DNA of 64,000 nucleotides from an uncultured Tateyamaria sp. (GTDB taxonomy: Bacteria > Pseudomonadota > Alphaproteobacteria > Rhodobacterales > Rhodobacteraceae). The notes under the pieces were generated by a model. The model did no database searches, was not told where the DNA came from, and worked only from the letters and a program-made list of their open reading frames with translations. Each line of letters begins with the position of its first letter. Position 1 is the first letter of the stretch. Below, piece by piece: positions 1 to 64,000 of this stretch. The translations under genes and the position numbers were made by a program. The stretch spans positions 62,001 to 126,000 of the forward strand of contig NZ_CANMBJ010000005.1 in the NCBI RefSeq assembly GCF_947496075.1. Direction: 5' to 3'.

Positions 1-142
1 CAGCGGATGCCGTGAACACTAAATTCATCTGACGTTTTAAACATCGTCAGGCATTTGGCGCGCCGCTCAACCCTCTACCTGCTTGCCAATCCCGCCGGAG
101 TAACCAACACTCATAGGCAGAAAAGCAAATGGGGAGATTTCC
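1..142 (+). promoter_or_regulatory. Leader region upstream of first binding-protein gene
   Basis: This stretch precedes the first peptide-binding-protein gene. I see a clear ribosome binding site (GGGGAG, about 6 bases before the ATG at 143). The first bases could be the end of an upstream gene (a TGA lies at 13-15 in frame 1), but this cannot be judged from the window. No convincing -35/-10 pair was identified. Confidence 0.4.
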
Positions 143-1720
143 ATGAAAGTCACGTCATTCCTATCCGCCGCGCTGCTGCTGTCCAGCACAGCACTGGTCA
201 GCGCCGAAACGCTGAAATGGGCCCGCGCGGGTGACGCGCTCACCCTTGATCCGCACTCGCAGAACGAGGGCCCGTCGCACACTATCCGCCACCAGATGTA
301 CGAGCCGCTGATCATCCGCGACACGACCGGCGCGTTTGAACCCGCACTCGCCACTGAATGGGCGCCCAAGGCTGATGATCCGAATGTCTGGGTGTTCAAA
401 CTGCGCGAAGGCGTCACATTCCATGACGGTGCGGCCTTCAATGCCGAGGACGTGGTGTTCAGCTTTGAGCGTGCGATGCAGCCAAATTCCGACATGAAGG
501 AACTGATCGGTTCAATCACCGAAGTGCGTGCGGTTGATGACTACACAATCGAGATGGTCACAGACGGCCCGAACCCGATCCTGCCTTCGAACCTGACCAA
601 CCTGTTCATCATGGACAAGGACTGGACCGAGGCAAACAACACCGTCAACGTGCAGGACTTTGAAGGGGGCGAGATCACATACGCCACCACGAACGCCAAT
701 GGCACCGGGCCTTACGTTCTGCAAAGCCGCGAGCCTGACGTGAAAACCGTCATGTCCCGCAACGACAATTACTGGGGCATCGACCAGTTCCCGATGGAAG
801 TGACCGAGATCGTCTACACCCCCATCCAGAACGCCGCGACCCGCGTCGCAGCCATGCTGTCGGGTGAGATCAACTTCCTTCAGGACATGCCGGTTCAGGA
901 CCTTGAGCGCGTGAATGCCGCGGACGGTTTGGTGGTCAAGCAGGCCCCGCAGAACCGCGTGATCTTCTTTGGCATGAACCAGGGTGCGGATGACATCGAA
1001 GCCGACAACGTCGACGGTGCCAACCCGCTGGCCGATGTGCGCGTGCGCAAGGCGATGTCGATGGCAATGAACCGCGACGCGATCCGTCAGGTCGTGATGC
1101 GCGGCCAATCGCAGCCTGCCGGCATGATCGCCCCACCCTTCGTCAACGGCTGGACCGAGGCGATGGACGGTGAGTCCTCGACCGACATCGACGGCGCCAA
1201 GGCTCTGCTGGCCGAGGCTGGCTATGACAGCGGGTTCTCGATCCGTCTGGACTGCCCGAATGACCGCTACATCAACGATGAAGCGATCTGCCAGGCGGCT
1301 GTCGGCATGCTGGGTCAGATCGGCGTGACCGTGAACCTGGATGCCAAGCCAAAGGCGCAACACTTCCCGCTGATCACAGATGGGCAGACCGATTTCTACA
1401 TGCTGGGCTGGGGTGTGCCGACATACGACTCGGAATACATCTTCAACTTCCTTGTCCACGGTCGTGAAAGCGATATCGGCACCTGGAACGGCACCGGGTT
1501 CGACAACGACGAGATCGATGCCAAGATCAAGTCGCTGGCCTCAAACACCGATCTGGAAGCCCGCAACGCCGACATCGCCGATATCTGGCGCGTTGTGCAG
1601 AACGAACAGCTCTATATTCCGCTGCACCACCAGGTCCTGAACTGGGGCATGGGCGAAGGTGTGGGGATCGAAGTTGATCCCGAAGACCAGCCCAAGGTCA
1701 AATACATCACCATGAACTGA
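143..1720 (+). CDS. Peptide ABC transporter, periplasmic binding protein
   Basis: A 525-residue solute-binding protein of the SBP_bac_5 (DppA/OppA) family that would capture di- or oligopeptides in the periplasm for an ABC importer. Residues 1-21 form a Sec signal peptide ending in VSA. The mature part has the family hallmarks: an early LDPH segment, FKLREGVTFHDGAAFNAEDV near residue 90, and a C-terminal ligand-lobe CPNDRY motif. A GGGGAG ribosome site supports the ATG start. The next gene is a close paralogue with the same motifs, and a strong terminator separates the two. The permease and ATPase genes follow at 4217-8211, so this probably feeds the same transporter. Substrate is inferred only; some family members bind other amino-compounds. 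Confidence 0.9.
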   Translation: MKVTSFLSAALLLSSTALVSAETLKWARAGDALTLDPHSQNEGPSHTIRHQMYEPLIIRDTTGAFEPALATEWAPKADDPNVWVFKLREGVTFHDGAAFNAEDVVFSFERAMQPNSDMKELIGSITEVRAVDDYTIEMVTDGPNPILPSNLTNLFIMDKDWTEANNTVNVQDFEGGEITYATTNANGTGPYVLQSREPDVKTVMSRNDNYWGIDQFPMEVTEIVYTPIQNAATRVAAMLSGEINFLQDMPVQDLERVNAADGLVVKQAPQNRVIFFGMNQGADDIEADNVDGANPLADVRVRKAMSMAMNRDAIRQVVMRGQSQPAGMIAPPFVNGWTEAMDGESSTDIDGAKALLAEAGYDSGFSIRLDCPNDRYINDEAICQAAVGMLGQIGVTVNLDAKPKAQHFPLITDGQTDFYMLGWGVPTYDSEYIFNFLVHGRESDIGTWNGTGFDNDEIDAKIKSLASNTDLEARNADIADIWRVVQNEQLYIPLHHQVLNWGMGEGVGIEVDPEDQPKVKYITMN

Positions 1721-1728
1721 TCATGGAC

Positions 1729-1760
1729 GGGGGCCGCACGTGCGGCCCCCTTTTCGTTTT
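1729..1760 (+). terminator. Rho-independent terminator or intercistronic hairpin
   Basis: A perfect inverted repeat, GGGGGCCGCAC followed directly by GTGCGGCCCCC, runs into TTTTCGTTTT. It sits 8 bases after the first binding-protein gene. In transporter operons such structures often stop most transcripts so that the binding protein is made in excess. Confidence 0.85.
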
Positions 1761-1833
1761 GCCCCCGAATGCGCGCCGGGGTGTTGCCTGTTTTTCACCG
1801 ATTTTATTGAAACCGCATCAAGGACCAAGACAC

Positions 1834-3393
1834 ATGATCCGCGCTTTCCTTCTGGCCAGCACCGTTCTGGCCGCACCGGCCATCGCCGAAGAATTCAAGT
1901 GGGCCGAAACCACCGACCCGCAAACCATGGACCCGCATGCCGTCAACTCGGCCGCCGTGCTGGGCTTTCTCAACAACGTGTACGAAGGACTTGTCCGCCG
2001 CGGCAAGGACATGACGATCGAACCGGCCCTCGCCACATCGTGGGAACCGATTGGCGCAGGTGAAGGGTGGCGATTTACACTTCGGCAGGGCGTCACATTC
2101 CACGACGGGGCCGCATTCAGCGCGGATGACGTGATCTTTTCCTACCAGCGCGCCAGCGACGAAGCCTCGGACACGCGCAGCTGGTTCGCCCCTGTTTCCG
2201 AGGTCGTCAAGGTCGATGACTACACTGTCGATATCATGACCACCGCCCCCAACCCGATCTTTCCCGACAGCATCGCCAACTGGATGATGATGGACAGCGG
2301 CTGGGCCGAAGCCAACAACACCACCCTGCCCGACAAGGAAAGCGGCAACTACGCAACGCTGAACACCAATGGTACGGGGGCATTCAAGGTGACGGCGCGC
2401 GAGCCGGGCCTGCGCACGGTGCTGGAACCCAATGGCGGCTGGTGGGACACAGCCGAACACAACATCACCCGCGCCGAACTGACCCCGATCCAGAACCCCG
2501 CCACCGCCGTGGCAGCGCTGCTGTCCGGTGATGTGGACCTGATCAACCCGGTGCCCATTCAAGACGCCGAACGCCTTGCCGCCAATGACGCGGTCAAGGT
2601 GATCCAGGGGATCGAAGCGCGGATCATCATGCTGGGCTTCCCACACGAAGCCGACGCGCTGAAATATTCCAGCGAAACAACCGATGCCAACCCGTTCGCA
2701 GACGCCCGGGTGCGTCAGGCGGTGGCCCATGCAGTCAACGTACCTGCCATCCTGCAAACAATCATGCGTGGCAATGCCGAACCCGCCAGCCAGCTGGTCA
2801 GCCCGGCCATGCGCGGCTACTCGGCGGCGCTTGCGGACCGTCCCGCTTACGACCCCGAACAGGCCAAGGCCTTGTTGGCCGAGGCAGGCTATGAAAACGG
2901 GTTCTCGTTCGGCCTGAAATGCCCCAATGACCGCTACCTGAACGACGAAGCCGTCTGCCAGGCCGTCACAGGCATGCTGGCGCAGGTCGGCATCACAGCC
3001 GTCCTCGACGCGATGCCGGTCCAGAACTACTGGCCCGAACTGCGCGAAGACAATTACGACATGTACCTGCTGGGCTGGTCCCCGGGCACGTTCGATGCCG
3101 AACACCCGATCCGCTTCCTGGCCGCAACCCCGAACGAGGAAAAGAAACTCGGCTCGTGGAACTTCGGCGGGTTCTCGAACGAGCGGGTGGACGAATTACT
3201 GCCCATGATCCAGTCCGAGATCGACGACGCCAAACGTCAGGCCATGTTGGATGAAACCACCAAGATCCTGCAGGACGAGGTCGCTTATGTGCCCATGTAC
3301 GTTCAACCGCTCGTCTGGGGCGCCAAGTCCAGCATCGATCTGACACAACGTCCGGATAACTTCTTTATCCTGCGCTGGGTGACGGTGAACTGA
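1834..3393 (+). CDS. Peptide ABC transporter, second periplasmic binding protein
   Basis: A 519-residue SBP_bac_5 family protein paralogous to the preceding gene. They share the TMDPHAVN/TLDPHSQN start, the VTFHDGAAF motif, the LTPIQNPATAVAALLSGDV segment and CPNDRYLNDEAVCQ. The signal peptide is MIRAFLLASTVLAAPAIA. I place the start at 1834 because it begins the signal peptide; the frame is open to 1723, but that extension translates the terminator and is not plausible. Tandem binding proteins ahead of one permease/ATPase set suggest two substrate specificities for one importer. That is inference. Confidence 0.88.
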   Translation: MIRAFLLASTVLAAPAIAEEFKWAETTDPQTMDPHAVNSAAVLGFLNNVYEGLVRRGKDMTIEPALATSWEPIGAGEGWRFTLRQGVTFHDGAAFSADDVIFSYQRASDEASDTRSWFAPVSEVVKVDDYTVDIMTTAPNPIFPDSIANWMMMDSGWAEANNTTLPDKESGNYATLNTNGTGAFKVTAREPGLRTVLEPNGGWWDTAEHNITRAELTPIQNPATAVAALLSGDVDLINPVPIQDAERLAANDAVKVIQGIEARIIMLGFPHEADALKYSSETTDANPFADARVRQAVAHAVNVPAILQTIMRGNAEPASQLVSPAMRGYSAALADRPAYDPEQAKALLAEAGYENGFSFGLKCPNDRYLNDEAVCQAVTGMLAQVGITAVLDAMPVQNYWPELREDNYDMYLLGWSPGTFDAEHPIRFLAATPNEEKKLGSWNFGGFSNERVDELLPMIQSEIDDAKRQAMLDETTKILQDEVAYVPMYVQPLVWGAKSSIDLTQRPDNFFILRWVTVN

Positions 3394-3414
3394 TCCGGCA
3401 ACCCCGGAAAAGAA

Positions 3415-3450
3415 TGGCCCATCCCGCAATCCGGGGTGGGCCTTTTCATT
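3415..3450 (+). terminator. Rho-independent terminator
   Basis: GGCCCATCCC and GGGGTGGGCC form a stem of about 10 bp around a short loop, followed by TTTTCATT. It lies 22 bases after the second binding-protein gene and before the convergent lipoprotein gene. Confidence 0.8.
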
Positions 3451-3482
3451 GCACCAATTATTACTGAAAACAGCGGGGCAGC

Positions 3483-3998
3483 TTAACAACTCAGCGCAAA
3501 AACCATGCCCCGCTCGTACCCATCGCGCACGTGATAGGTACCGTCCTTGAGCTGGCATGTCGTCTTGGATTGGGCCACCTGCCGTGCCTTTGCCGTCAGG
3601 TTGAAGCGCTGCGCCCCGACAGTGTGCGAGGCATTGTGCGCGACAATGAAGTTATGGGTATCAACCCGAACCTGACGAAACTTCAGCCGGTACTTGCCCA
3701 AAGTGACAAGTTCACTGTCGCCTTTCTCCCAGAAAGACGTGCGCGCACGGAAGGCATCCATCGCCGCCGAACGCTCACTGGTCGAACGCCCACGCTTGGC
3801 GTAGGATCTTGTTTGCTCTTGATAAAATGGCAGGTTCGAGGTTTGCGACGCAGGCACTTCGGCTGCAGGAGTCCGTTGCGCGGCGGTGATTGTTTGGGAC
3901 GCGCCCGGCGTTGAAAACCCAACGCCCTTCTGCTGGGGCGCGGGGGCCCCGCAAGCTGAAACAACGCATAGTGCAGCAACAATGATCCGGGGGTTCAC
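3483..3998 (-). CDS. Small predicted lipoprotein of unknown function
   Basis: A 171-residue protein with a lipoprotein signal. The start is a GTG at 3998 preceded by a GGAG ribosome site, and the N-terminus NPRIIVAALCVVSAC contains a lipobox ending in Cys (VSAC). The region after the Cys is Pro/Ala/Gln rich and looks disordered. The C-terminal ~100 residues are better ordered, with two late cysteines (TCQLKDG and the terminal ALSC) that could pair. The frame is open to 4142, but the extra N-terminus lacks a ribosome site. It lies in the opposite direction inside the peptide transporter region, so it is probably not part of that operon. No family recognised. Confidence 0.65.
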   Translation of the reverse strand: MNPRIIVAALCVVSACGAPAPQQKGVGFSTPGASQTITAAQRTPAAEVPASQTSNLPFYQEQTRSYAKRGRSTSERSAAMDAFRARTSFWEKGDSELVTLGKYRLKFRQVRVDTHNFIVAHNASHTVGAQRFNLTAKARQVAQSKTTCQLKDGTYHVRDGYERGMVFALSC

Positions 3999-4216
3999 GG
4001 GATATCTCCATTCAAAGGGCCGTTCCCGCGAGAGTGGAATGCAAAACAGGCGAAGAAAGGGCAAAAGCAAGAAAAGATGCGCTCGCGGCATCAACCGTTG
4101 GCTGGCTGCTTCACCTGCGTGCAGAACGTGAAGTTCCTTCAAAAAACAATCCTGCCCGCGCGGTGCGCATGTCTGCGGTCCCTTGACCAGGCCCGCGCAT
4201 CTTGCGAGACGGGGAA

Positions 4217-5197
4217 ATGCTTTCCTTCATTCTCCAACGTGTCGCCCAATCCGCCCTCGTTCTGTTGGTCGTCGGCCTTGTCGCCTTTTCCATGTTCCGC
4301 TTTGTCGGTGATCCCATCGACAATATGCTGGGACAGGAACGGACCATCGAGGATGTCGAGCGCCTGCGCGCACAGCTTGGTTTGGATCAACCCTTTGCCG
4401 TGCAGTACTACCGCTTCCTGGAAGGGGCGGTTCAGGGCAATTTCGGCGTCAGTTACCGGCAGGGCAGACCCGTGTCTGACATCCTGTTGGAGCGGGCGCC
4501 CGCAACATTGGAACTGGCCGCCGTCAGTGGCTTTCTGGCCATCTCCCTCGGCATCGCGCTTGGCGTCTTTACCGCCATACGACGAAACGGGCTCTGGGCA
4601 AATGTGATCATGTCGGCATCCCTGATTGGCGTGTCCCTGCCCACCTTCCTCATAGGTATCCTGCTGATTTACCTGTTCTCGGTCGAACTGGGCTGGCTGC
4701 CCAGTTTCGGACGCGGCGAGACGGTCAAGATCGGCAATTGGTCCACAGGGTTCCTGACAGCCAGCGGGCTCAAGGCCCTCATTCTCCCCTCGATCACCCT
4801 CGGCCTCTACCAAATGACATTGATCATGCGCCTTGTCCGATCCGAGATGTTGGAAGTGCTGCGGCAAGACTACATCCGCTTCGCCCGCGCCCGTGGGCTC
4901 AAGGAACGGGCCATCAACTTCCGCCACGCGCTCAAGAACACGCTTGTGCCGGTGATTACGGTCACGGGCCTGCAATTGGGCAGCATCATCGCCTTCGCCA
5001 TCATCACCGAGACGGTGTTCCAATGGCCGGGCGTGGGCCTCCTGTTCATCAACGCGATCCAGTTCGTCGATATTCCGGTCATGGCGGCCTACCTGATGCT
5101 GATTTCGGTCATGTTCGTGGGCATCAACCTGATCGTGGACCTGCTATACTTCGCCATCGACCCACGCCTGCGCGTGGACCGGGCGGGAGGACATTAA
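4217..5197 (+). CDS. dppB: Peptide ABC transporter permease (DppB type)
   Basis: A 326-residue inner-membrane permease with about six transmembrane helices. It starts with the N-terminal pattern of DppB proteins (MLSFILQRVAQSALVLLVV) and carries the cytoplasmic EAA loop that contacts the ATPase (VLRQDYIRFARARGLKERAI). I chose the ATG at 4217, preceded by GGGGAA, over the in-frame TTG at 4202. It is followed one base after its stop by the DppC-type permease. The binding proteins are upstream, beyond the opposite-strand lipoprotein gene. Exact substrate unknown. Confidence 0.88.
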   Translation: MLSFILQRVAQSALVLLVVGLVAFSMFRFVGDPIDNMLGQERTIEDVERLRAQLGLDQPFAVQYYRFLEGAVQGNFGVSYRQGRPVSDILLERAPATLELAAVSGFLAISLGIALGVFTAIRRNGLWANVIMSASLIGVSLPTFLIGILLIYLFSVELGWLPSFGRGETVKIGNWSTGFLTASGLKALILPSITLGLYQMTLIMRLVRSEMLEVLRQDYIRFARARGLKERAINFRHALKNTLVPVITVTGLQLGSIIAFAIITETVFQWPGVGLLFINAIQFVDIPVMAAYLMLISVMFVGINLIVDLLYFAIDPRLRVDRAGGH

Positions 5198-5198
5198 G

Positions 5199-6146
5199 AT
5201 GACCGATACAGCCCAAACCCCGACCAAAGCGCCCACCCGCCTGCAACGCTGGGCGGATTCGGATTTCTTCTACCTGTTCAAACGCTCCCCCGTCGCTATT
5301 GTCAGTTTCGCCGTGGCCCTGATTTTGGTCCTGAGCGCGGTCTTCGCCCCGCTCATCGCGCCTTACAATCCGTTTGATCCCGCCTCGCTCAACCTGATGA
5401 ACGGCTTTTCCCGCCCTATGACGCCCAACGCCTTCACCGGTGACAGCTTCTGGCTGGGCACCGATGATCAGGGCCGCGACGTCTTCTCGACCATCCTCTA
5501 CGGCATGCGTATCTCCCTGTTCGTCGGCGTCGCCGCCGTGTTGTTTGCGATGGTGCTTGGCATCTCGCTAGGCCTCATCGCGGGCTATGTCGGCGGCTGG
5601 ACCGAGACGATCATCATGCGCATCGCAGACGTACAGCTGACCTTCCCCAGCATCCTTGTCGCCATGCTGATCTTTGGCATCGCCAAAGGGGTCACGCCCA
5701 TCGAATACCGCGATCAGATGGCGATCTGGGTCCTGATCATCGCCATCGGCCTGTCGGACTGGGTCCAATTCGCCCGCGTCGTCCGCGGCGCCACGCTGGT
5801 GGAAAAGAGCAAGGAATACGTTCAAGCCGCCCGCCTCATCGGCCGCAGCGGCCCCGCCATCATGGTCAAACACATCCTGCCCAACGTGCTCTCCCCGGTG
5901 CTGGTGATCGCCACGATCTCACTAGCCCTCGCCATCATCGCCGAAGCCACCCTCAGCTTCCTCGGCGTCGGCGCACCGCCCACGCAACCGTCGCTCGGCA
6001 CCCTGATCCGCATCGGCCAAGGCTTCCTCTTCTCCGGCGAGTGGTGGATCCTCTTCTTCCCCGCCTGCACGCTCTTGGCCCTGGCGCTCAGCGTCAACCT
6101 GCTTGGCGACTGGCTGCGCGACGCGCTGAACCCGAGGTTGCGGTGA
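5199..6146 (+). CDS. dppC: Peptide ABC transporter permease (DppC type)
   Basis: A 315-residue second permease. It has the N-terminal cytoplasmic segment and single early helix typical of DppC, a periplasmic stretch including FWLGTDDQGRDVFSTILYGMRISL (a strong DppC signature, residues ~85-110), and the EAA loop SKEYVQAARLIGRSGPAIM. About six membrane helices. It would form a heterodimeric channel with the upstream permease. Its stop overlaps the start of the next small gene (TGATG), which suggests translational coupling. Confidence 0.9.
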   Translation: MTDTAQTPTKAPTRLQRWADSDFFYLFKRSPVAIVSFAVALILVLSAVFAPLIAPYNPFDPASLNLMNGFSRPMTPNAFTGDSFWLGTDDQGRDVFSTILYGMRISLFVGVAAVLFAMVLGISLGLIAGYVGGWTETIIMRIADVQLTFPSILVAMLIFGIAKGVTPIEYRDQMAIWVLIIAIGLSDWVQFARVVRGATLVEKSKEYVQAARLIGRSGPAIMVKHILPNVLSPVLVIATISLALAIIAEATLSFLGVGAPPTQPSLGTLIRIGQGFLFSGEWWILFFPACTLLALALSVNLLGDWLRDALNPRLR

Positions 6147-6505
6147 TGGTTGAGCAGTCCCTGATCAATCTACGCGAAACGCTATTCATCAATTTGCGCG
6201 ACATTGCCGATGGTTCGCTCGTTCAGTCGTGTGGCAGTGACAGCCTCATCAAATCTTGGGACCACTGGACAGACTTTGAATGTGTATGGATGGAGCCGCC
6301 AGTGTTCACAGCCGCAGAAGTTGCCGCATGCAAGGCATTTAACGCGGCACTGTCCGACTTTGATGCGCTGGACATAGAAGATACGGGCTTCGTCGACGGT
6401 CTGCGATCGCTTCCTCAGTACAGAAGCGTCGAAGCGTTTGCCAAAATCGCCTACGCAACCATGAGTGAGCGAGGTCCAAGACCGATTTTGGGAAAAACCG
6501 CATGA
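6146..6505 (+). CDS. Conserved-looking small protein of unknown function inside the peptide ABC operon
   Basis: A 119-residue soluble protein. It begins at the ATG overlapping the dppC stop (TGATG) and ends with a TGA overlapping the ATPase start (ATGA). This tight coupling on both sides is the main evidence that it is real. It has no signal peptide or membrane helix. It is acidic, with a tryptophan-rich segment (SWDHWTDFECVWMEPP) near residue 35-50 and a C-terminal segment rich in Arg/Ser/Pro. Its GC content appears lower than that of its neighbours, which may indicate later insertion. I do not recognise a family. It could be an accessory or regulatory factor of the transporter, but only position supports this. 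Confidence 0.6.
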   Translation: MVEQSLINLRETLFINLRDIADGSLVQSCGSDSLIKSWDHWTDFECVWMEPPVFTAAEVAACKAFNAALSDFDALDIEDTGFVDGLRSLPQYRSVEAFAKIAYATMSERGPRPILGKTA

Positions 6506-8211
6506 CAAACCTCCTCAACATCTCCGACCTCTCGGTCCACTACCCCACCCGCAAGGGCACCTTCGTCGCCGTCAACGGTGCCGACCTCACTGTCGCCCCC
6601 GGTGAAATCCATGGCCTCGTGGGAGAATCCGGCGCAGGAAAATCCACCATCGGCGCCGCCGTCATGGGCCTCATCGACCCGCCCGGCCACATCGCGGACG
6701 GCACCGTCAGCTTCCGGAACGAACAAATCTCTGGCCGCGACGCGGCAGGCATGCGCGCTCTGCGCGGGGCCAAGATCTCCATGATCTTTCAGGACCCGCT
6801 CACCTCACTCAACCCGCTGCTCACGGTCGAAGACCAACTGACCGAAACCATCGAAGCGCACCTGAAACTCGGCGACAAAGCGGCCAAGGCCCGCGCCGTG
6901 GAACTGCTCGACCGCGTCGGCATCCCCGACCCGGCGGAACGGGTCAAACAATACCCCCACCAGTTCTCCGGTGGCATGCGCCAACGCGTGGTCATAGCGC
7001 TCGCCCTCTGCTCTGAGCCGGATGTCATCATCGCGGACGAACCCACCACGGCGCTCGACGTCTCGATCCAGGCGCAAATCCTTGACCTGATCAAGGAACT
7101 GGCCCGCGAACGGCAAGTAGGCGTGATCCTGATCACCCACGACATGGGCGTGATCGCCGACACGACCGACCGCGTGACGGTGATGTACCAGGGCGCAGTG
7201 GTCGAAAGCGGCACCACAACCCAAGTCATGGGCGCCCCCGAACACGAGTACACCAAGTCGCTCATCGCCGCCGTGCCTCGCGCCACGCTCAAGGTGCACC
7301 GCTTCCCACAACTCTCCTATGGCGGGCGCAGCACGAAGTTCGCCATCGAAGACCTCGCCCGCAACTGGCCCACCCCACCCAAATCCAAAACCGGCACACT
7401 GGTGCAGGTGGACGGGATCACCAAAACCTTCGTTCAGCGCGACTCCATCATCCCCGCCTGGCGCAAAATGTTCACAGCCGTGGACAAGGTCAGCTTCGAC
7501 ATCCGCGAGGGCGAAGTGTTCGGTCTTGTGGGCGAAAGCGGTTCAGGCAAATCCACCGTCGCCCGTATGATCGCCACGCTCTACGAAACGAACGGCGGCC
7601 ATATCTATTTCGACGGCACCGACGTCACACAACTGGCCTCGCGCGAAGAACGCGACGCCTACCGCCGCCAGATCCAGATGATCTTTCAAGACCCGTTTTC
7701 CAGCCTCAACCCGCGCATGCGGGTGGACGCCATCGTGGCCGAACCGGTACTCCACCACAAACTGCTCGAAGGGCGCGCCGTGCAGGACCGCGTCGACGAA
7801 CTGCTGGACCGCGTGGGCCTCGGTGCAGACGCAGGCCGGAAATACCCGCACGAATTCTCGGGCGGTCAACGCCAGCGCATCTCCATCGCCCGGGCGCTCG
7901 CCACACAACCGCGCTTCCTGATCTGCGACGAACCCACCTCCGCGCTCGACGTGTCGATCCAGGCGCAGGTGCTCAACATCCTCAAGGATCTGCAGGAACA
8001 TCTCGGCCTTACCATGCTGTTCATCAGCCACGACCTGCCCGTCGTCCGGCAAATGTGCGACCGCGTGGGTGTCATGCGGCAGGGCAAGATGGTCGAAGTG
8101 GCGGACACCGAACAGCTCTTCGCTGCCCCACAAGCGGACTACACCAAGGAACTCCTGCGCCTGATGCCCAAGCTCGAAGGCCTCTCAACCGAAGGCCTCC
8201 AAGGCGCCTGA
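6502..8211 (+). CDS. Peptide ABC transporter ATPase, DppD-DppF fusion
   Basis: A 569-residue protein with two complete ABC ATPase domains in one chain, equivalent to DppD plus DppF. Domain 1 (about 1-265) has Walker A GESGAGKST (41-49), signature FSGGMRQR (from 155) and Walker B VIIADEP (~175). Domain 2 (about 300-560) has Walker A GESGSGKST (344-352), FSGGQRQR (from 452) and FLICDEP (~472). Both halves keep the oligopeptide-family QDPLTSLNP/QDPFSSLNP Q-loop region. The fused form would power the DppB/DppC channel. Fused two-domain ATPases are common for this family in alphaproteobacteria. It is last in the operon. Confidence 0.93.
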   Translation: MTNLLNISDLSVHYPTRKGTFVAVNGADLTVAPGEIHGLVGESGAGKSTIGAAVMGLIDPPGHIADGTVSFRNEQISGRDAAGMRALRGAKISMIFQDPLTSLNPLLTVEDQLTETIEAHLKLGDKAAKARAVELLDRVGIPDPAERVKQYPHQFSGGMRQRVVIALALCSEPDVIIADEPTTALDVSIQAQILDLIKELARERQVGVILITHDMGVIADTTDRVTVMYQGAVVESGTTTQVMGAPEHEYTKSLIAAVPRATLKVHRFPQLSYGGRSTKFAIEDLARNWPTPPKSKTGTLVQVDGITKTFVQRDSIIPAWRKMFTAVDKVSFDIREGEVFGLVGESGSGKSTVARMIATLYETNGGHIYFDGTDVTQLASREERDAYRRQIQMIFQDPFSSLNPRMRVDAIVAEPVLHHKLLEGRAVQDRVDELLDRVGLGADAGRKYPHEFSGGQRQRISIARALATQPRFLICDEPTSALDVSIQAQVLNILKDLQEHLGLTMLFISHDLPVVRQMCDRVGVMRQGKMVEVADTEQLFAAPQADYTKELLRLMPKLEGLSTEGLQGA

Positions 8212-8247
8212 CACCTTCTTCTGGCCAACAATACCTTCGGGGGAGCT

Positions 8248-8310
8248 CGAGGGGGCAGACAGCCCCCTCGTCAGCAAAAATGAATCGCGTGCGCGCCAGC
8301 GCGCCTTTGG
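8248..8310. terminator. Convergent terminator region
   Basis: Between the two convergent genes there is a perfect 9-bp stem (CGAGGGGGC with GCCCCCTCG, five-base loop, 8248-8270). A second GC-rich hairpin (GCGCGC with GCGCGC, about 8293-8306) is followed, on the minus strand, by a short T-run. Together these probably terminate both directions, although the plus-strand stem lacks a U-tract. Confidence 0.5.
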
Positions 8311-8311
8311 A

Positions 8312-9526
8312 TCACCGCCCCATCCTGAGCGACAAGACCCAGGCCAGCGCAGTCAGCGCAAGCAGCACAACCACGGCAACGGTCCAGCCCTGCGTGGCAA
8401 ACACCTGCCCAATGACAAAGGCCCCGGCAATCCCGCCCAGATAATAGCTGGCCAGGTACAACCCGTTGGCCGCCGCCTGATCATGCGTGGCAGTGCGCCC
8501 GACATATCCGGTCGCGACAGACTGGGCAAAGAACAACCCCGCCCCGACCAACGCCAACCCCAACAGAAACACCGCCAGAACAGGCGTCAACAACAACACC
8601 AGCCCCACCAATGACACGGCAATCGCGCCGTGAAAGCTCGTCCGCGCGCCGTACCGCGCGACGGACGCGGCCGCCAAGGGTGTCGTCAGGATCGCCGGGG
8701 CAAAAACGAAGTATACCAACCCAATCATCGTCTGCGGCAAGTCAAACGGGGCCTGCGCCAGAATGAAATTGGCATAGGTGAAGGTCGCGACAAACACGAA
8801 CAACAGGATGAACCCGATCCCCACCATTGCCACCAGCTTGGCGTTCTTCAGATGATCCAACCACGCCTCGATGACCGAGGGCCCGTCGGCAGTATCATGG
8901 CGATGGCTGTCCCGCCCCCCGATATAGAAATATGCAACCACAGCCCCTGTCAGGTTCAGCGCTGCAAAGCCGTAGAAGCTTTCGGCAAGGCCGAAATTCC
9001 CTGCAATCTCGGACGCCAGAAGTCGCCCCAAAAGGTTCGACGCGACATTCCCCGTAATATAGGCGGCCATCGCGCCACCAACGGCGGTCAGCGAACACTC
9101 CTCGCTCAGATAGGTCAGCGTCAGGGTAAAGGCGGCGGACATGAACACGCCCTGCGCCACTCGCAGCAAGGTAAAGGTGGTCAGGTCGTCGGTTGAGGCC
9201 AGCAGCATTGTCGGGATGCTCAGCAGCGCCAGACAGATCCAGATCCCGCGCTTGCGATCGATCCGCCGGGCAAAGATGGCCACCACCAGCGAGGCAAACG
9301 CCATCCCGATGGTCGACGCATTGACGGCAAAGCCCATCGCCGCTGGCGACACGCCATAGGTCTCCACCAGCGTGGGCAGCAAAGCCTGCGAGCCAAAAAG
9401 GTCAATCAGCGTCAAAAAGGCGATCAGCGCGATCATCGTTGACCGGCGGATCACCATGCGGCGATCTTCCGGCGTCTTCTTGGCCAGCTCTTCGGCCATC
9501 CCGGTCATCTGGGCCGTCACAGCCAT
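8312..9526 (-). CDS. MFS transporter, probable efflux permease
   Basis: A 404-residue major facilitator superfamily protein with about 12 membrane helices. The loop between helices 2 and 3 has the charged motif ARRIDRKRGIW, an MFS motif-A variant. The start is the ATG at 9526, nine bases after GGGAG; the GTG at 9547 is in frame but poorly placed. The family resembles drug and sugar efflux permeases of the YnfM/arabinose-efflux type. Substrate cannot be stated. It is transcribed alone. The region upstream holds a copy of the TGTCCCCGCGGGGACA palindrome. Confidence 0.82.
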   Translation of the reverse strand: MAVTAQMTGMAEELAKKTPEDRRMVIRRSTMIALIAFLTLIDLFGSQALLPTLVETYGVSPAAMGFAVNASTIGMAFASLVVAIFARRIDRKRGIWICLALLSIPTMLLASTDDLTTFTLLRVAQGVFMSAAFTLTLTYLSEECSLTAVGGAMAAYITGNVASNLLGRLLASEIAGNFGLAESFYGFAALNLTGAVVAYFYIGGRDSHRHDTADGPSVIEAWLDHLKNAKLVAMVGIGFILLFVFVATFTYANFILAQAPFDLPQTMIGLVYFVFAPAILTTPLAAASVARYGARTSFHGAIAVSLVGLVLLLTPVLAVFLLGLALVGAGLFFAQSVATGYVGRTATHDQAAANGLYLASYYLGGIAGAFVIGQVFATQGWTVAVVVLLALTALAWVLSLRMGR

Positions 9527-9634
9527 GACATATGTCTCCCGTGGCACATGTCCGGGCGCGACAACGCCACGAAAACAAAGGTTAAAAAGTGGTTAGCGCG
9601 CCCTGCAAACCATTGATAAGAAACCATTTGATGT

Positions 9635-9656
9635 GTTTGTCCCCGCGGGGACAAAC
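9635..9656. repeat. Intergenic palindrome, TGTCCCCGCGGGGACA family (copy 1)
   Basis: A perfect 22-bp palindrome with the core TGTCCCCGCGGGGACA, between the cupin gene (28 bases past its stop) and the MFS gene (about 110 bases before its start). There is no T-run on either side, so a simple terminator is unlikely. The same 16-bp core recurs at 38284 and 52905. Confidence 0.8.
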
Positions 9657-9683
9657 CACCAGACCGCGCCCCAACTCCCATTT

Positions 9684-10559
9684 CTACTGCCCCGCGTGAT
9701 GCGCCTGCACACCGACCTGCGGCACACCTTCGGTCTCCGTGATGGGCTCCACCACACCAAAGAACAGCACCGCCGGGGCATCACCCAAGTTCTGCCAATA
9801 GGCCTGTGCGCCGCCGCCCAGATGTGTGCCCTCTTCAGCCGCCAAAGTCACCGGCGTGTCGCTGTCGGACCGATGCTCGGTCACCACCCCGTCCCACACC
9901 CAGACCTGCAACGGCTCACCTGCGGCCACAAAGCTGGGCAGTACCCCGCCCGGCTCGATCACGGCGCGGTAGGCGGACAGGGCCAGACCATCCCCCTTCT
10001 CACCATCGTAGTGCCCTTCGATATCAACCAAGCCTAGCAACTCCAACACAGCCCCGGATTGATCCGGCAGGTCAAAGTCCTGTTGCGCGGGTGTGTCCGC
10101 AACCACGGCCTCACCCGGTGCATTGAACACATCAAAGGCGATCAAGCGCACATCCTCGGGCCCTTCGTTCAGCCACCAGTGGGTGACATCGCCCTCTTCC
10201 AGGCTCAGGCCTCCGGCGCTGTGCCTGATCCGCTCGGCCGCATCGCTGCGATACTCGAAAATCTCGCCGGTCAGGGTGAACACAATGGCCGGGCGGTCGA
10301 CATGGCTGTGTATCGGTACGATGCCCGTGTCGCCCGAGATGTTCCAGGACCGCGTGCGCAGGTTGTACCCGGAAATCTGACTCAGGCCCTCCTCGGCCAG
10401 CGGAGCGTTCGCGATGGGTTGGTTCGAGATATTTTTGGGCCCGGACGGCCCCTCCAACCCATTCAGGACGCGGGTCTTCACGCTGTCCAGTTCTAGGGCA
10501 AAGGCGGTCGTGCCGAGCGCCGCAATCGCGAGCCCGAGTGTAGCAGTTCGAAATGTCAT
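9684..10559 (-). CDS. Secreted cupin-domain protein
   Basis: A 291-residue protein with an N-terminal signal peptide (MTFRTATLGLAIAALGTTAFA) and a double beta-barrel layout. The first half (about 55-150) is a cupin with a plausible metal site: PIHSHVDRP followed by FTLTGEIFEYRSD and a later SLEEGDVTHWWLNEG. The second half (about 190-270) repeats the cupin pattern (EPGGVLPSF, LQVWVWDGVVTEHRSD) but lacks the His-x-His pair, so it may be structural. It probably sits in the periplasm. It lies four bases from the patatin gene and could be co-transcribed with it. Enzymatic role unknown. Confidence 0.7.
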   Translation of the reverse strand: MTFRTATLGLAIAALGTTAFALELDSVKTRVLNGLEGPSGPKNISNQPIANAPLAEEGLSQISGYNLRTRSWNISGDTGIVPIHSHVDRPAIVFTLTGEIFEYRSDAAERIRHSAGGLSLEEGDVTHWWLNEGPEDVRLIAFDVFNAPGEAVVADTPAQQDFDLPDQSGAVLELLGLVDIEGHYDGEKGDGLALSAYRAVIEPGGVLPSFVAAGEPLQVWVWDGVVTEHRSDSDTPVTLAAEEGTHLGGGAQAYWQNLGDAPAVLFFGVVEPITETEGVPQVGVQAHHAGQ

Positions 10560-10563
10560 GGGG

Positions 10564-11658
10564 TCATCCTTTTCTGGATTTCAGCTCGACCATGTTGCCC
10601 CCGTGGGGTGCCCCAAAGTCATCAAACATCGCACGCAGACCCAGCGTGCTTTCCTTCTCGATCTTGTCGAAATTCGCGGTCAGCCAGCGGTCCGCATGTT
10701 CGCGTCCCAGGTCCCGCAAATGGATCAAAAACGCCCATTCGGAGTTCAGCTTGGACGACGCATCCAGTGCCAGCATGTCGTCGCAACCGTCGATCATGTG
10801 CATGTTCATCACGCGGTATTCGTTATCCGACAACGCGCCATCCTCGATCAGCCGGTGCACCAGATCGATGGTGCGCAAGTCCCGTAATAGCGAGGCGTTG
10901 AACGTGATCTCGTTCATCCGGTTCTGAATGTCCCGCGCACGGCGGGGGGTGCCGGAGCGTTTCAGCGGGTTGATCTGCACGATCACGATGTCCGAAGACG
11001 GCGAGTGATCGATGAAGGGAAACAGCACCGGGTTCCCCATGTAACCGCCATCCCAATAGGGCACGCCGTCAATCTCGACCGCTTTGAACATGTTGGGCAG
11101 GCAGGCCGAGGCCATCACCACGTCCAACGTCACCTCGTGCCGGTGAAAAACACGCGCCCGTCCCGTTTCGACATTGGTCGCAGAGATATACAGCCCCATG
11201 TCATCGCATTTGGCGACCTTGTCGAAGTCGATGAAATCCTCAACTACGTCTCGCAATGGGTTCAGTCCCAAAGGGTTCAGGTCGTAGGGCGAGGCCATCC
11301 GGCTCATCATGTCCATCATCACGTAACCGGGCGAGGCATCGAGCGACCAGGACCCCAGCATCATGTCGAGCGGCGTGCGCTTGATCGGGCTGCCCTGCCC
11401 TGCGCGGCTGACCGCGCGCCAGAAATCTTCGAGCGCTTGCCGCGCTCCGGCCGCACCCGCGTCATACATCCCTTGGGTCGCGACCACTGCATTCATGGCC
11501 CCGGCAGAGGTGCCGCTGACCGCCTCGATCCACAGACGGTCTTCTTCGAACATCCGGTCAAGGACGCCCCAGGTGAAGGCCCCGTGCGATCCCCCGCCTT
11601 GCAATGCGAGGTTGATGGATTTCTCGTGACGCTTTGCCCGGCCGTTGGTGACTGACAT
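10564..11658 (-). CDS. Patatin-like phospholipase
   Basis: A 364-residue patatin-family hydrolase. The oxyanion loop GGGSHGAF is at 21-28, the nucleophile elbow GTSAG at 49-53 (Ser51), and the Asp-Gly-Gly catalytic dyad partner at 203-205. These give the Ser-Asp dyad of patatins, which cleave acyl esters of phospholipids or other lipids. No signal peptide, so probably cytoplasmic. It lies 11 bases downstream of the 3-hydroxybutyrate dehydrogenase gene and is probably in the same transcript. This pairing recurs in alphaproteobacteria and suggests a link to polyhydroxybutyrate or lipid turnover (inference). Confidence 0.88.
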   Translation of the reverse strand: MSVTNGRAKRHEKSINLALQGGGSHGAFTWGVLDRMFEEDRLWIEAVSGTSAGAMNAVVATQGMYDAGAAGARQALEDFWRAVSRAGQGSPIKRTPLDMMLGSWSLDASPGYVMMDMMSRMASPYDLNPLGLNPLRDVVEDFIDFDKVAKCDDMGLYISATNVETGRARVFHRHEVTLDVVMASACLPNMFKAVEIDGVPYWDGGYMGNPVLFPFIDHSPSSDIVIVQINPLKRSGTPRRARDIQNRMNEITFNASLLRDLRTIDLVHRLIEDGALSDNEYRVMNMHMIDGCDDMLALDASSKLNSEWAFLIHLRDLGREHADRWLTANFDKIEKESTLGLRAMFDDFGAPHGGNMVELKSRKG

Positions 11659-11669
11659 GTCCCCGCCCC

Positions 11670-12446
11670 CTACTGCGCGACCCAGCCGCCATCAACCGGC
11701 ATCGCAATGCCGGTGACGGAGGCTGCGGCCTCAGAGGCGAGGAATGTGCACACCGTACCCAGCTGTTCGACGGTCACGAATTCCTTGGTAGGTTGCGCTG
11801 CCAGCAGCACATCGCGTTTCACCTCTTCCTCGGTGATGCCACGTGCCTTGGCCGTATCGGGGATCTGCCCCTCGACCAGCGGGGTCAGCACATAGCCCGG
11901 GCAGACCGCGTTTACGGTGACACCGTGCTGCGCGGCCTCAAGGGCGACGGTCTTGGTCAGGCCGACGATCCCATGCTTGGCCGTGACATAGGCTGACTTG
12001 TAGGGCGACGCGACAAGGCCGTGGGCCGAAGCCACGTTGATGATCCGCCCGAACCTACGCTCTTTCATCCCCGGCAGAGCGGCACGAATGGTGTGGAAGG
12101 CCGAGGACATGTTGATGGCGATGATTGCGTCCCATTTTTCCAACGGGAACTCTTCGACCGGGGCGACGTGTTGGATCCCCGCGTTGTTCACGAGGATATC
12201 GACAGCACCGAACTGCGCTTCGGTTGTCGCCACCAGATCGGCGATCTGGTCCGGTTTGGTCATGTCGGCGCCGTGGTAGGCAACCGTCCCCGCGGATTTG
12301 GCGTCAAGGTCCGCACGCGTCGCCTCAATCTCGTTCGCGTCGCCGAACCCGTTGAGCATAATGTTGAAGCCTTGGGCGGCGAAAGCCTCGGCAATGCCGA
12401 GTCCGATGCCGCTGGTTGATCCGGTGATGATGGCGGTGCGTGTCAT
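11670..12446 (-). CDS. bdhA: D-3-hydroxybutyrate dehydrogenase
   Basis: A 258-residue short-chain dehydrogenase that oxidises D-3-hydroxybutyrate to acetoacetate with NAD in the cytoplasm, a step in polyhydroxybutyrate breakdown. It shows the nucleotide-binding motif TGSTSGIG (8-15), NNAG (87-90) and the catalytic Ser140, Tyr153 and Lys157. The specific motifs INVASAHGLVASPYKSAYV and NAVCPGYVLTPLVEGQI are typical of BdhA. Length is normal. A putative PhaR-like site lies about 65-75 bases upstream. Confidence 0.92.
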   Translation of the reverse strand: MTRTAIITGSTSGIGLGIAEAFAAQGFNIMLNGFGDANEIEATRADLDAKSAGTVAYHGADMTKPDQIADLVATTEAQFGAVDILVNNAGIQHVAPVEEFPLEKWDAIIAINMSSAFHTIRAALPGMKERRFGRIINVASAHGLVASPYKSAYVTAKHGIVGLTKTVALEAAQHGVTVNAVCPGYVLTPLVEGQIPDTAKARGITEEEVKRDVLLAAQPTKEFVTVEQLGTVCTFLASEAAASVTGIAMPVDGGWVAQ

Positions 12447-12510
12447 GGGTGACCTCTCTGGACAATGCTGCGGCGCGGAAAGCCGTGATTGTTCAAGAGG
12501 TAGGGCCGCT

Positions 12511-12522
12511 TTGCATGTGCAG
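12511..12522. promoter_or_regulatory. Possible PhaR-type operator upstream of bdhA
   Basis: TTGCATGTGCAG matches the TGC-N4-GCA pattern reported for the polyhydroxyalkanoate regulator PhaR in related alphaproteobacteria (CTGC-N4-GCAG type), with one substitution. Its place upstream of bdhA makes biological sense. No phaR gene is in this window, so the assignment is by motif and context only. Confidence 0.35.
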
Positions 12523-12636
12523 CAACTTTTTGGCGCTCACCTCTCTACCACGTGAGAAATGCCGCTAAGTGTTACTGCCGGAACCGGCTGTTTTCGCCGT
12601 TTTGCCTCATATTTGAGCGCAGGCGATGGCGCTTTG

Positions 12637-13431
12637 TTACAGTGTCGGGTCCTGCGTAGGTCCGACATCAAGCCGCGTGATGTGGTCAGCCATGGCGTTT
12701 GGAAAATACTGCCGCACCAAGGGATCATGACCGGGCACGACAAGCTTCCGCGCGCTTGCAAGCCTTTGTATCGTCGCGAAGCCGTCCAGCATGTCCTGCA
12801 TGTCCACCACTATGGGAAAGGGCGTTCCGGTGAGGAAATTGCCATAGAAATGCGCGGCATCCGAGGCCAGCACCAACCACCCTGCCTGGGTGCGCACCCG
12901 CACCGCCTGCATCCCCTTTGTGTGCCCGCCAATGCGGTGCACGGTGATGCCATCGGCAATCTCGCTGTCGCCATCGTGAAAGGTCACCTTGCCGGAATAG
13001 AGCCGCTGCACCGCAGCAACAACGTGGCCCACGGTGAAGGGTGCGCGGAGCGCGTCGTGACACATACAGGGGCCGGTGGCATAGGCCATCTCGGCCGCTT
13101 GCAGGTGCAGTTTGGCATTGGGAAATAGGTGCAGACCGCCCGCATGATCGAAATGCAGGTGGGTCACGATGATCTCGGTCACGTCCTCGGGGTTCAGGCC
13201 GAACGGCTTCAACGCCTCACCCGGATCAAGGCGGATGGGTCGCCCGCGCGCCTGCCCTTCGGCGGCGTCAAAGCCTGTGTCCACGAGGATCACGCGCCCC
13301 TCACCCCGGATCAGCCACATATAGAAGTCGATGGGATCGGGCGCGTCGTGATTGTCCTCGAACATGTAGTTGTTGCCACGCACACGCTCTGTCTGTTCGG
13401 CGTATTTGATGGCGTAGACTTCGTAGGTCAT
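12637..13431 (-). CDS. Metallo-beta-lactamase-fold lactonase, AttM/AiiB-like
   Basis: A 264-residue hydrolase of the metallo-beta-lactamase fold. The zinc motif is HLHFDH (91-96), with further ligands in GGHTKG and LASDAAH and a C-terminal PGHDP. This arrangement and length match the N-acyl-homoserine lactonase family (AttM/AiiB/BlcC), whose members open small lactones. The gene overlaps the upstream ABM-domain gene by ATGA. Divergent genes encode a beta-decarboxylating dehydrogenase and a Gfo/Idh oxidoreductase. I therefore think a catabolic lactonase, opening a sugar-acid or gamma-butyrolactone-like intermediate, is at least as likely as quorum quenching. Confidence 0.8.
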   Translation of the reverse strand: MTYEVYAIKYAEQTERVRGNNYMFEDNHDAPDPIDFYMWLIRGEGRVILVDTGFDAAEGQARGRPIRLDPGEALKPFGLNPEDVTEIIVTHLHFDHAGGLHLFPNAKLHLQAAEMAYATGPCMCHDALRAPFTVGHVVAAVQRLYSGKVTFHDGDSEIADGITVHRIGGHTKGMQAVRVRTQAGWLVLASDAAHFYGNFLTGTPFPIVVDMQDMLDGFATIQRLASARKLVVPGHDPLVRQYFPNAMADHITRLDVGPTQDPTL

Positions 13432-13721
13432 CTGTGGACCAACTCAAAGGTGTTCAGGGTCTTTTTCGCAACCATATCCGCGATCTTGGGACCGGTTTCG
13501 AGGTAGTGCGGCGTCTGTTGATGCGCCTCAAACGCCGCAAGGTCATCGTAGAGTTCATAGAGAAATACTGTGTCAGGCTGGCTTGGGTCTGTGCACACGT
13601 CAAATTGCTGGCATCCGGGTTCGTCGTAGAGCGAGCGGCGCGCATTGCGGATGATGTGCGGCATGAACGCGTCCTGCGTGCCCGGTTTCAGGTCGAAGAT
13701 GACGGTGACTGCATATGGCAT
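13428..13721 (-). CDS. Antibiotic biosynthesis monooxygenase (ABM) domain protein
   Basis: A 97-residue single-domain protein of the ABM dimeric alpha-beta barrel superfamily, related to YgiN-type quinol monooxygenases. It shows FDLKPGTQDAFMPHI, ARRSLYDEPGCQQFDV and FLYELYDDLAAFEAHQQTPHY in the usual order. The ATG at 13721 is preceded by AAGGGA at good spacing; an in-frame ATG at 13778 would extend into the operator and is not used here. It is the first gene of a two-gene transcript with the lactonase. Function in the pathway unknown; such proteins may oxidise, or merely bind, small carbonyl compounds. Confidence 0.8.
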   Translation of the reverse strand: MPYAVTVIFDLKPGTQDAFMPHIIRNARRSLYDEPGCQQFDVCTDPSQPDTVFLYELYDDLAAFEAHQQTPHYLETGPKIADMVAKKTLNTFELVHR

Positions 13722-13776
13722 GGGTGTCCCTTTTCCTTGCCCTCCGCAGTGAATGCGGCCAGGTATTTGATAATTC

Positions 13777-13794
13777 ATACATTAATGTATACAT
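13777..13794. promoter_or_regulatory. Candidate GntR (FCD subfamily) operator in divergent promoter
   Basis: Two overlapping perfect palindromes are present: ATACATTAATGTAT (13777-13790) and ATGTATACAT (13785-13794). A further TATAC element follows near 13800. FCD-type GntR repressors commonly bind short palindromes centred on GTATAC, and a gene for such a repressor ends the rightward operon (15942). The site lies between two divergent transcripts and could control both. Inferred by motif and position. Confidence 0.55.
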
Positions 13795-13852
13795 AAACAT
13801 ATACGAGAAGCGAGTCGCTTTTCACCAGCCTATGCCGAAAGGGGCCCGCGCC

Positions 13853-14929
13853 ATGCACAGAAGTTTTGATATCGCCGTGTTTCAAGGGGATGGCATTGGC
13901 CCCGAGATCATGGCCCCCACGGTTGAGTTGTTAACTGGTTTGGCAGCGGGGTCTGGCTATGGCCTGAACTGGATCGACCTGCCTGCGGGGGCTGCGCATT
14001 ATGCCAAGACCGGAGAGAGCCTGCCGCCCGCCTCAATGGAAGGGGCGCGAGCGGCCGACGCAATCCTGCTGTCCGCCATGGGACTGCCCAGCATCCGTTA
14101 CCCGGATGGGACCGAAATTGCGCCGCAGATTGATCTGCGCAAGGCGTTGACCCTGTTTGCGGGCGTGCGCCCTGTCACCATTCGCCCCGGCCAACCAACC
14201 CCTTTGGCGACGGACAAGCCCGTGGATTTCGTCCTTATCCGTGAAAGCACCGAGGGGCTGTTTTATACGCAAGGCCGCGGCGAGGTTGAGGCCGACGAGG
14301 CGCGTGAGACGCTGCGCATCACGCGAGAGATTTCAGAGCCCCTGTTCCGCTTTGCCTTTGATATGGCCCACGCGCGTAAGGCGTCCGGGCAAGGGCCGGG
14401 CAAGGTGACCTGCGTGGACAAGGCCAATGTCTTCCGTGCCTTTGCCTTCTTCCGCGAGATGTTCGATGCCGAGGCCGCCAAGCATCCGGAGATCGAGGCC
14501 GATCATGCCTATGTCGATGCCACCGCGCTGTGGATGGTCGAGCGTCCGTGGTCCTTTGATGTCATGGTGACCGAGAACATGTTTGGTGACATCCTGTCCG
14601 ATCTGGGGGCTGGTCTGATGGGCGGTCTTGGTTTGGCGCCGTCAGCCGACATCGGGGCACACCACGCGGTGTTCCAGCCGTGCCATGGCTCAGCCCCCGA
14701 CATTGCGGGCCAAGGTGTGGCAAACCCGATGGCGATGATCCTGTCGGGCGCGATGATGCTGGAATGGCTGGCCAGTCGGCATGACATGCCTGCGATGGTA
14801 GAGGATGCCAGGCGTTTGCGCGATGCGGTCGATGCCGTTGTGTCCGAGGGACGCGTCCTGACCCGTGATCTGGGTGGATCCGCCGGGACAGCAGAAGTGG
14901 CCGCTGCAATAGAGGGGGCGTTGGCATGA
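13853..14929 (+). CDS. Isocitrate/isopropylmalate dehydrogenase family protein
   Basis: A 358-residue NAD(P)-dependent beta-decarboxylating dehydrogenase, in the superfamily of isopropylmalate, tartrate and D-malate dehydrogenases. Motifs seen are FQGDGIGPEIM near the N-terminus, LIRESTEGLFYTQGRG for substrate binding, the catalytic lysine region CVDKANVF, the metal-aspartate region TENMFGDILSDLGAGLMGGLGLAP and HGSAPDIAGQGVANP. It is not leucine-pathway LeuB by context: neighbours are an Idh/MocA oxidoreductase, a GntR repressor and a divergent lactonase. The start at 13853 follows GAAAGGGG; an upstream in-frame start would cross the operator. It probably oxidises and decarboxylates a hydroxy-dicarboxylic acid. 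The substrate is unknown. Confidence 0.82.
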   Translation: MHRSFDIAVFQGDGIGPEIMAPTVELLTGLAAGSGYGLNWIDLPAGAAHYAKTGESLPPASMEGARAADAILLSAMGLPSIRYPDGTEIAPQIDLRKALTLFAGVRPVTIRPGQPTPLATDKPVDFVLIRESTEGLFYTQGRGEVEADEARETLRITREISEPLFRFAFDMAHARKASGQGPGKVTCVDKANVFRAFAFFREMFDAEAAKHPEIEADHAYVDATALWMVERPWSFDVMVTENMFGDILSDLGAGLMGGLGLAPSADIGAHHAVFQPCHGSAPDIAGQGVANPMAMILSGAMMLEWLASRHDMPAMVEDARRLRDAVDAVVSEGRVLTRDLGGSAGTAEVAAAIEGALA

Positions 14930-15942
14930 TCCGGGTGGCCTGCGTCGGCGCGGGCTATTTCAGCCAGTTCCACTATGGCAGTTGGGCGCGGATGGATGGG
15001 GTCACTTTGGTCGGAGCCTGCGATCTGGATATTGAAAAGGCGCGCGCCACGGGCGCCCCCGCCTATGACGATCTGGGCGAGATGCTGACCGAGGCAGCAC
15101 CCGATCTGCTGGACATCATCCTGCCCCCACCCGCCCATGCCGCCACCATTCGTGCGGCCCTGACAGCAGGGATCAAATGGATCATCTGCCAAAAACCGTT
15201 CTGCATGGATATCGACGAGGCGCGCTCCATCGTTGCGGAGGCAGAGGCAGCAGGCGCGCGATTGGTTGTGCACGAGAATTTCCGGTTTCAGCCGTGGTAT
15301 CGGGCGATCAAGGCTGAACTTGAAGCCGGGTCGATTGGGGAGGTGCTGAACGCGACATTCCGTTTACGCCCCGGCGACGGACAAGGGCCAGAGGCCTATC
15401 TGGATCGCCAGCCCTACTTCCAGCAGATGCCCCGGTTTCTGGTTCATGAAACGGCGGTGCATTGGGTGGACACCTTTGCCTATCTCTTTGGCCCCGCCAG
15501 CGCCGTCTATGCCGATCTGCGCCGCATCAATCCCGTGATCGCGGGCGAAGATGCAGGCCACGTGATCTTTGACCATGGGCCGGTGCGGGCGCTGTTTGAT
15601 GGCAACAGGCATCTGGACCACGTGGCCGACAACCTGCGCCGGACCATGGGCGAGGCGTTGATCGAGGGGACACAGGGCATACTTGCATTGCACGGTGATG
15701 GATCTGTCACGCGGCGCGCCTTCGGTCTGTCAGAGGTCGAAACGATCCTCGGCCCGGACACATGGGACGGGTTTGGCGGGGATTGCGTCCACGCGCTGCA
15801 ATCCCATGTGATCCGCGCAATGACGGAAGGCACGTCGCTTGAGAACACGGCGCGCGACTATCTGCGGGTCATTGCGGTGAAGGATGCAATCTATGCTTCG
15901 GCCAAGGAGGGTCGAAAGGTCACTTTGGAAGAGGTGGAGTAA
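14926..15942 (+). CDS. Gfo/Idh/MocA family oxidoreductase
   Basis: A 338-residue NAD(P)-dependent dehydrogenase with an N-terminal Rossmann fold (CVGAGYFSQFHYGSW) and a C-terminal GFO_IDH_MocA substrate domain beginning near HENFRFQPWYRAI. The family's EKP motif appears here as QKP (ICQKPFCMDIDEA), so the usual glutamate is replaced but the catalytic lysine is kept. The gene overlaps the upstream dehydrogenase by ATGA and is coupled to the GntR gene by TAATG, so these three are one operon. Members act on sugars, inositols or related hydroxy compounds; the specific substrate cannot be told. Confidence 0.85.
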   Translation: MIRVACVGAGYFSQFHYGSWARMDGVTLVGACDLDIEKARATGAPAYDDLGEMLTEAAPDLLDIILPPPAHAATIRAALTAGIKWIICQKPFCMDIDEARSIVAEAEAAGARLVVHENFRFQPWYRAIKAELEAGSIGEVLNATFRLRPGDGQGPEAYLDRQPYFQQMPRFLVHETAVHWVDTFAYLFGPASAVYADLRRINPVIAGEDAGHVIFDHGPVRALFDGNRHLDHVADNLRRTMGEALIEGTQGILALHGDGSVTRRAFGLSEVETILGPDTWDGFGGDCVHALQSHVIRAMTEGTSLENTARDYLRVIAVKDAIYASAKEGRKVTLEEVE

Positions 15943-16604
15943 TGGGGGCCATGAGCAATGTGGAACGGGCCGTATCGGCCCTGCGCCAGATGATCTTCGC
16001 CGGAGAGTTGCCGCCCGGGTCGGACCATCTTGAGAGCGAGCTGGCCGAACAGCTGGGTATGTCCCGCACGCCCGTGCGCGAGGCCGCGTTGATGTTGCAG
16101 GCGCAGGGGTTGGTTGAGATGCGCCCGCGCCGGGGCATCCGTATCAGCCCGGTGTCCGCCACCGACATGGCCGAGATTTATGACATTCTAACGGAATTGG
16201 AGAGCCTTGCCGCCGCCCGCGCCGCAGAGACGCAGTATTCCAAGTCGGACCTTGCCACACTGGCCACGGCCATCCGCGATATGGATGCCGCACTGGCGGC
16301 GGATGACCTGCGGGCCTGGGCCGAAGCGGATGACAGGTTCCACCGCGAGCTTGTCCGCCTGGGCCGCAATGCGCGGCTAAGCATGGTGGTGTCGGTGATG
16401 CGCGATCAGGTGCGCCGGGCCCGTGCGACGACCCTGTTCATGCGCCCCAAACCCAAACAATCGAACGAAGATCACCGAATCGTCTATCAGGCGATCGCGC
16501 GCGGGGATGCGAAGACAGCGCATGACACGCACCATGCCCACCGGCAGGCGGCGCGCGATATGCTGGTGGCGCTTCTCGAGAAGCACCAGTTTCACGGGTT
16601 GTAA
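15942..16604 (+). CDS. GntR family transcriptional regulator (FCD domain)
   Basis: A 220-residue repressor. The N-terminal winged helix (about 5-75) has the GntR signature: LRQMIFAGELPPGSDHLESELAEQLGMSRTPVREA followed by GLVEMRPRRGIRI. The C-terminal FCD ligand domain (about 80-210) contains Asp and His residues that often bind a metal (DDRFHREL, HHAHRQAARDML). It is the last gene of the dehydrogenase operon and probably represses it and the divergent lactonase genes through the TGTATACA-type site at 13777-13794. The effector is likely a pathway acid. Its stop is one base from the convergent IclR gene stop. Confidence 0.88.
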   Translation: MGAMSNVERAVSALRQMIFAGELPPGSDHLESELAEQLGMSRTPVREAALMLQAQGLVEMRPRRGIRISPVSATDMAEIYDILTELESLAAARAAETQYSKSDLATLATAIRDMDAALAADDLRAWAEADDRFHRELVRLGRNARLSMVVSVMRDQVRRARATTLFMRPKPKQSNEDHRIVYQAIARGDAKTAHDTHHAHRQAARDMLVALLEKHQFHGL

Positions 16605-16605
16605 G

Positions 16606-17385
16606 TTACGACGTGTGCAGCCGGGTCAACTCTTCCGCGCCACGACGTAGGGCCGGCAGGAAGTCGATCAGGTCCACAAGGCTGCGGCGCTGAATCGGCG
16701 CGTGGGCCGACAGGGTGGCCAGCAGTTTCCCCTGCCCATCCCAGATCGGGACTGCGACGGCAGCCATGCCGGACATGAATTCCTCATTGTCCGTGGAATA
16801 TCCGCGCATGCGTGTGGTTTCCAACTCAGCCTTGATGCTGTCGATGTCAACCAGCGTGCCTTCGGTATGCGCCTCGAGCGGACGCGTCGTGAGAACTGTC
16901 CGCAGGATGTGGGGGCGGAGCGTCGACAAATACATCTTGCCCGATGCCGTACAATGGAACGGCACCTGCGTGCCGATGGGCAACTGAATGCGCAGGGGCC
17001 ATTCGGTTTCGACCCGGTCGAGATAGGTCATCCCCTCGCGGTCAGCGGTGGCAAGATTGCAGGTCTCACCCACCTCTTCCGCCACGCTGCGCAGGATGGT
17101 CAAACGCGCCGTGCGCAGATGCTCGGATGACATGGTGCTGACGGCCAAGGCCCGCAGACGCGGGCCCGGACCATAGCTGCGCCCGTCAAGGTCGCGCTGC
17201 AGGAACCCCTCGGCCTCAGCCGTCTGCAGCAACCGGTGCACGGTGGGTTTCGGCAGACCCAATGCATCGATCAGGTCTGTCGGTTTGACGGCCACCCCAC
17301 GCTTGGCGACCTCCTCCATCACCATCAGCAGGCGCAGATTGGTGGGGATTTGATGGTCCTTACGGGGGCGGTGATCGTCAGGCAT
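16606..17385 (-). CDS. IclR family transcriptional regulator
   Basis: A 259-residue regulator with an N-terminal winged helix (about 15-75; VKPTDLIDALGLPKPTVHRLLQ then GFLQRD) and a C-terminal IclR effector domain (about 90-255; LPIGTQVPFHCTASGKMYLS and RMRGYSTDNEEFMSGMAAVAVPI are diagnostic). It is 12 bases downstream of the TRAP transporter DctM gene and probably the last gene of that transcript. It is the natural candidate to control the TRAP genes and the divergent GMC oxidoreductase gene. A TGAGA-N7-TCTCA repeat in that promoter could be its target. Confidence 0.87.
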   Translation of the reverse strand: MPDDHRPRKDHQIPTNLRLLMVMEEVAKRGVAVKPTDLIDALGLPKPTVHRLLQTAEAEGFLQRDLDGRSYGPGPRLRALAVSTMSSEHLRTARLTILRSVAEEVGETCNLATADREGMTYLDRVETEWPLRIQLPIGTQVPFHCTASGKMYLSTLRPHILRTVLTTRPLEAHTEGTLVDIDSIKAELETTRMRGYSTDNEEFMSGMAAVAVPIWDGQGKLLATLSAHAPIQRRSLVDLIDFLPALRRGAEELTRLHTS

Positions 17386-17397
17386 GGCTCTACGGCG

Positions 17398-18756
17398 TTA
17401 TCTTTCTGGCAGTAGGAACAGCGCGAGCTCAGGTGTCAACGACACGATGATCCACACTGAAATCAGGGCGAAGAGATAGGGCACCGTATACCGCAGCAAG
17501 CGGAAGTAGGGAACGCCTGTTACGCCTGACGCCACGTAGAGGTTCAGACCATAGGGCGGTGTCACAAAGCCGATGGATGCACCGACAAGGAAGATCACGG
17601 CAAAGTGGACCGGATCGACGCCCACGCTCGCCGCAATCGGCGCAAGGATCGGCGCAAGAATGATCGTCACCGGCAAGGATTCCAGCACCATGCCGCAGAT
17701 GAACACGATGCCCATCGCCGTGAACAGAATCGGGTAGTAGCCACCCATCGACGTCACGAAGTCGCCAATGACCTGCTGTGCGCCCAAAAGGGACAGGATC
17801 TGCTGCATCACAACAGAGATGGCGATCAGCGGCGCAAGAATGCCGGTGATCTGCGCCGAGCGCATCGTGATGCTCGGGATTTGCGGGATGGTGAACCCTT
17901 CGACGACCAGCATCGACAGGGCCGATTTCTCGGACCAGTCCTTGGTCTGATCCATGCGGAATACCTTGGACACAACCCAGCTGACCAGGCCCGCAATGAT
18001 CCCGAAGCCGACGGTCACACCCGCCGCCTCGGTGGGCGAGAACTTACCGGTGTAGATGCCCCAGAGCACAAGACCGATGGCGAAGAAGCCAAGCCATGCG
18101 CCAAGCGCAGTCTTGAACACCCGGAACGGGCTGAGTGCGATCAGGTAGCCCCAACCGTTGCGCCAGCAGATGATGAAACAGGCCAGCATCATACCACCCA
18201 CCATCAGGGCACCGGGAATGATACCCGCGACAAACAGGTCCGAGATCGGCAGGTTCATCAGGAAGCCGTAGACGATGAAGATGATCGACGGCGGGATGAT
18301 GATCCCCACCGTACCGCCCGCCGCCGCCGTGGCGGCCGAGAAGCGTTCGTCATATCCGCCCTTGACCATTTCCGGATGCAGCATCGAACCGATGGTGGCC
18401 GTGGTGGCCGAGTTCGAGCCCGAGATCGCAGCAAATAGGCCACACGCGCCAAGGGATGCCATGGCAAGACCGCCACGGATCCAGCCGAGGCAGGCATAGG
18501 CAAAGTCGGACAGGCGCCGCGCGATGCCGGAGCGGTTGATCAAGTCACCGGTCAGGATAAAGAGCGGCATGGCCAGAAGGGCGAAACCGTCGGTGAATAC
18601 GTCCTGCAGGGCTGCACCCATGTTCAAAAGCTGCAGCTCAAGGACGAACGACATGCCGATCACCCAATAGGCGATGACAAGGAACACCGGCACGCCCATC
18701 ATGAACAGGATGGTCACCGCGATGGAAATCAGGGTGATGAGTGTTGGATCGCTCAT
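17398..18756 (-). CDS. dctM: TRAP transporter large permease (DctM type)
   Basis: A 452-residue integral membrane protein of the TRAP large subunit family, with about 12 helices. It drives sodium- or proton-coupled uptake of an organic acid or related compound. Typical segments include the GDLINRSGIARRL region, ISGSNSATTATIGSMLHPEM and IIIPPSIIFIVYGFLMNLPISDLFVAGIIPG, and the C-terminal FVTPPYGLNLYV. It overlaps the DctQ gene by ATGA. Length is close to the usual ~430. Confidence 0.92.
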   Translation of the reverse strand: MSDPTLITLISIAVTILFMMGVPVFLVIAYWVIGMSFVLELQLLNMGAALQDVFTDGFALLAMPLFILTGDLINRSGIARRLSDFAYACLGWIRGGLAMASLGACGLFAAISGSNSATTATIGSMLHPEMVKGGYDERFSAATAAAGGTVGIIIPPSIIFIVYGFLMNLPISDLFVAGIIPGALMVGGMMLACFIICWRNGWGYLIALSPFRVFKTALGAWLGFFAIGLVLWGIYTGKFSPTEAAGVTVGFGIIAGLVSWVVSKVFRMDQTKDWSEKSALSMLVVEGFTIPQIPSITMRSAQITGILAPLIAISVVMQQILSLLGAQQVIGDFVTSMGGYYPILFTAMGIVFICGMVLESLPVTIILAPILAPIAASVGVDPVHFAVIFLVGASIGFVTPPYGLNLYVASGVTGVPYFRLLRYTVPYLFALISVWIIVSLTPELALFLLPER

Positions 18757-19424
18757 GCGTCACCTCCGATCACTGCGGCTTCAATCATTTCGTTGCCGTC
18801 GCGGTATTTCTTGAGATCAGCGGCGAGGTTTTCCATCACGCGTGCAGTCAAGAGGATGAATGCGATCGGCACGGTGCCAAGGAACCACCACTGCATCACG
18901 TTATCCGTGCCCAGCATGATGGCGAAGTTGGCGGCGGCACGCACAGTTTCCTGCGCGGTTGTCACGACCACGATCCAGGCGAAACCGAACCAGAGGATGG
19001 CGTCGAGAACCAGCAGGGCCATCTGTACTCCGCGTGGCGCGGCCTTGCGAAACTCGGCAAATGCGAGGTGTGTGCGCAGCTTGACGTTATAGCTGCATCC
19101 GACCCACGTCATGATGAGGAACAGGAACGGCGGCAGGGTCGTCGACCAAGCCGGTTGACCGCTCAGATAGAACCGCTGCACCACGCCCGCAAAGATGATG
19201 TAGCCGATCGCCAAATAGGCAACGACCATTACGGCAGGTTCGAAGTGGCGTTCGATGAATGGGACAGCACGGTAGAGCAGCGCGACCAAAGCACCGCCCA
19301 CGAAGGTGGCGATGAAGCCCAGTGGCCACATCCCGGCATTGCCGCGCAGCGCGGTCTGCAACTCGAATGAGTCGCCTGTCATCAGGGCGGAGATGATTTC
19401 TCCCATGCCCGCAATCAAGTCCAT
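18753..19424 (-). CDS. dctQ: TRAP transporter small permease (DctQ type)
   Basis: A 223-residue small membrane subunit with four central helices, somewhat longer than the usual 160-200 residues because of an extra N-terminal membrane segment (GFIATFVGGALVALLYRAV). The ATG at 19424 follows a good GGGAGG ribosome site, so the in-frame start at 19463 is rejected. It would bind DctM and receive substrate from the binding protein encoded upstream. The longer form occurs in TRAP systems of the mannitol/chloroaromatic type, which fits the Tat-exported binding protein here. Confidence 0.85.
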   Translation of the reverse strand: MDLIAGMGEIISALMTGDSFELQTALRGNAGMWPLGFIATFVGGALVALLYRAVPFIERHFEPAVMVVAYLAIGYIIFAGVVQRFYLSGQPAWSTTLPPFLFLIMTWVGCSYNVKLRTHLAFAEFRKAAPRGVQMALLVLDAILWFGFAWIVVVTTAQETVRAAANFAIMLGTDNVMQWWFLGTVPIAFILLTARVMENLAADLKKYRDGNEMIEAAVIGGDA

Positions 19425-19517
19425 GCTGCACCTCCCTCGTGCCTGGCAAATCCGTTCCAGCATCTTGTCGCGTCAGGATACGGAAATCCATGCCGGTGTT
19501 ACGCGACATGGATAGCT

Positions 19518-19540
19518 GCTTGGGCGATATACGCCCAAGC
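19518..19540 (-). terminator. Intercistronic hairpin between dctP and dctQ
   Basis: GCTTGGGCG, a five-base loop, then CGCCCAAGC form a perfect 9-bp stem 31 bases past the dctP stop. There is no T-run on the coding strand, so it more likely stabilises the upstream dctP message or causes partial termination. Confidence 0.65.
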
Positions 19541-19570
19541 CATTGATTTTGTGAGAAATCCGTTTCCGGA

Positions 19571-20803
19571 TTAACCGCGCCACCAGCGGCGGGGTTCGAC
19601 GTTCTCGGCCAGGGTATGCGGGTTCTGGCGAACACCGTCGTAGATTTCCTGGTATGTGTCGATGCCACCGGCCCAACCGTTGATCCGCTCGCGCCACTGC
19701 TCCCACAGCTGCGGTTGGAACTCGGGCGAGCACTGCTCTTCCGCTTTCTTGATCTCTGCGTCGGACAGTGCGGCGACACGCACGTTGTTCTGGGCAAAGA
19801 TGGTGTCCGGACCCTGGTGCGGGTGCGAGAAACCAACAGTGTTGACCAGCGCGGCTTCGTTTGCGGCCTGGACGTGCACCTGTGTCAGGTAAGACGATTC
19901 CATAACCGCATCCTGCAGCTCACCGCCAAGACCGTCGAAGGTTTGTGCGTTCATCGCGGTGTGTTCCGTACCGCAGAAGAAGCGCAGGTCCACACATTGG
20001 CTGACCACCGGCGACATGTTGGCGTAAGCCACGGCCGATGCCCAAGTTTCGGCACCATCAATCAGGCCCTGCTTCAGACCATCAAGGGTTTCTTCCCAAG
20101 CAACCGGCACTGGGTTCAGACCCAGCGCGTCCATCGCGATACGGCCAAGCTGTGTGCCCGTGACGCGGTTCTTGGTGCCGCGCAGAACGTCGATGTTGTC
20201 GACCGTGGGCTTGTCTTCCCACGACAGACCCAACTGGATGCCGCGCAGTTCAGCGTGCGTGAACAGGAACTTAAGGCCGTGGCGCTTTTCGAACGGGTCG
20301 CGCAGGATGCGCTGGCTGTCCGGGCTGTACATGAAGTGGTACTGGTCGGCCCGGCTGCGGAACATGTACGCATAGTCGAGCACGTTCAGATAGGGCGCAC
20401 CACCGGCCGAGTTCTGGGTCGAGGCGGCATAGATGTCGACGATGCCCTGTTGCGCTTTCTCAACGCAGGACAGCTGGCCACAGATCTGGTTGTTGCCGAT
20501 GAACTCAACGCGAATCTCACCATCGGTGCGCTCTTCGAGATCGCGCGCGAATTCGAGACAACCGGCGCGCTCGATCAGCAGGTTCTGCTGGTTGAAGCCG
20601 GCTGCACCGAATTTCAGTGTGTGCTTGGGCTCTTTCGAGAACCGTTTGTCGTATGTTGATTCCGCGGCGGCCGCCAGATTGGCAACACTCATCGCACCAC
20701 CAAAGCTACCCGCTGCAAGCAGCGTGGAGCTGAGGCCGTAACGACCAGCCACACGGAACAGATCGCGGCGCGAAATGCCCGCGAGGTTTTTCCCAAGTTT
20801 CAT
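19571..20803 (-). CDS. dctP: TRAP transporter periplasmic binding protein (DctP type), Tat-exported
   Basis: A 410-residue DctP-family binding protein with a twin-arginine signal (SRRDLFRVAG near residue 12, hydrophobic stretch, AAA cleavage region). The start at 20803 follows GGGAGGATTGC; the upstream in-frame ATG at 20824 has no site. The mature part shows the TRAP SBP pattern: QQGIVDIYAAST, the conserved Arg in LRGTKNRVTGTQLG, and GLKQGLIDGAETWASAVA. The Tat signal and length suggest the group transporting mannitol-, keto-acid- or aromatic-like solutes rather than C4-dicarboxylates. It is the first gene of the leftward TRAP operon. Confidence 0.9.
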   Translation of the reverse strand: MKLGKNLAGISRRDLFRVAGRYGLSSTLLAAGSFGGAMSVANLAAAAESTYDKRFSKEPKHTLKFGAAGFNQQNLLIERAGCLEFARDLEERTDGEIRVEFIGNNQICGQLSCVEKAQQGIVDIYAASTQNSAGGAPYLNVLDYAYMFRSRADQYHFMYSPDSQRILRDPFEKRHGLKFLFTHAELRGIQLGLSWEDKPTVDNIDVLRGTKNRVTGTQLGRIAMDALGLNPVPVAWEETLDGLKQGLIDGAETWASAVAYANMSPVVSQCVDLRFFCGTEHTAMNAQTFDGLGGELQDAVMESSYLTQVHVQAANEAALVNTVGFSHPHQGPDTIFAQNNVRVAALSDAEIKKAEEQCSPEFQPQLWEQWRERINGWAGGIDTYQEIYDGVRQNPHTLAENVEPRRWWRG

Positions 20804-20827
20804 GCAATCCTCCCTGATACACATTAT

Positions 20828-20844
20828 TGAGACGTTTTATCTCA
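20828..20844. promoter_or_regulatory. Candidate operator between dctP and the GMC oxidoreductase gene
   Basis: TGAGACGTTTTATCTCA is a 5-bp inverted repeat with a 7-base spacer in the divergent promoter. The IclR gene ending the TRAP transcript is the obvious candidate binder. On the plus strand a TTGACT element (about 20886) could serve as a -35 or be part of the leader. Motif only. Confidence 0.4.
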
Positions 20845-20912
20845 GAAAAGGCTAGCGCAGCTTGAACAATCTGCCTAGTCTTTTTTTGACTTTAAGTAAG
20901 GGAGGGGTCGTT

Positions 20913-22508
20913 TTGGAAGCCGATTATGTCATCGTGGGTGCCGGAAGTGCCGGCTGCGTGATCGCGAATCGTCTCAGCGCGGACCCAAACACCAAGGTTG
21001 TGCTGCTTGAAGCGGGCGGCCGGGATTGGAACCCGTGGATTCATATTCCGGTCGGGTATTTCAAAACCATTCACAACCCAAACGTGGACTGGTGCTACAA
21101 GACCGAGCCCGATCCGGGCCTGAACGGTCGCTCTATCGAATGGCCTCGCGGCAAGGTGCTGGGCGGGTCGTCGTCCCTCAACGGATTGCTCTATGTCCGG
21201 GGGCAACCGCAGGACTATGACCGCTGGGCACAGATGGGCAATCGCGGCTGGGCGTGGGATGATGTCCTGCCCCTGTTCAAGCGATCCGAGAAGAATGAAC
21301 GCGGTGCCGACGAGTTCCACGGCGATCAGGGCAACCTATCTGTCTCCAACATGCGTATTCAGCGTCCCATCACCGACGCATGGGTCGCCGCCGCCCAATC
21401 CGCAGGCTACAAATTCAACCCGGATTACAACGGCGCTGATCAGGAAGGTGTTGGATTCTTTCAATTAACTGCGCGCAACGGACGGCGCTGTTCGTCTGCC
21501 GTGGCGTTCCTGAACCCGGTCCGCAGCCGCGAGAACCTCAACATCGTGACCCATGCTCAGGTCGAGAGAATCGAGTTGGACGGGACCAAGGTGACCGGTG
21601 TGTCCTACCGTGACCGCAGCGGTACGTGGCAGACTGTCAAAGCCCGCAAAGAGGTCATCCTGTCGGGCGGTTCCATCAACTCTCCGCAGCTTTTGATGCT
21701 CTCCGGAATTGGAGAAGCGGCACAGTTGCAAGAACACGGGATCGACGTGGTTGTCGACCTGCCGGGCGTCGGCAAAAATATGCAGGATCACCTGCAGGCG
21801 CGGCTGGTCTACAAGTGCAACGAACCCACCCTGAATGACGAGGTGTCGAGCCTGTTCGGACAGGCCAAGATCGGCCTCAAATACCTGATGTTCCGGGCCG
21901 GTCCGATGACCATGGCGGCAAGCCTTGCCACCGGCTTTATGAAGACCCGGGACGACCTCGAGACCCCCGACATTCAGTTCCACGTCCAGCCCCTTTCTGC
22001 AGAAAATCCCGGCAAGGGTGCTGACCCATTTTCGGCCTTCACCATGTCCGTTTGCCAGTTGCGGCCCGAATCGAAGGGAGAGATTCGGTTGGTCAGCAAG
22101 GATGGGCGCACCTATCCGAAGATCATTCCGAACTACCTCAGCACCGAAACGGACTGCCGAACGGTGGTTGAAGGGGTCAATATTGCGCGACGCATTGCCC
22201 GCCATGCCCCTCTGACATCCAAGATTTCGGAAGAATACCGCCCACATGCGGACCTGCCGATGGATGATTACGATGCCACGCTGGACTGGGCGCGCAGCAA
22301 TACTGCGTCAATCTATCACCCAACCGGGACCTGCAAAATGGGTCAGGACAAGGCGGCGGTGGTCGATGAACAGTTGCGTGTACGCGGGATTACAGGCCTG
22401 CGCGTGGCCGATTGTTCGATCATGCCTGAGATTGTCAGCGGCAACACCAACGCCCCCGCCATCATGATCGGTGAAAAGGCATCGGATCTGATCCTCGGAA
22501 CTGCCTAA
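20913..22508 (+). CDS. GMC family FAD-dependent alcohol oxidoreductase
   Basis: A 531-residue flavoprotein of the glucose-methanol-choline oxidoreductase family, oxidising an alcohol group to aldehyde. It has the FAD motif DYVIVGAGSAGCVIANRLS at the N-terminus, GMC signature 1 (RGKVLGGSSSLNGLLYVRG), signature 2 (GGSINSPQLLMLSGIG), and the C-terminal His/Asn active-site regions IYHPTGTCKMG and SGNTNAPAIMIGEKA. I place the start at the TTG at 20913, which follows a strong GGGAGGGG; the frame is open from 20862 but that extension lacks a site. It is divergent from the TRAP operon and probably oxidises the imported compound. The gene ends overlapping the LacI gene stop by four bases. Confidence 0.88.
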   Translation: MEADYVIVGAGSAGCVIANRLSADPNTKVVLLEAGGRDWNPWIHIPVGYFKTIHNPNVDWCYKTEPDPGLNGRSIEWPRGKVLGGSSSLNGLLYVRGQPQDYDRWAQMGNRGWAWDDVLPLFKRSEKNERGADEFHGDQGNLSVSNMRIQRPITDAWVAAAQSAGYKFNPDYNGADQEGVGFFQLTARNGRRCSSAVAFLNPVRSRENLNIVTHAQVERIELDGTKVTGVSYRDRSGTWQTVKARKEVILSGGSINSPQLLMLSGIGEAAQLQEHGIDVVVDLPGVGKNMQDHLQARLVYKCNEPTLNDEVSSLFGQAKIGLKYLMFRAGPMTMAASLATGFMKTRDDLETPDIQFHVQPLSAENPGKGADPFSAFTMSVCQLRPESKGEIRLVSKDGRTYPKIIPNYLSTETDCRTVVEGVNIARRIARHAPLTSKISEEYRPHADLPMDDYDATLDWARSNTASIYHPTGTCKMGQDKAAVVDEQLRVRGITGLRVADCSIMPEIVSGNTNAPAIMIGEKASDLILGTA

Positions 22509-23518
22509 CTGCTGCGCCACATCGGCTCTGGTTCATGCAACGTCTGCAATTGATCGACCGGCACACCTGACACCCGATCGATCAACAGACGCGCCAGTTC
22601 GCGGCCAGTGGCCACCAGGTCTTCGGTTACCGTATCAATCTGCGGGTAAAGCGTTGGCAGAATCGGCGTTGTCTGACGACAGATCAGATCATAGTCGCGG
22701 CCCAGCACCTGCCCCTGATCGGCCATCCCGCCCATCAGCGCCAGTGTGGCCAGTTCATTGTTGCTGATGATCGCGTCAAATGGGTCACTGCGCTGCGCGA
22801 GCGTCTGCCCGAACTCCCGGGCTGTGTCGGTGGAAATCAGGATACCCGTTTCGGTCGCGACCTCTCCGGTCATGCCATGCCGGGCCAAAGCCCGGTGAAA
22901 TCCACCGGTGATCTTGGCAAAATTGGTCGTCGCGTCGTCTTCGGCGACCAGGACAAAGCGTTTGCGCCTGCGCTCAATCAACCGCTCGACCGCCATCTCG
23001 ACATAGCGTTCGGCATGGAAGTCGTGAAAAGCATGGGCCGCGTAGAATTCAGTTCGCCCATGCGACACGAACGGGAAATCGGCATCAATCAGCATCTGGA
23101 CCCGCGGGTCGCGCGCGCTGGTGTGGGTCAGGATGATACCGTCAGAAGTCCGATTCTGCAGAACATAGCGCACCGATTCTTCGGGTGTGGCCCCTTGCAG
23201 GTCGGGAATGACATTCAAATGGTACTTGGTGCCGGACAAATGCGCCCCGATCCCTTCGATCATCTGGCGTGTGTAGTCGATCGTGTTCTTGGCGGGCGAC
23301 AGTACAAGCGTCAGCACGTTGGTCTGGCCCGTACGCAAACGTACGCCCGCGCGGTTGGGCACATAACCTACCTCGGCCGCCGCTGCCGCAATCTTGTCCC
23401 GTGTTTCCTTTTTTAAACGGGACCCATCGCGCAACGACAAGGATACCGTCGACAGGCTAAGGCCCGTGATCTCGGCGATTGTCTTGAGCGTTGGCGGTTT
23501 GCGGGTCGGATCGGCCAT
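22505..23518 (-). CDS. LacI family transcriptional regulator
   Basis: A 337-residue repressor. The N-terminal helix-turn-helix is of LacI type (TLKTIAEITGLSLSTVSLSLRDGSRLKKETRDKI, then VGYVPNRAGVRLRTGQTNVL). The C-terminal periplasmic-binding-like sensor domain (about 65-335) contains DFPFVSHGRTE and DAIISNNELATLALMGGM. It is divergent from the carbohydrate ABC operon, and its likely operators are the two TTGNATCGTTGCAA sites at 23598 and 23697. The inducer is probably the transported glycoside. Confidence 0.9.
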   Translation of the reverse strand: MADPTRKPPTLKTIAEITGLSLSTVSLSLRDGSRLKKETRDKIAAAAAEVGYVPNRAGVRLRTGQTNVLTLVLSPAKNTIDYTRQMIEGIGAHLSGTKYHLNVIPDLQGATPEESVRYVLQNRTSDGIILTHTSARDPRVQMLIDADFPFVSHGRTEFYAAHAFHDFHAERYVEMAVERLIERRRKRFVLVAEDDATTNFAKITGGFHRALARHGMTGEVATETGILISTDTAREFGQTLAQRSDPFDAIISNNELATLALMGGMADQGQVLGRDYDLICRQTTPILPTLYPQIDTVTEDLVATGRELARLLIDRVSGVPVDQLQTLHEPEPMWRSS

Positions 23519-23597
23519 GGCCTGCCTTGCGATTTGGGTCAGTGAACACTGTGATTATCAGAACAGGAGGTGACATGTCGATCAACACCGAATCGGA

Positions 23598-23611
23598 TTG
23601 TATCGTTGCAA
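23598..23611. promoter_or_regulatory. Candidate LacI operator 1
   Basis: TTGTATCGTTGCAA is an imperfect palindrome with the central CG step typical of LacI-family sites. It is 79 bases outside the lacI-type start and is nearly repeated at 23697. Confidence 0.55.
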
Positions 23612-23696
23612 TTTCTGTGCCGTCATCTTCGCCGCAATGCGGCAAAATAATGATATTTATTGAATTTTCTCGAAAGCAGTGCAGCAAAAATAATTG

Positions 23697-23710
23697 TTGC
23701 ATCGTTGCAA
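23697..23710. promoter_or_regulatory. Candidate LacI operator 2
   Basis: TTGCATCGTTGCAA, differing from operator 1 at one position, lies 85 bases before the binding-protein start. The two sites are 99 bp apart, which would suit looping by a tetramer or independent control of the two divergent promoters. The intervening stretch (about 23640-23700) is notably AT-rich compared with the window. Confidence 0.6.
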
Positions 23711-23794
23711 TTATCTGCGACCATTTATGGCAGGTCCCGTTCGGATTGCTGCGCAGGCGACCGGACCAAAAGACTACCAATGGGAGGACACCAC

Positions 23795-25153
23795 ATGTAC
23801 GCAACCAAAGGTCTGATGGCTCGATTGGCCACCGGCACCGCGTTAAGCCTTGTGCTGGGCGCAAGCGCCGCGATGGCCCAAGACATCCGTTTCTGGACCA
23901 CAGAGGAACAACCGGAACGCCTTGCCAAGCAACAGGAAATGGCGGCCCAATTCGAAGAAGCCACGGGCAACAGCGTCGAAGTGATCCCGGTCTCAGAAAC
24001 CGAGCTGGGCACGCGCACCACGGCCGCCTTTGCTGCCGGTGACCTGCCGGACGTCATCTACCACCCGCTTCAGTACGCCCTGCCGTGGGCCGAAGCGGGT
24101 ATTCTGGACACGGAAGCTGCGACTGATGTGGTGGACGGCTTGGGCCGCGACACATTCGCATCCGGTCCGCTGTCGATGGCCGCCTATGATGGCGACATCG
24201 CGTCCGTCCCCGTGGATGGCTGGACGCAGATGATCGTCTACCGCGCCGACCTGTTTGCCGAGAAAGGGCTGGAACCGCCCAACACATTTGCGAACGTTCA
24301 GGCCGCGCTGGAAGCGCTGCACAACCCGCCGGAGATGTATGGGTTTGTCGCTGCCACCAAGGTGGACGAGAATTTCATGTCCCAAGTGCTGGAGCATGTC
24401 TTCCTCGCCAACGGTGTCAGCCCCGTCGGCGACGATGGTTTCAAGGAACTGGATGCTGCGGCCACAACGGAAGTGCTGGATTTCTACAAGGCCATCGCCA
24501 AAGCCTCGCCCCCGGGAGAGCTGTTCTGGAAGCAATCGCGCGAGATCTACTTCGCGGGCGATGCAGCCATGATCATCTGGTCACCCTTCATTCTGGATGA
24601 ACTGGCCGGTCTGCGCGACAGTGCCGCCCCCACCATCAACGACGACCCCACGACCAAGGAACTGGCGGCCAAAACCGGCATCGTGACCAACTTTGCAGGT
24701 CCGTCGAACCCGGATGGCGCGGCCTGGGGTGATGTACGGTACTTTGGCATTACCAACGATGCGGATACTGAAATCGCTCAGGCCTTTGTCGAGTTCTCGA
24801 TGAACGACGGCTACATGCAGACGCTGTCCATCGCGGCCGAGGGCAAGTTCCCCGTCCGCACCGGCACCGCGGATGAGCCCGGCAAGTTTTCGGCCGCGTG
24901 GTCGGAAATTCCGGTTGGTGTGGATCGCAAGGCGCCCATGAAGGATCTCTATGCCGCCGAGATGCTGGACGAGATCGTAGGCGGCTTGAAAGTCGCCCAG
25001 CGCTGGGGCGTCGAGGAAGGGCAGCTCGCGCTGGCCTCCAAGATGATCAACAGCCAGGCGATCAACCGCATCGTGCGTCAGTACATCGATGAAGAGATCG
25101 ACGCCGCTGCCGCGATTGCGGCGATGAACAGCGAGCTGTCTTCGATCAACTAA
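23795..25153 (+). CDS. Carbohydrate ABC transporter, periplasmic binding protein
   Basis: A 452-residue extracellular solute-binding protein of family 1 (MalE/UgpB type). The signal peptide ends in AAMA before QDIRFWTTEEQPER, and motifs such as FEEATGNSVEVIPVSETELGTRTTAAFAAGDLPDVIYHP are typical. The start at 23795 follows GGGAGG. It is the first gene of an operon with two permeases, a GH63-like hydrolase and a MalK-type ATPase. Substrate is not shown by sequence; the hydrolase suggests a small glycoside such as glucosylglycerate or mannosylglycerate, or another compatible solute (inference). Confidence 0.9.
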   Translation: MYATKGLMARLATGTALSLVLGASAAMAQDIRFWTTEEQPERLAKQQEMAAQFEEATGNSVEVIPVSETELGTRTTAAFAAGDLPDVIYHPLQYALPWAEAGILDTEAATDVVDGLGRDTFASGPLSMAAYDGDIASVPVDGWTQMIVYRADLFAEKGLEPPNTFANVQAALEALHNPPEMYGFVAATKVDENFMSQVLEHVFLANGVSPVGDDGFKELDAAATTEVLDFYKAIAKASPPGELFWKQSREIYFAGDAAMIIWSPFILDELAGLRDSAAPTINDDPTTKELAAKTGIVTNFAGPSNPDGAAWGDVRYFGITNDADTEIAQAFVEFSMNDGYMQTLSIAAEGKFPVRTGTADEPGKFSAAWSEIPVGVDRKAPMKDLYAAEMLDEIVGGLKVAQRWGVEEGQLALASKMINSQAINRIVRQYIDEEIDAAAAIAAMNSELSSIN

Positions 25154-25170
25154 GCCCTCCCATAGGCTGC

Positions 25171-25194
25171 GAGGGGGCGGATCGCCCCGCCCTC
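25171..25194 (+). terminator. Intercistronic hairpin after the binding-protein gene
   Basis: GAGGGGGCGG and CCCCGCCCTC form a GC-rich stem with a small bulge around ATCG, between binding-protein and permease genes. No T-run follows. It is likely an mRNA-stabilising or attenuating structure. Confidence 0.5.
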
Positions 25195-25225
25195 TCACCC
25201 TGACCCCCTCAGTCCGAGACATCCC

Positions 25226-26458
25226 ATGACGGTCCCTACTCCACCGACCACCCGTGGTGCGCTTGAGCGCCGCGAGGCGCGGCTGGCCTGGTCCCTGCTG
25301 CTGCCCACGATCACCATCGTGAGCCTTGTGATCATCCTGCCCCTGCTGGCGATCTTCTGGATCAGCTTCAAACCCGTTGGGCTGGCCGACCTGCGCCCCG
25401 TGGCCCCCGTGATCCGCGAAAGTCTCCGCGAGCGATCGGGCGAGATGGTGATCGAGTATCGCGTGCGCAACTCGTCCCAGCAGAAAGAGATTGTGGGGCT
25501 TGGATTCACCGACACGCTGCATGACGGTGTGACGCCGGGGGCACTGCCCGAGCAGTGTTCGGTCGAGGGTGGCGCGCTGCGCTGCGACTTTGGCGATGTA
25601 GAAGGCGGATTCAACGAGCGCATCCGCATTCCGGTCACACTGGATGGGGATCTCGAGACGCTCGAAGCCATTGTCGAAGGGACCGAACCCTCAGGTTATG
25701 GTGTCGGCGACAACATCCTGACCAATTCCGAGTTCACGCTTGAGAATTTCGCGCGTATTTTTGACGGAGACGAGTTCTGGTCCGTCCTGTGGGCAACGGT
25801 TTTCTATACAGTCTTCGGCACCATCGGCGCGCTGGTCGTCGGGCTGTTTGCGGCACTGTTGCTGAACAAGTCCTTCCGTGGCAAAGGCGTGCTGCGCGGC
25901 CTGTACCTGTTTCCTTACGTCTCGCCCATCATTGCCGTGGCCTTCACCTGGGTCACCCTGCTTGATCCGTTCTCGGGCTCACTGAATGCGTTGCTGATCC
26001 AGATGGGTGTCGTTGAAAGCCCCATAAATTTCTTTGGCCAGCGCCCGCTTGCCTTGATCATGGTCACGGTGTTCGAGATCTGGCGCTATTTCCCGCTGTC
26101 CTTCCTGTTCATCCTTGCGCGGATGCAATCCATCGACACGGATATGTACGAGGCGGCAGATATGGACGGCGCGTCACCCTTCCAGAAGTTCTGGTACCTG
26201 TCGCTGCCCATGCTCTTGGGTATCCTGTCAGTCCTGTTCCTGCTGCGCTTCATCTGGACCTTCAACAAGTTCGACGACATCTTCCTGCTGACGGGGGGCA
26301 ATGCGGGCACCCGCACGCTGACGGTCAACGTGTACGAACAAGCCTTTGCGATCTCGAATATCGGGGCGGGCGCAGCGGTGGCCGTAGTGATCTTTGCGAC
26401 CCTGCTTTTGTTCAGCTTCTTCTTCTTCAAGTACATTTCTCAGGAGGAAGGGCTGTGA
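25226..26458 (+). CDS. Carbohydrate ABC transporter permease with large periplasmic insertion
   Basis: A 410-residue permease of the MalF/UgpA type. The first helix (WSLLLPTITIVSLVIILPLLAIFWISF, about 18-45) is followed by about 120 extra residues (50-170) before the core helices resume near 185. The insertion reads like a beta-sandwich repeat of the DUF11 type, with IEYRVRNSSQQKEIVGLGF, a TDTLHDGVTPG turn and a Cys pair (EQCSVEGGALRCDFGDV). It is in the position of the MalF P2 domain. The EAA loop (DMYEAADMDGASPFQKFWYLSLPML) is intact. The domain may dock the binding protein. The stop overlaps the next short frame (TGATG). Confidence 0.87.
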   Translation: MTVPTPPTTRGALERREARLAWSLLLPTITIVSLVIILPLLAIFWISFKPVGLADLRPVAPVIRESLRERSGEMVIEYRVRNSSQQKEIVGLGFTDTLHDGVTPGALPEQCSVEGGALRCDFGDVEGGFNERIRIPVTLDGDLETLEAIVEGTEPSGYGVGDNILTNSEFTLENFARIFDGDEFWSVLWATVFYTVFGTIGALVVGLFAALLLNKSFRGKGVLRGLYLFPYVSPIIAVAFTWVTLLDPFSGSLNALLIQMGVVESPINFFGQRPLALIMVTVFEIWRYFPLSFLFILARMQSIDTDMYEAADMDGASPFQKFWYLSLPMLLGILSVLFLLRFIWTFNKFDDIFLLTGGNAGTRTLTVNVYEQAFAISNIGAGAAVAVVIFATLLLFSFFFFKYISQEEGL

Positions 26459-26643
26459 TGTCGGGTGCCGCAAAACTAGTTTGTGTCGCGCCAAAGGCGC
26501 GGATGGATCGTGTGCCAAAGGCGCGCATGGATCGTGTGCCTGCGGCGGGCGGGGGAAGCGCGCTGCGCGCGCAAGGGCTCTGCCCTTCGGCCTGCGGCCT
26601 CATCCCGAAGTTTATCTGGCAAAGTGAAGGAGGATCGGCATGA
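26458..26643 (+). other. Repeat-bearing 61-codon open frame between the two permease genes
   Basis: The 181-bp gap between permease genes is exactly spanned by an open frame coupled at both ends: its ATG overlaps the upstream stop (TGATG) and its TGA overlaps the next start (ATGA at 26640). The DNA holds a tandem direct repeat of about 24 bp (near 26497-26543, encoding PKARMDRV twice) and several GC-rich hairpins (for example CGCGCTGCGCGCG and AAGGGCTCTGCCCTT). The peptide is basic, low in complexity and not recognised. It may be a palindromic repeat element inserted without breaking translational coupling rather than a true gene. A real GGAGG site for the next permease lies at its end. Confidence 0.4.
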
Positions 26644-27854
26644 GCAGTCTGCGTCAAGGCGCGGTGACCGGGGCCGTCATCGGTTTGTTCTGGGCCTTTG
26701 TCATCGCCGTCACGGTGTCTGTTACCTTGTCCTTTGCTTCTGGCCTTGGGTTTCGGCCCGGCAGTCTGGGATGCCTGATCCTTGGGTTGGGCGGCGGCAT
26801 GGCAAGCATCTACTTGCGCGATGCACGACTGGTTATGAGTGGCTTCATCCTGCTGTGCTTTGTGCTGATGTTCACGCCACTGTCGCCGATCCTGTTTCAA
26901 GAGAACGTCCCGGTTCTGTGGCAGCTTATGGCCGTCGTCTCCTTTGGTCTGTTCATGATCTGGCCCCTGACCCTCATGCTGGTCGAGGCGCATCCCGGTC
27001 CGCTCACCCGACATGCGTTTGAGGATGCGGTGATCCGGTTCCTGACCGGGTTCGGCTACATCGTCTTTACCGCCGCCGTGCTGATCCCCTTCTACGTGAT
27101 GGTGATGACCAGCCTGAAATCGCAGCAGGCCCTGCTTAGGAACCCGCTCGATTTCTCCATCGAACTCAGCCGCGGCTGGGACCTGTTTCGCAGCTACACC
27201 GAGCTGTTTGGCCAGTTCAATTTCGGCAGCTACCTTTGGACCAGCTTCTATGTGTCGGTTCTGACGGTCCTGATCACGCTGCTGTTCTCGGTCCCTGGCG
27301 CTTATGCCGTGGCACGGCTGCGGTTCAAGGGGCGGGCCGCGTTTTCGCGGTCGATCCTGCTGATCTACATGGTGCCGATGATCGTGCTGGCGCTGCCGAT
27401 CTATATCACCTTTTCTATGACCGGCCTGCGCAACACCATTCCCGGGCTGCTGATGATCTATCCGGTCACCACGATCCCCGTCGCCCTCTACATGCTGCAG
27501 GGATACTTCCGCGGCCTGCCGGGCGAGGTCGAGGAGGCGGGGCTGATGGACGGCCTGTCCCGCCTGCAAGTGATCTGGAAGATCACCCTGCCCCTGTCGC
27601 TGCCTGCGATGGTGTCGGTGTCGCTTTATGTCTTCATGATCGCCTGGAACGAATTTCTGCTGGCCTTCATGCTGCTGGACGATCCGTCGAAATTCACGCT
27701 GACCCGTGGGGTCGCGATGCTGAACTCCTCTGAAATTCCGCGCCAGCACCTGATGGCGGGCGCCGTGATCGCGACCATTCCGATCATGGCCCTGTTCCTG
27801 GGGCTGGAACGGTTCATGACGAAAGGGCTGACCGCCGGGTCGGTAAAAGGATGA
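26640..27854 (+). CDS. Carbohydrate ABC transporter permease with N-terminal membrane extension
   Basis: A 404-residue MalG/UgpE-type permease. The usual ~280-residue core starts near residue 130 (VIRFLTGFGYIVFTAAVLIPFYVMVMTSLKSQQ) and ends with the EAA loop (EVEEAGLMDGLSRLQVIWKITLPLSLPAM). In front are about 120 additional residues containing roughly four predicted membrane helices (AVIGLFWAFVIAVTVSVTLSF, LGCLILGLGGGMASIYL and others). This extension is unusual for the family; its role is unknown. Start at 26640 with AAGGAGG upstream. ATGA overlap with the next gene. Confidence 0.87.
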   Translation: MSSLRQGAVTGAVIGLFWAFVIAVTVSVTLSFASGLGFRPGSLGCLILGLGGGMASIYLRDARLVMSGFILLCFVLMFTPLSPILFQENVPVLWQLMAVVSFGLFMIWPLTLMLVEAHPGPLTRHAFEDAVIRFLTGFGYIVFTAAVLIPFYVMVMTSLKSQQALLRNPLDFSIELSRGWDLFRSYTELFGQFNFGSYLWTSFYVSVLTVLITLLFSVPGAYAVARLRFKGRAAFSRSILLIYMVPMIVLALPIYITFSMTGLRNTIPGLLMIYPVTTIPVALYMLQGYFRGLPGEVEEAGLMDGLSRLQVIWKITLPLSLPAMVSVSLYVFMIAWNEFLLAFMLLDDPSKFTLTRGVAMLNSSEIPRQHLMAGAVIATIPIMALFLGLERFMTKGLTAGSVKG

Positions 27855-29116
27855 TGCGAGACATGACATCCACGGACATGCGCGACGAGGAAGCCCGTGC
27901 AATCCTGAAACGCAACGACAAGGGTGGGTACACGATCCCAACCTCGGGCCTGTATCCCTACCAATGGAACTGGGACAGTGCCTTTGCCGCAGTGGGTTTT
28001 GCCGAGTTCGACATCGAGCGCGCCTGGGCCGAAATCGAAACCCTGTTCTCGGGCCAGTGGGACAACGGGATGGTGCCACACATCCTGTTCCATGTGCCGG
28101 ACGAAGGGTACTTCCCCAATCATGACGTATGGCAGGGCACGGGGCCAATCCCCTCCTCTGGCATCAGCCAGCCGCCCGTCGCCGCGACCATGGCGCGGAT
28201 GGTGCTGGAAAAGGATACCGCCGTCGGTCGGGACCGCGTGGCCGAACTTTATCCCAAGATGGTCGCCTGGCATCGCTGGTTCATGGACTGGCGCCTGGAC
28301 CAAGGTGCGGTCTGCGTCACTCACCCGTGGGAAGCCGGACGCGACAATGCCCCCGACTGGGACGCGGCCATGGCCGCCATCACCCCCGAAGGCGTTGGAG
28401 ACTACACGCGCCGCGACACGACCCATGTCGACAGCTCAATGCGGCCCACGAAATATGACTACGATCGATATATCTGGCTGGTGCAACGGGGCGCCCGGTT
28501 GGGCTGGGATGAGGCAGCAATGCTGCAGGACACCCCTTTCCGCGTCGCTGACCCGACTATGACCTTTATCCTGTTGCGGGCCACCCGTGACCTCATCACG
28601 ATCGGCGAGATGTTGGGCGCGGATGTGCGCGAACTACAGGGCTGGGCAGAAACGCTTCAGGCGGGCGCACAGACCCTCTGGAACCCGGCCCTGGGCTGTT
28701 TTGACAGCCGCGACGTGGTCGGCGGCAGTTGGTCTCGGTCGATCTCGAACGCGTCTTTCCTGTGCTGGTATGCCGGTATCGATCACCCGGACATGCGGGC
28801 GCGTCTGGCCGAGGTTCTGGCCCTTTGCAAATATGGCGTGCCCTCGCTGACCCCGGATGACACTCGCTTTGACGGCAAGCGCTATTGGCGCGGTCCGGTC
28901 TGGGGGATGATGAACCTGATGATCGGAACAGGCCTGTCCGAAATGGGCCTGGCCCAGGGCGATGCGCTCAGACACAGCACCGCCGACCTGATCGCCGAAC
29001 ACGGCTTTGCCGAATATTTCGATCCCCGCGACGGGTCACCGGCGGGCGGCAGCACTTTCACATGGACGGCGGCCGTTTGGCTGGCCTGGGCCTCTCCAAC
29101 CAATCAAGGAGCCTGA
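27851..29116 (+). CDS. GH63-like (MGH1-type) glycoside hydrolase
   Basis: A 421-residue predicted cytoplasmic (alpha/alpha)6-barrel hydrolase, with no signal peptide. Recognisable segments are GLYPYQWNWDSAF near residue 35, GQWDNGMVPHILFH, the HPWEAGRDNAPDWD segment around 155-170 and the C-terminal RYWRGPVWGMMNLMIGTGL with FTWTAAVWLAW. These resemble the MGH1/GH63 group, which includes mannosylglycerate and glucosylglycerate hydrolases. The Asp of NWDSAF and a C-terminal acidic residue would be catalytic by family analogy. Encoded inside the ABC operon, it probably cleaves the imported glycoside. The exact substrate is not determined. Confidence 0.78.
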   Translation: MMRDMTSTDMRDEEARAILKRNDKGGYTIPTSGLYPYQWNWDSAFAAVGFAEFDIERAWAEIETLFSGQWDNGMVPHILFHVPDEGYFPNHDVWQGTGPIPSSGISQPPVAATMARMVLEKDTAVGRDRVAELYPKMVAWHRWFMDWRLDQGAVCVTHPWEAGRDNAPDWDAAMAAITPEGVGDYTRRDTTHVDSSMRPTKYDYDRYIWLVQRGARLGWDEAAMLQDTPFRVADPTMTFILLRATRDLITIGEMLGADVRELQGWAETLQAGAQTLWNPALGCFDSRDVVGGSWSRSISNASFLCWYAGIDHPDMRARLAEVLALCKYGVPSLTPDDTRFDGKRYWRGPVWGMMNLMIGTGLSEMGLAQGDALRHSTADLIAEHGFAEYFDPRDGSPAGGSTFTWTAAVWLAWASPTNQGA

Positions 29117-29119
29117 GCA

Positions 29120-30172
29120 ATGGGCGCGATCACTCTCAACGCTGTCGAGAAATGGTATGGCGAGGTGCAGGTCATCAAGGGCGTCAATCTGGCGATCAAC
29201 GATGGTGAGTTCATCGTCTTTGTTGGGCCCTCGGGCTGCGGCAAGTCCACCCTGCTGCGCATGATCGGGGGGCTTGAGGATATCAGCCGTGGTTCCCTGC
29301 TTATCGACGGGAAGGATGTCACCGATCAGCCGCCCAGCAAACGTGGCTTGTCGATGGTGTTCCAGTCCTATGCGCTCTACCCCCACATGTCGGTGCGGGA
29401 CAATATGGGGTTCTCGCTGAAAACGGCGGGCGCACCCAAGGCCGAGATTGCAGAGAAGGTGGACGCTGCCGCCGAGACGCTGAAACTGGATCAGTATCTG
29501 GAGCGTCGGCCCAAGGACCTGTCAGGCGGGCAGCGCCAGCGTGTTGCCATTGGCCGCTCCATCGTACGCGAACCGACGGCGTTCCTGTTCGACGAGCCGC
29601 TGTCAAACCTCGACGCGGCCCTGCGGGTCGAGATGCGTTATGAGATTTCAAAACTGCATCAGTCATTGTCGGCCACCATGATCTACGTGACCCACGATCA
29701 GGTCGAAGCGATGACTCTCGCCGACCGGATCGTGGTTCTGGATGCGGGCCGGATCATCCAGGTCGGCACGCCGCGCGAGCTTTACAACCATCCGGGCAAC
29801 GTGTTCGTGGCGCAGTTCATTGGCAGCCCGAAGATGAATGTGTTTGGGTGTTCTACAGCGAATGGCGGTTACACTGTGCCGGGCGGGCGCGGCGGTCCTT
29901 ACAGCCTGAGCGGTGCGGCCACGCAGATGGGCATCCGGCCCGAACATGTTGCCGTAGGCGCAGCGGGCACTGGTCAATGCGATGGCACGGTCGATGTGGC
30001 AGAGTATCTGGGTGCCGACACGTTTGTGCTCCTGGATTGCGGGGCGGCAGGGCAGATCAACGTGCGGATTTCAGGTGATGCGGAGTTGAAGGTCGGCGAC
30101 GTTGTGGGCCTCAGCTTCGATCCGGAGCGCACGCATTTCTTTGATGCCGACGGGAATACGATCAACACGTGA
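29120..30172 (+). CDS. Carbohydrate ABC transporter ATPase (UgpC/MalK type)
   Basis: A 350-residue ATP-binding subunit. The nucleotide domain (about 1-235) has Walker A GPSGCGKST, Q-loop VFQSYALYPHMSV, signature LSGGQRQR, Walker B FLFDEPLSNLD and the H-loop YVTHDQVEAMTLADRI. The C-terminal TOBE domain (about 245-345) is present. It energises the two upstream permeases. Only three bases separate it from the hydrolase stop, so it closes the operon. It ends 20 bases from the convergent otnC gene. Confidence 0.93.
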   Translation: MGAITLNAVEKWYGEVQVIKGVNLAINDGEFIVFVGPSGCGKSTLLRMIGGLEDISRGSLLIDGKDVTDQPPSKRGLSMVFQSYALYPHMSVRDNMGFSLKTAGAPKAEIAEKVDAAAETLKLDQYLERRPKDLSGGQRQRVAIGRSIVREPTAFLFDEPLSNLDAALRVEMRYEISKLHQSLSATMIYVTHDQVEAMTLADRIVVLDAGRIIQVGTPRELYNHPGNVFVAQFIGSPKMNVFGCSTANGGYTVPGGRGGPYSLSGAATQMGIRPEHVAVGAAGTGQCDGTVDVAEYLGADTFVLLDCGAAGQINVRISGDAELKVGDVVGLSFDPERTHFFDADGNTINT

Positions 30173-30191
30173 GCCGTGTTAGGATACGACG

Positions 30192-30842
30192 CTAGTCATC
30201 CCACTCAACGTCGAACTTGGTCACAACCGCCCGCACCTGATCCTCGGTCAGGCCCTGCGCCCCCATGCCCCGGGTCATCAACGCGAGCCGCGCGGTATCT
30301 TCCAGCTCCTCAATGGCATTGCAGGCGGCCTCGACATCCTTGCCGGCCACCACCGGGCCATGGTTGGCCAGCATCACCGCTGACCGCTTGCCTGCAAGGC
30401 CGCGCACGGCCTCGCCCATTGCCGGATCACCGGGCAGGAAGAAGGGCAGAAGCTGCACCTTGCCCAGCTTCATGATGCCATAGGGCGTGAGGGGCGGCAG
30501 GAAGTTGTCCGGGTCAGCCCCCGGCAGCATCGAAAGTGCAACCGAGTGGCAGGAATGCAGATGCACCACGGCCCCGGCAGCGCTGCGCGTGTCGTAAAAC
30601 GCCGTGTGCAGGGGCATTTCCTTCGTAGGCTTATCCCCCGCCACATGGGCACCCGACGCATCAAACCGGCTCAGCCGCCCGGGATCGAGCCGACCAAAGC
30701 TGGTGCCGGTGGGCGACACCAGCAACCCACCATCTTCGGTCCGGGCAGAGATGTTGCCGGTCGACCCATGGGTCAGGCCCCGGTCGAACAAGGACTTGGC
30801 AAGCAAGCATATCTGTTCGCGCAACGCGCTTTCGTCACTCAT
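30192..30842 (-). CDS. otnC: Class II aldolase, probable 3-oxo-tetronate 4-phosphate decarboxylase
   Basis: A 216-residue class II aldolase/adducin fold enzyme. Metal-binding histidines are seen in VVHLHSCHSVALSM, with LANHGPVVAG downstream, and an early GSTGNISARTEDGGLLVSPTGTSF substrate-phosphate region. Directly upstream with an ATGA overlap is the four-carbon acid sugar kinase. This pair matches OtnC/OtnK, in which the kinase phosphorylates 3-oxo-tetronate and OtnC decarboxylates it to dihydroxyacetone phosphate. Expected cytoplasmic. The dehydrogenase (OtnD/LtnD) of that pathway is not in the window. Confidence 0.85.
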   Translation of the reverse strand: MSDESALREQICLLAKSLFDRGLTHGSTGNISARTEDGGLLVSPTGTSFGRLDPGRLSRFDASGAHVAGDKPTKEMPLHTAFYDTRSAAGAVVHLHSCHSVALSMLPGADPDNFLPPLTPYGIMKLGKVQLLPFFLPGDPAMGEAVRGLAGKRSAVMLANHGPVVAGKDVEAACNAIEELEDTARLALMTRGMGAQGLTEDQVRAVVTKFDVEWDD

Positions 30843-32071
30843 GCCATCAACACCCGATCCGCTTTTTCAAAGAAATCTTCGGCCCCGAAATTCCCAGATT
30901 TCAAGGCAACAACCAGATCAGGCCCCGCGCGCAGGGCAGGCACACCCGGATCGATTTCCGGTCCGATATCAAGCGTATCAAGGCCCAAACCTTCGACCAC
31001 CGCGCCCGACGTCTCGCCTCCGGCAGTAATGATGCGGGTCGCCCCACCGTCGCGGACCACGCGGGCCACGTCGGCAAAAAAGCCCTCTAAGGCCTCCGCC
31101 GACCGCTCACGGCCAAACTGATCCTGCACCTGTCGCACCACCTCCGGATCGGCAGACGAATACAGCAGCGGCACGCCGTCCTGCGCCAAGGCCCACGCCG
31201 CCGCATCGCCAGCGGTCAACCGCCCCTCGATCACATCCGCTGCCACAACCTCGCGTACCGGATGGCGGGCGGCGTGATAAGCGACCTGCGCCCGCGTCGC
31301 GATGGAACAGGAGCCGGACAACGCCACGGCGCGACCGCCCTGCCCGACCCAGGGAACGGCACCGGCCACACAGCCGAAGTTCGCAGGCAGGCCCAGCGCC
31401 ACACCTGACCCGCCGGTGATCAATGGCAGGTCCCGCGCGGCGGCACCAATGGCGCGCAAATCCTCATCCCTGATCGCATCCACCACGATATGGCGCTTGC
31501 CCGCCTCATGCTCGGCCTGCAATGCCACGTGGATCGCCTCCGCGCCGGCAAACACCGATGCAGCGCCCACATGCCCCACGTCATACCGCGTCTGCGGTGC
31601 CAGCCATCGCCGCAAATCCGAGTCCGTCATCGGCGTGAGCGGATGGTTCTGCATCCCGCTCTCGCTCAGCAGCACATCATTCACGAACAAATGCCCCTGA
31701 TAGACCGATCGCCCCGTACCCGGAAAAGCGGGACATACAATGACCCGGTGGGCATCCAACGCCTCTGCCAAGGCATCCGCGACGGGGCCGATATTGCCCT
31801 CCGGCGTCGAGTCAAAGGTCGAACAATACTTGAAGAAAAACTGGGTGCACCCCTGCGCGCGCAGCCAGTCCAAAGCCTCCAGCGACTTCGCCACCGCCTC
31901 GGCCGGATCAATCGAACGGGACTTCAACGCCACAACGCCCGCCTCCACAGACGGATCCGCGTCGCCTGCAGGCACGCCAGTATATTGCGTCGTGCGCATC
32001 CCCTCCTTGGCGAGCGTGTTGGCCAGATCGCTTGATCCGGTGAAATCGTCCCCGATGCATCCCAGTTTCAA
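30839..32071 (-). CDS. otnK: Four-carbon acid sugar kinase, probable 3-oxo-tetronate kinase
   Basis: A 410-residue kinase of the DUF1537/OtnK family. The N-terminus LKLGCIGDDFTGSSDLANTL is the family signature, and the C-terminal nucleotide domain contains TAGGETSGAVVEGLGL. I place the start at a TTG at 32071, preceded by GGGAGAGG, because it begins the conserved protein exactly; the frame is open to 32098. It would phosphorylate 3-oxo-tetronate before OtnC decarboxylates it. The gene is divergent from the FabH-like synthase. Confidence 0.86.
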   Translation of the reverse strand: MKLGCIGDDFTGSSDLANTLAKEGMRTTQYTGVPAGDADPSVEAGVVALKSRSIDPAEAVAKSLEALDWLRAQGCTQFFFKYCSTFDSTPEGNIGPVADALAEALDAHRVIVCPAFPGTGRSVYQGHLFVNDVLLSESGMQNHPLTPMTDSDLRRWLAPQTRYDVGHVGAASVFAGAEAIHVALQAEHEAGKRHIVVDAIRDEDLRAIGAAARDLPLITGGSGVALGLPANFGCVAGAVPWVGQGGRAVALSGSCSIATRAQVAYHAARHPVREVVAADVIEGRLTAGDAAAWALAQDGVPLLYSSADPEVVRQVQDQFGRERSAEALEGFFADVARVVRDGGATRIITAGGETSGAVVEGLGLDTLDIGPEIDPGVPALRAGPDLVVALKSGNFGAEDFFEKADRVLMA

Positions 32072-32253
32072 CGCGCCTCTCCCTTCGTTTTGCCGCACGA
32101 AAGCACTGGCACAGCAGGAATGGCAACCCCGGCAGCATGCGACACGAAAATTTCGGGATTTCCGCGACGGCGCAACCGCCTGTACCCCTTGCGAACAAGG
32201 GCGTGGGGCCTGTAGGTTCGCCCGACACGCGACAAGCCTGAAAGGGGCGCACC

Positions 32254-33381
32254 TTGGCCTTCACTCCTGCGATCACCGGCACGGGCGTCTTCACGCCAGA
32301 GCAATCCATTTCCAACGCGGAACTGGTCGAGGCATTCAACGCTTACGCGGACCTTTACAACGCCGAACACGCCGATGCGATTGCGGCAGGTGAGGTTGAT
32401 CCCAAGGATCACTCATCAGAAGAGTTCATCATAAAGGCCTCGGGCATCGAACGGCGTTACGTCATGGACAAATCCGGTGTGCTCGACCCCAAGGTCATGC
32501 ACCCCCTGCTGCGCCAGCGCAGCGATGACGAACCATCGATCATGGCAGAAATGGCAGTTGATGCGGCACACAAGGCACTGACCCAGGCGGGAAAGACGGC
32601 GGCGGATGTGGATGCGGTGATTTGCGCAGCGTCAAACCTCGAACGTGCCTACCCTGCCGTCGCCATCGAAATTCAGGAACTTCTCGGGATTCAGGGCTTT
32701 GCCTTCGACATGAACGTCGCCTGTTCCTCCGCAACCTTCGGCATACAGGCGGCGGCGGACATGGTGCGCTCGGGCTCCATCCGGTCAGCGCTGGTGGTGA
32801 ATCCGGAAATCTGTTCGGCCCACCTCGAATGGCGCGACCGCGACTGCCATTTCATCTTTGGCGACGTGGCAACTGCCACCCTGATCGAACGGGCCGAAGA
32901 GGCAAAGGGCCCTTATTTCGAAATCAAGTCGACCCGTTGCGGCACCGCGTTTTCAAACAACATCCGCAACAACAACGGCTACCTGCGCCGGTCCCGCCCG
33001 GACGGGCTCAAGGACCGCCGCGACATGCAGTTCATGCAGAACGGGCGCAAGGTGTTCAAGGAAGTGCTGCCCATGGTCAGCCAGCACATCGCCAACCACA
33101 TGGGCGACGAAGGGGTCAAAGCGGCGGACCTGAAACGGCTCTGGCTGCACCAGGCCAACAAGACAATGAACGACTTCATCGGGAAAAAGGTGCTGGGGCG
33201 CACGCCGGAACCGGGCGAGCAACCCAACATCCTGCAGGACTATGCCAACACGTCCTCGGCCGGATCGATCATCGCCTTTTCCAAGTATTCAGGCGATCTC
33301 GGCGACGGGGACAAGGGGATCATCTGCTCGTTCGGTGCAGGGTACTCTGTGGGGTCTGTTCTGGTTGAACGGCACGGATAG
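32254..33381 (+). CDS. Beta-ketoacyl-ACP synthase III family protein
   Basis: A 375-residue thiolase-fold condensing enzyme related to FabH. The catalytic triad is visible: Cys157 in NVACSSATFG, His299 in WLHQANKTM and Asn332 in YANTSSAGS. It is longer than housekeeping FabH (about 320) because of an extension at 30-90 (AYADLYNAEHADAIAAGE...) that may reshape the acyl pocket, and it is not next to plsX, so it is probably a second, specialised synthase. The start is a TTG at 32254 after GAAAGGGG. It could start fatty-acid synthesis from longer or unusual acyl primers. That is inference. Confidence 0.87.
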   Translation: MAFTPAITGTGVFTPEQSISNAELVEAFNAYADLYNAEHADAIAAGEVDPKDHSSEEFIIKASGIERRYVMDKSGVLDPKVMHPLLRQRSDDEPSIMAEMAVDAAHKALTQAGKTAADVDAVICAASNLERAYPAVAIEIQELLGIQGFAFDMNVACSSATFGIQAAADMVRSGSIRSALVVNPEICSAHLEWRDRDCHFIFGDVATATLIERAEEAKGPYFEIKSTRCGTAFSNNIRNNNGYLRRSRPDGLKDRRDMQFMQNGRKVFKEVLPMVSQHIANHMGDEGVKAADLKRLWLHQANKTMNDFIGKKVLGRTPEPGEQPNILQDYANTSSAGSIIAFSKYSGDLGDGDKGIICSFGAGYSVGSVLVERHG

Positions 33382-33410
33382 CAACCAAACCCCATACGAC
33401 AAACGCATCG

Positions 33411-33436
33411 TGCCGCGATGAAATCTCACCGCGGCA
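33411..33436. terminator. Possible weak bidirectional hairpin
   Basis: TGCCGCG and CGCGGCA flank a 12-base loop between the convergent FabH-like and RidA genes. There is no clear T-run; weak support. Confidence 0.25.
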
Positions 33437-33457
33437 AGCAAATTCAGGTTTTGTCTT

Positions 33458-33853
33458 TCAGGCGGAAGCGGTCGCCTCAATCTCGAACATCAAACCGGGC
33501 AAGGCCAGGCGGGTGACACCCAACAGGGTCATGGGCGGTGCGCATTGGATCGGGCCAAAGCGCATGCCCAACAGATCAAAATTCTTCAGCGCCTCATCCA
33601 CATCCGTCGCGTAGACACCCAGCCGGGTCACATTGGCCAGGCTCATGCCCGCGCCTTCCAGAACGGCTTCGAGGTTATCGAGCGCCAGGGCGATCTGCGC
33701 GCGCATGTCACCCGGGTGCTGCGGGGCACCATTGCCATCCACCGACGTTTGGCCCGCGCAGATCATCTGCCTTGATGCGCCTTCGATGATTTCGCCCTGA
33801 TTGTAGCCCAGGTTCAGGGACCAGTCCCAAGGGTTCACTGCGGTCCGTTGCAT
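33458..33853 (-). CDS. RidA/YjgF family protein
   Basis: A 131-residue RidA-family protein. Typical segments are RQMICAGQTSVDGNGAPQHPGDMRAQIALALDNLEAVLEGAGMSLANVTRL and a C-terminal MTLLGVTRLALPGLMFEIEATA. Members deaminate reactive enamines/imines or act on related small compounds; the canonical RidA arginine near the C-terminus is not obvious here (the site reads LLGVTRLALPGLMFEIE), so substrate may differ. AAGGAG precedes the starts at 33859 and 33853; I prefer 33853. It is divergent from the WYL regulator, with a shared operator. Confidence 0.83.
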   Translation of the reverse strand: MQRTAVNPWDWSLNLGYNQGEIIEGASRQMICAGQTSVDGNGAPQHPGDMRAQIALALDNLEAVLEGAGMSLANVTRLGVYATDVDEALKNFDLLGMRFGPIQCAPPMTLLGVTRLALPGLMFEIEATASA

Positions 33854-33901
33854 GGTCATTTTCTCCTTCATGACGTGTCTGAAAGAGGCTTAGAGCTATT
33901 T

Positions 33902-33920
33902 GGTGCCAAAATTTGTCACC
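33902..33920. promoter_or_regulatory. Candidate operator of the WYL regulator
   Basis: GGTGCCAAAATTTGTCACC is an inverted repeat with 8 of 9 arm positions matching, centred between the divergent RidA and WYL-regulator genes and 21 bases before the regulator start. Likely autoregulation and control of the RidA gene. Motif and position only. Confidence 0.5.
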
Positions 33921-33940
33921 GAATGTGTTACCCTGTGCAC

Positions 33941-34660
33941 ATGAACATTCGACAACGACATGACAGCATCGTGCGCACCCTGCGGCGCAACGGCAGTTCC
34001 ACCATTGATGATCTGGCGCGCGACGTCGGCGCCTCGCGGCGCACCGTGTTGCGCGATATCAGCGCCTTGCGCGACGAAGGCTTTGTCATCCATTCCGAAA
34101 GCGGGCGCGGCGGCGGCATTCAGCTTGATCCGCAATCCATGCAGACAACCGCGCGCCTTGCCGTGTCCGAGGTCTTTGCCCTGTTGATCAGCGTAGCCGC
34201 CATGCGGGCCGCACAGAACCTGCCCTTTTCCGATCTGGCGGACGCAGGGCTGGCCAAGATCGAAAAGTCGCTGCCATCCGACAAGGTCCGCGATCTGCGG
34301 CGGTTTCTGGATTGCCTGCATATCGGTCAACTGTCACCGCAGCAGGATCTGTCCGATCTTGGGCCGATGGATGCGGATCTGCTGCCTGTCTTTGAAACCG
34401 GGTTCCTGCAACGGGTGCATATCCAGTTCGACTATCGCGACGCCAAGGGGAACAAGACACGGCGCAAGGTCGAACCGCAAGCGATGCTGATCCTGCAACC
34501 GTTGTGGTACCTGGTGGCGTGGGATCCGACGCGGGACGATTTCCGCCACTTCAGAATGGACCGCATCAGCCGCCCCGAATGCCTTGAGGATGAACCCTTT
34601 CGCTGGCGGCATGTGCCGTTCGAGGACGATGTTTGCCCCTACAAGGACCTGCCGCGCTAG
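33941..34660 (+). CDS. HTH and WYL domain transcriptional regulator (YafY type)
   Basis: A 239-residue regulator. The N-terminal winged helix (about 1-60) is of DeoR/HTH_11 type: RHDSIVRTLRRNGSSTIDDLARDVGASRRTVLRDISALRDEGFVIHSESGRGGGIQLD. The C-terminal WYL domain (about 145-225) contains QPLWYLVAWDPTRDDFRHFRMDRIS. The ATG at 33941 starts the HTH; the frame is open further upstream but this would overlap the RidA start. WYL domains sense ligands, often nucleotides or nucleic acids. It probably controls the divergent RidA gene. Confidence 0.87.
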   Translation: MNIRQRHDSIVRTLRRNGSSTIDDLARDVGASRRTVLRDISALRDEGFVIHSESGRGGGIQLDPQSMQTTARLAVSEVFALLISVAAMRAAQNLPFSDLADAGLAKIEKSLPSDKVRDLRRFLDCLHIGQLSPQQDLSDLGPMDADLLPVFETGFLQRVHIQFDYRDAKGNKTRRKVEPQAMLILQPLWYLVAWDPTRDDFRHFRMDRISRPECLEDEPFRWRHVPFEDDVCPYKDLPR

Positions 34661-34676
34661 CGGGCGGCCGCAGCCC

Positions 34677-35258
34677 TCAGCTGTCGCCGACCGCATCCCG
34701 CCAATGCCGGCGGCACAGCGATACATAGGTCTCGTTTCCACCAATCTGCACCTGCGCGCCGTCTGTGATCGCGCGGCCCTCGACATCCTGCCGGATCACC
34801 ATCGTCGCCTTCTTTCCGCAATGGCAGATCGTGCGCACCTCGCGCATCTCGTCGGCCAGCGCCAGCAGCGTGGCAGACCCGGGAAAAAGCTTGCCGCGGA
34901 AATCCACCCGCAACCCGTAGCACATCACCGGCATTCGCAGATCATCGACGGCGCGGGCAAGCTGCCACACCTGATCTTCGGTCAGGAACTGCGCTTCGTC
35001 GACGAAGACACAGGCGACAGGCCCCTCTGTTTGCCGTGCGACAAGCTTTTCGAACAGATCGTCGGCGGTTGTGAACGTGTCAGCCTCTGCCCCGATCCCG
35101 ATCCGCGAGGCAATGCGCCCCGCTCCGGCACGATCATCAAAGGATGCGGTCAGCAGATAGGGGTCCATCCCCCGCTCACGATAGTTGTGAGCGGCCTGCA
35201 ACAGCACGGTCGATTTGCCCGCGTTCATGGTGGAGTAGTGAAAATAAAGCTTCGCCAT
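34677..35258 (-). CDS. tdk: Thymidine kinase (type II)
   Basis: A 193-residue thymidine kinase, phosphorylating thymidine to dTMP with ATP in the salvage pathway. The P-loop is STMNAGKST near the N-terminus. The Walker B-like region is CVFVDEAQFL, followed by YGLRVDFRGKLFPGS (lasso and substrate region). Zinc ligands appear in ICHCGKKA and SLCRRHW. The start at 35258 begins the conserved AKLYFHYSTMNAGK; an upstream in-frame ATG at 35294 is possible. Single gene. Confidence 0.93.
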   Translation of the reverse strand: MAKLYFHYSTMNAGKSTVLLQAAHNYRERGMDPYLLTASFDDRAGAGRIASRIGIGAEADTFTTADDLFEKLVARQTEGPVACVFVDEAQFLTEDQVWQLARAVDDLRMPVMCYGLRVDFRGKLFPGSATLLALADEMREVRTICHCGKKATMVIRQDVEGRAITDGAQVQIGGNETYVSLCRRHWRDAVGDS

Positions 35259-35294
35259 GGGCGGCTGCATAATTCGGTCGGCATGCCTGGGCAA

Positions 35295-35684
35295 GACCAG
35301 GTGGGTGCAAGGGCCGCGCGCATGATCTTGTCGCCTGCGTCACAAGCCCCTGCGCCGCTTCGGCACTGGGTTACGATGAAATGGGCAACGGATGCTTGCG
35401 CGCCCGATTTGGGGATGATGCCCACCCCGATACTCAAAACCGCCGACGGACCCGCCACACCTGCTGCCGGTCAGACCGGCCTGTCGCCCCCACGGGACAG
35501 AGGATGTGGCAGACCCCACCCGAACCCGGCGCTTGGGGGCACCGGGCACTTGTTACATCCCGAAAACCACTGGGATGCTTTTAAAAATGACATTTGCTGG
35601 CTAGACGATTAATGGGAAAAGACCGGCCAAGTTCCCCCGCATAGGTGGTTGAACTGAGGCTTTGCGCAGTAAGGGGGCGGGCTT
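35295..35684. other. 390-bp intergenic region without a convincing gene
   Basis: Open frames here are short, overlap on both strands and lack ribosome sites. One hairpin is worth noting: CATCCC with GGGATG (35556-35577) followed by CTTTT on the plus strand, which looks like a weak terminator with no annotated gene before it. The end of the region (about 35640-35684) must hold the promoter and GGGGGCGGG leader of the next gene. Confidence 0.4.
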
Positions 35685-36140
35685 ATGACCGTTGGCAGTT
35701 ATTTAAAAAAACACACCGAGTCCTTGGTAAAGGATGTCGGGATCGAAGCGGCATGCAAACTGACCGGCAAGTCCAAGGCGACCCTGGGCCGATACTACTC
35801 CGACAACGAAGAGCACTCGGATCGCTTCATGCCCGTCGACGCGGTGATCGCATTGGAAGAAGCGGCAAGCTACCCGCACGTCACCGGCGCGCTGGCCGAA
35901 CTGCAAGGCATCACGCTCAGCCACGATGACCGCCGCCCCAATTCTGACCGTCCCGGTGGTGTGAATTCCGACGTGATCGCGCTCAGCCAACGCTTTGCCA
36001 TGTTGATGACCGAATACCAGCAATCGATCGAAGATGGCGTGATCACGGTCAACGAAGCCAAGCGGTTGTTGAAAGAAACGACCTTGCTGCAACAGGTGCT
36101 GATCGACATGAAACTGCACCTCGAGGATGAAAGTGCCTGA
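35685..36140 (+). CDS. Small putative DNA-binding protein, phage-CII-like in layout
   Basis: A 151-residue soluble protein. Its first 45 residues ([38 protein letters not shown]) look like a helix-turn-helix, with the turn at [11 protein letters not shown], as in CII-like or excisionase-like activators. The C-terminal third ([46 protein letters not shown]) is helical and probably mediates oligomerisation. The gene overlaps arsH by 14 bases, so the two are probably co-translated. I infer a regulator but cannot name a family with certainty. Confidence 0.65.
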
Positions 36141-36846
36141 GGATCTTCCGGCCCTTGTGGCCGAAGCGTTGCCGCAGATCGATACAGATGCCTTGCGCGC
36201 ACCCGATGATCCGGGTCATCCACCGCGCATCCTGCTGCTTTACGGCTCGCTGCGCGATGTCAGCTATTCCCGCCGCGCTGCCGAAGAAGCGGCCCGTATT
36301 CTAAGGCATTTGGGCTGCGAAACACAGCTATTCGACCCGTCCGGCCTGCCCCTTGTCGATGATGCCGACGGGGATCACCCCAAGGTGGTCGAACTGCGTG
36401 AACTGGCGACATGGTCCGAAGGCATGGTCTGGTCCAGCCCCGAACGCCACGGCGCCATGACCGGCCTGATGAAGACCCAGATCGACTGGCTACCCCTTTC
36501 CATGAAAGGCGGCATTCGCCCCACGCAGGGCAAGACGCTGGCCGTCATGCAGGTGTCCGGCGGATCACAAAGCTTCAATGCGGTAAACCAGATGCGTATC
36601 CTGGGCCGCTGGATGCGAATGGTCACCATCCCCAACCAATCCAGTATCGCCAAGGCGTGGCTGGAATTCGAGGACGGACGCCTGCCCGAGGGGCCGTTCT
36701 ATCGCCGAGTCGTTGACGTGATGGAAGAGCTGGTGAAATTCACCTGGATGGTGCGGGGGCGTCAGGACTATCTGGTCGATCGCTATTCCGAACGGGCTGA
36801 AAGCGTCGAGGACGTGCACAAGCGGGTGTCGCTGAAAAAGCTGTAA
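36127..36846 (+). CDS. arsH: ArsH family NADPH-dependent FMN reductase
   Basis: A 239-residue flavodoxin-fold protein of the ArsH family. The FMN-phosphate loop is [21 protein letters not shown]. Typical family segments are [26 protein letters not shown] and [24 protein letters not shown], with [11 protein letters not shown] further on. ArsH enzymes oxidise trivalent organoarsenicals or reduce quinones and azo dyes using NADPH. No arsR, arsB or arsC gene lies in this window, so it is detached from a classical arsenic operon. It overlaps the upstream small regulator gene. Confidence 0.9.
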
Positions 36847-36903
36847 CTCTGCGAAGGTCAGAGCAAACCGCGACGGATTATCAGGGTCGGCAACCTCGAA
36901 TTC

Positions 36904-37881
36904 CTACCGTCTGGCCTCACTGAGCGGACCAATCACCTCGATCCGGTTGGTCCACACATAGCCATCAAAAGCGTCCGGGACCTTGCCAAAGGCATCTGCG
37001 TCATCGATCCCGGTCGAAAACCCCGACCCGTCGTAGGGACCGGCCAGAATGACATCGGTTCCAACCGCCTCGAAACGACGGGTGAAGCGATGCGGCCATC
37101 CCCATAAAAAGCCTGCATAGTTTTGCGGAATCATGACGATCGTGTTGCGACAACTCTCCGGCACATAGCCACTCCAGCCTAGCATGAAGTACCGAACGAG
37201 GCAGGCCTGCAAAGAGGATCTATCGAATCCGCGCAGGTCAGTCGTTGCCTCCAATGCCACCCGCGTGGGTGGCCGTCCGCCATAGACACCATAAACCTGC
37301 GCGCGCGCCTCTGGCTTTTGCAGCATCATGGCAAGCGCTACGCCCTCCTCGTAACGACGACTTTTGAAATTGACAAGGAATTGTCCCGCCATGTTCTCGG
37401 CGAACACTTGGTCCAGTGACGGCATCAACCCAGTCCCTTGTCCGCGTAAGGGATAGGTGCCTGTGCCATCATCAATCCGATAGCCGATATCAAGGCCCTG
37501 AAGCTCGGCAAAACTCTGTTTATGCGTAACGCCTGTTCCGTCAGTGCGACAATCCACCGTCCTATCATGGAAGACGGCAAACACATCGTCAGGCGTCAGA
37601 TGAACATCGATTTCCACAACATCCGCTCCCAAGCGAAATGCCTCTTGCATGGAGGGCAGCGTGTTCTCGACGAAAGCATGTTCAATAGGCTCAACCGGCG
37701 ACGCGTGACAGGCATCATTCGACCTGTCGGACCCGGTATAGATGTGATGAACGCCCCGATGGGCGATTACACGGGTTTTATGCTGATCCACCCCAGCGAC
37801 AAAAAGCGACGTGTTCGCCCCCCACACGCCCAACACCAGAAGCAAAGCCACACAGGTCAGTCGTTTCATTATGCGCCGCAT
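36904..37881 (-). CDS. Glycerophosphodiester phosphodiesterase family protein, membrane-anchored or secreted
   Basis: A 325-residue GDPD-domain protein with an N-terminal hydrophobic segment (LTCVALLLVLGVWGANTSLFVAG) acting as signal or anchor. Active-site motifs are RVIAHRGVHH, ENTLPSMQEAFRLGADVVEIDVHLTPD and AVFHDRTVDCRTDGTG. Between the catalytic His41-Arg42 and the ENT motif there is a longer loop with a Cys than usual (YTGSDRSNDACHAS). It probably hydrolyses glycerophosphodiesters in the periplasm. The C-terminal ~100 residues diverge from standard GlpQ/UgpQ enzymes. No clear ribosome site; start at 37881 or 37869. Confidence 0.82.
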   Translation of the reverse strand: MRRIMKRLTCVALLLVLGVWGANTSLFVAGVDQHKTRVIAHRGVHHIYTGSDRSNDACHASPVEPIEHAFVENTLPSMQEAFRLGADVVEIDVHLTPDDVFAVFHDRTVDCRTDGTGVTHKQSFAELQGLDIGYRIDDGTGTYPLRGQGTGLMPSLDQVFAENMAGQFLVNFKSRRYEEGVALAMMLQKPEARAQVYGVYGGRPPTRVALEATTDLRGFDRSSLQACLVRYFMLGWSGYVPESCRNTIVMIPQNYAGFLWGWPHRFTRRFEAVGTDVILAGPYDGSGFSTGIDDADAFGKVPDAFDGYVWTNRIEVIGPLSEARR

Positions 37882-38306
37882 GGCTGGACACTAGAACGCG
37901 TGCAGACGTGTTGAAACGGCGAAAACAAACCTGCGCGCGGCAAGAGCAAGGATACGCCGGATTGCCATCAAGCGCGCCCAAGTGGTGGGTCGCAGCTTGC
38001 CATCAATCGTCACTGGTCCAATCGGTTTTAAAGCTGGCGCTGATTATTGCGTGGTCGAGCGCCTTATGGTCTCACGGTCACGTCTTCCAGTTGCAGTTTT
38101 CCTGCTACAACAGCGATCAATGCGGAACCGAGCGAGGCTTTTTCCAACACCTTGCCCGCTGCCGGGACGCAGGATGCGTTACGCGTGGTTAAAATCGTCC
38201 TTCCGGACCGTGCGGCGATCAACCCACTGATCCCACGCTCAGAACTGCAAAAGGTAAATTCCCGCCAAACCCGCCGAACGCCTTGTCCCCGCGGGGACAC
38301 ATCGCC
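37882..38306. other. 425-bp intergenic region, no gene identified
   Basis: No open frame here has a ribosome site and recognisable product. Short frames exist on both strands (for example 38064-38300 on the minus strand) but match nothing I know. The composition is more AT-rich than the flanking genes, which could mark a decayed gene or a small RNA. A copy of the TGTCCCCGCGGGGACA palindrome lies at the right end, just beyond the 2-hydroxyacid dehydrogenase stop. Confidence 0.4.
38284..38299. repeat. Intergenic palindrome TGTCCCCGCGGGGACA (copy 2)
   Basis: Perfect 16-bp palindrome 8 bases past the stop of the minus-strand dehydrogenase gene. The core is the same as copies 1 and 3. On the minus strand it is preceded by GATG, as in copy 1. 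Confidence 0.8.
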
Positions 38307-39257
38307 CTAAACCGCGTTTGGAAGCGGTTTTTCGTCCAGAAACGCTACGATATTCTCCACTGCCATCAGCCCCATCGCCTCCCGCACCTCAAGCGCAGCA
38401 GTGCCCAGATGCGGCAGCAAAGTCACGTTCTCCAAGGCCCGCAAGGCCTCCGGCACGGCAGGTTCATGTTCATAAACATCCAGCCCAGCGCCACCAATGG
38501 ACCCGGTGTCTAGGGCTGCGATCAAGGCGGCCTCGTCCACCACATCCCCGCGCGCGATGTTGACCAGATGCGCATGGCCCTGCATCGCCTCCAGCACGTG
38601 CGCATCAATCAAATGGCGCGTGTCCGTCCCCCCGGGGACAGCAACCACCAGCACATCGACAGACGCCGCAAGGTCGGACAATTCCTTGACCCGCTCAGCC
38701 TGAAAACCAAGGTCCTTCTTGGACCGGTTGAAATACGACACGTCCATTCCGAACCCGAAATGGCACCGATGGGCAATGGCTTGCCCGATCCGTCCCATCC
38801 CGACAATGCCGACCCGCTTGCCCGTCACATGCAGGCCCAGCATCTGCGTCGGATGCCAGCCGGGCCACGCCCCCGCCCGCACAAGCCGTTCGCCCTCCGC
38901 CGCGCGGCGTGCTGACATCAGGATCAACATCATCCCGATATCCGCAGTCGCATCGGTCACAGCGCCGGGCGTGTTGGTGACGGCGATCCCCTTGGCCTGC
39001 GCTGCCGCCGCGTCGATGTGGTTGTAGCCGACCCCGAAATTGGCCAGCAGCTTGCAGCGTGGTGCAGCAACATCGGCAAACACTTCGGCCGAAAACGCGT
39101 CCCCCAAGGTCGGCAGAACCATGTCAAAATCCGTCAAAGCGCGCCGCAACTCGTCCGCCGTCAAAGGCAGAGTCTCTGTCCGCACTTCCACGTCGCATCG
39201 ATCCTGCGCCGCCCGCACCACGCTGTCCGGCAAGGGGCGTGTGATCCACAATTTCAT
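38307..39257 (-). CDS. D-2-hydroxyacid dehydrogenase (glyoxylate/hydroxypyruvate reductase-like)
   Basis: A 316-residue NAD(P)-dependent D-isomer-specific 2-hydroxyacid dehydrogenase. The nucleotide motif is GKRVGIVGMGRIGQAIAHR. The catalytic Arg is in VNIARGDVVDE, the Glu in GLDVYEHEP, and the His in LLPHLGTA. The sequence NFGVGYNHIDAAAAQAKGIAVTNTPG is typical of glyoxylate/hydroxypyruvate reductases. It overlaps by one base with the CsaA-like gene and appears in one transcript with proC and that gene. Exact 2-oxo acid substrate not determined. Confidence 0.87.
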   Translation of the reverse strand: MKLWITRPLPDSVVRAAQDRCDVEVRTETLPLTADELRRALTDFDMVLPTLGDAFSAEVFADVAAPRCKLLANFGVGYNHIDAAAAQAKGIAVTNTPGAVTDATADIGMMLILMSARRAAEGERLVRAGAWPGWHPTQMLGLHVTGKRVGIVGMGRIGQAIAHRCHFGFGMDVSYFNRSKKDLGFQAERVKELSDLAASVDVLVVAVPGGTDTRHLIDAHVLEAMQGHAHLVNIARGDVVDEAALIAALDTGSIGGAGLDVYEHEPAVPEALRALENVTLLPHLGTAALEVREAMGLMAVENIVAFLDEKPLPNAV

Positions 39258-39595
39258 CAGTGCATCCGCCCGCCGACCGGCACGTCCTTGTCGGGTATGG
39301 CCAGCACGATGTCTCCGTGGTCATCGGGAAACCCGAGGACCAGAACCTCGGACATGAAGGGGCCGATCTGGCGCGGGGGAAAGTTCACCACGGCCATTAC
39401 CTGACGGCCCACCAACGCCTCGGGGTCGTAGTGCACGGTCACCTGGGCCGAGGTCTTGCGCTCGCCCAGATCATCGCCGAAATCGACCCACATCTTGATG
39501 GCGGGCTTGCGCGCCTCCGGGAAGGGTTCGGCTCGCACCACACGGCCCACGCGGATGTCGACCTTCATGAAATCATCGAACGAAATCTCAGCCAC
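39257..39595 (-). CDS. tRNA-binding domain protein, CsaA-like
   Basis: A 112-residue single OB-fold protein of the tRNA_bind family (CsaA). It begins VAEISFDDFMKVDIRVGRVVRAEPFPEARKPA and ends VLVLGFPDDHGDIVLAIPDKDVPVGGRMH, both typical. The start is a GTG at 39595, where AAAGGAG is well spaced; this overlaps the proC stop by 8 bases. CsaA proteins bind tRNA and have been proposed as chaperones in protein export. It is in a tight transcript between proC and the 2-hydroxyacid dehydrogenase gene. Confidence 0.87.
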   Translation of the reverse strand: MAEISFDDFMKVDIRVGRVVRAEPFPEARKPAIKMWVDFGDDLGERKTSAQVTVHYDPEALVGRQVMAVVNFPPRQIGPFMSEVLVLGFPDDHGDIVLAIPDKDVPVGGRMH

Positions 39596-40400
39596 GGGCC
39601 AGCTCCTTTGATCGTGTTGTGGCTGCTTCAACAGCGCGCGGTAACAGGCTGGGAAAGCCCACCTTTTCGTCCATCAACACCTCTAGCGCTGCCTGCGTTG
39701 TTCCATTGGGGCTGGTGACGTTGACGCGCAATTGCGAGGGATCTTCATCGGCCTTCATCGCCAAATGCCCAGCCCCAGCAACCGTCGCTTTTGCCAGCTG
39801 CATCGCCAGATCCTCGGGCAAGCCCTGCGCCACACCGCCAGCGGCCAGAGTTTCAATCAAATGAAAGACATAGGCCGGACCAGAGCCACTGACGCCGGTG
39901 ACCGCATCCATTTGCTCTTCACTGTCCAGACGAACCACTTCCCCGACTGCAGAGAGCAGCATTTCCGCCTCGTCCAGCGCGCCCTGCCCGGCATCGTTGG
40001 CACAGATGGCCGTGATCCCTCGGCTAACGGCGGCGGGGGTGTTGGGCATCGCGCGAACGATTGGGCTGGCGGTGCCAAATGCCTCTTCGAACGCAGACAA
40101 AGGCGTTCCTGCGGCCACAGACACAAACGCCGTGTCCCGACCGCCAAAGGCAGCGATGGCGGGCAAGGCATCGCCCATCATCTGCGGTTTTACGGCGATA
40201 AGAATGACGGCGGGTTCAGGGGGCAAATCGGTGTTCACGTGGACGCCGGTTGATTGCACCCATGGCGATGGCGCTGGGTCTTGCACCCAAACTGAGGTCG
40301 CAGGCAGGCCCCGCTCAAGCCATCCGGCGAGCATCGCCGATCCCATTTTACCGCAGCCCAGAAGCACGAGGCCCCGGGCTGCAATCCGACTGTCTTGCAT
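39588..40400 (-). CDS. proC: Pyrroline-5-carboxylate reductase
   Basis: A 270-residue enzyme that reduces 1-pyrroline-5-carboxylate to proline, the last step of proline synthesis. The N-terminal Rossmann motif is LVLLGCGKMGSAMLAGW, followed by ILIAVKPQMM and IVRAMPNTPA. The C-terminal dimer domain carries the ProC signature around AVTGVSGSGPAYVFHLIETLAAGGV and NVTSPNGTTQAALEVL. Length is normal. It is upstream of, and overlaps, the CsaA-like gene, and is preceded by the YbjN gene at 29 bases. Confidence 0.93.
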   Translation of the reverse strand: MQDSRIAARGLVLLGCGKMGSAMLAGWLERGLPATSVWVQDPAPSPWVQSTGVHVNTDLPPEPAVILIAVKPQMMGDALPAIAAFGGRDTAFVSVAAGTPLSAFEEAFGTASPIVRAMPNTPAAVSRGITAICANDAGQGALDEAEMLLSAVGEVVRLDSEEQMDAVTGVSGSGPAYVFHLIETLAAGGVAQGLPEDLAMQLAKATVAGAGHLAMKADEDPSQLRVNVTSPNGTTQAALEVLMDEKVGFPSLLPRAVEAATTRSKELARG

Positions 40401-40429
40401 GAAATCCCCCGTTCGTTCAGGGGCGCAGG

Positions 40430-40930
40430 TTAGGCGCGGCCATAAGCCTCCGCAATAGCGACCTGCATCGCATCTTTGGGTGTCCGGTCGCCCCAGACTA
40501 GAAGCTGCAGCGCGGGGTAGTAGCGCTCTGCACTCATCACCGCCGCACCAATCATCGTGTCGATCTGGTCAGCGCTGGCCATCTGGCCGCCCGACAGGAC
40601 AAGACCGTAGCGGTACACCATCAGCTTTTGCTCTTGCCAATAGGTAAACGCACCCGCCCAGCATTGATCATTCACGAGGTTCAGAAGCTCATAAAGCCCG
40701 CCGAGTTTTTCCTCCGGCGGCTCCATTTCGAAAGTGCAGACCATGCGGAGCGTTTCGTCATAGCCGGACCAAGCAAGCGTAATGGAATAAGTGCGCCACT
40801 GTCCTTCGACGGCCATTGCGATCTGGTCATCGGCAATACGGTCGAAATCCCACTCGTGGTGTTCGGCCAGATGCTCGACGATGTCGATGGGATGAATTTC
40901 GTCTTCCAGGAACTGCTCGGAAAGTGCCAT
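40430..40930 (-). CDS. YbjN domain-containing protein
   Basis: A 166-residue soluble protein of the YbjN family (type III secretion chaperone-like fold). Seen segments are IVEHLAEHHEWDFDRIADDQIAMAVEGQWRTYSITLAW and LYELLNLVNDQCWAGAFTYWQEQKLMVYRYGLVLSG. It is acidic with no membrane region. Family members influence stress responses and motility in enterobacteria, but the molecular role is unsettled. It probably heads the transcript containing proC. Confidence 0.8.
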   Translation of the reverse strand: MALSEQFLEDEIHPIDIVEHLAEHHEWDFDRIADDQIAMAVEGQWRTYSITLAWSGYDETLRMVCTFEMEPPEEKLGGLYELLNLVNDQCWAGAFTYWQEQKLMVYRYGLVLSGGQMASADQIDTMIGAAVMSAERYYPALQLLVWGDRTPKDAMQVAIAEAYGRA

Positions 40931-41360
40931 GGTGCCACCTCTTATTCGCTAGTAGCGCGTGGGGCTGGCAGCGCCCCAAGCGCTAGGTGCCTGCTCTAGA
41001 AACCGGGGCGATCCCCCGTGCTTCTACAAGATATGGTGACGACGGTGCGGCCATCTGGCAACCCTTTATTTGGGGATAAGCCCAATAAGTTGGGGAGAAG
41101 TCGGTTTCGCAGGCAAGATCGAGGGGTCGAAGAACCAGTCACCGAAACAGCCATCCTACGCGCCGTACACGCTGGGCATGTATCCCGTTGGCCAAGAAGG
41201 CGGGCTTTCGCCACTTTGTGGCAGGCGGGAGTGTCCGGCACTTTGCACCCTTCTGCACCTCACCTACGATCAAACTGCGGGCAAAGGCCTGTTTCAAACC
41301 GGGGTAGAGCCAGCAGTGCCAGCGCGCTTGCCTTCCGCTCTGTGACTGGCAGAGGGAGCC
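40931..41360. other. 430-bp intergenic region, no gene identified
   Basis: Several overlapping open frames run through this stretch on both strands, none with a ribosome site or known pattern. Codon third positions do not show the strong G/C preference seen in neighbouring genes. It must contain the promoters of both divergent genes. I see no RNA gene. Confidence 0.35.
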
Positions 41361-42257
41361 ATGACCAAGGTCCAGGAGTTTTTTCAAGAATGCGTGGATG
41401 AGTTGCGACCGCATGGTTGGTTTGCTGCTTCAACATTCGACACAATTGAGGGTGTGATGAAGGCCTATAGGGCCGACATCCTTTATGGTGAAGAATTTGA
41501 AGCCATCGACGAGCTGTTCGAAGACATGCGCAGTTACTACTTCGCAGGCTTGCTGGCACTTGATCGGAAGTGCTGTACCCACTTCAACATGAAGAAGGCC
41601 GGCGCGGAAGGCGGCAAAGGGTACTACCAAGCGCTGGTCCAACACCTTGTCAGCTGCTTTGCGGACGATGTTGTCGCCGTCGAGGACTGGACGCTTGCGG
41701 AGCAGGGTTTCGCAAACATCGTTCCGGTGCATGTGTCGGCGACCCTGCGATCCGAATGGGTTGCCGATGGCGACGACGCAAAACGAGTGGAGATAGACCA
41801 AAGTTTTGCACCGATGCGATCATGGTCAGACTACGAGTTCGTCGCACAGCTTGTGCAGCGTCTTTTGGGAGACAAACGCCATCAAATGCTGTCACGGCCC
41901 GGAATAGACGAGGAGTGGGCACTTTTTATTTTCCCGCCGAACAAAGCCGGGGCTGACGCCCTGATGCGGTTGGAAAAGAAGCTGTTTCGCAAGAACGAGC
42001 GCAGCGAGTTTTGGACGCATCCTGTCCAAGACCTTCCACAACCGACGGAAGCGAATATCAACGATATCATGCGTACAGCCGGTTACGATGTCGAACTGGT
42101 CGAAGATGGTTTTGGCGGACAGACTGTTCAGGTCAGGTCGAAACAGTTCTTGGGCATCCCTGTCCGCGTCTGGATGATCTTCGTGCTGCTATTGATTGTG
42201 GTTATTATCAATATCGAAAGGATCGCCCAGCTGTTTGGGATTCCGATCTCCGTCTGA
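41361..42257 (+). CDS. Hypothetical protein with C-terminal membrane anchor
   Basis: A 298-residue protein of unknown family. The bulk (1-265) is soluble, acidic and contains two Cys in tandem (DRKCCTHFN), a FFPP-like motif (LFIFPPNKAGADALMRLEKKLFRKNERSEFWTHP) and many aromatic residues. The last 30 residues hold one hydrophobic helix (VWMIFVLLLIVVIINIERI), giving a tail-anchored topology with the soluble domain in the cytoplasm. GAGGGAGCC precedes the ATG at 41361. Base composition is slightly less GC-rich than its neighbours. It is transcribed alone and ends before a strong terminator. Confidence 0.7.
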   Translation: MTKVQEFFQECVDELRPHGWFAASTFDTIEGVMKAYRADILYGEEFEAIDELFEDMRSYYFAGLLALDRKCCTHFNMKKAGAEGGKGYYQALVQHLVSCFADDVVAVEDWTLAEQGFANIVPVHVSATLRSEWVADGDDAKRVEIDQSFAPMRSWSDYEFVAQLVQRLLGDKRHQMLSRPGIDEEWALFIFPPNKAGADALMRLEKKLFRKNERSEFWTHPVQDLPQPTEANINDIMRTAGYDVELVEDGFGGQTVQVRSKQFLGIPVRVWMIFVLLLIVVIINIERIAQLFGIPISV

Positions 42258-42296
42258 GGCACCCCTCTGTTCGCAGACAGCCAACGCCGCACCAAC

Positions 42297-42330
42297 AAAA
42301 AAAGCCCGGCGTGGACCGGGCTTTCTGTTC
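42297..42330. terminator. Bidirectional terminator
   Basis: AAAGCCCGG, a six-base loop, then CCGGGCTTT form a perfect 9-bp stem (42301-42324). An A-run precedes it and T-rich sequence follows. It sits between the convergent hypothetical and UbiK genes and would stop transcription from both. Confidence 0.88.
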
Positions 42331-42345
42331 GGACGGTGGTCGCGC

Positions 42346-42585
42346 CTACTTCCCTTCAAGCGCCTCGATCCGGGCCTTCAGCGCTTCGTTCTCTTCCCGC
42401 GCCTTCTGTGCCATCGCGCGCACGGCGTCGAACTCTTCGCGCGTGACGAAATCACGATCCGCCAGCCAGCGGTCCATCATGGATTTCATCGCCGTCTCGG
42501 CCTCGTCCTTCGCGCCCTGGGCCACGCCCATCGCGTTGGTCATCAATTGCGAGATGTCGTCGAAAATCTTGCCGCGTGCTTGCAT
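42346..42585 (-). CDS. Ubiquinone biosynthesis accessory factor UbiK-like (BMFP family)
   Basis: A 79-residue protein of the YqiC/UbiK (BMFP) family. It has an amphipathic N-terminal helix (KIFDDISQLMTNAMGVAQGAKDEAETAMKSMMDRWL) and a C-terminal coiled coil (REEFDAVRAMAQKAREENEALKARIEALEGK), the usual trimeric arrangement. UbiK helps the ubiquinone biosynthesis enzymes and associates with lipid. A larger frame on this strand (to 43470) is a shadow of lgt; the ATG at 42585 with AAAGGA upstream is the credible start. Divergent from lgt. Confidence 0.85.
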   Translation of the reverse strand: MQARGKIFDDISQLMTNAMGVAQGAKDEAETAMKSMMDRWLADRDFVTREEFDAVRAMAQKAREENEALKARIEALEGK

Positions 42586-42681
42586 GATGTCGTGTTCCTT
42601 TGAAACCTGTTGCCTATATGGACACAGACGTGGGGCGAGGCAAGGTTGACCTGCCCCCCAAGCAGAGGCATTGAGACGCAG

Positions 42682-43578
42682 ATGACAGGCGCACTCCCCT
42701 TCCCCGACATCTCGCCCGAGATCTTCTCGATCTCGCTTTTCGGCATGGAACTGGCCCTGCGCTGGTATGCCTTGGCCTATATCGTGGGCATCATCATCGG
42801 CTGGCGGCTGGTGGTGATGGCGCTGAAGGCCCCGCGCCTTTGGCCGAACCAGACACCCCCGCTGAGCCCCGGCCAGACCGAGGATATGCTGACCTGGATC
42901 ATTCTGGGCGTCCTGTTGGGTGGGCGGATTGGTTACGTGCTCTTCTATCAACCCGGCACCTATCTGAGCGATCCCCTGTCCATTATCGCGATCTGGGAGG
43001 GCGGGATGTCCTTTCATGGCGGTATGTTGGGCGTGATCCTGGCCTTCTGGCTTTATACCCGCCGGCACAAGCTGCCTTTGCTGACCACCGCCGATGCCGT
43101 GGCGATTGGCACGCCGCCCGGTCTGCTCTTGGGTCGGATGGCGAATTTTATCAATGCCGAGCTGTGGGGACGGCCGACCGAGTTGCCCTGGGGCGTGGTG
43201 TTTCCCGGGCAGGCGGCGCAGTACTGTCCTGACATCGTGGGGGCCTGTGCGCGGCATCCGTCGCAGCTCTACGAGGCATTTCTGGAAGGGTTTGTCCTGC
43301 TGGTTGTCCTGTTGTGGATGGCGTGGCGGCGGGATGGGTTCAAGAAACCGGGCCTGCTGACGGGCGTGTTCCTGGCGGGCTACGGCATCAGCCGTTTCCT
43401 TGTGGAATTCGTGCGCCAACCCGATGCGCAGTTCATTTCCGAGGGCAATCCGCTGGGCCTTGCCTGGCACATCGGTGGCTATGGTTTGACTATGGGCCAG
43501 ATTCTGTCCCTGCCGATGATCCTTCTGGGCCTGTGGCTGATCACCCGCGCCCGCCGGCGGGTTGCAGCACCGGCATGA
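42682..43578 (+). CDS. lgt: Prolipoprotein diacylglyceryl transferase
   Basis: A 298-residue inner-membrane enzyme that transfers diacylglycerol from phosphatidylglycerol to the lipobox cysteine of prolipoproteins. About seven helices. Family motifs are [41 protein letters not shown], the Lgt signature [14 protein letters not shown] and [15 protein letters not shown] use the ATG at 42682; an in-frame upstream ATG at 42610 is unsupported. The stop overlaps the midA start (ATGA). The order lgt-midA-pgeF is conserved in alphaproteobacteria. Confidence 0.94.
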
Positions 43579-44636
43579 GCCTGAAGGACGGCCTTATCGC
43601 GCGCATTGCGGCGCATGGGCCGATCACCATCGCCGACTACATGGCCGAGGTGCTGCTGCATCCGGTGCATGGCTACTACACCACCCGTGATCCGCTGGGG
43701 GCTGCGGGCGACTTCACCACCGCGCCCGAGATCAGCCAGATGTTTGGCGAGCTTATCGGCCTGTCGCTGGCCCAAAGCTGGCTGAACCAGGGGGCGCCTG
43801 CGCCGTTCACGCTGGCAGAGCTTGGACCGGGGCGCGGCACTTTGATGGCCGATATTCTGCGCGCGACAGCGCGGGTGCGCGGATTTCATGAGGCGGCACG
43901 GGTTACCTTGATCGAGGCGTCTCCTTCATTGCAGGAGGTGCAGCGTACGACCCTTGACGGGTTTGATTTCACCTATGTTGAGGGGGCCGACCACCTGCCC
44001 GACGCACCGCTGTGGCTGGTCGCAAACGAGTTTTTCGACGCTTTACCGGTGCGGCAATTCCAGCGCGATGGCACGGGCTGGCGCGAACGGTGCGTGGGGC
44101 TCAGCGACAACACGCTGTCCTTTGGCCTGTCGCCCGCCGCGCCGCAAGCCACGTTGGCGCATCGGCTGGACGACACCGAGGACGGCCAGCTGGTCGAGAT
44201 CTGCCCATCAGCCTCGCCGATCATGTCGGCCATCAGCACCCGGATCGAGACCCATGGCGGGACCGCGCTGATCATCGACTATGGCGATTGGCGGTCGCTG
44301 GGTGACACGTTACAGTCCATGCAAGACCACAAAGCCGTCGATCTGCTGGCCAATCCCGGCCAAGCCGATCTGACGGCCCACGTGGATTTCGAAGCGCTGA
44401 CGCAGGCCGCCGCCCCTGCCGCCTTTTCCCGGGTCACCCCGCAAGGCGTGTTCCTGGAACGGCTGGGCATCACGGCGCGCGCGCAGGCATTGGCCGCAAA
44501 ACTGGACGGTTCCGCACTGGATGCTCACATTGCGGCACATCGACGGTTGACGCATCCCGATGAAATGGGAAACCTGTTCAAGGTTCTGGGGCTTTTCCCA
44601 ACCACTGCTGCACCACCGCCCGGACTGGAACGATGA
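43575..44636 (+). CDS. SAM-dependent methyltransferase, MidA/NDUFAF7 family
   Basis: A 353-residue class I methyltransferase of the MidA (NDUFAF7, DUF185) family. The N-terminus has [46 protein letters not shown], highly characteristic, and the SAM site is [17 protein letters not shown]. It also has [16 protein letters not shown] and LIIDYGD. In mitochondria the homologue methylates an arginine of a complex I subunit. The frame extends upstream through lgt, but the true start is the ATG at 43575 overlapping the lgt stop. It overlaps pgeF by ATGA. Confidence 0.92.
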
Positions 44637-45388
44637 CGTTGGAAATTCTGACTGCCGAGAGCCTGATACCTGTCCGGCACGGGTTTTTCACCCGCAAGGG
44701 GGGCGCATCCTCTGGCATCTTTGCAGGTCTCAATTGTGGGACGGGCAGTTCTGATCAAACTGAAATCGTGGCGATCAACCGCGGGCGGGTGGCCGAAGCG
44801 ATGGGCGTTGGATCGGACAAGCTTGCCGGTGTGCATCAGGTTCATTCCGGCGACGCGGTTCAGGTCACAACAGCCCCTGAACCAAAACCCAAGGCGGATG
44901 GGCTGGTCACAGCAACGCCCGGTCTGGCGCTGTCCGTGCTGACCGCAGACTGTCAGCCGGTTTTGTTTGCAGATGCAGAGGCACAGGTCATCGGTGCCGC
45001 ACATGCGGGCTGGAAAGGCGCGCAGGCCGGGATCATGGAGGCGACAGTCGACGCCATGGTCGCCCTTGGCGCCACGCGCGAGAACATCCACGCGGTCATT
45101 GGCCCTACGATCAGCCAACGCGCCTACGAGGTTGGTCCGGAATTTTTTGACATCTTCCTGGACGAGGACCCGGAGAACACCCGCTTTTTTGCAGGTGGGG
45201 ATGGTGATCGGATGCATTTCGACCTTGCGGGATACGGGCTGATGCGCCTGCGGGCAGCAGGGATCGCATCGGCTGAATGGACCCGGCATTGCACCTATTT
45301 CGATCCTGACAGGTTCTATTCCTATCGGCGGTCCGTGCATCAGAAGGACCCCGACTACGGGCGTCTGATCTCTACCATCGTTCTGTGA
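44633..45388 (+). CDS. pgeF: Peptidoglycan editing factor PgeF (polyphenol oxidase/YfiH family)
   Basis: A 251-residue cytoplasmic protein of the YfiH/DUF152 family. Zinc or copper ligand motifs are HQVHSGDAV, LTADCQPVLF, IGAAHAGWKGA and RHCTYFDPDRFYSYRR. PgeF prevents misincorporation of non-canonical residues in peptidoglycan precursors; related proteins show purine nucleosidase-like or laccase activity. It is last in the lgt-midA-pgeF operon, joined by ATGA. Confidence 0.92.
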   Translation: MTLEILTAESLIPVRHGFFTRKGGASSGIFAGLNCGTGSSDQTEIVAINRGRVAEAMGVGSDKLAGVHQVHSGDAVQVTTAPEPKPKADGLVTATPGLALSVLTADCQPVLFADAEAQVIGAAHAGWKGAQAGIMEATVDAMVALGATRENIHAVIGPTISQRAYEVGPEFFDIFLDEDPENTRFFAGGDGDRMHFDLAGYGLMRLRAAGIASAEWTRHCTYFDPDRFYSYRRSVHQKDPDYGRLISTIVL

Positions 45389-45623
45389 TTGGGGCACAAA
45401 TCGGGCGGGCCTTGCCATCCTGCTGTCCAATTGTTTCCAGATCGGGACCAATCAAGTGCCAAACGGGCAACAAATACAGGCGATCCTGACACGCCACAAT
45501 TGTGCATCCACGTATTTGAATTTTTCTGAGAATTGTTTCCATTGGCCCCAAACATGCCCGATTGCACCGCCATTCTGTTTCTCAACGGGCAACAGACCCA
45601 GAGCATTGAGCAGAGGACAGACC

Positions 45624-45764
45624 ATGACAAACGCACGCTTCATCAAATCGGTAACCGACGCCGCCAAGCAAGACGCACCACAAATGCCGTGGGCACGTGG
45701 CAAACGGCGCGCGGCTTTTGTCGCAAAGCGCAAGGCCGCGTTGGAGCTGCGCAAGTCCGCCTGA
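45624..45764 (+). CDS. Small basic protein of unknown function
   Basis: A 46-residue protein with MTNARFIKSVTDAAKQD at the start and a strongly basic second half (WARGKRRAAFVAKRKAALELRKSA). GAGGA lies six bases ahead of the ATG at 45624. The frame is open to 45456 but the upstream part is not credible. It resembles short conserved proteins seen in Rhodobacterales genomes, which I recall only generally. The high charge suggests nucleic-acid or ribosome binding, without proof. Confidence 0.6.
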   Translation: MTNARFIKSVTDAAKQDAPQMPWARGKRRAAFVAKRKAALELRKSA

Positions 45765-45820
45765 ATGGCGAATCGGAATGTGGCAGACCTGCCCCGTTTC
45801 ATGTGAACAATGTCTTAAGC

Positions 45821-45839
45821 GGCGCGCCATTGGTGCGCC
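45821..45839. terminator. Hairpin after the small basic protein gene
   Basis: GGCGCGCC, a short loop, then GGTGCGCC form an 8-bp stem with one mismatch. No strong T-run follows (GTTCATGGTTT), so termination is only possible. Confidence 0.4.
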
Positions 45840-45988
45840 GTTCATGGTTTATAGCCCCGATTCTTTGACAATTTGCGGCAATTTTAAGAATTAAGCCTCA
45901 TAAACTTGACACAAGGACGCGTTCCGTCTGTCGTCGTCGGTGGGGGCCGATACGGATGTGACTGGTACTGCGAGGTTACATTTCATAT

Positions 45989-46738
45989 ATGACGTTCCCT
46001 GCTGCCCTGCGCGCACCGCGCGCAATTGAAGAACGATTTGCGACGCCCATGGCTCGGCCTGACTATCCTCCACTCCGCACATTCGAGGTTGCGGCACTGC
46101 GCGCCGACGGGTCGCGCAGCATCGGCACGTTCAAGGCCCCGGCCCTGCCGCTGTTTGAATCCGCTTTCTCGGCCTTTGCACGTGGCGTGGTGTTGTCCAG
46201 CCCGGGCGGCGGCATTGCGATCGAGGATTTGCAGCCGGGCGATTGGCTCAACACTTCATCCGGTGATCCGGCGCAGGTCATATGGATCGGGTCATCGAAT
46301 TTTGTGCCGTCGGATATGGGGCGTCGCATTCCGCTGATCCGGGTCATGGCGGACAGCTTTGGCCAGCAGCGCCCCAGTTCATTCCTCACCGTGGGTCCCG
46401 GCGCGCGACTGCTGCAAACGCCGGCGCATCTGCGCGGCACAACCGGTGGCGAATCCCTGCTGACGCCCGCGTCGGAATTCGTGGACAACGTCAATGTCAT
46501 CGAGGTCGTTCCACCAACCCCCATTCGGCTGTTCCACATCTGCCTGACGCGCCACGCGGCTGTGGATGTCGGGGGAATCGCAGCCGAAACATTCCATCCG
46601 GGCATGAACGCCACGCGGCAGGTGACACATGCACAACGCGATCTGTTCCTGTCGATGTTTCCCCACATCTCACGCGTGACAGATTTCGGGCCGCTGGCCC
46701 ATCCGCGTGCCCCGGAACGGGACAGCGTCAGCAGCTGA
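45989..46738 (+). CDS. Hint-domain protein lacking the self-cleavage cysteine
   Basis: A 249-residue protein with a Hint (hedgehog/intein-like) domain at about 60-200: VLSSPGGGIAIEDLQPGDWLNTSSGDPAQVIWIGSS, later LLTPASEFVDNVNVIEVVPPTPIRLFHICLTRHAAVDVGGIAAETFHPG. Many rhodobacterial Hint proteins begin this domain with a Cys that performs the acyl shift; here the equivalent region reads FARGVVLS with no Cys. The domain is therefore probably structural and not autoprocessing. No signal peptide. RBS GAGG is about 13 bases upstream. Monocistronic, convergent with the Lrp regulator. Confidence 0.75.
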   Translation: MTFPAALRAPRAIEERFATPMARPDYPPLRTFEVAALRADGSRSIGTFKAPALPLFESAFSAFARGVVLSSPGGGIAIEDLQPGDWLNTSSGDPAQVIWIGSSNFVPSDMGRRIPLIRVMADSFGQQRPSSFLTVGPGARLLQTPAHLRGTTGGESLLTPASEFVDNVNVIEVVPPTPIRLFHICLTRHAAVDVGGIAAETFHPGMNATRQVTHAQRDLFLSMFPHISRVTDFGPLAHPRAPERDSVSS

Positions 46739-46759
46739 CCCGGCGGCTGCCGGAGCCGG

Positions 46760-47260
46760 TCAGGCGGATTTCGCCAACCGCGCTTCCAACACGTCGAACG
46801 GCACGCCGGGGGAATCCTTGGCCTGCCGGATCACCAGCGAGGTCTTGACCGAAGCCACGTTCGGCGTTGTCAGCAACTCGCCCGTCAGAAAGCTTTGAAA
46901 GCTGGACAGGTCGGGCGCCACGCATTTCAGGATGAAATCGACCTCGCCATTCAGCATGTGGCATTCCCGGACCAGCGGCCACGCACGGCACTTGTCCTCG
47001 AACGCGCTCAGATCGGCCTCCGCCTGGCTGGCCAGACCCACATTGGCAAAGACCTGCACCTCGAACCCGAGCTCGTGGCTGTCCACATCCGCATGGTAGC
47101 CGCGGATGTATCCGCTTTCCTCCAACGTCCGCACCCGGCGCAGGCAGGGCGGCGCTGAGATGCCGACTCGCTTCGCAAGCTCCACATTGGTCATGCGACC
47201 GTCCGCCTGCAGTTCTGCCAGAATTTTCCGGTCAATCGGATCGAGTCGCGTGCTCGCCAT
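46760..47260 (-). CDS. Lrp/AsnC family transcriptional regulator
   Basis: A 166-residue regulator with an N-terminal HTH (about 1-60: LDPIDRKILAELQADGRMTNVELAKRVGISAPPCLRRVRTLEESGYIRGYHADVD) and a C-terminal RAM effector domain (about 75-150). The ATG at 47260 follows GGGGG at a good distance; ATG 47272 is also possible, and the longer frame to 47365 crosses the promoter. It is divergent from trxB, and an AATTGCGCAATT palindrome lies between them. Amino acid effector likely, identity unknown. Confidence 0.88.
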   Translation of the reverse strand: MASTRLDPIDRKILAELQADGRMTNVELAKRVGISAPPCLRRVRTLEESGYIRGYHADVDSHELGFEVQVFANVGLASQAEADLSAFEDKCRAWPLVRECHMLNGEVDFILKCVAPDLSSFQSFLTGELLTTPNVASVKTSLVIRQAKDSPGVPFDVLEARLAKSA

Positions 47261-47323
47261 CAAAGCCCCCATGAATTTGCGGTTGTTATAACACGCCCGC
47301 AGGTGCGCGCAATAATATTTCAC

Positions 47324-47335
47324 AATTGCGCAATT
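47324..47335. promoter_or_regulatory. Candidate Lrp operator between the lrp-type gene and trxB
   Basis: AATTGCGCAATT is a perfect 12-bp palindrome in AT-rich sequence 64 bases before the regulator start, with related TGCGCGCAAT and CGCATTGCG segments beside it. It is suited to autoregulation and possibly trxB control. Confidence 0.45.
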
Positions 47336-47448
47336 TTCCGAAATGACGCATTGCGTGCACTGCAACCCGGATGCCCATTTCCAGGGTTCAATCCCGCGCG
47401 TTCGGCGTCTATATCAGACAGGCTTTCAAACACCAGACGGGGGTCAAA

Positions 47449-48417
47449 ATGGCTGAGACGAAGCGCACAAAGGTTCTGATTATCGGCTCGGGTCCTGCAG
47501 GATACACTGCGGGGGTCTATGCCAGCCGCGCCATGCTGAACCCGATCCTTGTGCAGGGGATCGAGCCCGGCGGCCAGCTGACCACCACCACCGAGGTCGA
47601 GAATTGGCCCGGGGATACCGAGGTTCAGGGCCCCGACCTGATGATCCGCATGCAGGAACATGCCAAGGCGATGGGCACCGAAATCATCGGTGACATCATC
47701 ACATCCGTCGACTGGTCCAAACGCCCCTTCGTGGCCCAATCCGACAGCGGCACCGAATACATGGCTGACTCCGTCATTCTGGCTACCGGTGCCCGCGCCA
47801 AATGGCTGGGCATGCCATCCGAAGAAAAATTCAAAGGCTTTGGCGTATCCGCCTGTGCCACCTGCGACGGGTTCTTCTACCGGGGTCAGGAGATCGTCGT
47901 GATCGGAGGCGGCAACACCGCCGTCGAAGAAGCACTGTTCCTGACCAACTTCGCCTCCAAGGTCACATTGGTCCACCGCCGGGATGAGTTGCGGGCCGAA
48001 AAGATCCTGCAGGACCGCCTGTTCAAGAACCCCAAGATCGAACCTCTGTGGTTCCACCAGCTGGAAGAGGTCTATGGCACCGACAGCCCGCTGGGGGTCG
48101 AGGGCGTGAAGGTCAAGAACGTGCAGACGGGTGAGATCACGGACATCCCAGCCAAGGGCGTCTTTGTCGCCATCGGTCACGCACCGGCCAATGAGTTGGT
48201 CAAAGACACGCTGGAAACCCATATGGGCGGCTATGTCGTAACCAAGCCCGACAGCACCGAAACGTCGATCCCCGGTGTGTTTGCCGCAGGCGACATCACC
48301 GACTGGCAATACCGCCAGGCAATCACATCCGCCGGCATGGGCTGCCAGGCGGCACTTGAGGCCGAACGGTTCATCGCGGAAACCGAAAGCGGCGCCGAGG
48401 AGATGGCAGCCGAGTAG
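47449..48417 (+). CDS. trxB: Thioredoxin reductase
   Basis: A 322-residue NADPH-dependent flavoprotein that keeps thioredoxin reduced. The FAD motif is VLIIGSGPAGYTAGVYASRA. The redox-active disulphide is CATC (Cys136, Cys139) in SACATCDGFFYRG, followed by the NADPH motif IVVIGGGNTAVEEALFL. The C-terminal GVFAAGDITDWQYRQAITSAGMGCQAA is typical. Start at 47449 after GGGGGTC. Divergent from the Lrp-type gene, so regulation may be shared. Confidence 0.95.
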   Translation: MAETKRTKVLIIGSGPAGYTAGVYASRAMLNPILVQGIEPGGQLTTTTEVENWPGDTEVQGPDLMIRMQEHAKAMGTEIIGDIITSVDWSKRPFVAQSDSGTEYMADSVILATGARAKWLGMPSEEKFKGFGVSACATCDGFFYRGQEIVVIGGGNTAVEEALFLTNFASKVTLVHRRDELRAEKILQDRLFKNPKIEPLWFHQLEEVYGTDSPLGVEGVKVKNVQTGEITDIPAKGVFVAIGHAPANELVKDTLETHMGGYVVTKPDSTETSIPGVFAAGDITDWQYRQAITSAGMGCQAALEAERFIAETESGAEEMAAE

Positions 48418-48426
48418 GTAAATACA

Positions 48427-48795
48427 CTACGGCGTATCCAGTGCTTTCTCCACGGCATGCTTCAACGCGTCGTATTCCCGTTGCGGGATACCCGTCATTG
48501 CAGCACTGACAGACGATACCTCGTCGGCGTAAGCGTCGGGAGCGTCGAATAGCGCCCCCGGTGCGGTGAACTGGCTACCTGTCAGATCATATCGCTCATC
48601 ATTGATCCGATTGTAGTAGTGCCAGACACCGGGCAACCGCGTGCGCAACACCTCTCCACCGAACATGTCGCAGATGACCGCCGCAGTGACATTGCACTGA
48701 CCCAAGGCGGGATTGTCCGCCTGCCATTGCACTGCCGTTTTGAGCGACCAGGCCCCATGCAATGCAGAACGTACCGTTTGTTCGTCAAAGGTCAT
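48427..48795 (-). CDS. YunG family protein
   Basis: A 122-residue protein resembling the Bacillus YunG family. The pattern NPALGQCNVTAAVICDMFGGEVLRT followed by GVWHYYNRINDERYDLTGSQF recalls papain/NlpC-like small domains (Cys then His), with Cys34 and His59 as possible active residues. No signal peptide. Convergent with trxB (9 bases apart). Function is not established for the family. Confidence 0.7.
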   Translation of the reverse strand: MTFDEQTVRSALHGAWSLKTAVQWQADNPALGQCNVTAAVICDMFGGEVLRTRLPGVWHYYNRINDERYDLTGSQFTAPGALFDAPDAYADEVSSVSAAMTGIPQREYDALKHAVEKALDTP

Positions 48796-48933
48796 GCGCC
48801 ACTGCTCTCCGCTTCATTAACGCCAATGCTATCGCCGTCGATGGCGAACGCAACACGATCACCGTGCGACGCCTTGACCAGACGCATCGGCCCGGCCACC
48901 CTGTACCGAAGCAAAAACAAGCAAAGGGCAGTC

Positions 48934-50622
48934 ATGGCGCACGCGATCTGGCGCGGCAGTTTGGCAACAAGGATCAGGATCGTCAGCGGTCTGATCCTGA
49001 TGGTCTATCTGACCCTGCACATCCTGAATCTTGCAACGATCCTGATTTCGCCCACGGCTTTTGACACGTTTCAGGCCGCACGCCTTTGGGTGATCCGGTC
49101 GGATGTGGGCACGGCAGTGATTATGTCGGCCTTCTTGGCCCATATGCTGTTGTCTCTGGGCAAAGTCGTTGTGGCACGGACGTTGCGCATGCCGCTGACC
49201 GACTGGGTGCAGATCCTCTTGGGCCTGCTGATTCCCATCATGTTGGTGGATCACCTGATATACACCCGCGCCGCACACGAGATGCTGGGCGTCACCACGA
49301 TGTTTGGATACGTCAACCGGCTGATCTGGGGGACGGGGGATGGCTGGGCACAAGCCGTTCTTTTGCTGGTGGCGTGGGGCCATGGCTGGATCGGCCTGCA
49401 CATGTGGCTGCGCCTGACATCCTGGTGGCAACGGGCCATCCCATGGCTGATCGGCATCGCGGTCATATTGCCGACGCTGGCCCTGGTTGGGTACATGACC
49501 TTTGCCCGCACAATCACCGGATTGCTCAGCAATCCGCGCGCTGAAGAGGTGGCGCACGCGGCGTGGAACTGGCCCGACGCACAGGGCTTCGCGGCGCTGG
49601 CCGCCGCCGCCAACAACATGACGCTGGCGGTCTGGGCCGTGCTGGGGTTCGCCATTGTCGCCTTTCTGGCGCGGCGCGGGCTCGCGGCCATCGCCCGCCC
49701 CATCCGCATCCACTATGTGGACGGGCCCAGCGTCCGGGCCCCGCGTGGTCAGACCATTCTTGAAACCTCCCGCAGCAGCGGTGTCACCCATACGGCTCTG
49801 TGTGGTGGGCGGGGTCGGTGTACGACCTGCCGCGTGATTGTCGAGGAAGGGCTGGAAGACTTACCTGCCCCGTCAGAGGCCGAACAAAAAAGCCTGATCG
49901 CCGTGAACGCGCCGCCCAACGCACGGTTGGCCTGCCAAGTGCGGCCCACAAGCTCGGTTCGGGTGTTCCGCGTCTTTGACCGCGATGGCAAACGCGGGCG
50001 CGCCCATGCCAGTCAGGGCAAAGAGGCGCAGCTGGCTGTTTTGTTTCTGGACATGCGCGGGTTCACAGCCCGGACGGATGGGCAATTGCCCTATGACGTT
50101 GTGCATCTGCTGAACCGCTTTTTTGACGAGATTGTCCCCCCGATCAACGCCGCCGGCGGGACGGTGGACAAGTATATGGGTGATGGGCTGATGGCGGTGT
50201 TCGAAAGCGCCACCGCCGAAATATCCGCCCGCTCCGCCATTCAGGCGGTTGAGGGTATTGGCAAAGCCCTCGCCGACTTCAATCAAAGACTGGACAGCGA
50301 AGGCAGCGCACCGGTGGCCATTGGGATCGGCGTGCATCTGGGCAATGTTGTGCTGGGCGAAATTGGCGCTGCGGGTCACGCCCCCCGCACGCTGATCGGT
50401 GACACCGTGAACATTGCATCGCGATTGGAAAGCGAGACGAAGGCGCGCAGCGCGCAAGTGCTTGTGTCTATGGACACGTTGCACGCCGCCGGTCTGGACG
50501 CGCCCAAGGATGTCGTGGTGTCCTTGTCACTGCGCGGGCGCGAGGCGCCGCTGGAGGCGGTCCCCTTGGCCAATGCAACCGATATCGGCGCCCTTGCGCT
50601 GTGGATTGCCGCACCTGCCTGA
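48934..50622 (+). CDS. Membrane-bound class III adenylate cyclase with histidine-rich anchor and [2Fe-2S] domain
   Basis: A 562-residue protein in three parts. Residues 1-265 form about six membrane helices with histidines at 29, 70, 107, 150 and 156, similar to the diheme-b anchor of succinate:quinone oxidoreductases. Residues ~265-355 are a plant-type [2Fe-2S] ferredoxin domain (CGGRGRCTTCRV and a later ACQV). Residues ~365-530 are a class III cyclase catalytic domain (VLFLDMRGFTART, DKYMGDGLMAVF, LIGDTVNIASRLE). This is the layout described for Sinorhizobium CyaC, a quinone-responsive adenylate cyclase. Start at 48934 (AAAGGG upstream). It probably couples respiratory redox state to cAMP; heme binding here is inferred. 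Confidence 0.87.
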   Translation: MAHAIWRGSLATRIRIVSGLILMVYLTLHILNLATILISPTAFDTFQAARLWVIRSDVGTAVIMSAFLAHMLLSLGKVVVARTLRMPLTDWVQILLGLLIPIMLVDHLIYTRAAHEMLGVTTMFGYVNRLIWGTGDGWAQAVLLLVAWGHGWIGLHMWLRLTSWWQRAIPWLIGIAVILPTLALVGYMTFARTITGLLSNPRAEEVAHAAWNWPDAQGFAALAAAANNMTLAVWAVLGFAIVAFLARRGLAAIARPIRIHYVDGPSVRAPRGQTILETSRSSGVTHTALCGGRGRCTTCRVIVEEGLEDLPAPSEAEQKSLIAVNAPPNARLACQVRPTSSVRVFRVFDRDGKRGRAHASQGKEAQLAVLFLDMRGFTARTDGQLPYDVVHLLNRFFDEIVPPINAAGGTVDKYMGDGLMAVFESATAEISARSAIQAVEGIGKALADFNQRLDSEGSAPVAIGIGVHLGNVVLGEIGAAGHAPRTLIGDTVNIASRLESETKARSAQVLVSMDTLHAAGLDAPKDVVVSLSLRGREAPLEAVPLANATDIGALALWIAAPA

Positions 50623-50687
50623 CACACTTGACGCGGCACACATGGCCGTTACGCATTTGCCACAACTGCGGAAATCCGCGCACTGCA

Positions 50688-50715
50688 AAAGTTTGTTCTT
50701 CCATGAACAAACTTT
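50688..50715. promoter_or_regulatory. Perfect 11-bp-arm inverted repeat upstream of the MarR-sulfurylase frame
   Basis: AAAGTTTGTTC, six bases, then GAACAAACTTT, followed shortly by a second smaller palindrome GTTCACCCGTGAAC (50727-50740). The location immediately before a frame beginning with a MarR-type domain suggests an autoregulatory operator. As there is no T-run after the arm, it does not look like a terminator of the cyclase gene, though it could also lower read-through. Confidence 0.6.
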
Positions 50716-50748
50716 CTGTGAAATGTGTTCACCCGTGAACGCAACCGA

Positions 50749-52833
50749 ATGCATGTGATGTCAGCTGCACCCAAATCAACACCGGAAAGCGACGACCAGT
50801 TGTTCCGCCTGTTGCGGCAACTGGATCAAGCCTCTGGTGTCACCCAACGCGCTATGGCGCAAGAGATTGGCGTGTCCCTTGGACGCCTCAACACCCTTTT
50901 GCGACAGGCAACCGATGCGGGGTTTGTTCAGGTGAACGACATGGACGGCCCGGACAAGCGGCAACGCTTTTCCTACGCGCTCACCACGCGGGGGGCCGCC
51001 GAAAAGAACAGGCTCACCGATCAATTCCTCGCCCGCAAGTTCGCGGAATACGACGCACTTTTCGCCGAACTGACCGGCACCACGTCCGGGTTAAACCCCC
51101 TGAAACACAGGACCAAATTGATGGAAAACAACCTTGCTCCGATCCCTGAGCTGTATGTCTCCTATGACAGCGCCCAGAAGATGAAGATGGAAGCGGCCGA
51201 CCTGGTAAGCTGGGATCTGACCCCGCGCCAGATCTGCGACCTGGAATTGCTGATGAATGGCGGTTTCAACCCGCTCAAGGGGTTCCTGTCGGAAGCGGAC
51301 TACAACGGCGTTGTGGAGACCATGCGCACCGCGGATGGTGCCTTGTGGCCGATGCCTATCACGTTGGATGTAAACGACAAATTCGCGAGCAGCCTCGAAA
51401 TCGGTCAGGACATCGCCCTGCGCGACCAGGAAGGCGTGATCCTCGCCACCATGACGGTGACTGACCGCTGGACCCCCAACAAGAGCCACGAGGCCAAGAA
51501 GGTTTTTGGTGCCGATGACAGCGCCCATCCGGCCGTGAACTACCTGCACAACACTGCGGGCGAGATCTATCTTGGTGGTCCGATCACTGGCATTCAGCAG
51601 CCCGTGCATTATGATTTCCGCGGACGTCGCGACACGCCGAATGAGCTGCGCGCCTATTTCCGCAAGATGGGTTGGCGCAAGGTCGTGGCCTTCCAGACCC
51701 GCAACCCCCTGCACCGCGCGCACCAGGAGCTGACCTTCCGTGCCGCCCGCGAGGCCCAGGCCAACTTGCTGATCCACCCGGTTGTTGGCCTGACCAAACC
51801 CGGCGATGTCGATCACTTTACCCGCGTGCGCTGCTACGAGGCCGTCCTCGACAAGTATCCGCAGGCCACCACGTCGATGAGCTTGCTGAACCTGGCCATG
51901 CGCATGGCCGGCCCACGCGAGGCGGTCTGGCACGGCCTGATCCGCAAGAACCACGGCTGCACCCACTTCATCGTTGGTCGCGACCACGCCGGCCCCGGCA
52001 AGAACTCGGCCGGTGAGGATTTCTATGGTCCCTATGACGCGCAGGACCTGTTCCGCGATCATCAGGAGGAGATGGGCATCGAAATGGTCGACTTCAAACA
52101 CATGGTCTATGTGCAGGAGCGCGCCCAGTACGAACCCAATGACGAGATTGCGGACAAGGACAATGTCACCATCCTGAATATCTCGGGCACCGAGCTGCGC
52201 CGCCGTCTGTCCGAGGGTCTTGAGATCCCCGAATGGTTCAGCTTCCCCGAAGTGGTCAAGGAGCTGCGCCGCACCAAGCCGCCGCGTTCGCAGCAGGGCT
52301 TTACCGTGTTCTTCACCGGCTTTTCCGGGTCGGGCAAGTCGACCATTGCCAACGCGCTGATGGTCAAGCTGATGGAGATGGGCGGTCGTCCTGTAACCCT
52401 GCTGGATGGTGACATCGTGCGGAAGAACCTGTCCTCGGAACTGGGCTTTTCAAAAGAACACCGTGACCTGAACATCCGCCGCATCGGTTATGTCGCGTCC
52501 GAGATCACCAAGAACGGTGGCATCGCGATCTGTGCCCCTATTGCACCCTACGCGACGACCCGTCGGGCCGTGCGCGAGGATATCGAAGAGTTTGGCGCTT
52601 TTGTCGAAGTGCACGTCGCCACCTCGATCGAGGAATGCGAGCGCCGCGACCGGAAGGGGCTCTACAAGCTGGCGCGGGAAGGCAAGATCAAGGAGTTTAC
52701 CGGCATCTCTGATCCCTATGACGTGCCACAAAGCCCCGAGCTGAGTGTCGAGACCGAGAACGTGGACGTGGACAACTGCGCCCACCAGGTTTTGCTGAAG
52801 CTGGAAAGCATGGGGTTGATCGCCGCCGAATAA
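50749..52833 (+). CDS. MarR-like DNA-binding domain in frame with sulfate adenylyltransferase/APS kinase
   Basis: One uninterrupted frame of about 694 codons. Codons ~10-115 form a MarR-type winged helix like the EPS-associated MarR group (LFRLLRQLDQASGVTQRAMAQEIGVSLGRLNTLLRQATDAGFV). After a 15-residue linker comes a bifunctional enzyme starting MENNLAPIPELYVS (ATG 51121): ATP sulfurylase with RNPLHRAH and GRDHAG, then APS kinase with Walker A FSGSGKST. Together the enzymes make PAPS from sulfate and ATP. An AGGA eight bases before 51121 allows separate translation as a 570-residue normal-length enzyme, so it may be a fusion, a stop-loss overlap, or both. The start of the first part is uncertain (50725, 50749 or 50758, none with a good ribosome site). 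Confidence 0.85.
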   Translation: MHVMSAAPKSTPESDDQLFRLLRQLDQASGVTQRAMAQEIGVSLGRLNTLLRQATDAGFVQVNDMDGPDKRQRFSYALTTRGAAEKNRLTDQFLARKFAEYDALFAELTGTTSGLNPLKHRTKLMENNLAPIPELYVSYDSAQKMKMEAADLVSWDLTPRQICDLELLMNGGFNPLKGFLSEADYNGVVETMRTADGALWPMPITLDVNDKFASSLEIGQDIALRDQEGVILATMTVTDRWTPNKSHEAKKVFGADDSAHPAVNYLHNTAGEIYLGGPITGIQQPVHYDFRGRRDTPNELRAYFRKMGWRKVVAFQTRNPLHRAHQELTFRAAREAQANLLIHPVVGLTKPGDVDHFTRVRCYEAVLDKYPQATTSMSLLNLAMRMAGPREAVWHGLIRKNHGCTHFIVGRDHAGPGKNSAGEDFYGPYDAQDLFRDHQEEMGIEMVDFKHMVYVQERAQYEPNDEIADKDNVTILNISGTELRRRLSEGLEIPEWFSFPEVVKELRRTKPPRSQQGFTVFFTGFSGSGKSTIANALMVKLMEMGGRPVTLLDGDIVRKNLSSELGFSKEHRDLNIRRIGYVASEITKNGGIAICAPIAPYATTRRAVREDIEEFGAFVEVHVATSIEECERRDRKGLYKLAREGKIKEFTGISDPYDVPQSPELSVETENVDVDNCAHQVLLKLESMGLIAAE

Positions 52834-52842
52834 GGCGGGGCG

Positions 52843-52900
52843 GAGGGCACCTCCGCCTTACTTTAAGACGTAAGGCGCACCATTCTGGTGCGCCTTTTTC
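52843..52900 (+). terminator. Tandem terminator
   Basis: GGCGGAG with CTCCGCC gives a first small hairpin. Then AAGGCGCACCA, a three-base loop, and TGGTGCGCCTT followed by TTTC form a strong 11-bp terminator stem (52872-52896). Confidence 0.88.
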
Positions 52901-52904
52901 GTTT

Positions 52905-52920
52905 TGTCCCCGCGGGGACA
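52905..52920. repeat. Intergenic palindrome TGTCCCCGCGGGGACA (copy 3)
   Basis: Perfect 16-bp palindrome directly after the strong terminator of the sulfate-activation gene. It is identical to the core of copies 1 and 2. It is too far from the upstream stem to be part of it. Confidence 0.8.
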
Positions 52921-53081
52921 GCCTGTGCGGCGCCATCAGGCGATGTTCAGCAATCTGTGTTCCAGCAGGAATATCAGATGCTTGTGCAGCGCGCGGTGCG
53001 GTTTTCGGATGTTAACCACGCAAATGGCACACTGCCCGATGAAGGCGGGCGGCGCATCAGGATGCGCCTTACCGGCTTGCA

Positions 53082-53951
53082 CTAGAGGTGCAGTTGACCG
53101 CTCATCAGGATATGCGCCTGCCCTTCCACGACCACCCCGGTGATGGCGTCACGGGAACCTTGCACAGCCACGAGTGCCTGTCCGGGGCGGCCCAGGCCGT
53201 GCCCTTGTTCAGCAGTGAAGTCCGGGCTGTCGATCAACCCTTCGGACCAGAGATAGGCGGCCATTGCGCCAGTGGCAGAACCGGTGAAGGGATCCTCTGC
53301 CGGGCTGGGTGGTGCCATCAGCAAGCGGGCAAAAGTGTCCCCCGCCTTGGTCGCGCCTTCAAGCGTACACCAAAACGGTTCCATCACGTCAGTGCCGTGC
53401 ACACCCAATGCGCCGAGATAGGTTTGAAAGGCGTCCATGTTGAACGTCGCACGCTCAAGCATTGCGCGATCCCTGAGCACCGTGATCGTGAAGGGCAGTC
53501 CGGTCGACACAACGCGGGGCGGATGAATGATCGCGTCCGCAGGTAGGCCACCCACCGCCGCGACCAGCGCCGGATCGGGACGCGCGCCAAATGTCGGCGC
53601 AACCTGAGTCATGCGAATGGACATACCGTCCACTTCGACCGGGACGATCCCGGCGTTGGTTTCGAGGGTCAGGGCGCCATCCGTGATCAGATCGCGGTGG
53701 CGCAACGCAGCGACTGTGGCCACTGTCGGGTGGCCGGCAAAGGGGATTTCACGGCTGGCGAGGAAATAGCGGATGCGGATGTCGGCCGCATCGGAGGGGC
53801 CTGTGAATGTGCATTCCACCAAAGAGGTTTCGCGCACAAAGGCCATGCAAGTCGCGTCGTCCAGCCCAGCGCCGCCATGCACCACGGCGCAGCCATTGCC
53901 ACCAAAGGCCCGATCGGTGAATGCGTCCACCCAATCGACATCAAAACTCAT
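53082..53951 (-). CDS. PhzF family isomerase
   Basis: A 289-residue protein of the PhzF/YddE diaminopimelate-epimerase-like fold. The N-terminus has WVDAFTDRAFGGNGCAVV, with RETSLVECTF (the conserved Glu of PhzF enzymes) and the SREIPFAGHPTVATVAAL motif. The C-terminus has PSPAEDPFTGSATGAMAAYL, also a signature. The ATG at 53951 is preceded by AAAGGGA. PhzF isomerises a phenazine precursor in Pseudomonas; most members have unknown substrates. Monocistronic. A GGCGCATC/GATGCGCC hairpin (53051-53068) lies just past its stop. Confidence 0.85.
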   Translation of the reverse strand: MSFDVDWVDAFTDRAFGGNGCAVVHGGAGLDDATCMAFVRETSLVECTFTGPSDAADIRIRYFLASREIPFAGHPTVATVAALRHRDLITDGALTLETNAGIVPVEVDGMSIRMTQVAPTFGARPDPALVAAVGGLPADAIIHPPRVVSTGLPFTITVLRDRAMLERATFNMDAFQTYLGALGVHGTDVMEPFWCTLEGATKAGDTFARLLMAPPSPAEDPFTGSATGAMAAYLWSEGLIDSPDFTAEQGHGLGRPGQALVAVQGSRDAITGVVVEGQAHILMSGQLHL

Positions 53952-54132
53952 GCCATGTCCCTTTCCCATCGCGCCGCACTGTCACCGCTCGAACAGCGCA
54001 TTGCTTGGAGACAAGGTCAAGTCGAAGGCGTTGCAGGGTGCGGATGGTGAGACGCGCGATACACCTTATCGCCCAAGAGACGGCAGTGATGTTTGAATTC
54101 GATCAAAACCGTGCGGGACGGAAGTATGCGCT

Positions 54133-54546
54133 TCAAATCCGGGCATTCCGGGCAAGGTCGGAAACAGAAACGCGGCCAAGCTCTTTTTCGAACACCTGTC
54201 TGGCCGCGCCCATCGCTGCCCGAGTTGCGTCGCTTGCGGCATGTTCCAGCAGACAGGGCGACGAAGGCTCTGGTGCGCCGATGGCAAAAACACTTGGTGA
54301 GCCGAGCGCGATGTAGACATCCATAAGACTGATTTCAGACAGGGGGCGTTGCAGGTGCCAGCCACCACCGTGCCCCTTGGTCGATGTCACGAGGCCATGC
54401 TTGCGCAATCCCCCCATGGTGCGTCGCACCAATGACGCGTCCATTCCGAACATCTCGCCCATGCGTTCCGATGTCACTGGCTCATCTATCTCGTCCAGAT
54501 GCAGCAGTATGTGCAGCACCCTGGGAAGCCGATTGTCTGTTCTCAT
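54133..54546 (-). CDS. Rrf2 family transcriptional regulator
   Basis: A 137-residue Rrf2-type winged-helix regulator: RTDNRLPRVLHILLHLDEIDEPVTSERMGEMFGMDASLVRRTMGGLRKHGLVTSTKGHGGGWHLQRPLSEISLMDVYIAL. The single later Cys (SPCLLEHA) near residue 95 could act in redox or metal sensing, but the three-Cys iron-sulfur set of NsrR/IscR is absent. The start at 54546 begins the domain; the frame extends upstream without a site. It is divergent from the MFS exporter gene and probably controls it through two GTGAC/GTCAC-type sites between them. Confidence 0.85.
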   Translation of the reverse strand: MRTDNRLPRVLHILLHLDEIDEPVTSERMGEMFGMDASLVRRTMGGLRKHGLVTSTKGHGGGWHLQRPLSEISLMDVYIALGSPSVFAIGAPEPSSPCLLEHAASDATRAAMGAARQVFEKELGRVSVSDLARNARI

Positions 54547-54574
54547 GCGACATACATATCCAAACTGACATCTT

Positions 54575-54631
54575 GTGACAATTGTTATCACGAGAGATTG
54601 ACGGCACCTATCATGTGACATTAAAAGTCAC
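54575..54631. promoter_or_regulatory. Two candidate Rrf2 operators, 40 bp apart
   Basis: GTGACAATTGTTATCAC (54575-54591) and GTGACATTAAAAGTCAC (54615-54631) are 17-bp inverted repeats with matching outer arms (GTGA/TCAC). Their 40-bp separation equals about four helical turns. Both lie between the divergent Rrf2 and MFS genes. Confidence 0.6.
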
Positions 54632-54659
54632 GTGAATCAATCGAGATTGGAGTGCGATA

Positions 54660-56084
54660 ATGTCACTGCTTCACACCTTGCCCCAGCCTGCAACGAAGGC
54701 CCAATGGATCGCCGTCTGGGCCCTTTTGATTGCGGCCTTTGTGTCTCTGCTGGACGTAACGGTGGTGAACCTGGCGGTGCCAAGCATTGCACGGGACCTT
54801 GGTGCGACGGGAACGCAATCCCAGTGGATCTTGCTGGCCTATCTGGTGCCCTTTGCCGCGTTGCTGTTGCCTTTGGGGCGGTTTGGCGACGTGCTGGGGC
54901 GCCGCCGCCTTTTTCTGATTGGCGTTCTTGCATTTGCAATCGGTGGGCTTGGGGCGGGCACCGCGCAAAACATCGCAACGCTTATCATCGCACGCACCTG
55001 TCAGGGCATCGGTGCAGCGACCATGATGCCCCAAGTCCTTGCCCTGACCCAAGTGATCTTGCCGCCCGAGCAAAGGCGGCGTGCGGTTGGGTATTTCGGC
55101 ATGGTGAGCGCGCTGGGGGCCATCGCGGGCCCGATTGTCGGCGGCCTGATCCTGACCGTCGATCCCTTTGGTCTGGGCTGGCGCATGGTTTTCCTGGCAG
55201 CACTCACACCCTGTGTTCTGTCAGCCGCTGTGGTCGCTGTGTATGTGCCCCGTGACGCCACCCGGACCTTGAAGAGGCTTGACGTGCGGAACGGTGCGCT
55301 GGTCGCGCTGGCCGTCACCGGATTGGTCTATGCAGCGGTGCAAGGCAGGGTGTTTGGGTGGCCCATTTGGATCGTGGCCATTCCCCCGCTCAGTTTGCTG
55401 ATCTTGGCATATGTGGCACGCAACCAACTGTATTACGTGCGTCGCGACGTCGAGCCGTTGTTGCCCGGTGCGTTGTTGCTGTCCCGCCCCTTTTTGCAAG
55501 GCACAGCGATGATCCTGTTGGTTTTCTGTGGCATCGCGGGGGTTTCGTTCTTGCTGGCCCTGGCATTGCAGGCGGGCCCACAATTGTCGCCCGGTGCGGT
55601 AGCCGTTGTCCTTGTCGCGCATCCGGTGTTCGCCGCGATGGGCGCTGCGGTTGCCGGACGCATCGCACCGGCAAACCGATGGGCGCTGCCCTGCCTTGGA
55701 TCGGCCTTGACCTGCGGCGGTGTTGTTCTGGTCATCCTGGCCTTCTGGACTTTTGGCGATGGCATCAGGGTCTGGTCCCTGCTGTTGCCCCTTTCCATGA
55801 TCGGGTTTGGCATGGGGCTGAGCAATGTCTCTCTCATGTCGAACACGCTGGCCCTGGCGCCCAAGGAGTTTGCCGGCGCTGCTTCAGGCGTCATTCAAAC
55901 CGGGCAGCAGATCGGTATCACCCTTAGTATCGCCATCGTTGGCGGTCTGTACCTTGGAAACCCGCAGGCCACGACGGCTGAAGCTGCTGCGTTGGCACTT
56001 TGGTTTCCGGCGATCGTCTTTGCAGCGGCTACGGCCCTTTGCGGTCTTGGAGCGCGTTTTCAGCGACATGCGGTGACAGGTTGA
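54660..56084 (+). CDS. MFS multidrug exporter, DHA2 (EmrB/QacA) family
   Basis: A 474-residue integral membrane protein with about 14 helices. The first helix region has LLDVTVVNLAVPSIARDL, the DHA2 family motif (LDxTVVNVALP), and the motif A loop is GRFGDVLGRRRLFL. Motif C-like segments (GMVSALGAIAGPIVGGLI) follow. It would expel drugs or toxic metabolites using the proton gradient. GGAG lies seven bases before the ATG. It is divergent from, and likely repressed by, the Rrf2-type regulator. Confidence 0.9.
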   Translation: MSLLHTLPQPATKAQWIAVWALLIAAFVSLLDVTVVNLAVPSIARDLGATGTQSQWILLAYLVPFAALLLPLGRFGDVLGRRRLFLIGVLAFAIGGLGAGTAQNIATLIIARTCQGIGAATMMPQVLALTQVILPPEQRRRAVGYFGMVSALGAIAGPIVGGLILTVDPFGLGWRMVFLAALTPCVLSAAVVAVYVPRDATRTLKRLDVRNGALVALAVTGLVYAAVQGRVFGWPIWIVAIPPLSLLILAYVARNQLYYVRRDVEPLLPGALLLSRPFLQGTAMILLVFCGIAGVSFLLALALQAGPQLSPGAVAVVLVAHPVFAAMGAAVAGRIAPANRWALPCLGSALTCGGVVLVILAFWTFGDGIRVWSLLLPLSMIGFGMGLSNVSLMSNTLALAPKEFAGAASGVIQTGQQIGITLSIAIVGGLYLGNPQATTAEAAALALWFPAIVFAAATALCGLGARFQRHAVTG

Positions 56085-56122
56085 CGCGAACGCGCGCGCC
56101 GGAAGCAGACAGTGACGGTGAA

Positions 56123-57583
56123 TCAAGTCACGGTGAACTGACCCATCATCCCGCAGTCTTCGTGTTCGAGGATATGGCAGTGATACATGTACGGGGCATC
56201 CTCTGGCGCGTCGTGTTCGAACTTGACCAGGACTTCGGACCAGCCTTCTTCGACATGCACCATGTCTTTCCAGCCTTGGGCATAGGCCGGTGGTTCGGTG
56301 CCGTTCTGAGTAAGAATACGGAAGGAGCATCCGTGGATATGAAACGGGTGCAACATGTCGTCCACCGCGATCCTCCATATCTCGGTATCGCCCTTGCGGA
56401 CCCGTTCGTCGATCCTGTCCATGCGCATCGGTTGTCCGTTGATGCTCATCACACCGCCGCCGCAGACATTGCCCCAGGCCAGCGCCAGCGCGGCGAGGTC
56501 AGCGCCCCCGCCCATCTCGAGCTGGAATGAGCGGGTCGTGGTGGCTTGCGAGCGATCAGGCGGCGAAAGGTTTGCGAGGGTGTTTGGCATGGTGCCGGAA
56601 AACCCCTTGCCTCCATTCGAAGTCAGGGTCAGTGCAGCAATCGTCTGGTTGCCCCCGAACCAGTTTGCCAGGAAACCGCCGCCTCCACCCAGGCTGACGT
56701 TCAGAGCATTGCTGTCGACCGACTTCATATCGACCAGCACCTCGTAGCGTTCGCCGGGCGACATCAGGATGCTTTCCGCTTCGACCGCTGAGGAAAGGTA
56801 CCCGCCATCGGATGCGATGGCCGTCAGGGGGCCATTTGCCATCGACAGGTCCAGAAACCGGGCGTTGCAGGCGTTGAGGATGCGCAAGCGCACCAGCCCT
56901 GTTGGCACGGATTGGGCAACGGGCGCGATGGCCCCGTTGACCACCAAAGTGTCCCCTTCAAACCCATCTTCGAAGACTTCGCCGGTCGATTCATAGGTCA
57001 TCTGCCCAGCAGGATCGAACGCCTTGTCCTGAAGAACCAACGTGAAGTCATCGACGCCGTAGGTCTTGGGCAAGTCGGCTGACAGGCTCGCGTCATCTTC
57101 GATCAGCATCACCCCTGCCAGACCCTTGTATGTCTGCTGCGCGGTCTTTCCGTGCATATGAGAGTGAAACCAGTTCATGGACGCGCTTTGAACGATGGGC
57201 ACGTCGGGCGACCACGTGGCACCCGGTTCGATCTCTTGATGCGGCCCGCCATCCACGTCGCCCGGAATGTGCAGGCCATGCCAGTGCAATGTAGAGACTT
57301 CATCGATGCCGTTGCGCACATCGAAGGGCAGTGTTTGCCCCTGTCGCACCCGCAAGACCGGACCCAAGTAACTGTTGTTGATGCCAAAGGTCTGGCTGGC
57401 CGTACCCGTGCCGAAATCGTGGGTGCCCGGGCCCAGGGCAAGCGGGATGCGGCCATCGATACCACCGGTCAGGTCAGTCAACGGGATCACGGGAAGACGT
57501 CGCAGCGATTGAGCCCACACCAAGCTACCGCTTGCCACAAACGCGCCCGCAGCTGCCGTCCTGAGAAAAGCACGTCTGTCCAT
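56123..57583 (-). CDS. Multicopper oxidase, Tat-exported
   Basis: A 486-residue multicopper oxidase with three cupredoxin domains. A twin-arginine signal begins MDRRAFLRTAAAG. The four copper clusters are visible: HWHG, HSHMHG, HPFHIHG and the C-terminal HCHILEHEDCGMMG with the type 1 Cys in HCHILE and a methionine-rich end. This is the CueO/laccase/bilirubin oxidase group, often a periplasmic cuprous oxidase that protects from copper or an enzyme oxidising phenols or manganese. Start at 57583 (the in-frame ATG at 57595 is weaker). Divergent from the MarR gene with palindromic sites. Confidence 0.9.
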   Translation of the reverse strand: MDRRAFLRTAAAGAFVASGSLVWAQSLRRLPVIPLTDLTGGIDGRIPLALGPGTHDFGTGTASQTFGINNSYLGPVLRVRQGQTLPFDVRNGIDEVSTLHWHGLHIPGDVDGGPHQEIEPGATWSPDVPIVQSASMNWFHSHMHGKTAQQTYKGLAGVMLIEDDASLSADLPKTYGVDDFTLVLQDKAFDPAGQMTYESTGEVFEDGFEGDTLVVNGAIAPVAQSVPTGLVRLRILNACNARFLDLSMANGPLTAIASDGGYLSSAVEAESILMSPGERYEVLVDMKSVDSNALNVSLGGGGGFLANWFGGNQTIAALTLTSNGGKGFSGTMPNTLANLSPPDRSQATTTRSFQLEMGGGADLAALALAWGNVCGGGVMSINGQPMRMDRIDERVRKGDTEIWRIAVDDMLHPFHIHGCSFRILTQNGTEPPAYAQGWKDMVHVEEGWSEVLVKFEHDAPEDAPYMYHCHILEHEDCGMMGQFTVT

Positions 57584-57600
57584 TGGAGCCCCCAACCCTT

Positions 57601-57655
57601 ATCAACTATGGTTGATGAATGGGTATCAGAAGGTATTTTGTCAACCGTGATTGAT
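57601..57655. promoter_or_regulatory. Tandem palindromes and promoter between multicopper oxidase and MarR genes
   Basis: ATCAACTATGGTTGAT (57601-57616) and GTCAACCGTGATTGAT (57640-57655) are related sites with centres 39 bp apart. A plus-strand TTGATG (57612) and TATTTT (57634) pair is 16 bp apart, and on the minus strand a perfect TTGACA occurs inside the second site. A MarR repressor bound here could block both divergent promoters. Confidence 0.6.
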
Positions 57656-58096
57656 AAAAAGGACGACGACTTTCTCGGGCGAAACATCAAGGGCCTGATG
57701 ATGACGTTGCTTGCGCAATGGAACCAGCAGATGGACGATGCGCGGGCCGAGACGGAATTCGCGACTGTGCGCCCAGCAGACATTCGGGTGTTTGCACAGC
57801 TTCGCGGACGCACGATCAAATTGTCAGACATACACCGCGAAATGGGGTTTTCACGCCAGGCGGCGCAACAGGCAGTTGATCGCCTTGTGGCACAGGACAT
57901 GCTGTCCGTTGATCCGGTTCCCGGCAGCAAGCGGGACAAGGTCGTTTCGATCACCGACAAGGGGCAACGGTGGCGTACGATCGCAGCGTATCAAATCCGA
58001 GGCATAGAGGAAGAGATCGCGGACGTGCTTGGAGAAGACGGGCGAGAGGTCATGCGGCAGTGTCTTGTCGAACTGTTATCCAAGACGTCTCCCTGA
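57608..58096 (+). CDS. MarR family transcriptional regulator
   Basis: A 162-residue MarR-type regulator. The winged helix (about 60-125) reads FAQLRGRTIKLSDIHREMGFSRQAAQQAVDRLVAQDMLSVDPVPGSKRDKVVSITDKGQ, with dimer helices at both ends. The start is uncertain: ATG 57608 falls inside the first palindrome and has no ribosome site; a GTG at 57647, giving 149 residues, lies about where the promoter would initiate transcription, so a leaderless message is possible. A longer upstream frame to 57152 is a shadow. Likely controls the divergent multicopper oxidase gene. Confidence 0.82.
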   Translation: MVDEWVSEGILSTVIDKKDDDFLGRNIKGLMMTLLAQWNQQMDDARAETEFATVRPADIRVFAQLRGRTIKLSDIHREMGFSRQAAQQAVDRLVAQDMLSVDPVPGSKRDKVVSITDKGQRWRTIAAYQIRGIEEEIADVLGEDGREVMRQCLVELLSKTSP

Positions 58097-58161
58097 GAGG
58101 GGCAGCGGCATTCCGAATACCCTTTGTAGCCGGATGCAGCGCACTTGATTGCCCGTACAAA

Positions 58162-58190
58162 TGTGATCGCTGGCCTACCCAGCGATCACA
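58162..58190. terminator. Long perfect hairpin between convergent genes
   Basis: TGTGATCGCTGG, a five-base loop, then CCAGCGATCACA: a perfect 12-bp stem. On the minus strand it is followed by TTTGT, so it likely terminates the DUF1150/Hsp20 transcript and possibly the MarR gene on the other strand. The surrounding 58097-58294 holds no gene. Confidence 0.65.
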
Positions 58191-58294
58191 AGCGGATTGA
58201 GCGGGGTTGCCTTGGTCATCAAAGCGAAGCCCACGCAAAGCGCAGAAAGACGACGTGCTGTTCGCTATCGCAAGCGGCCAGACGGCTCAGTGTA

Positions 58295-58519
58295 TCAATG
58301 TAGTGGCTGAGGTGCGTAGTCGTGCTGACGCGCCAGCGCAAAGGCCAGTTTGCGGTCAGCCACAAGGGCCAATTGCTGCCCTTCGGCATCGTGCACGGCA
58401 AAGAGCTGGTCCAGCCCTTCGGCCTGCTCCTGCACCTCTTGCGGCAGGGCATCCACATCGATGGCCTTTACATAGACCATCCGGCCCACATCGGCGTTCA
58501 AATCATAAGGCGTGTTCAT
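58295..58519 (-). CDS. DUF1150 family protein
   Basis: A 74-residue protein with the DUF1150 pattern: GRMVYVKAIDVDALPQEV, LDQLFAVHDAEGQQLALVADRKLAFALARQHDYAP. This small family is found in alphaproteobacteria, typically directly after an Hsp20 gene, as here (3 bases apart). Function unknown; presumably an accessory of heat-stress chaperones (inference from synteny). Confidence 0.85.
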   Translation of the reverse strand: MNTPYDLNADVGRMVYVKAIDVDALPQEVQEQAEGLDQLFAVHDAEGQQLALVADRKLAFALARQHDYAPQPLH

Positions 58520-58522
58520 GAC

Positions 58523-58933
58523 TTATCCTTTCCTGATGTTGATCGTCTGGACGATTGTTTCGGGCTTTGACCGGGTGAGATCGACGTGTAGCAGACCGTT
58601 TTCCATGATGGCTTCGCCCACTTCGACACCGTCGGCGAGGACGAAACTGCGCTGGAATTGTCGCGCAGCGATGCCACGGTGCAGAAAAACGCGTTCTTCG
58701 GTCTCTTCGGCCTGACGGCCCCGGATCACAAGCTGGCGATCTTCCACGGTGATTGACAGGTCAACTTCCGCAAAGCCTGCCACGGCAAGCGTGATGCGGT
58801 AGGAATAGTCTGATGTCTGTTCGATATTGAACGGAGGGTAGCCCTCGGAGCTTTTGGCTGTGCGTTCCAGCAGCCGTTCAAGTTGCTCGAATCCCAACAT
58901 ATGTGGGTACGAGGCAAGGGTCATCTTCGTCAT
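58523..58933 (-). CDS. Hsp20/alpha-crystallin family small heat shock protein
   Basis: A 136-residue small heat shock protein, class A (IbpA/HspA-like). It shows the N-terminal segment GFEQLERLLERTAKSSEGYPPFNIEQTSDYSYRITLAVAGFAEVDLSI, then the alpha-crystallin core with QLVIRGRQAEETEERVFLHRGIAARQFQRSFVLADGVEV and GLLHVDLTR. The start at 58933 follows AAAAGGA; the frame is open to 59026. It holds unfolded proteins for refolding. It leads the transcript with the DUF1150 gene. Confidence 0.93.
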   Translation of the reverse strand: MTKMTLASYPHMLGFEQLERLLERTAKSSEGYPPFNIEQTSDYSYRITLAVAGFAEVDLSITVEDRQLVIRGRQAEETEERVFLHRGIAARQFQRSFVLADGVEVGEAIMENGLLHVDLTRSKPETIVQTINIRKG

Positions 58934-59089
58934 GCGACACGTCCTTTTGGTCAAGCGACAGTCTGTATCCACCCCTGATGCGGCAGCGGATGGTATAAAT
59001 ATGGGCAGAAACCATGTTGGGAACAAGGTCTAGGCGTATCGCAGGGTTGTGATTATATTAAAGCCTCTGCAATTGCTTGGAATCGCATC

Positions 59090-59314
59090 ATGAATGCTCC
59101 TTCTGATATCTCGATGAAGACCGACGAGGTATTGCGCGTTGAACTGGAAGTGTTCAAACGCGAGCATCGTGATTTGGACGAAGCCATTCATGCATTGCAG
59201 GAAAAGGCCACGGGCGACCAGCTGACCATCCAGCGCCTGAAGAAGAAAAAGCTTAGGCTGAAGGACCAGATCGCGATCATCGAGGATCGTTTGACCCCCG
59301 ATATCATCGCCTGA
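59090..59314 (+). CDS. YdcH/DUF465 family protein
   Basis: A 74-residue, almost fully helical protein. The segment VELEVFKREHRDLDEAIHALQEKATGDQLTIQRLKKKKLRLKDQIAIIEDRL is the family signature, forming a hairpin coiled coil. These proteins are conserved in proteobacteria but of unknown role. Convergent with the next gene (3 bases). Confidence 0.87.
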   Translation: MNAPSDISMKTDEVLRVELEVFKREHRDLDEAIHALQEKATGDQLTIQRLKKKKLRLKDQIAIIEDRLTPDIIA

Positions 59315-59317
59315 TCC

Positions 59318-59677
59318 CTATTCGCCGCGCGTGAGGGTGTGCCACCCGTCCCTGTCCACCGCCTTGAGCCGTGCCAGGGCGCGTTCGGCATCCGCACGGA
59401 TCGTATCCCTGCTCTGATCCTTTACGCCTTCGATCTGGGCCACCAGTGCGTCGATCTCGGGCAGGTCCGTCTTGGTTGCCGCCGCGAGGGTCTGCAATGC
59501 TTCGAGCACCTTGCCCAGTTGCGTGCCGTAGCTGGCCACATCGGTTTGGATCCTGGCCTCAATCTCGGCGCTGCCTGCGATATCAGGGGAAAAGACGCGC
59601 GGCACGATTTCCTGTGTCACATCGCCGGAAAATGGGGCGCGGAACATGGGCGCCCAGACGTCAAACGGGGTCATCAT
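59318..59677 (-). CDS. Helical protein of unknown function, phasin-like in appearance
   Basis: A 119-residue protein. The start at 59677 follows AAGGAG; the frame is open further to 59734 without support. The N-terminal part MTPFDVWAPMFRAPFSGDVTQEIVPRVFSPDIAG is followed by a long amphipathic helix region (AEIEARIQTDVASYGTQLGKVLEALQTLAAATKTDLPEIDALVAQIEGVKDQS) ending in Arg/Ala-rich repeats. That pattern suggests a coiled-coil or surface-binding protein, but I do not recognise a family. Confidence 0.6.
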   Translation of the reverse strand: MMTPFDVWAPMFRAPFSGDVTQEIVPRVFSPDIAGSAEIEARIQTDVASYGTQLGKVLEALQTLAAATKTDLPEIDALVAQIEGVKDQSRDTIRADAERALARLKAVDRDGWHTLTRGE

Positions 59678-59813
59678 TTTGCAATCTCCTTGTCTCAATG
59701 CTGCCAGCCTTGCCGCAGCGCAGCATCGTGTCAAATGAAACCCGCTGTGCCGCCATTGCCCCGCGCCGCGATCTGGCTATAGTGCGCGCTTTCTGACCGC
59801 AGGGCGATTTGAG

Positions 59814-60308
59814 ATGACAGACACCCCTCCCCCCGTTGGCATCATCATGGGCAGCCAGTCGGACTGGCCCACCATGCGTGAAGCTGCCGAGATGCTGGAC
59901 GCGCTTGAGGTGCCGTACGAGGCGCACATCGTGTCCGCCCATCGCACGCCGGATCGGCTGTGGGATTACGGCAAGACGGCTGTGGACCGGGGATTGAAGG
60001 TGATCATTGCGGGTGCCGGCGGTGCGGCCCATTTGCCGGGCATGATGGCGTCAAAGACCCGCGTGCCTGTGATTGGTGTGCCGGTGCAGACCAAGGCGCT
60101 GAGCGGGGTTGATAGTCTCTATTCCATCCTGCAGATGCCGCGCGGTTTCCCAGTGGCAACTATGGCGATTGGGGCAGCAGGTGCGGCCAATGCAGGGCTG
60201 ATGGCCGCGGGCATTCTGGCCGTGTCGGACCCGGCCTTGGCCGAGCGGCTGGAGGCATGGCGCGACGCCCTGTCCGCATCCATCCCTGAGGTGCCGAGCG
60301 ATGACTGA
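59814..60308 (+). CDS. purE: N5-carboxyaminoimidazole ribonucleotide mutase
   Basis: A 164-residue class I PurE, converting N5-CAIR to CAIR in purine synthesis. Motifs are [16 protein letters not shown], the catalytic-His region SAHRTPDRL, and [57 protein letters not shown]. Overlaps purK by 8 bases, a classical purEK operon. Confidence 0.95.
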
Positions 60309-61368
60309 GCCACTGGCGCCGGGATCGACCATTGGAATTCTGGGCGGCGGCCAGTTGGGCCGTATGCTGTCCGTTGCTGCAAGCCGTTTGGGCTTGCGCA
60401 CGCATGTCTTTGATCCGTCCGCCCAACCCCCAGCGGGTGATGTGGCCCATATGGTGACGACAGCCCCCTACGAGGACAACGACGCCCTTTACGCCTTTGC
60501 CACCACCGTTGACGCTGTCACTTACGAGTTCGAGAACATCCCCACGCTGACGCTGGATGCCCTTGAGGATCACGTGCCGATCCGTCCAGACCGCGAAGCG
60601 CTGCGGGTGAGCCAGGATCGTTTGGTGGAAAAGGACTTTCTGACCGGTTTGGGTTTGAAGACGGCACCCTATGCCGACATTCCCCATGTGGACGCGCTGA
60701 TCAAGGCGATTGCCGATATTGGCACACCGGCGATCCTGAAGACCCGTCGCTTTGGTTATGATGGCAAGGGACAGGCCCGCATCATGGATGCGGCGGGGGC
60801 CGAGGCTGCGCTTGCCGAGATGAACGGCGCGCCTGCAATCCTGGAAGGCTTTGTAGATTTCAGCCACGAGGTATCCGTCATCGCGGCCCGTGGGCTGGAT
60901 GGGGCTGTTGCCTGCTTTGATCCCGGTGAGAACGTGCACAAGGATGGTATCCTGCACACCACCACCGTCCCTGCCCGCCTGAGCGCCAGCCAGCGCACCG
61001 ATGCGGTCCTGCTGGCAGCCAACATCCTGAATGCTCTGGATTATGTGGGGGTGCTGGGCGTTGAGTTGTTTGTCACCCCTCAGGGTCTGATCGTGAACGA
61101 GATTGCGCCGCGTGTGCACAATTCGGGTCACTGGACCCAGAACGGGTGCGTTGTGGACCAGTTCGAGCAGCATATCCGCGCCATAGCGGGCTGGCCGCTT
61201 GGCGATGGGCAACGCCATTCCGATGTGGTCATGGAAAACCTGATCGGGGATGATGTGGATCGGGTTCCGGCACTGGCTGCCGAGGCGGGCACCGCCGTGC
61301 ACCTTTATGGCAAGGCCGAAGCCCGTCCGGGCCGCAAGATGGGCCATGTAAACCGCGTGGTCGGCTAG
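60301..61368 (+). CDS. purK: N5-carboxyaminoimidazole ribonucleotide synthetase
   Basis: A 355-residue ATP-grasp enzyme that carboxylates AIR with bicarbonate and ATP. The N-terminal motif is [23 protein letters not shown], then ATP-grasp segments [13 protein letters not shown] and [20 protein letters not shown], and metal-binding [16 protein letters not shown]. It is co-transcribed with purE. Its TAG stop overlaps the stop of the convergent phnM-like gene in the sequence CTAG (61365-61368). Confidence 0.95.
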
Positions 61369-62510
61369 GCCGCTGCCACGAAGCGTTGCGCGATATCACC
61401 AGACATGTAGCTGACCCGCCCGCCCGAGAGTGTGGCGGCCACCCGGTCCGTTTCATCCAGGATCACGATATCCGCCCGTTTGCCCGGCGCGAGCGTACCG
61501 CGATCCGTCAGGCCCAACACTTTCGCAGGGCCGGACGACACCAGCGCCCATGCCCCGGCCATATCCATCAGCCCGCTTTTGGCCAGCATGAGTGCTGCGC
61601 GGCGCGGCGATGGGTAGTGGTAGTCGGATGCGATTGCGTCACAAAACCCCATGGTGATCAGGTCCAGCGCGGAGGCGTTACCCTTGTGCGATCCGCCCCG
61701 CACGACATTGGGCGATCCCAACACAACGAGGTCACCCGCAGCGTGCGCGGCCTCTGCCGCCTGTGCCGTTTCAGGGAACTCGGCAACGGTTGCCCCACGC
61801 GCGCGCCATGCGGCGCGCTGACCAGCGTTAGTGTCGTCGTGACTGCCGATTTGCACGCCTTGTTGTCGAAGCTGCGTGCACAGCGCATCAAGCGCCTCGG
61901 GCACCTCGTCCCCGCGCGCATGCAGGTCCAACAGCATCTGGAAATGGACATCCGGGTTCCGCCCGGCCTTGAGCGCCTGCCCGGTCAGGCGCGGTGGTTT
62001 GCACCCGTCCGCCAAACGGTCATGCGGCAGATGATCATTGAACACGACATAGCCCACCTGCCAGTCCGAAATGCGCTGAGGCAACTCTGCATAAAGGTCA
62101 AGCATATGGGTTTCGAACCGCAATTGCGGGCGCAGGTCTGTTACAACGTCACCGCGCGTGGCGATCATGGCGTTGAACACCTGATCGGCAAAGTCGACGC
62201 TGCGCAGCCCGCCTTCCCAACTGATGAACTGGGCCATGACGGCGGTGGTGATACCGTTGGCTGCGATCTCGGCCTCGGCCGCAACAATCCCTTCGTTCAT
62301 CTGCTTCATCGCGCCCCGGCGCGGGGCCATGTGCCGTTCAAACCCGTCGCCATGCACGTCGACGATACCGGGTAGGATGCGGTACCCGCTCAGATCGGCG
62401 GACCGGCCCGTAGGCGCATCGACCACAACGCCATCAGCCATCGACAGGCGGGCAGTTTCCAGTCCGGAGGGCTGCAGAACCGCACCGCCAACCAGATCAA
62501 TTTTCAGCAT
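61365..62510 (-). CDS. PhnM-like alpha-D-ribose 1-methylphosphonate 5-triphosphate diphosphatase
   Basis: A 381-residue amidohydrolase-fold protein of the PhnM family. Metal-site motifs are [15 protein letters not shown] (HxD/H), SHDDTN, and [31 protein letters not shown] is a typical PhnM signature. PhnM removes pyrophosphate in the carbon-phosphorus lyase pathway. No phnGHIJKL genes occur here, so it may be a separate member or act on another phosphoribosyl substrate. The start at 62510 (or 62513) overlaps the lipase gene stop by about 14 bases, so the two are probably co-transcribed. Confidence 0.83.
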
Positions 62511-63267
62511 CATCGCTTCCTTGCAGGCAACCCCCGTCCGGACATCCCAGCTGTTCCAGCACGGCATCAATCCAGCGCAGTTCGCGGTCAAAAGCACCAT
62601 TGTCAAGAAAGGTCAGCACCTGCGCGATGACATTCGGGTTGTTCATCATGAAGGTGTGGGTGACAGGCAGCACGATGTGGTCGGACATGCCCGCCACCGG
62701 AGTGGCCAGCACCGACACCTTGCCATCATCCCGCCCCGGCAGGAGCGACGAGAAATAGGGATTGAGGGATTGTTCCCCAGCGATGATGCCCACTGGGTAT
62801 GTGACGGCGGGCAAGCTGCGCGGCAGGCTGTCATCACCCGTGCCAAGTTGCCGGCCTGCGGGGCCGTTGAACCAGCCGAAAGCCTCAAGGTCACCAAGTT
62901 CATCCACCACTTCGCTGCCACGGTTGGGCGGGGCCAGCATCACCACACGGCCCAGATTGGCGGGCACGCCATGGTTGGCAAACCAATAGCGCACAAGAAT
63001 GCCCCCCATCGAGTGCGTAACGAAATGCACCGTTTCGGCACCGCAGCTTTCGAGGGCACGGGGCACAACGTCACGTGCCAGCGTCTCAACCGTTTCGTTG
63101 GTGGACGGATAGCCCGGGCGTATAACGCGGTAGCCATCCGTGAGCAGCGCCTGTTGCAGCACCAGAAGCGATGCCTCGGTCCGGGCAAGCCCGTGCAACA
63201 ACACCACGCAATCCGCGCGGGCACTTGCGGCAATCAGAACAAGAACAAGGACAGCAATCCATCTCAT
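62497..63267 (-). CDS. Secreted alpha/beta hydrolase (lipase-like)
   Basis: A 256-residue hydrolase with a signal peptide ([18 protein letters not shown]) followed by the alpha/beta-hydrolase start [10 protein letters not shown]. The nucleophile elbow is THSMGG (His-Ser-Met-Gly-Gly), consistent with an esterase/lipase. A Cys near the N-terminus and ESCGAETV could form a disulphide. The late His is in LPVTHTFMM. The C-terminus contains two cysteines (LGCPDGGC). Likely periplasmic; substrate unknown. Upstream of, and overlapping, the PhnM-like gene. Confidence 0.83.
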
Positions 63268-63338
63268 ACCCTTGAGATAGCCCCATGCGCCCGCTTATGG
63301 AATGATTACGCGTCGTCGCCCTTGGAAAGGTTTTGCCC

Positions 63339-63791
63339 ATGCGCCCGAAATCCCCCCGCATCGCCGTCCGCGCCGTGATCGTCGAGGATGAACGTCTGTT
63401 GATGGTCAACGCATGGCACACGGCCAAGAGCGCCTTGATGTGTGCCCCCGGAGGCGGGGTCGAGGTTGGCAGCAGCCTGCCGGACAACCTGGCGCGTGAG
63501 GTCCATGAAGAAACCGGGCTGACGGTCGAAGTTGGCGCGCCGTGTCTGGTCAATGAATACCATGATCCGCCCAGCCAGTTTCATCAGGTCGAGGTGTTCT
63601 TTCGCTGCACCATTGTTCCCGGGACGCTACGCCCGGAGGTGTGGCACGATGCCGAAGCGGTTGTGACCGAGCGGCGTTGGCTGACGGCAGAGGAACTGTC
63701 GCAGGTGCCGCACAAGCCCGACAGCCTTGGGGCTGTTGCCTTTGGCGGCGCAGGTGTCAGTTACGACCCGATTGAGCCGCTGATGCGGTGA
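63339..63791 (+). CDS. Nudix hydrolase
   Basis: A 150-residue Nudix-fold protein. The box at about 38-62 reads GGGVEVGSSLPDNLAREVHEETGL, matching GX5EX7REUXEEXGU except that the first Glu is Ser; the metal-binding REVHEE segment is intact. The start is the ATG at 63339 with GGAAAGG upstream; the in-frame TTG at 63333 is less likely. Possible substrates are nucleoside diphosphate derivatives. Its last 35 bases overlap, in opposite direction, the end of the DMT transporter gene. Confidence 0.85.
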   Translation: MRPKSPRIAVRAVIVEDERLLMVNAWHTAKSALMCAPGGGVEVGSSLPDNLAREVHEETGLTVEVGAPCLVNEYHDPPSQFHQVEVFFRCTIVPGTLRPEVWHDAEAVVTERRWLTAEELSQVPHKPDSLGAVAFGGAGVSYDPIEPLMR

Positions 63792-64000
63792 TTGCAATTG
63801 CGATGCCGCCAATGACCAGGGCTGCGGAAAGCGCAAGCGTGAGCGACAGGGCTTCGCCCAAAAGCAAGGCACCGCCTGCGATTGCGATGATGGGCACGCT
63901 CAACTGCACCACTGCTGCTGTCTGCCCCTGAAGCCGTGGCAGGACCGAGTACCACAGCGCATAGCCCAGGCCGGACGTGACGGCCCCCGACAGGATGGCA
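63757..64000 (-). CDS. EamA/DMT family transporter, C-terminal part (gene cut by window edge)
   Basis: On the minus strand the frame from 64000 to a TGA at 63757-63759 encodes SGAVTSGLGYALWYSVLPRL followed by helices QTAAVVQLSVPIIAIAGGALLLGEALS and a last helix AALVIGGIAIAIT. This is the typical C-terminal end of an EamA (drug/metabolite transporter) protein, about 80 residues, with the start outside the window. Other frames here are shadows. Confidence 0.85.
   Translation of the reverse strand, partial: AILSGAVTSGLGYALWYSVLPRLQGQTAAVVQLSVPIIAIAGGALLLGEALSLTLALSAALVIGGIAIAITASAAQSGRN

What the first reader, a model, noticed from the sequence alone, without database searches (positions are those of the whole stretch)
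50749..52833. MarR-type DNA-binding domain in continuous frame with sulfate adenylyltransferase/APS kinase
The first ~115 codons look like the EPS-associated MarR winged helix, and the frame then runs without a stop into the bifunctional PAPS-forming enzyme, whose usual start is at 51121. A true fusion would put a transcriptional regulator on the sulfate-activating enzyme, possibly linking sulfated exopolysaccharide to sulfate activation. An internal ATG with an AGGA site means both long and short products could be made.
Basis: partly seen in the sequence, partly recalled or inferred. Interest (0 to 1): 0.75.

Follow-up and report, generated by a model that had tools for sequence, protein, structure and literature searches.

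The report
Self-repressing sulfate-activation enzyme with two starts
In many marine Roseobacter-group bacteria the enzyme that activates sulfate carries its own DNA-binding head, sits behind a matching DNA target at its own promoter, and has a conserved second start that should also make the enzyme without the head.

Summary
The frame 50758 (or 50749)-52833 joins a short MarR-type winged helix to a complete bifunctional ATP sulfurylase/APS kinase. It is not an assembly error: 17 of 20 genomes of the genus (apparently Tateyamaria) and many other Rhodobacteraceae genera have the same junction. Of 76 sulfurylase loci read from relatives, 26 are fused, 50 have no MarR part, and none has a separate MarR gene beside it.

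Two features are new. (1) The internal start is under selection: AGGA, written with the rare Arg codon AGG, lies 8 nt before residue 122 in 90 of 90 distinct fused loci, and a standard start codon follows in 89 of 90. A 570-aa enzyme-only form is very likely made besides the 691-aa form. (2) A palindrome GTTC-N6-GAAC, mostly GTTCA-N4-TGAAC, lies just before the long start in 90 of 90 fused loci and at none of 44 unfused promoters. It also precedes 16 of 16 standalone MarR relatives with recognition-helix tripeptide SLG, against 4 of 26 others.

Best reading: an autorepressing enzyme, comparable to BirA, NadR or PutA. Binding, repression and ligand are inferred. A specific exopolysaccharide link is neither shown nor excluded.

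The parts
50695..50708 (.). distal operator GTTC-N6-GAAC
   Evidence: exact 32-bp spacing from the proximal copy in 17 of 17 same-genus fused loci; in 90 distinct fused upstreams 29 have a second copy within 40 bp (22 at 32 bp) and one more at 47 bp
50719..50724 (+). candidate -10 element TGAAAT (consensus TGANAT); weak -35 candidate about 17 bp upstream
   Evidence: columns -8, -7, -4 and -3 relative to the operator are 80-94% conserved in 90 distinct upstreams; not found by the sigma-70 consensus scan; inferred
50727..50740 (.). proximal operator GTTCACCCGTGAAC (GTTCA-N4-TGAAC type)
   Evidence: 26 of 26 fused loci, 80 of 80, 90 of 90 distinct; 0 of 44 unfused promoters; same motif upstream of 20 of 42 standalone MarR genes
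50758..52833 (+). long form: MarR-like wHTH + ATP sulfurylase + APS kinase, 691 aa, 77.4 kDa (alternative start 50749, 694 aa)
50782..51075 (+). winged-helix DNA-binding domain with long C-terminal helix
   Evidence: TIGR04176 8e-24, under its cut-off; AlphaFold2 pLDDT 82.6; MarR-family chains rank first in PDB; median dN/dS 0.144
51076..51120 (+). linker GTTSGLNPLKHRTKL, of nearly constant length
   Evidence: no stop in 26 of 26 fused loci or 80 of 80; dN/dS 0.24 for residues 106-121
51109..51112 (+). internal Shine-Dalgarno AGGA (rare Arg codon AGG + A)
   Evidence: 90 of 90 distinct fused loci; most extreme codon conservation among 362 invariant residues
51121..52833 (+). short form: free ATP sulfurylase/APS kinase, 570 aa, 64.0 kDa, from internal ATG
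   Evidence: start codon ATG 73, GTG 15, TTG 1, ATA 1 of 90; unfused relatives start at about the same place
52291..52830 (+). APS kinase domain, P-loop GFSGSGKST intact
   Evidence: PF01583 E 3.2e-59; G521 and S523-T529 invariant in 57 sequences
52872..52896 (+). terminator-like hairpin after the gene
   Evidence: 11 pairs then a T run; the scan found 2 such sites against a shuffle mean of 2.1

Best explanation
A dual-start, self-repressing enzyme. The long form (691 aa) is an ATP sulfurylase/APS kinase with a MarR-type winged helix at its N-terminus. It binds GTTCA-N4-TGAAC palindromes that overlap its own transcription start and lowers its own transcription. An internal Shine-Dalgarno and start codon on the same mRNA yield the 570-aa enzyme without the DNA-binding head, probably the larger share of the catalyst. 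Because head and catalytic domains share one chain, DNA binding is probably set by what the enzyme holds; a product such as PAPS or APS as co-repressor is the likeliest. Shown by sequence: the fusion, selection on both protein parts, selection on the internal start, co-occurrence of operator and head, and association of the operator with the recognition helix. Inferred: binding, repression rather than activation, and the ligand.
For: Fusion conserved: 26 of 70 loci, none with a separate adjacent MarR; a profile of the head found nothing in the 44 others or in six further loci; 90 of 394 family genomes have a high-scoring copy, 88 in frames of at least 690 aa and two fused up to contig ends. 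Selection on the head: median dN/dS 0.144. Internal start: AGGA in 90 of 90 distinct loci, codon ATG 73, GTG 15, TTG 1, ATA 1. AGG is 32 of 1350 Arg codons in 26 fused genes, 26 of them at this site. R118 is AGG in 57 of 57 rows, the most extreme of 362 invariant sites, and all 11 Val codons at the start residue there are GTG, which is 39% of Val codons. Operator: 90 of 90 distinct fused upstreams, 0 of 44 unfused promoters. Same motif upstream of standalone MarR relatives: 20 of 42; 16 of 16 with helix tripeptide SLG against 4 of 26 without, Fisher 3e-8. In the 35 loci aligned by tblastn about 0.2 matches were expected, control patterns gave 1, and none lay in the gene or behind it. Fused heads are SLG in 56 of 57. 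The window's genome has 15 GTTCWN4WGAAC sites against 11 for the reversed control; only the two at this promoter form a close pair before a gene start. QTRNPLHRAH, GRDHAG and the P-loop glycine/lysine columns are invariant in 57 rows.
Against: No binding, expression or protein data were available. The SLG-operator association is not corrected for relatedness, and 22 of 42 standalone relatives lack the motif. In the genome scan the motif is barely above control (15 vs 11). The sulfurylase tree has many weak branches. Some fused loci have poor or odd long starts (L012 has no ATG, GTG or TTG between operator and wHTH), so the long form may be rare or lost in some species. The head falls just below the MarR_EPS cut-off. 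No sigma-70 consensus promoter was found at the site. The full-length AlphaFold model was poor (mean pLDDT 57), so nothing is known here of domain contacts.
Confidence: 0.8

Rival explanations
1. True fusion and autoregulator, but the enzyme domain is a passive passenger: the head senses nothing through the enzyme, and the fusion merely makes repression follow enzyme amount (homeostatic feedback).
For: Standalone relatives with the same motif have no enzyme domain and may autoregulate too; the linker is low-confidence and possibly flexible in the model.
Against: Nearly constant linker length and retention of one chain across many genera; a separate short form would weaken pure amount-counting.
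Confidence: 0.35
2. Only the long form is made; the internal AGGA and ATG are leftovers of the ancestral free-standing gene.
For: The fusion must have arisen next to a gene that had its own start; a relative with a decayed leader, L045, keeps the site.
Against: A leftover would decay: median dS between these genes is above 1, yet AGGA is 90 of 90 and a standard start codon 89 of 90, with a rare Arg codon.
Confidence: 0.06
3. Only the short enzyme is translated in vivo; the MarR part is an untranslated leader.
For: The long start has a weak Shine-Dalgarno in the window; L012 lacks a canonical long start.
Against: Head dN/dS 0.144 and linker 0.24, no stops in 106 fused loci, and an SD-like GAGTC before the ATG in many loci.
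Confidence: 0.04
4. The palindrome is bound by another regulator, and the head has some other target.
For: No binding data; in the genome scan the motif is little above control (15 against 11); 22 of 42 standalone relatives lack it.
Against: Operator and head are present or absent together, and the motif stands upstream of unlinked standalone genes of the same wHTH family according to their recognition helix.
Confidence: 0.1

Closest known systems
MarR_EPS (TIGR04176), EPS-associated MarR-type regulators
   Same: Same wHTH sequence family; standalone relatives share the GTTC-N6-GAAC motif upstream in 20 of 42.
   Different: Here it is fused to an enzyme, scores 83.7 against a cut-off of 88, and is not next to EPS genes.
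Bifunctional sulfate adenylyltransferase/adenylylsulfate kinase (NF004040; fungal ATP sulfurylase 1i2d/1m8p, Aquifex 2gks)
   Same: Full-length match to the short form.
   Different: The solved relatives match from residue 132 or later only, so they show no such head. The fungal C-terminal domain is a PAPS-binding regulator without kinase activity (PMC3734648, passages); here the P-loop is intact.
Trigger enzymes with a DNA-binding domain: BirA, NadR, PutA (recalled; for PutA only the abstract in a search listing, PMC9132996)
   Same: A metabolic enzyme carrying a DNA-binding domain, expected to regulate its own gene.
   Different: Different enzyme and DNA-binding family; here a conserved internal start also makes the enzyme without the head.
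BzdR (PMC3602430, abstract seen)
   Same: N-terminal DNA-binding domain joined by a linker to a domain of kinase descent.
   Different: BzdR's shikimate-kinase-like domain has lost catalysis; here the catalytic motifs are invariant.

Membership tests
MarR_EPS TIGR04176 | score over the curated cut-off (88 bits) | tested here: not met
   83.7 bits for 50749-51120
MarR_EPS TIGR04176 | located beside EPS genes (feature recalled from the family name) | tested here: not met
   eight neighbouring genes scanned, none an EPS gene by Pfam; two standalone relatives, L167 and L168, do sit beside sugar-epimerase or glycosyltransferase-like genes by eye
MarR-type winged helix (fold) | wHTH with wing and long helix resembling MarR structures | tested here: met
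   pLDDT 82.6; top PDB matches are MarR family, best E 2.6e-5, TM about 0.5
bifunctional SAT/APS kinase NF004040 | score over cut-off and intact catalytic motifs | tested here: met
   1044.6 vs 669; QTRN, GRDH and P-loop columns invariant; the motif roles are recalled
trigger enzyme (enzyme that is also a regulator) | catalytic and DNA-binding domains on one chain | tested here: met
trigger enzyme (enzyme that is also a regulator) | a binding site at its own promoter | tested here: inconclusive
   candidate site conserved in 90 of 90; binding itself not shown
trigger enzyme (enzyme that is also a regulator) | DNA binding controlled by substrate or product | not testable with these tools
   needs EMSA or reporter with PAPS, APS, ATP, sulfate

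The most novel reading that the evidence does not exclude
The long form senses PAPS or APS in its own active sites and gates transcription, while the internally started short form mixes into the same oligomer and sets how many DNA-binding heads it carries. That would be a one-gene circuit for sulfate activation in which translation-start choice tunes a metabolite-sensing repressor.
Probability: 0.35. Interest if true: 0.85.

Novelty: new variant of a known kind. Interest (0 to 1): 0.72.

Why it matters
How Roseobacter-group bacteria control sulfate activation is, as far as I know (recall), not described. This gene holds the only sulfurylase match in the window's genome. The find gives a candidate operator, regulator and two protein forms, all testable and conserved over many genera. 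It also suggests an operator (GTTCA-N4-TGAAC) for the SLG subgroup of EPS-type MarR regulators. NCBI's best family model for the chain names only the enzyme, so the regulator is easy to miss. Nine of my ten literature searches bore on this system or on comparable regulators; none of their listings showed a report of it. Listings were capped at 8 to 15 papers, several out of hundreds, and the library lacks most subscription journals.

Tried and rejected
EPS/sulfation as the specific function: not supported by neighbours. Sequencing or assembly artefact: rejected. A frameshift releasing a free MarR: considered because an SD-like site can stimulate frameshifting (recalled). The other frames of the window stop 8 and 20 codons after 51120, but no common slippery sequence is visible in the linkers while the start codon is kept, so rejected. 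Sigma-70 scan: nothing at the promoter. Full-length AlphaFold model: too poor to use. A four-row trial alignment (A2) had badly cut ends and was not used. Wider regulon: no second operator pair in the genome scan; degenerate sites were not tested. Operator-fusion pairing on the tree: the operator label was set equal to the fusion label, as searches found, with the motifs at -178 in L052 and -257 in L054 counted as absent, so it only counts independent changes. Proteomics in print: a 64.39-kDa sulfurylase/kinase in Roseobacter litoralis (PMC4103551, one passage) probably comes from a plasmid-borne unfused copy, so it does not bear on the two forms.

Selections and dropped rows: the 80 loci (best 80 of 126) were found with patterns from the fused query, so 80 of 80 fused is biased; searches are the fairer counts. 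Of the sulfurylase matches, 70 loci were read first; G049, G100, three partial matches and a split second copy in G069 were added on checking and have no head; the partial, fused G051 was read apart and is outside the 76, as are smaller fragments. The operator count (0 of 44) does not cover the six added loci. The tree uses 131 of 150 loci (duplicates and short ones dropped). dN/dS uses 856 to 1442 of 1596 pairs, saturated or too-similar ones dropped. In one search, 7 of 42 standalone loci were missed by tblastn; one search recovered all 42 by profile. Its helix parser misread L177, L185, L200 and L210 and counted them as not SLG; by eye L177 is ALG and the others STG, so the table is unchanged.

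Full report
What is there. The + strand frame from 50749 (more likely 50758) to 52833 is open and encodes a winged-helix domain, a short linker, an ATP sulfurylase and an APS kinase. The head matches TIGR04176 MarR_EPS at 83.7 bits, slightly under the curated cut-off of 88, and Pfam HTH_24 above its cut-off; the rest matches the bifunctional enzyme model NF004040 at 1044.6 bits. AlphaFold2 on the head alone gives pLDDT 82.6, with a helix-turn-helix, a wing and a 30-residue long helix; the best PDB matches are MarR regulators, E 2.6e-5 at best and TM about 0.5. The neighbours are, by Pfam, an Lrp/AsnC regulator, a pyridine-nucleotide-disulfide oxidoreductase (called trxB here by eye), a YunG protein, a 2Fe-2S/nucleotide-cyclase protein, a PhzF-like protein, an Rrf2 regulator, an MFS transporter and a multicopper oxidase.

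Is it a real fusion? Yes. Among 148 genomes (the window's own and its relatives), 122 have some match to the protein. Of 70 sulfurylase loci read, 26 carry the head in frame with no stop, 44 carry no head, and none has a separate MarR gene upstream. Six of the 44 have an open leader of over 100 codons, but a profile of the head finds nothing in any of the 44 or in six further loci. In the window's genus 17 of 20 genomes are fused. A search of 394 family genomes with the head alone gave a gapped distribution: 90 genomes score 112 bits or more, 88 of these in open frames of at least 690 aa and two running into contig ends, where the fusion was seen directly. I did not read every one of the 88. 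The next match scores 79 bits and is a standalone gene. A genome-contig scan found 126 relatives and kept 80, all fused, among them Tateyamaria, Sulfitobacter, Phaeobacter italicus, Roseovarius, Shimia, Pelagimonas, Planktotalea and Loktanella; it used patterns from the fused query, so this is not an unbiased rate. A class-level sample of 289 genomes gave two matches at E 1e-20 or better, both within the family. The head is under purifying selection: median dN/dS 0.144, against sulfurylase 0.073, kinase 0.05, linker 0.24; dS is near saturation, so these are rough.

The internal start. AGGA lies 8 nt before the codon of residue 122 (window 51109-51112 and 51121) in 26 of 26 and 80 of 80 fused loci, 90 of 90 distinct ones; the codon is ATG in 73, GTG in 15, TTG in 1 and ATA in 1. 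AGGA uses the Arg codon AGG, which makes up 32 of 1350 Arg codons in 26 fused genes, 26 of them at this one site. In 57 aligned genes it is the most extreme case of codon conservation among 362 invariant residues. Much of the linker around it varies. Unfused relatives start their enzyme at about the same place, and one genus member, L045, has a decayed leader with stops but still keeps AGGA and the ATG. AGGA stands near the start in 3 of 44 unfused loci. So the gene very probably makes a 77.4-kDa long form and a 64.0-kDa short form (masses).

The operator. Immediately before the long start lies a palindrome GTTC-N6-GAAC, mostly GTTCA-N4-TGAAC: 26 of 26 fused loci, 80 of 80, 90 of 90 distinct upstreams. 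In the window's genus a second copy lies exactly 32 bp upstream in 17 of 17, about three turns of DNA. None of 44 unfused loci has it at the promoter; two have isolated matches at -178 and -257. In the window's genome GTTCWN4WGAAC occurs 15 times against 11 for a reversed control, so the bare motif is hardly enriched genome-wide, but only these two sites form a close pair in front of a gene start. The motif begins 2 bp behind a conserved TGANAT element, so it would overlap the transcription start, which suits repression; this placement is inference, and the sigma-70 consensus scan found nothing here.

Linking operator to head. Forty-two standalone relatives of the head were read. Twenty have GTTC-N6-GAAC within 400 bp upstream: all 16 whose recognition helix carries SLG, and 4 of the 26 others (Fisher 3e-8, not corrected for relatedness). 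In the 35 of them aligned by tblastn, chance predicts about 0.2 in 14,000 upstream bases, control patterns gave 1, and none lay in the gene or the stretch behind it. The fused heads are SLG in 56 of 57. This makes the palindrome the likely target of this wHTH subgroup and suggests that the fusion brought its autoregulatory site with it.

History. Fused and unfused copies sit at the same place: trxB is upstream, on the same strand, in 73 of 80 fused loci, and present beside 35 of 44 unfused ones. On a sulfurylase tree of 131 sequences the fusion label needs at least 20 changes on the best tree, of which starred branches force 6. With a nearly constant linker, one origin and repeated loss of head plus operator is the simplest history, though transfer is not excluded.

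How it probably works. The long form binds its promoter and lowers transcription; both forms are translated from one mRNA; what the catalytic domains hold probably sets DNA binding. Support for a product as signal is indirect. The closest solved relatives by sequence are fungal ATP sulfurylases, in which PAPS is an allosteric effector through the kinase-like domain (PMC3734648, passages); and the fungal enzyme is reported to be specifically related to that of Rhodobacterales, which lack CysN/CysD (PMC2275785, passages). The window's genome fits that: one PAPS_reduct match, a 252-aa protein with CCALRK and GCAPCT. A figure legend in PMC2275785 gives CCXXRR/K and GCXPCT as marks of one group of reductases, in a section on isoforms that do not bind FeS (passage); that the marked group is the FeS-binding, APS-using one is recalled. 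If so, cysteine synthesis can run from APS, and the PAPS from the kinase half would feed sulfotransferases, of which the genome has 16 or 17 family places, or act as a signal. Whether the signal is PAPS, APS or something else is not known.

Against. There is no experiment. The long start is weak in some species and absent in canonical form in L012. The full-length model was unusable.

Noticed in passing
L171-L210, L167, L168: Standalone EPS-type MarR genes split by recognition helix: SLG members have GTTC-N6-GAAC upstream (16 of 16), the others mostly do not (4 of 26), suggesting a second, unknown operator for the latter.
   Followed up: partly
plasmids NZ_CP143424, NC_015729, NC_008387, NZ_CP049347 and six more: Ten plasmid records, six of them Roseobacter or Sulfitobacter, carry sulfurylase/kinase copies 84-92% identical whose match begins at residue 115-131, so without the MarR head.
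   Followed up: no
L045 (G019), upstream of the sulfurylase: A relative with a decayed MarR leader holding stops, but with the internal AGGA and ATG kept.
   Followed up: partly
L012 / L093: A fused locus with no ATG, GTG or TTG between the operator and the winged helix; the long start is unclear.
   Followed up: no
window 48619-50622: A protein with a 2Fe-2S ferredoxin domain followed by an adenylate/guanylate cyclase domain (Pfam) and a hydrophobic N-terminal part by eye.
   Followed up: partly
whole genome G000, e.g. C11:1746-22012: 16 or 17 sulfotransferase-family places in one genome, four of them on contig C11; 12 of 14 control genomes have none by PF00685 or PF13469 and all 14 none by PF03567.
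   Followed up: partly
L079 (G000:C4:476591): A single GTTCTCATTTGAAC about 50 bp upstream of what looks by eye like an error-prone DNA polymerase gene; may be chance.
   Followed up: no
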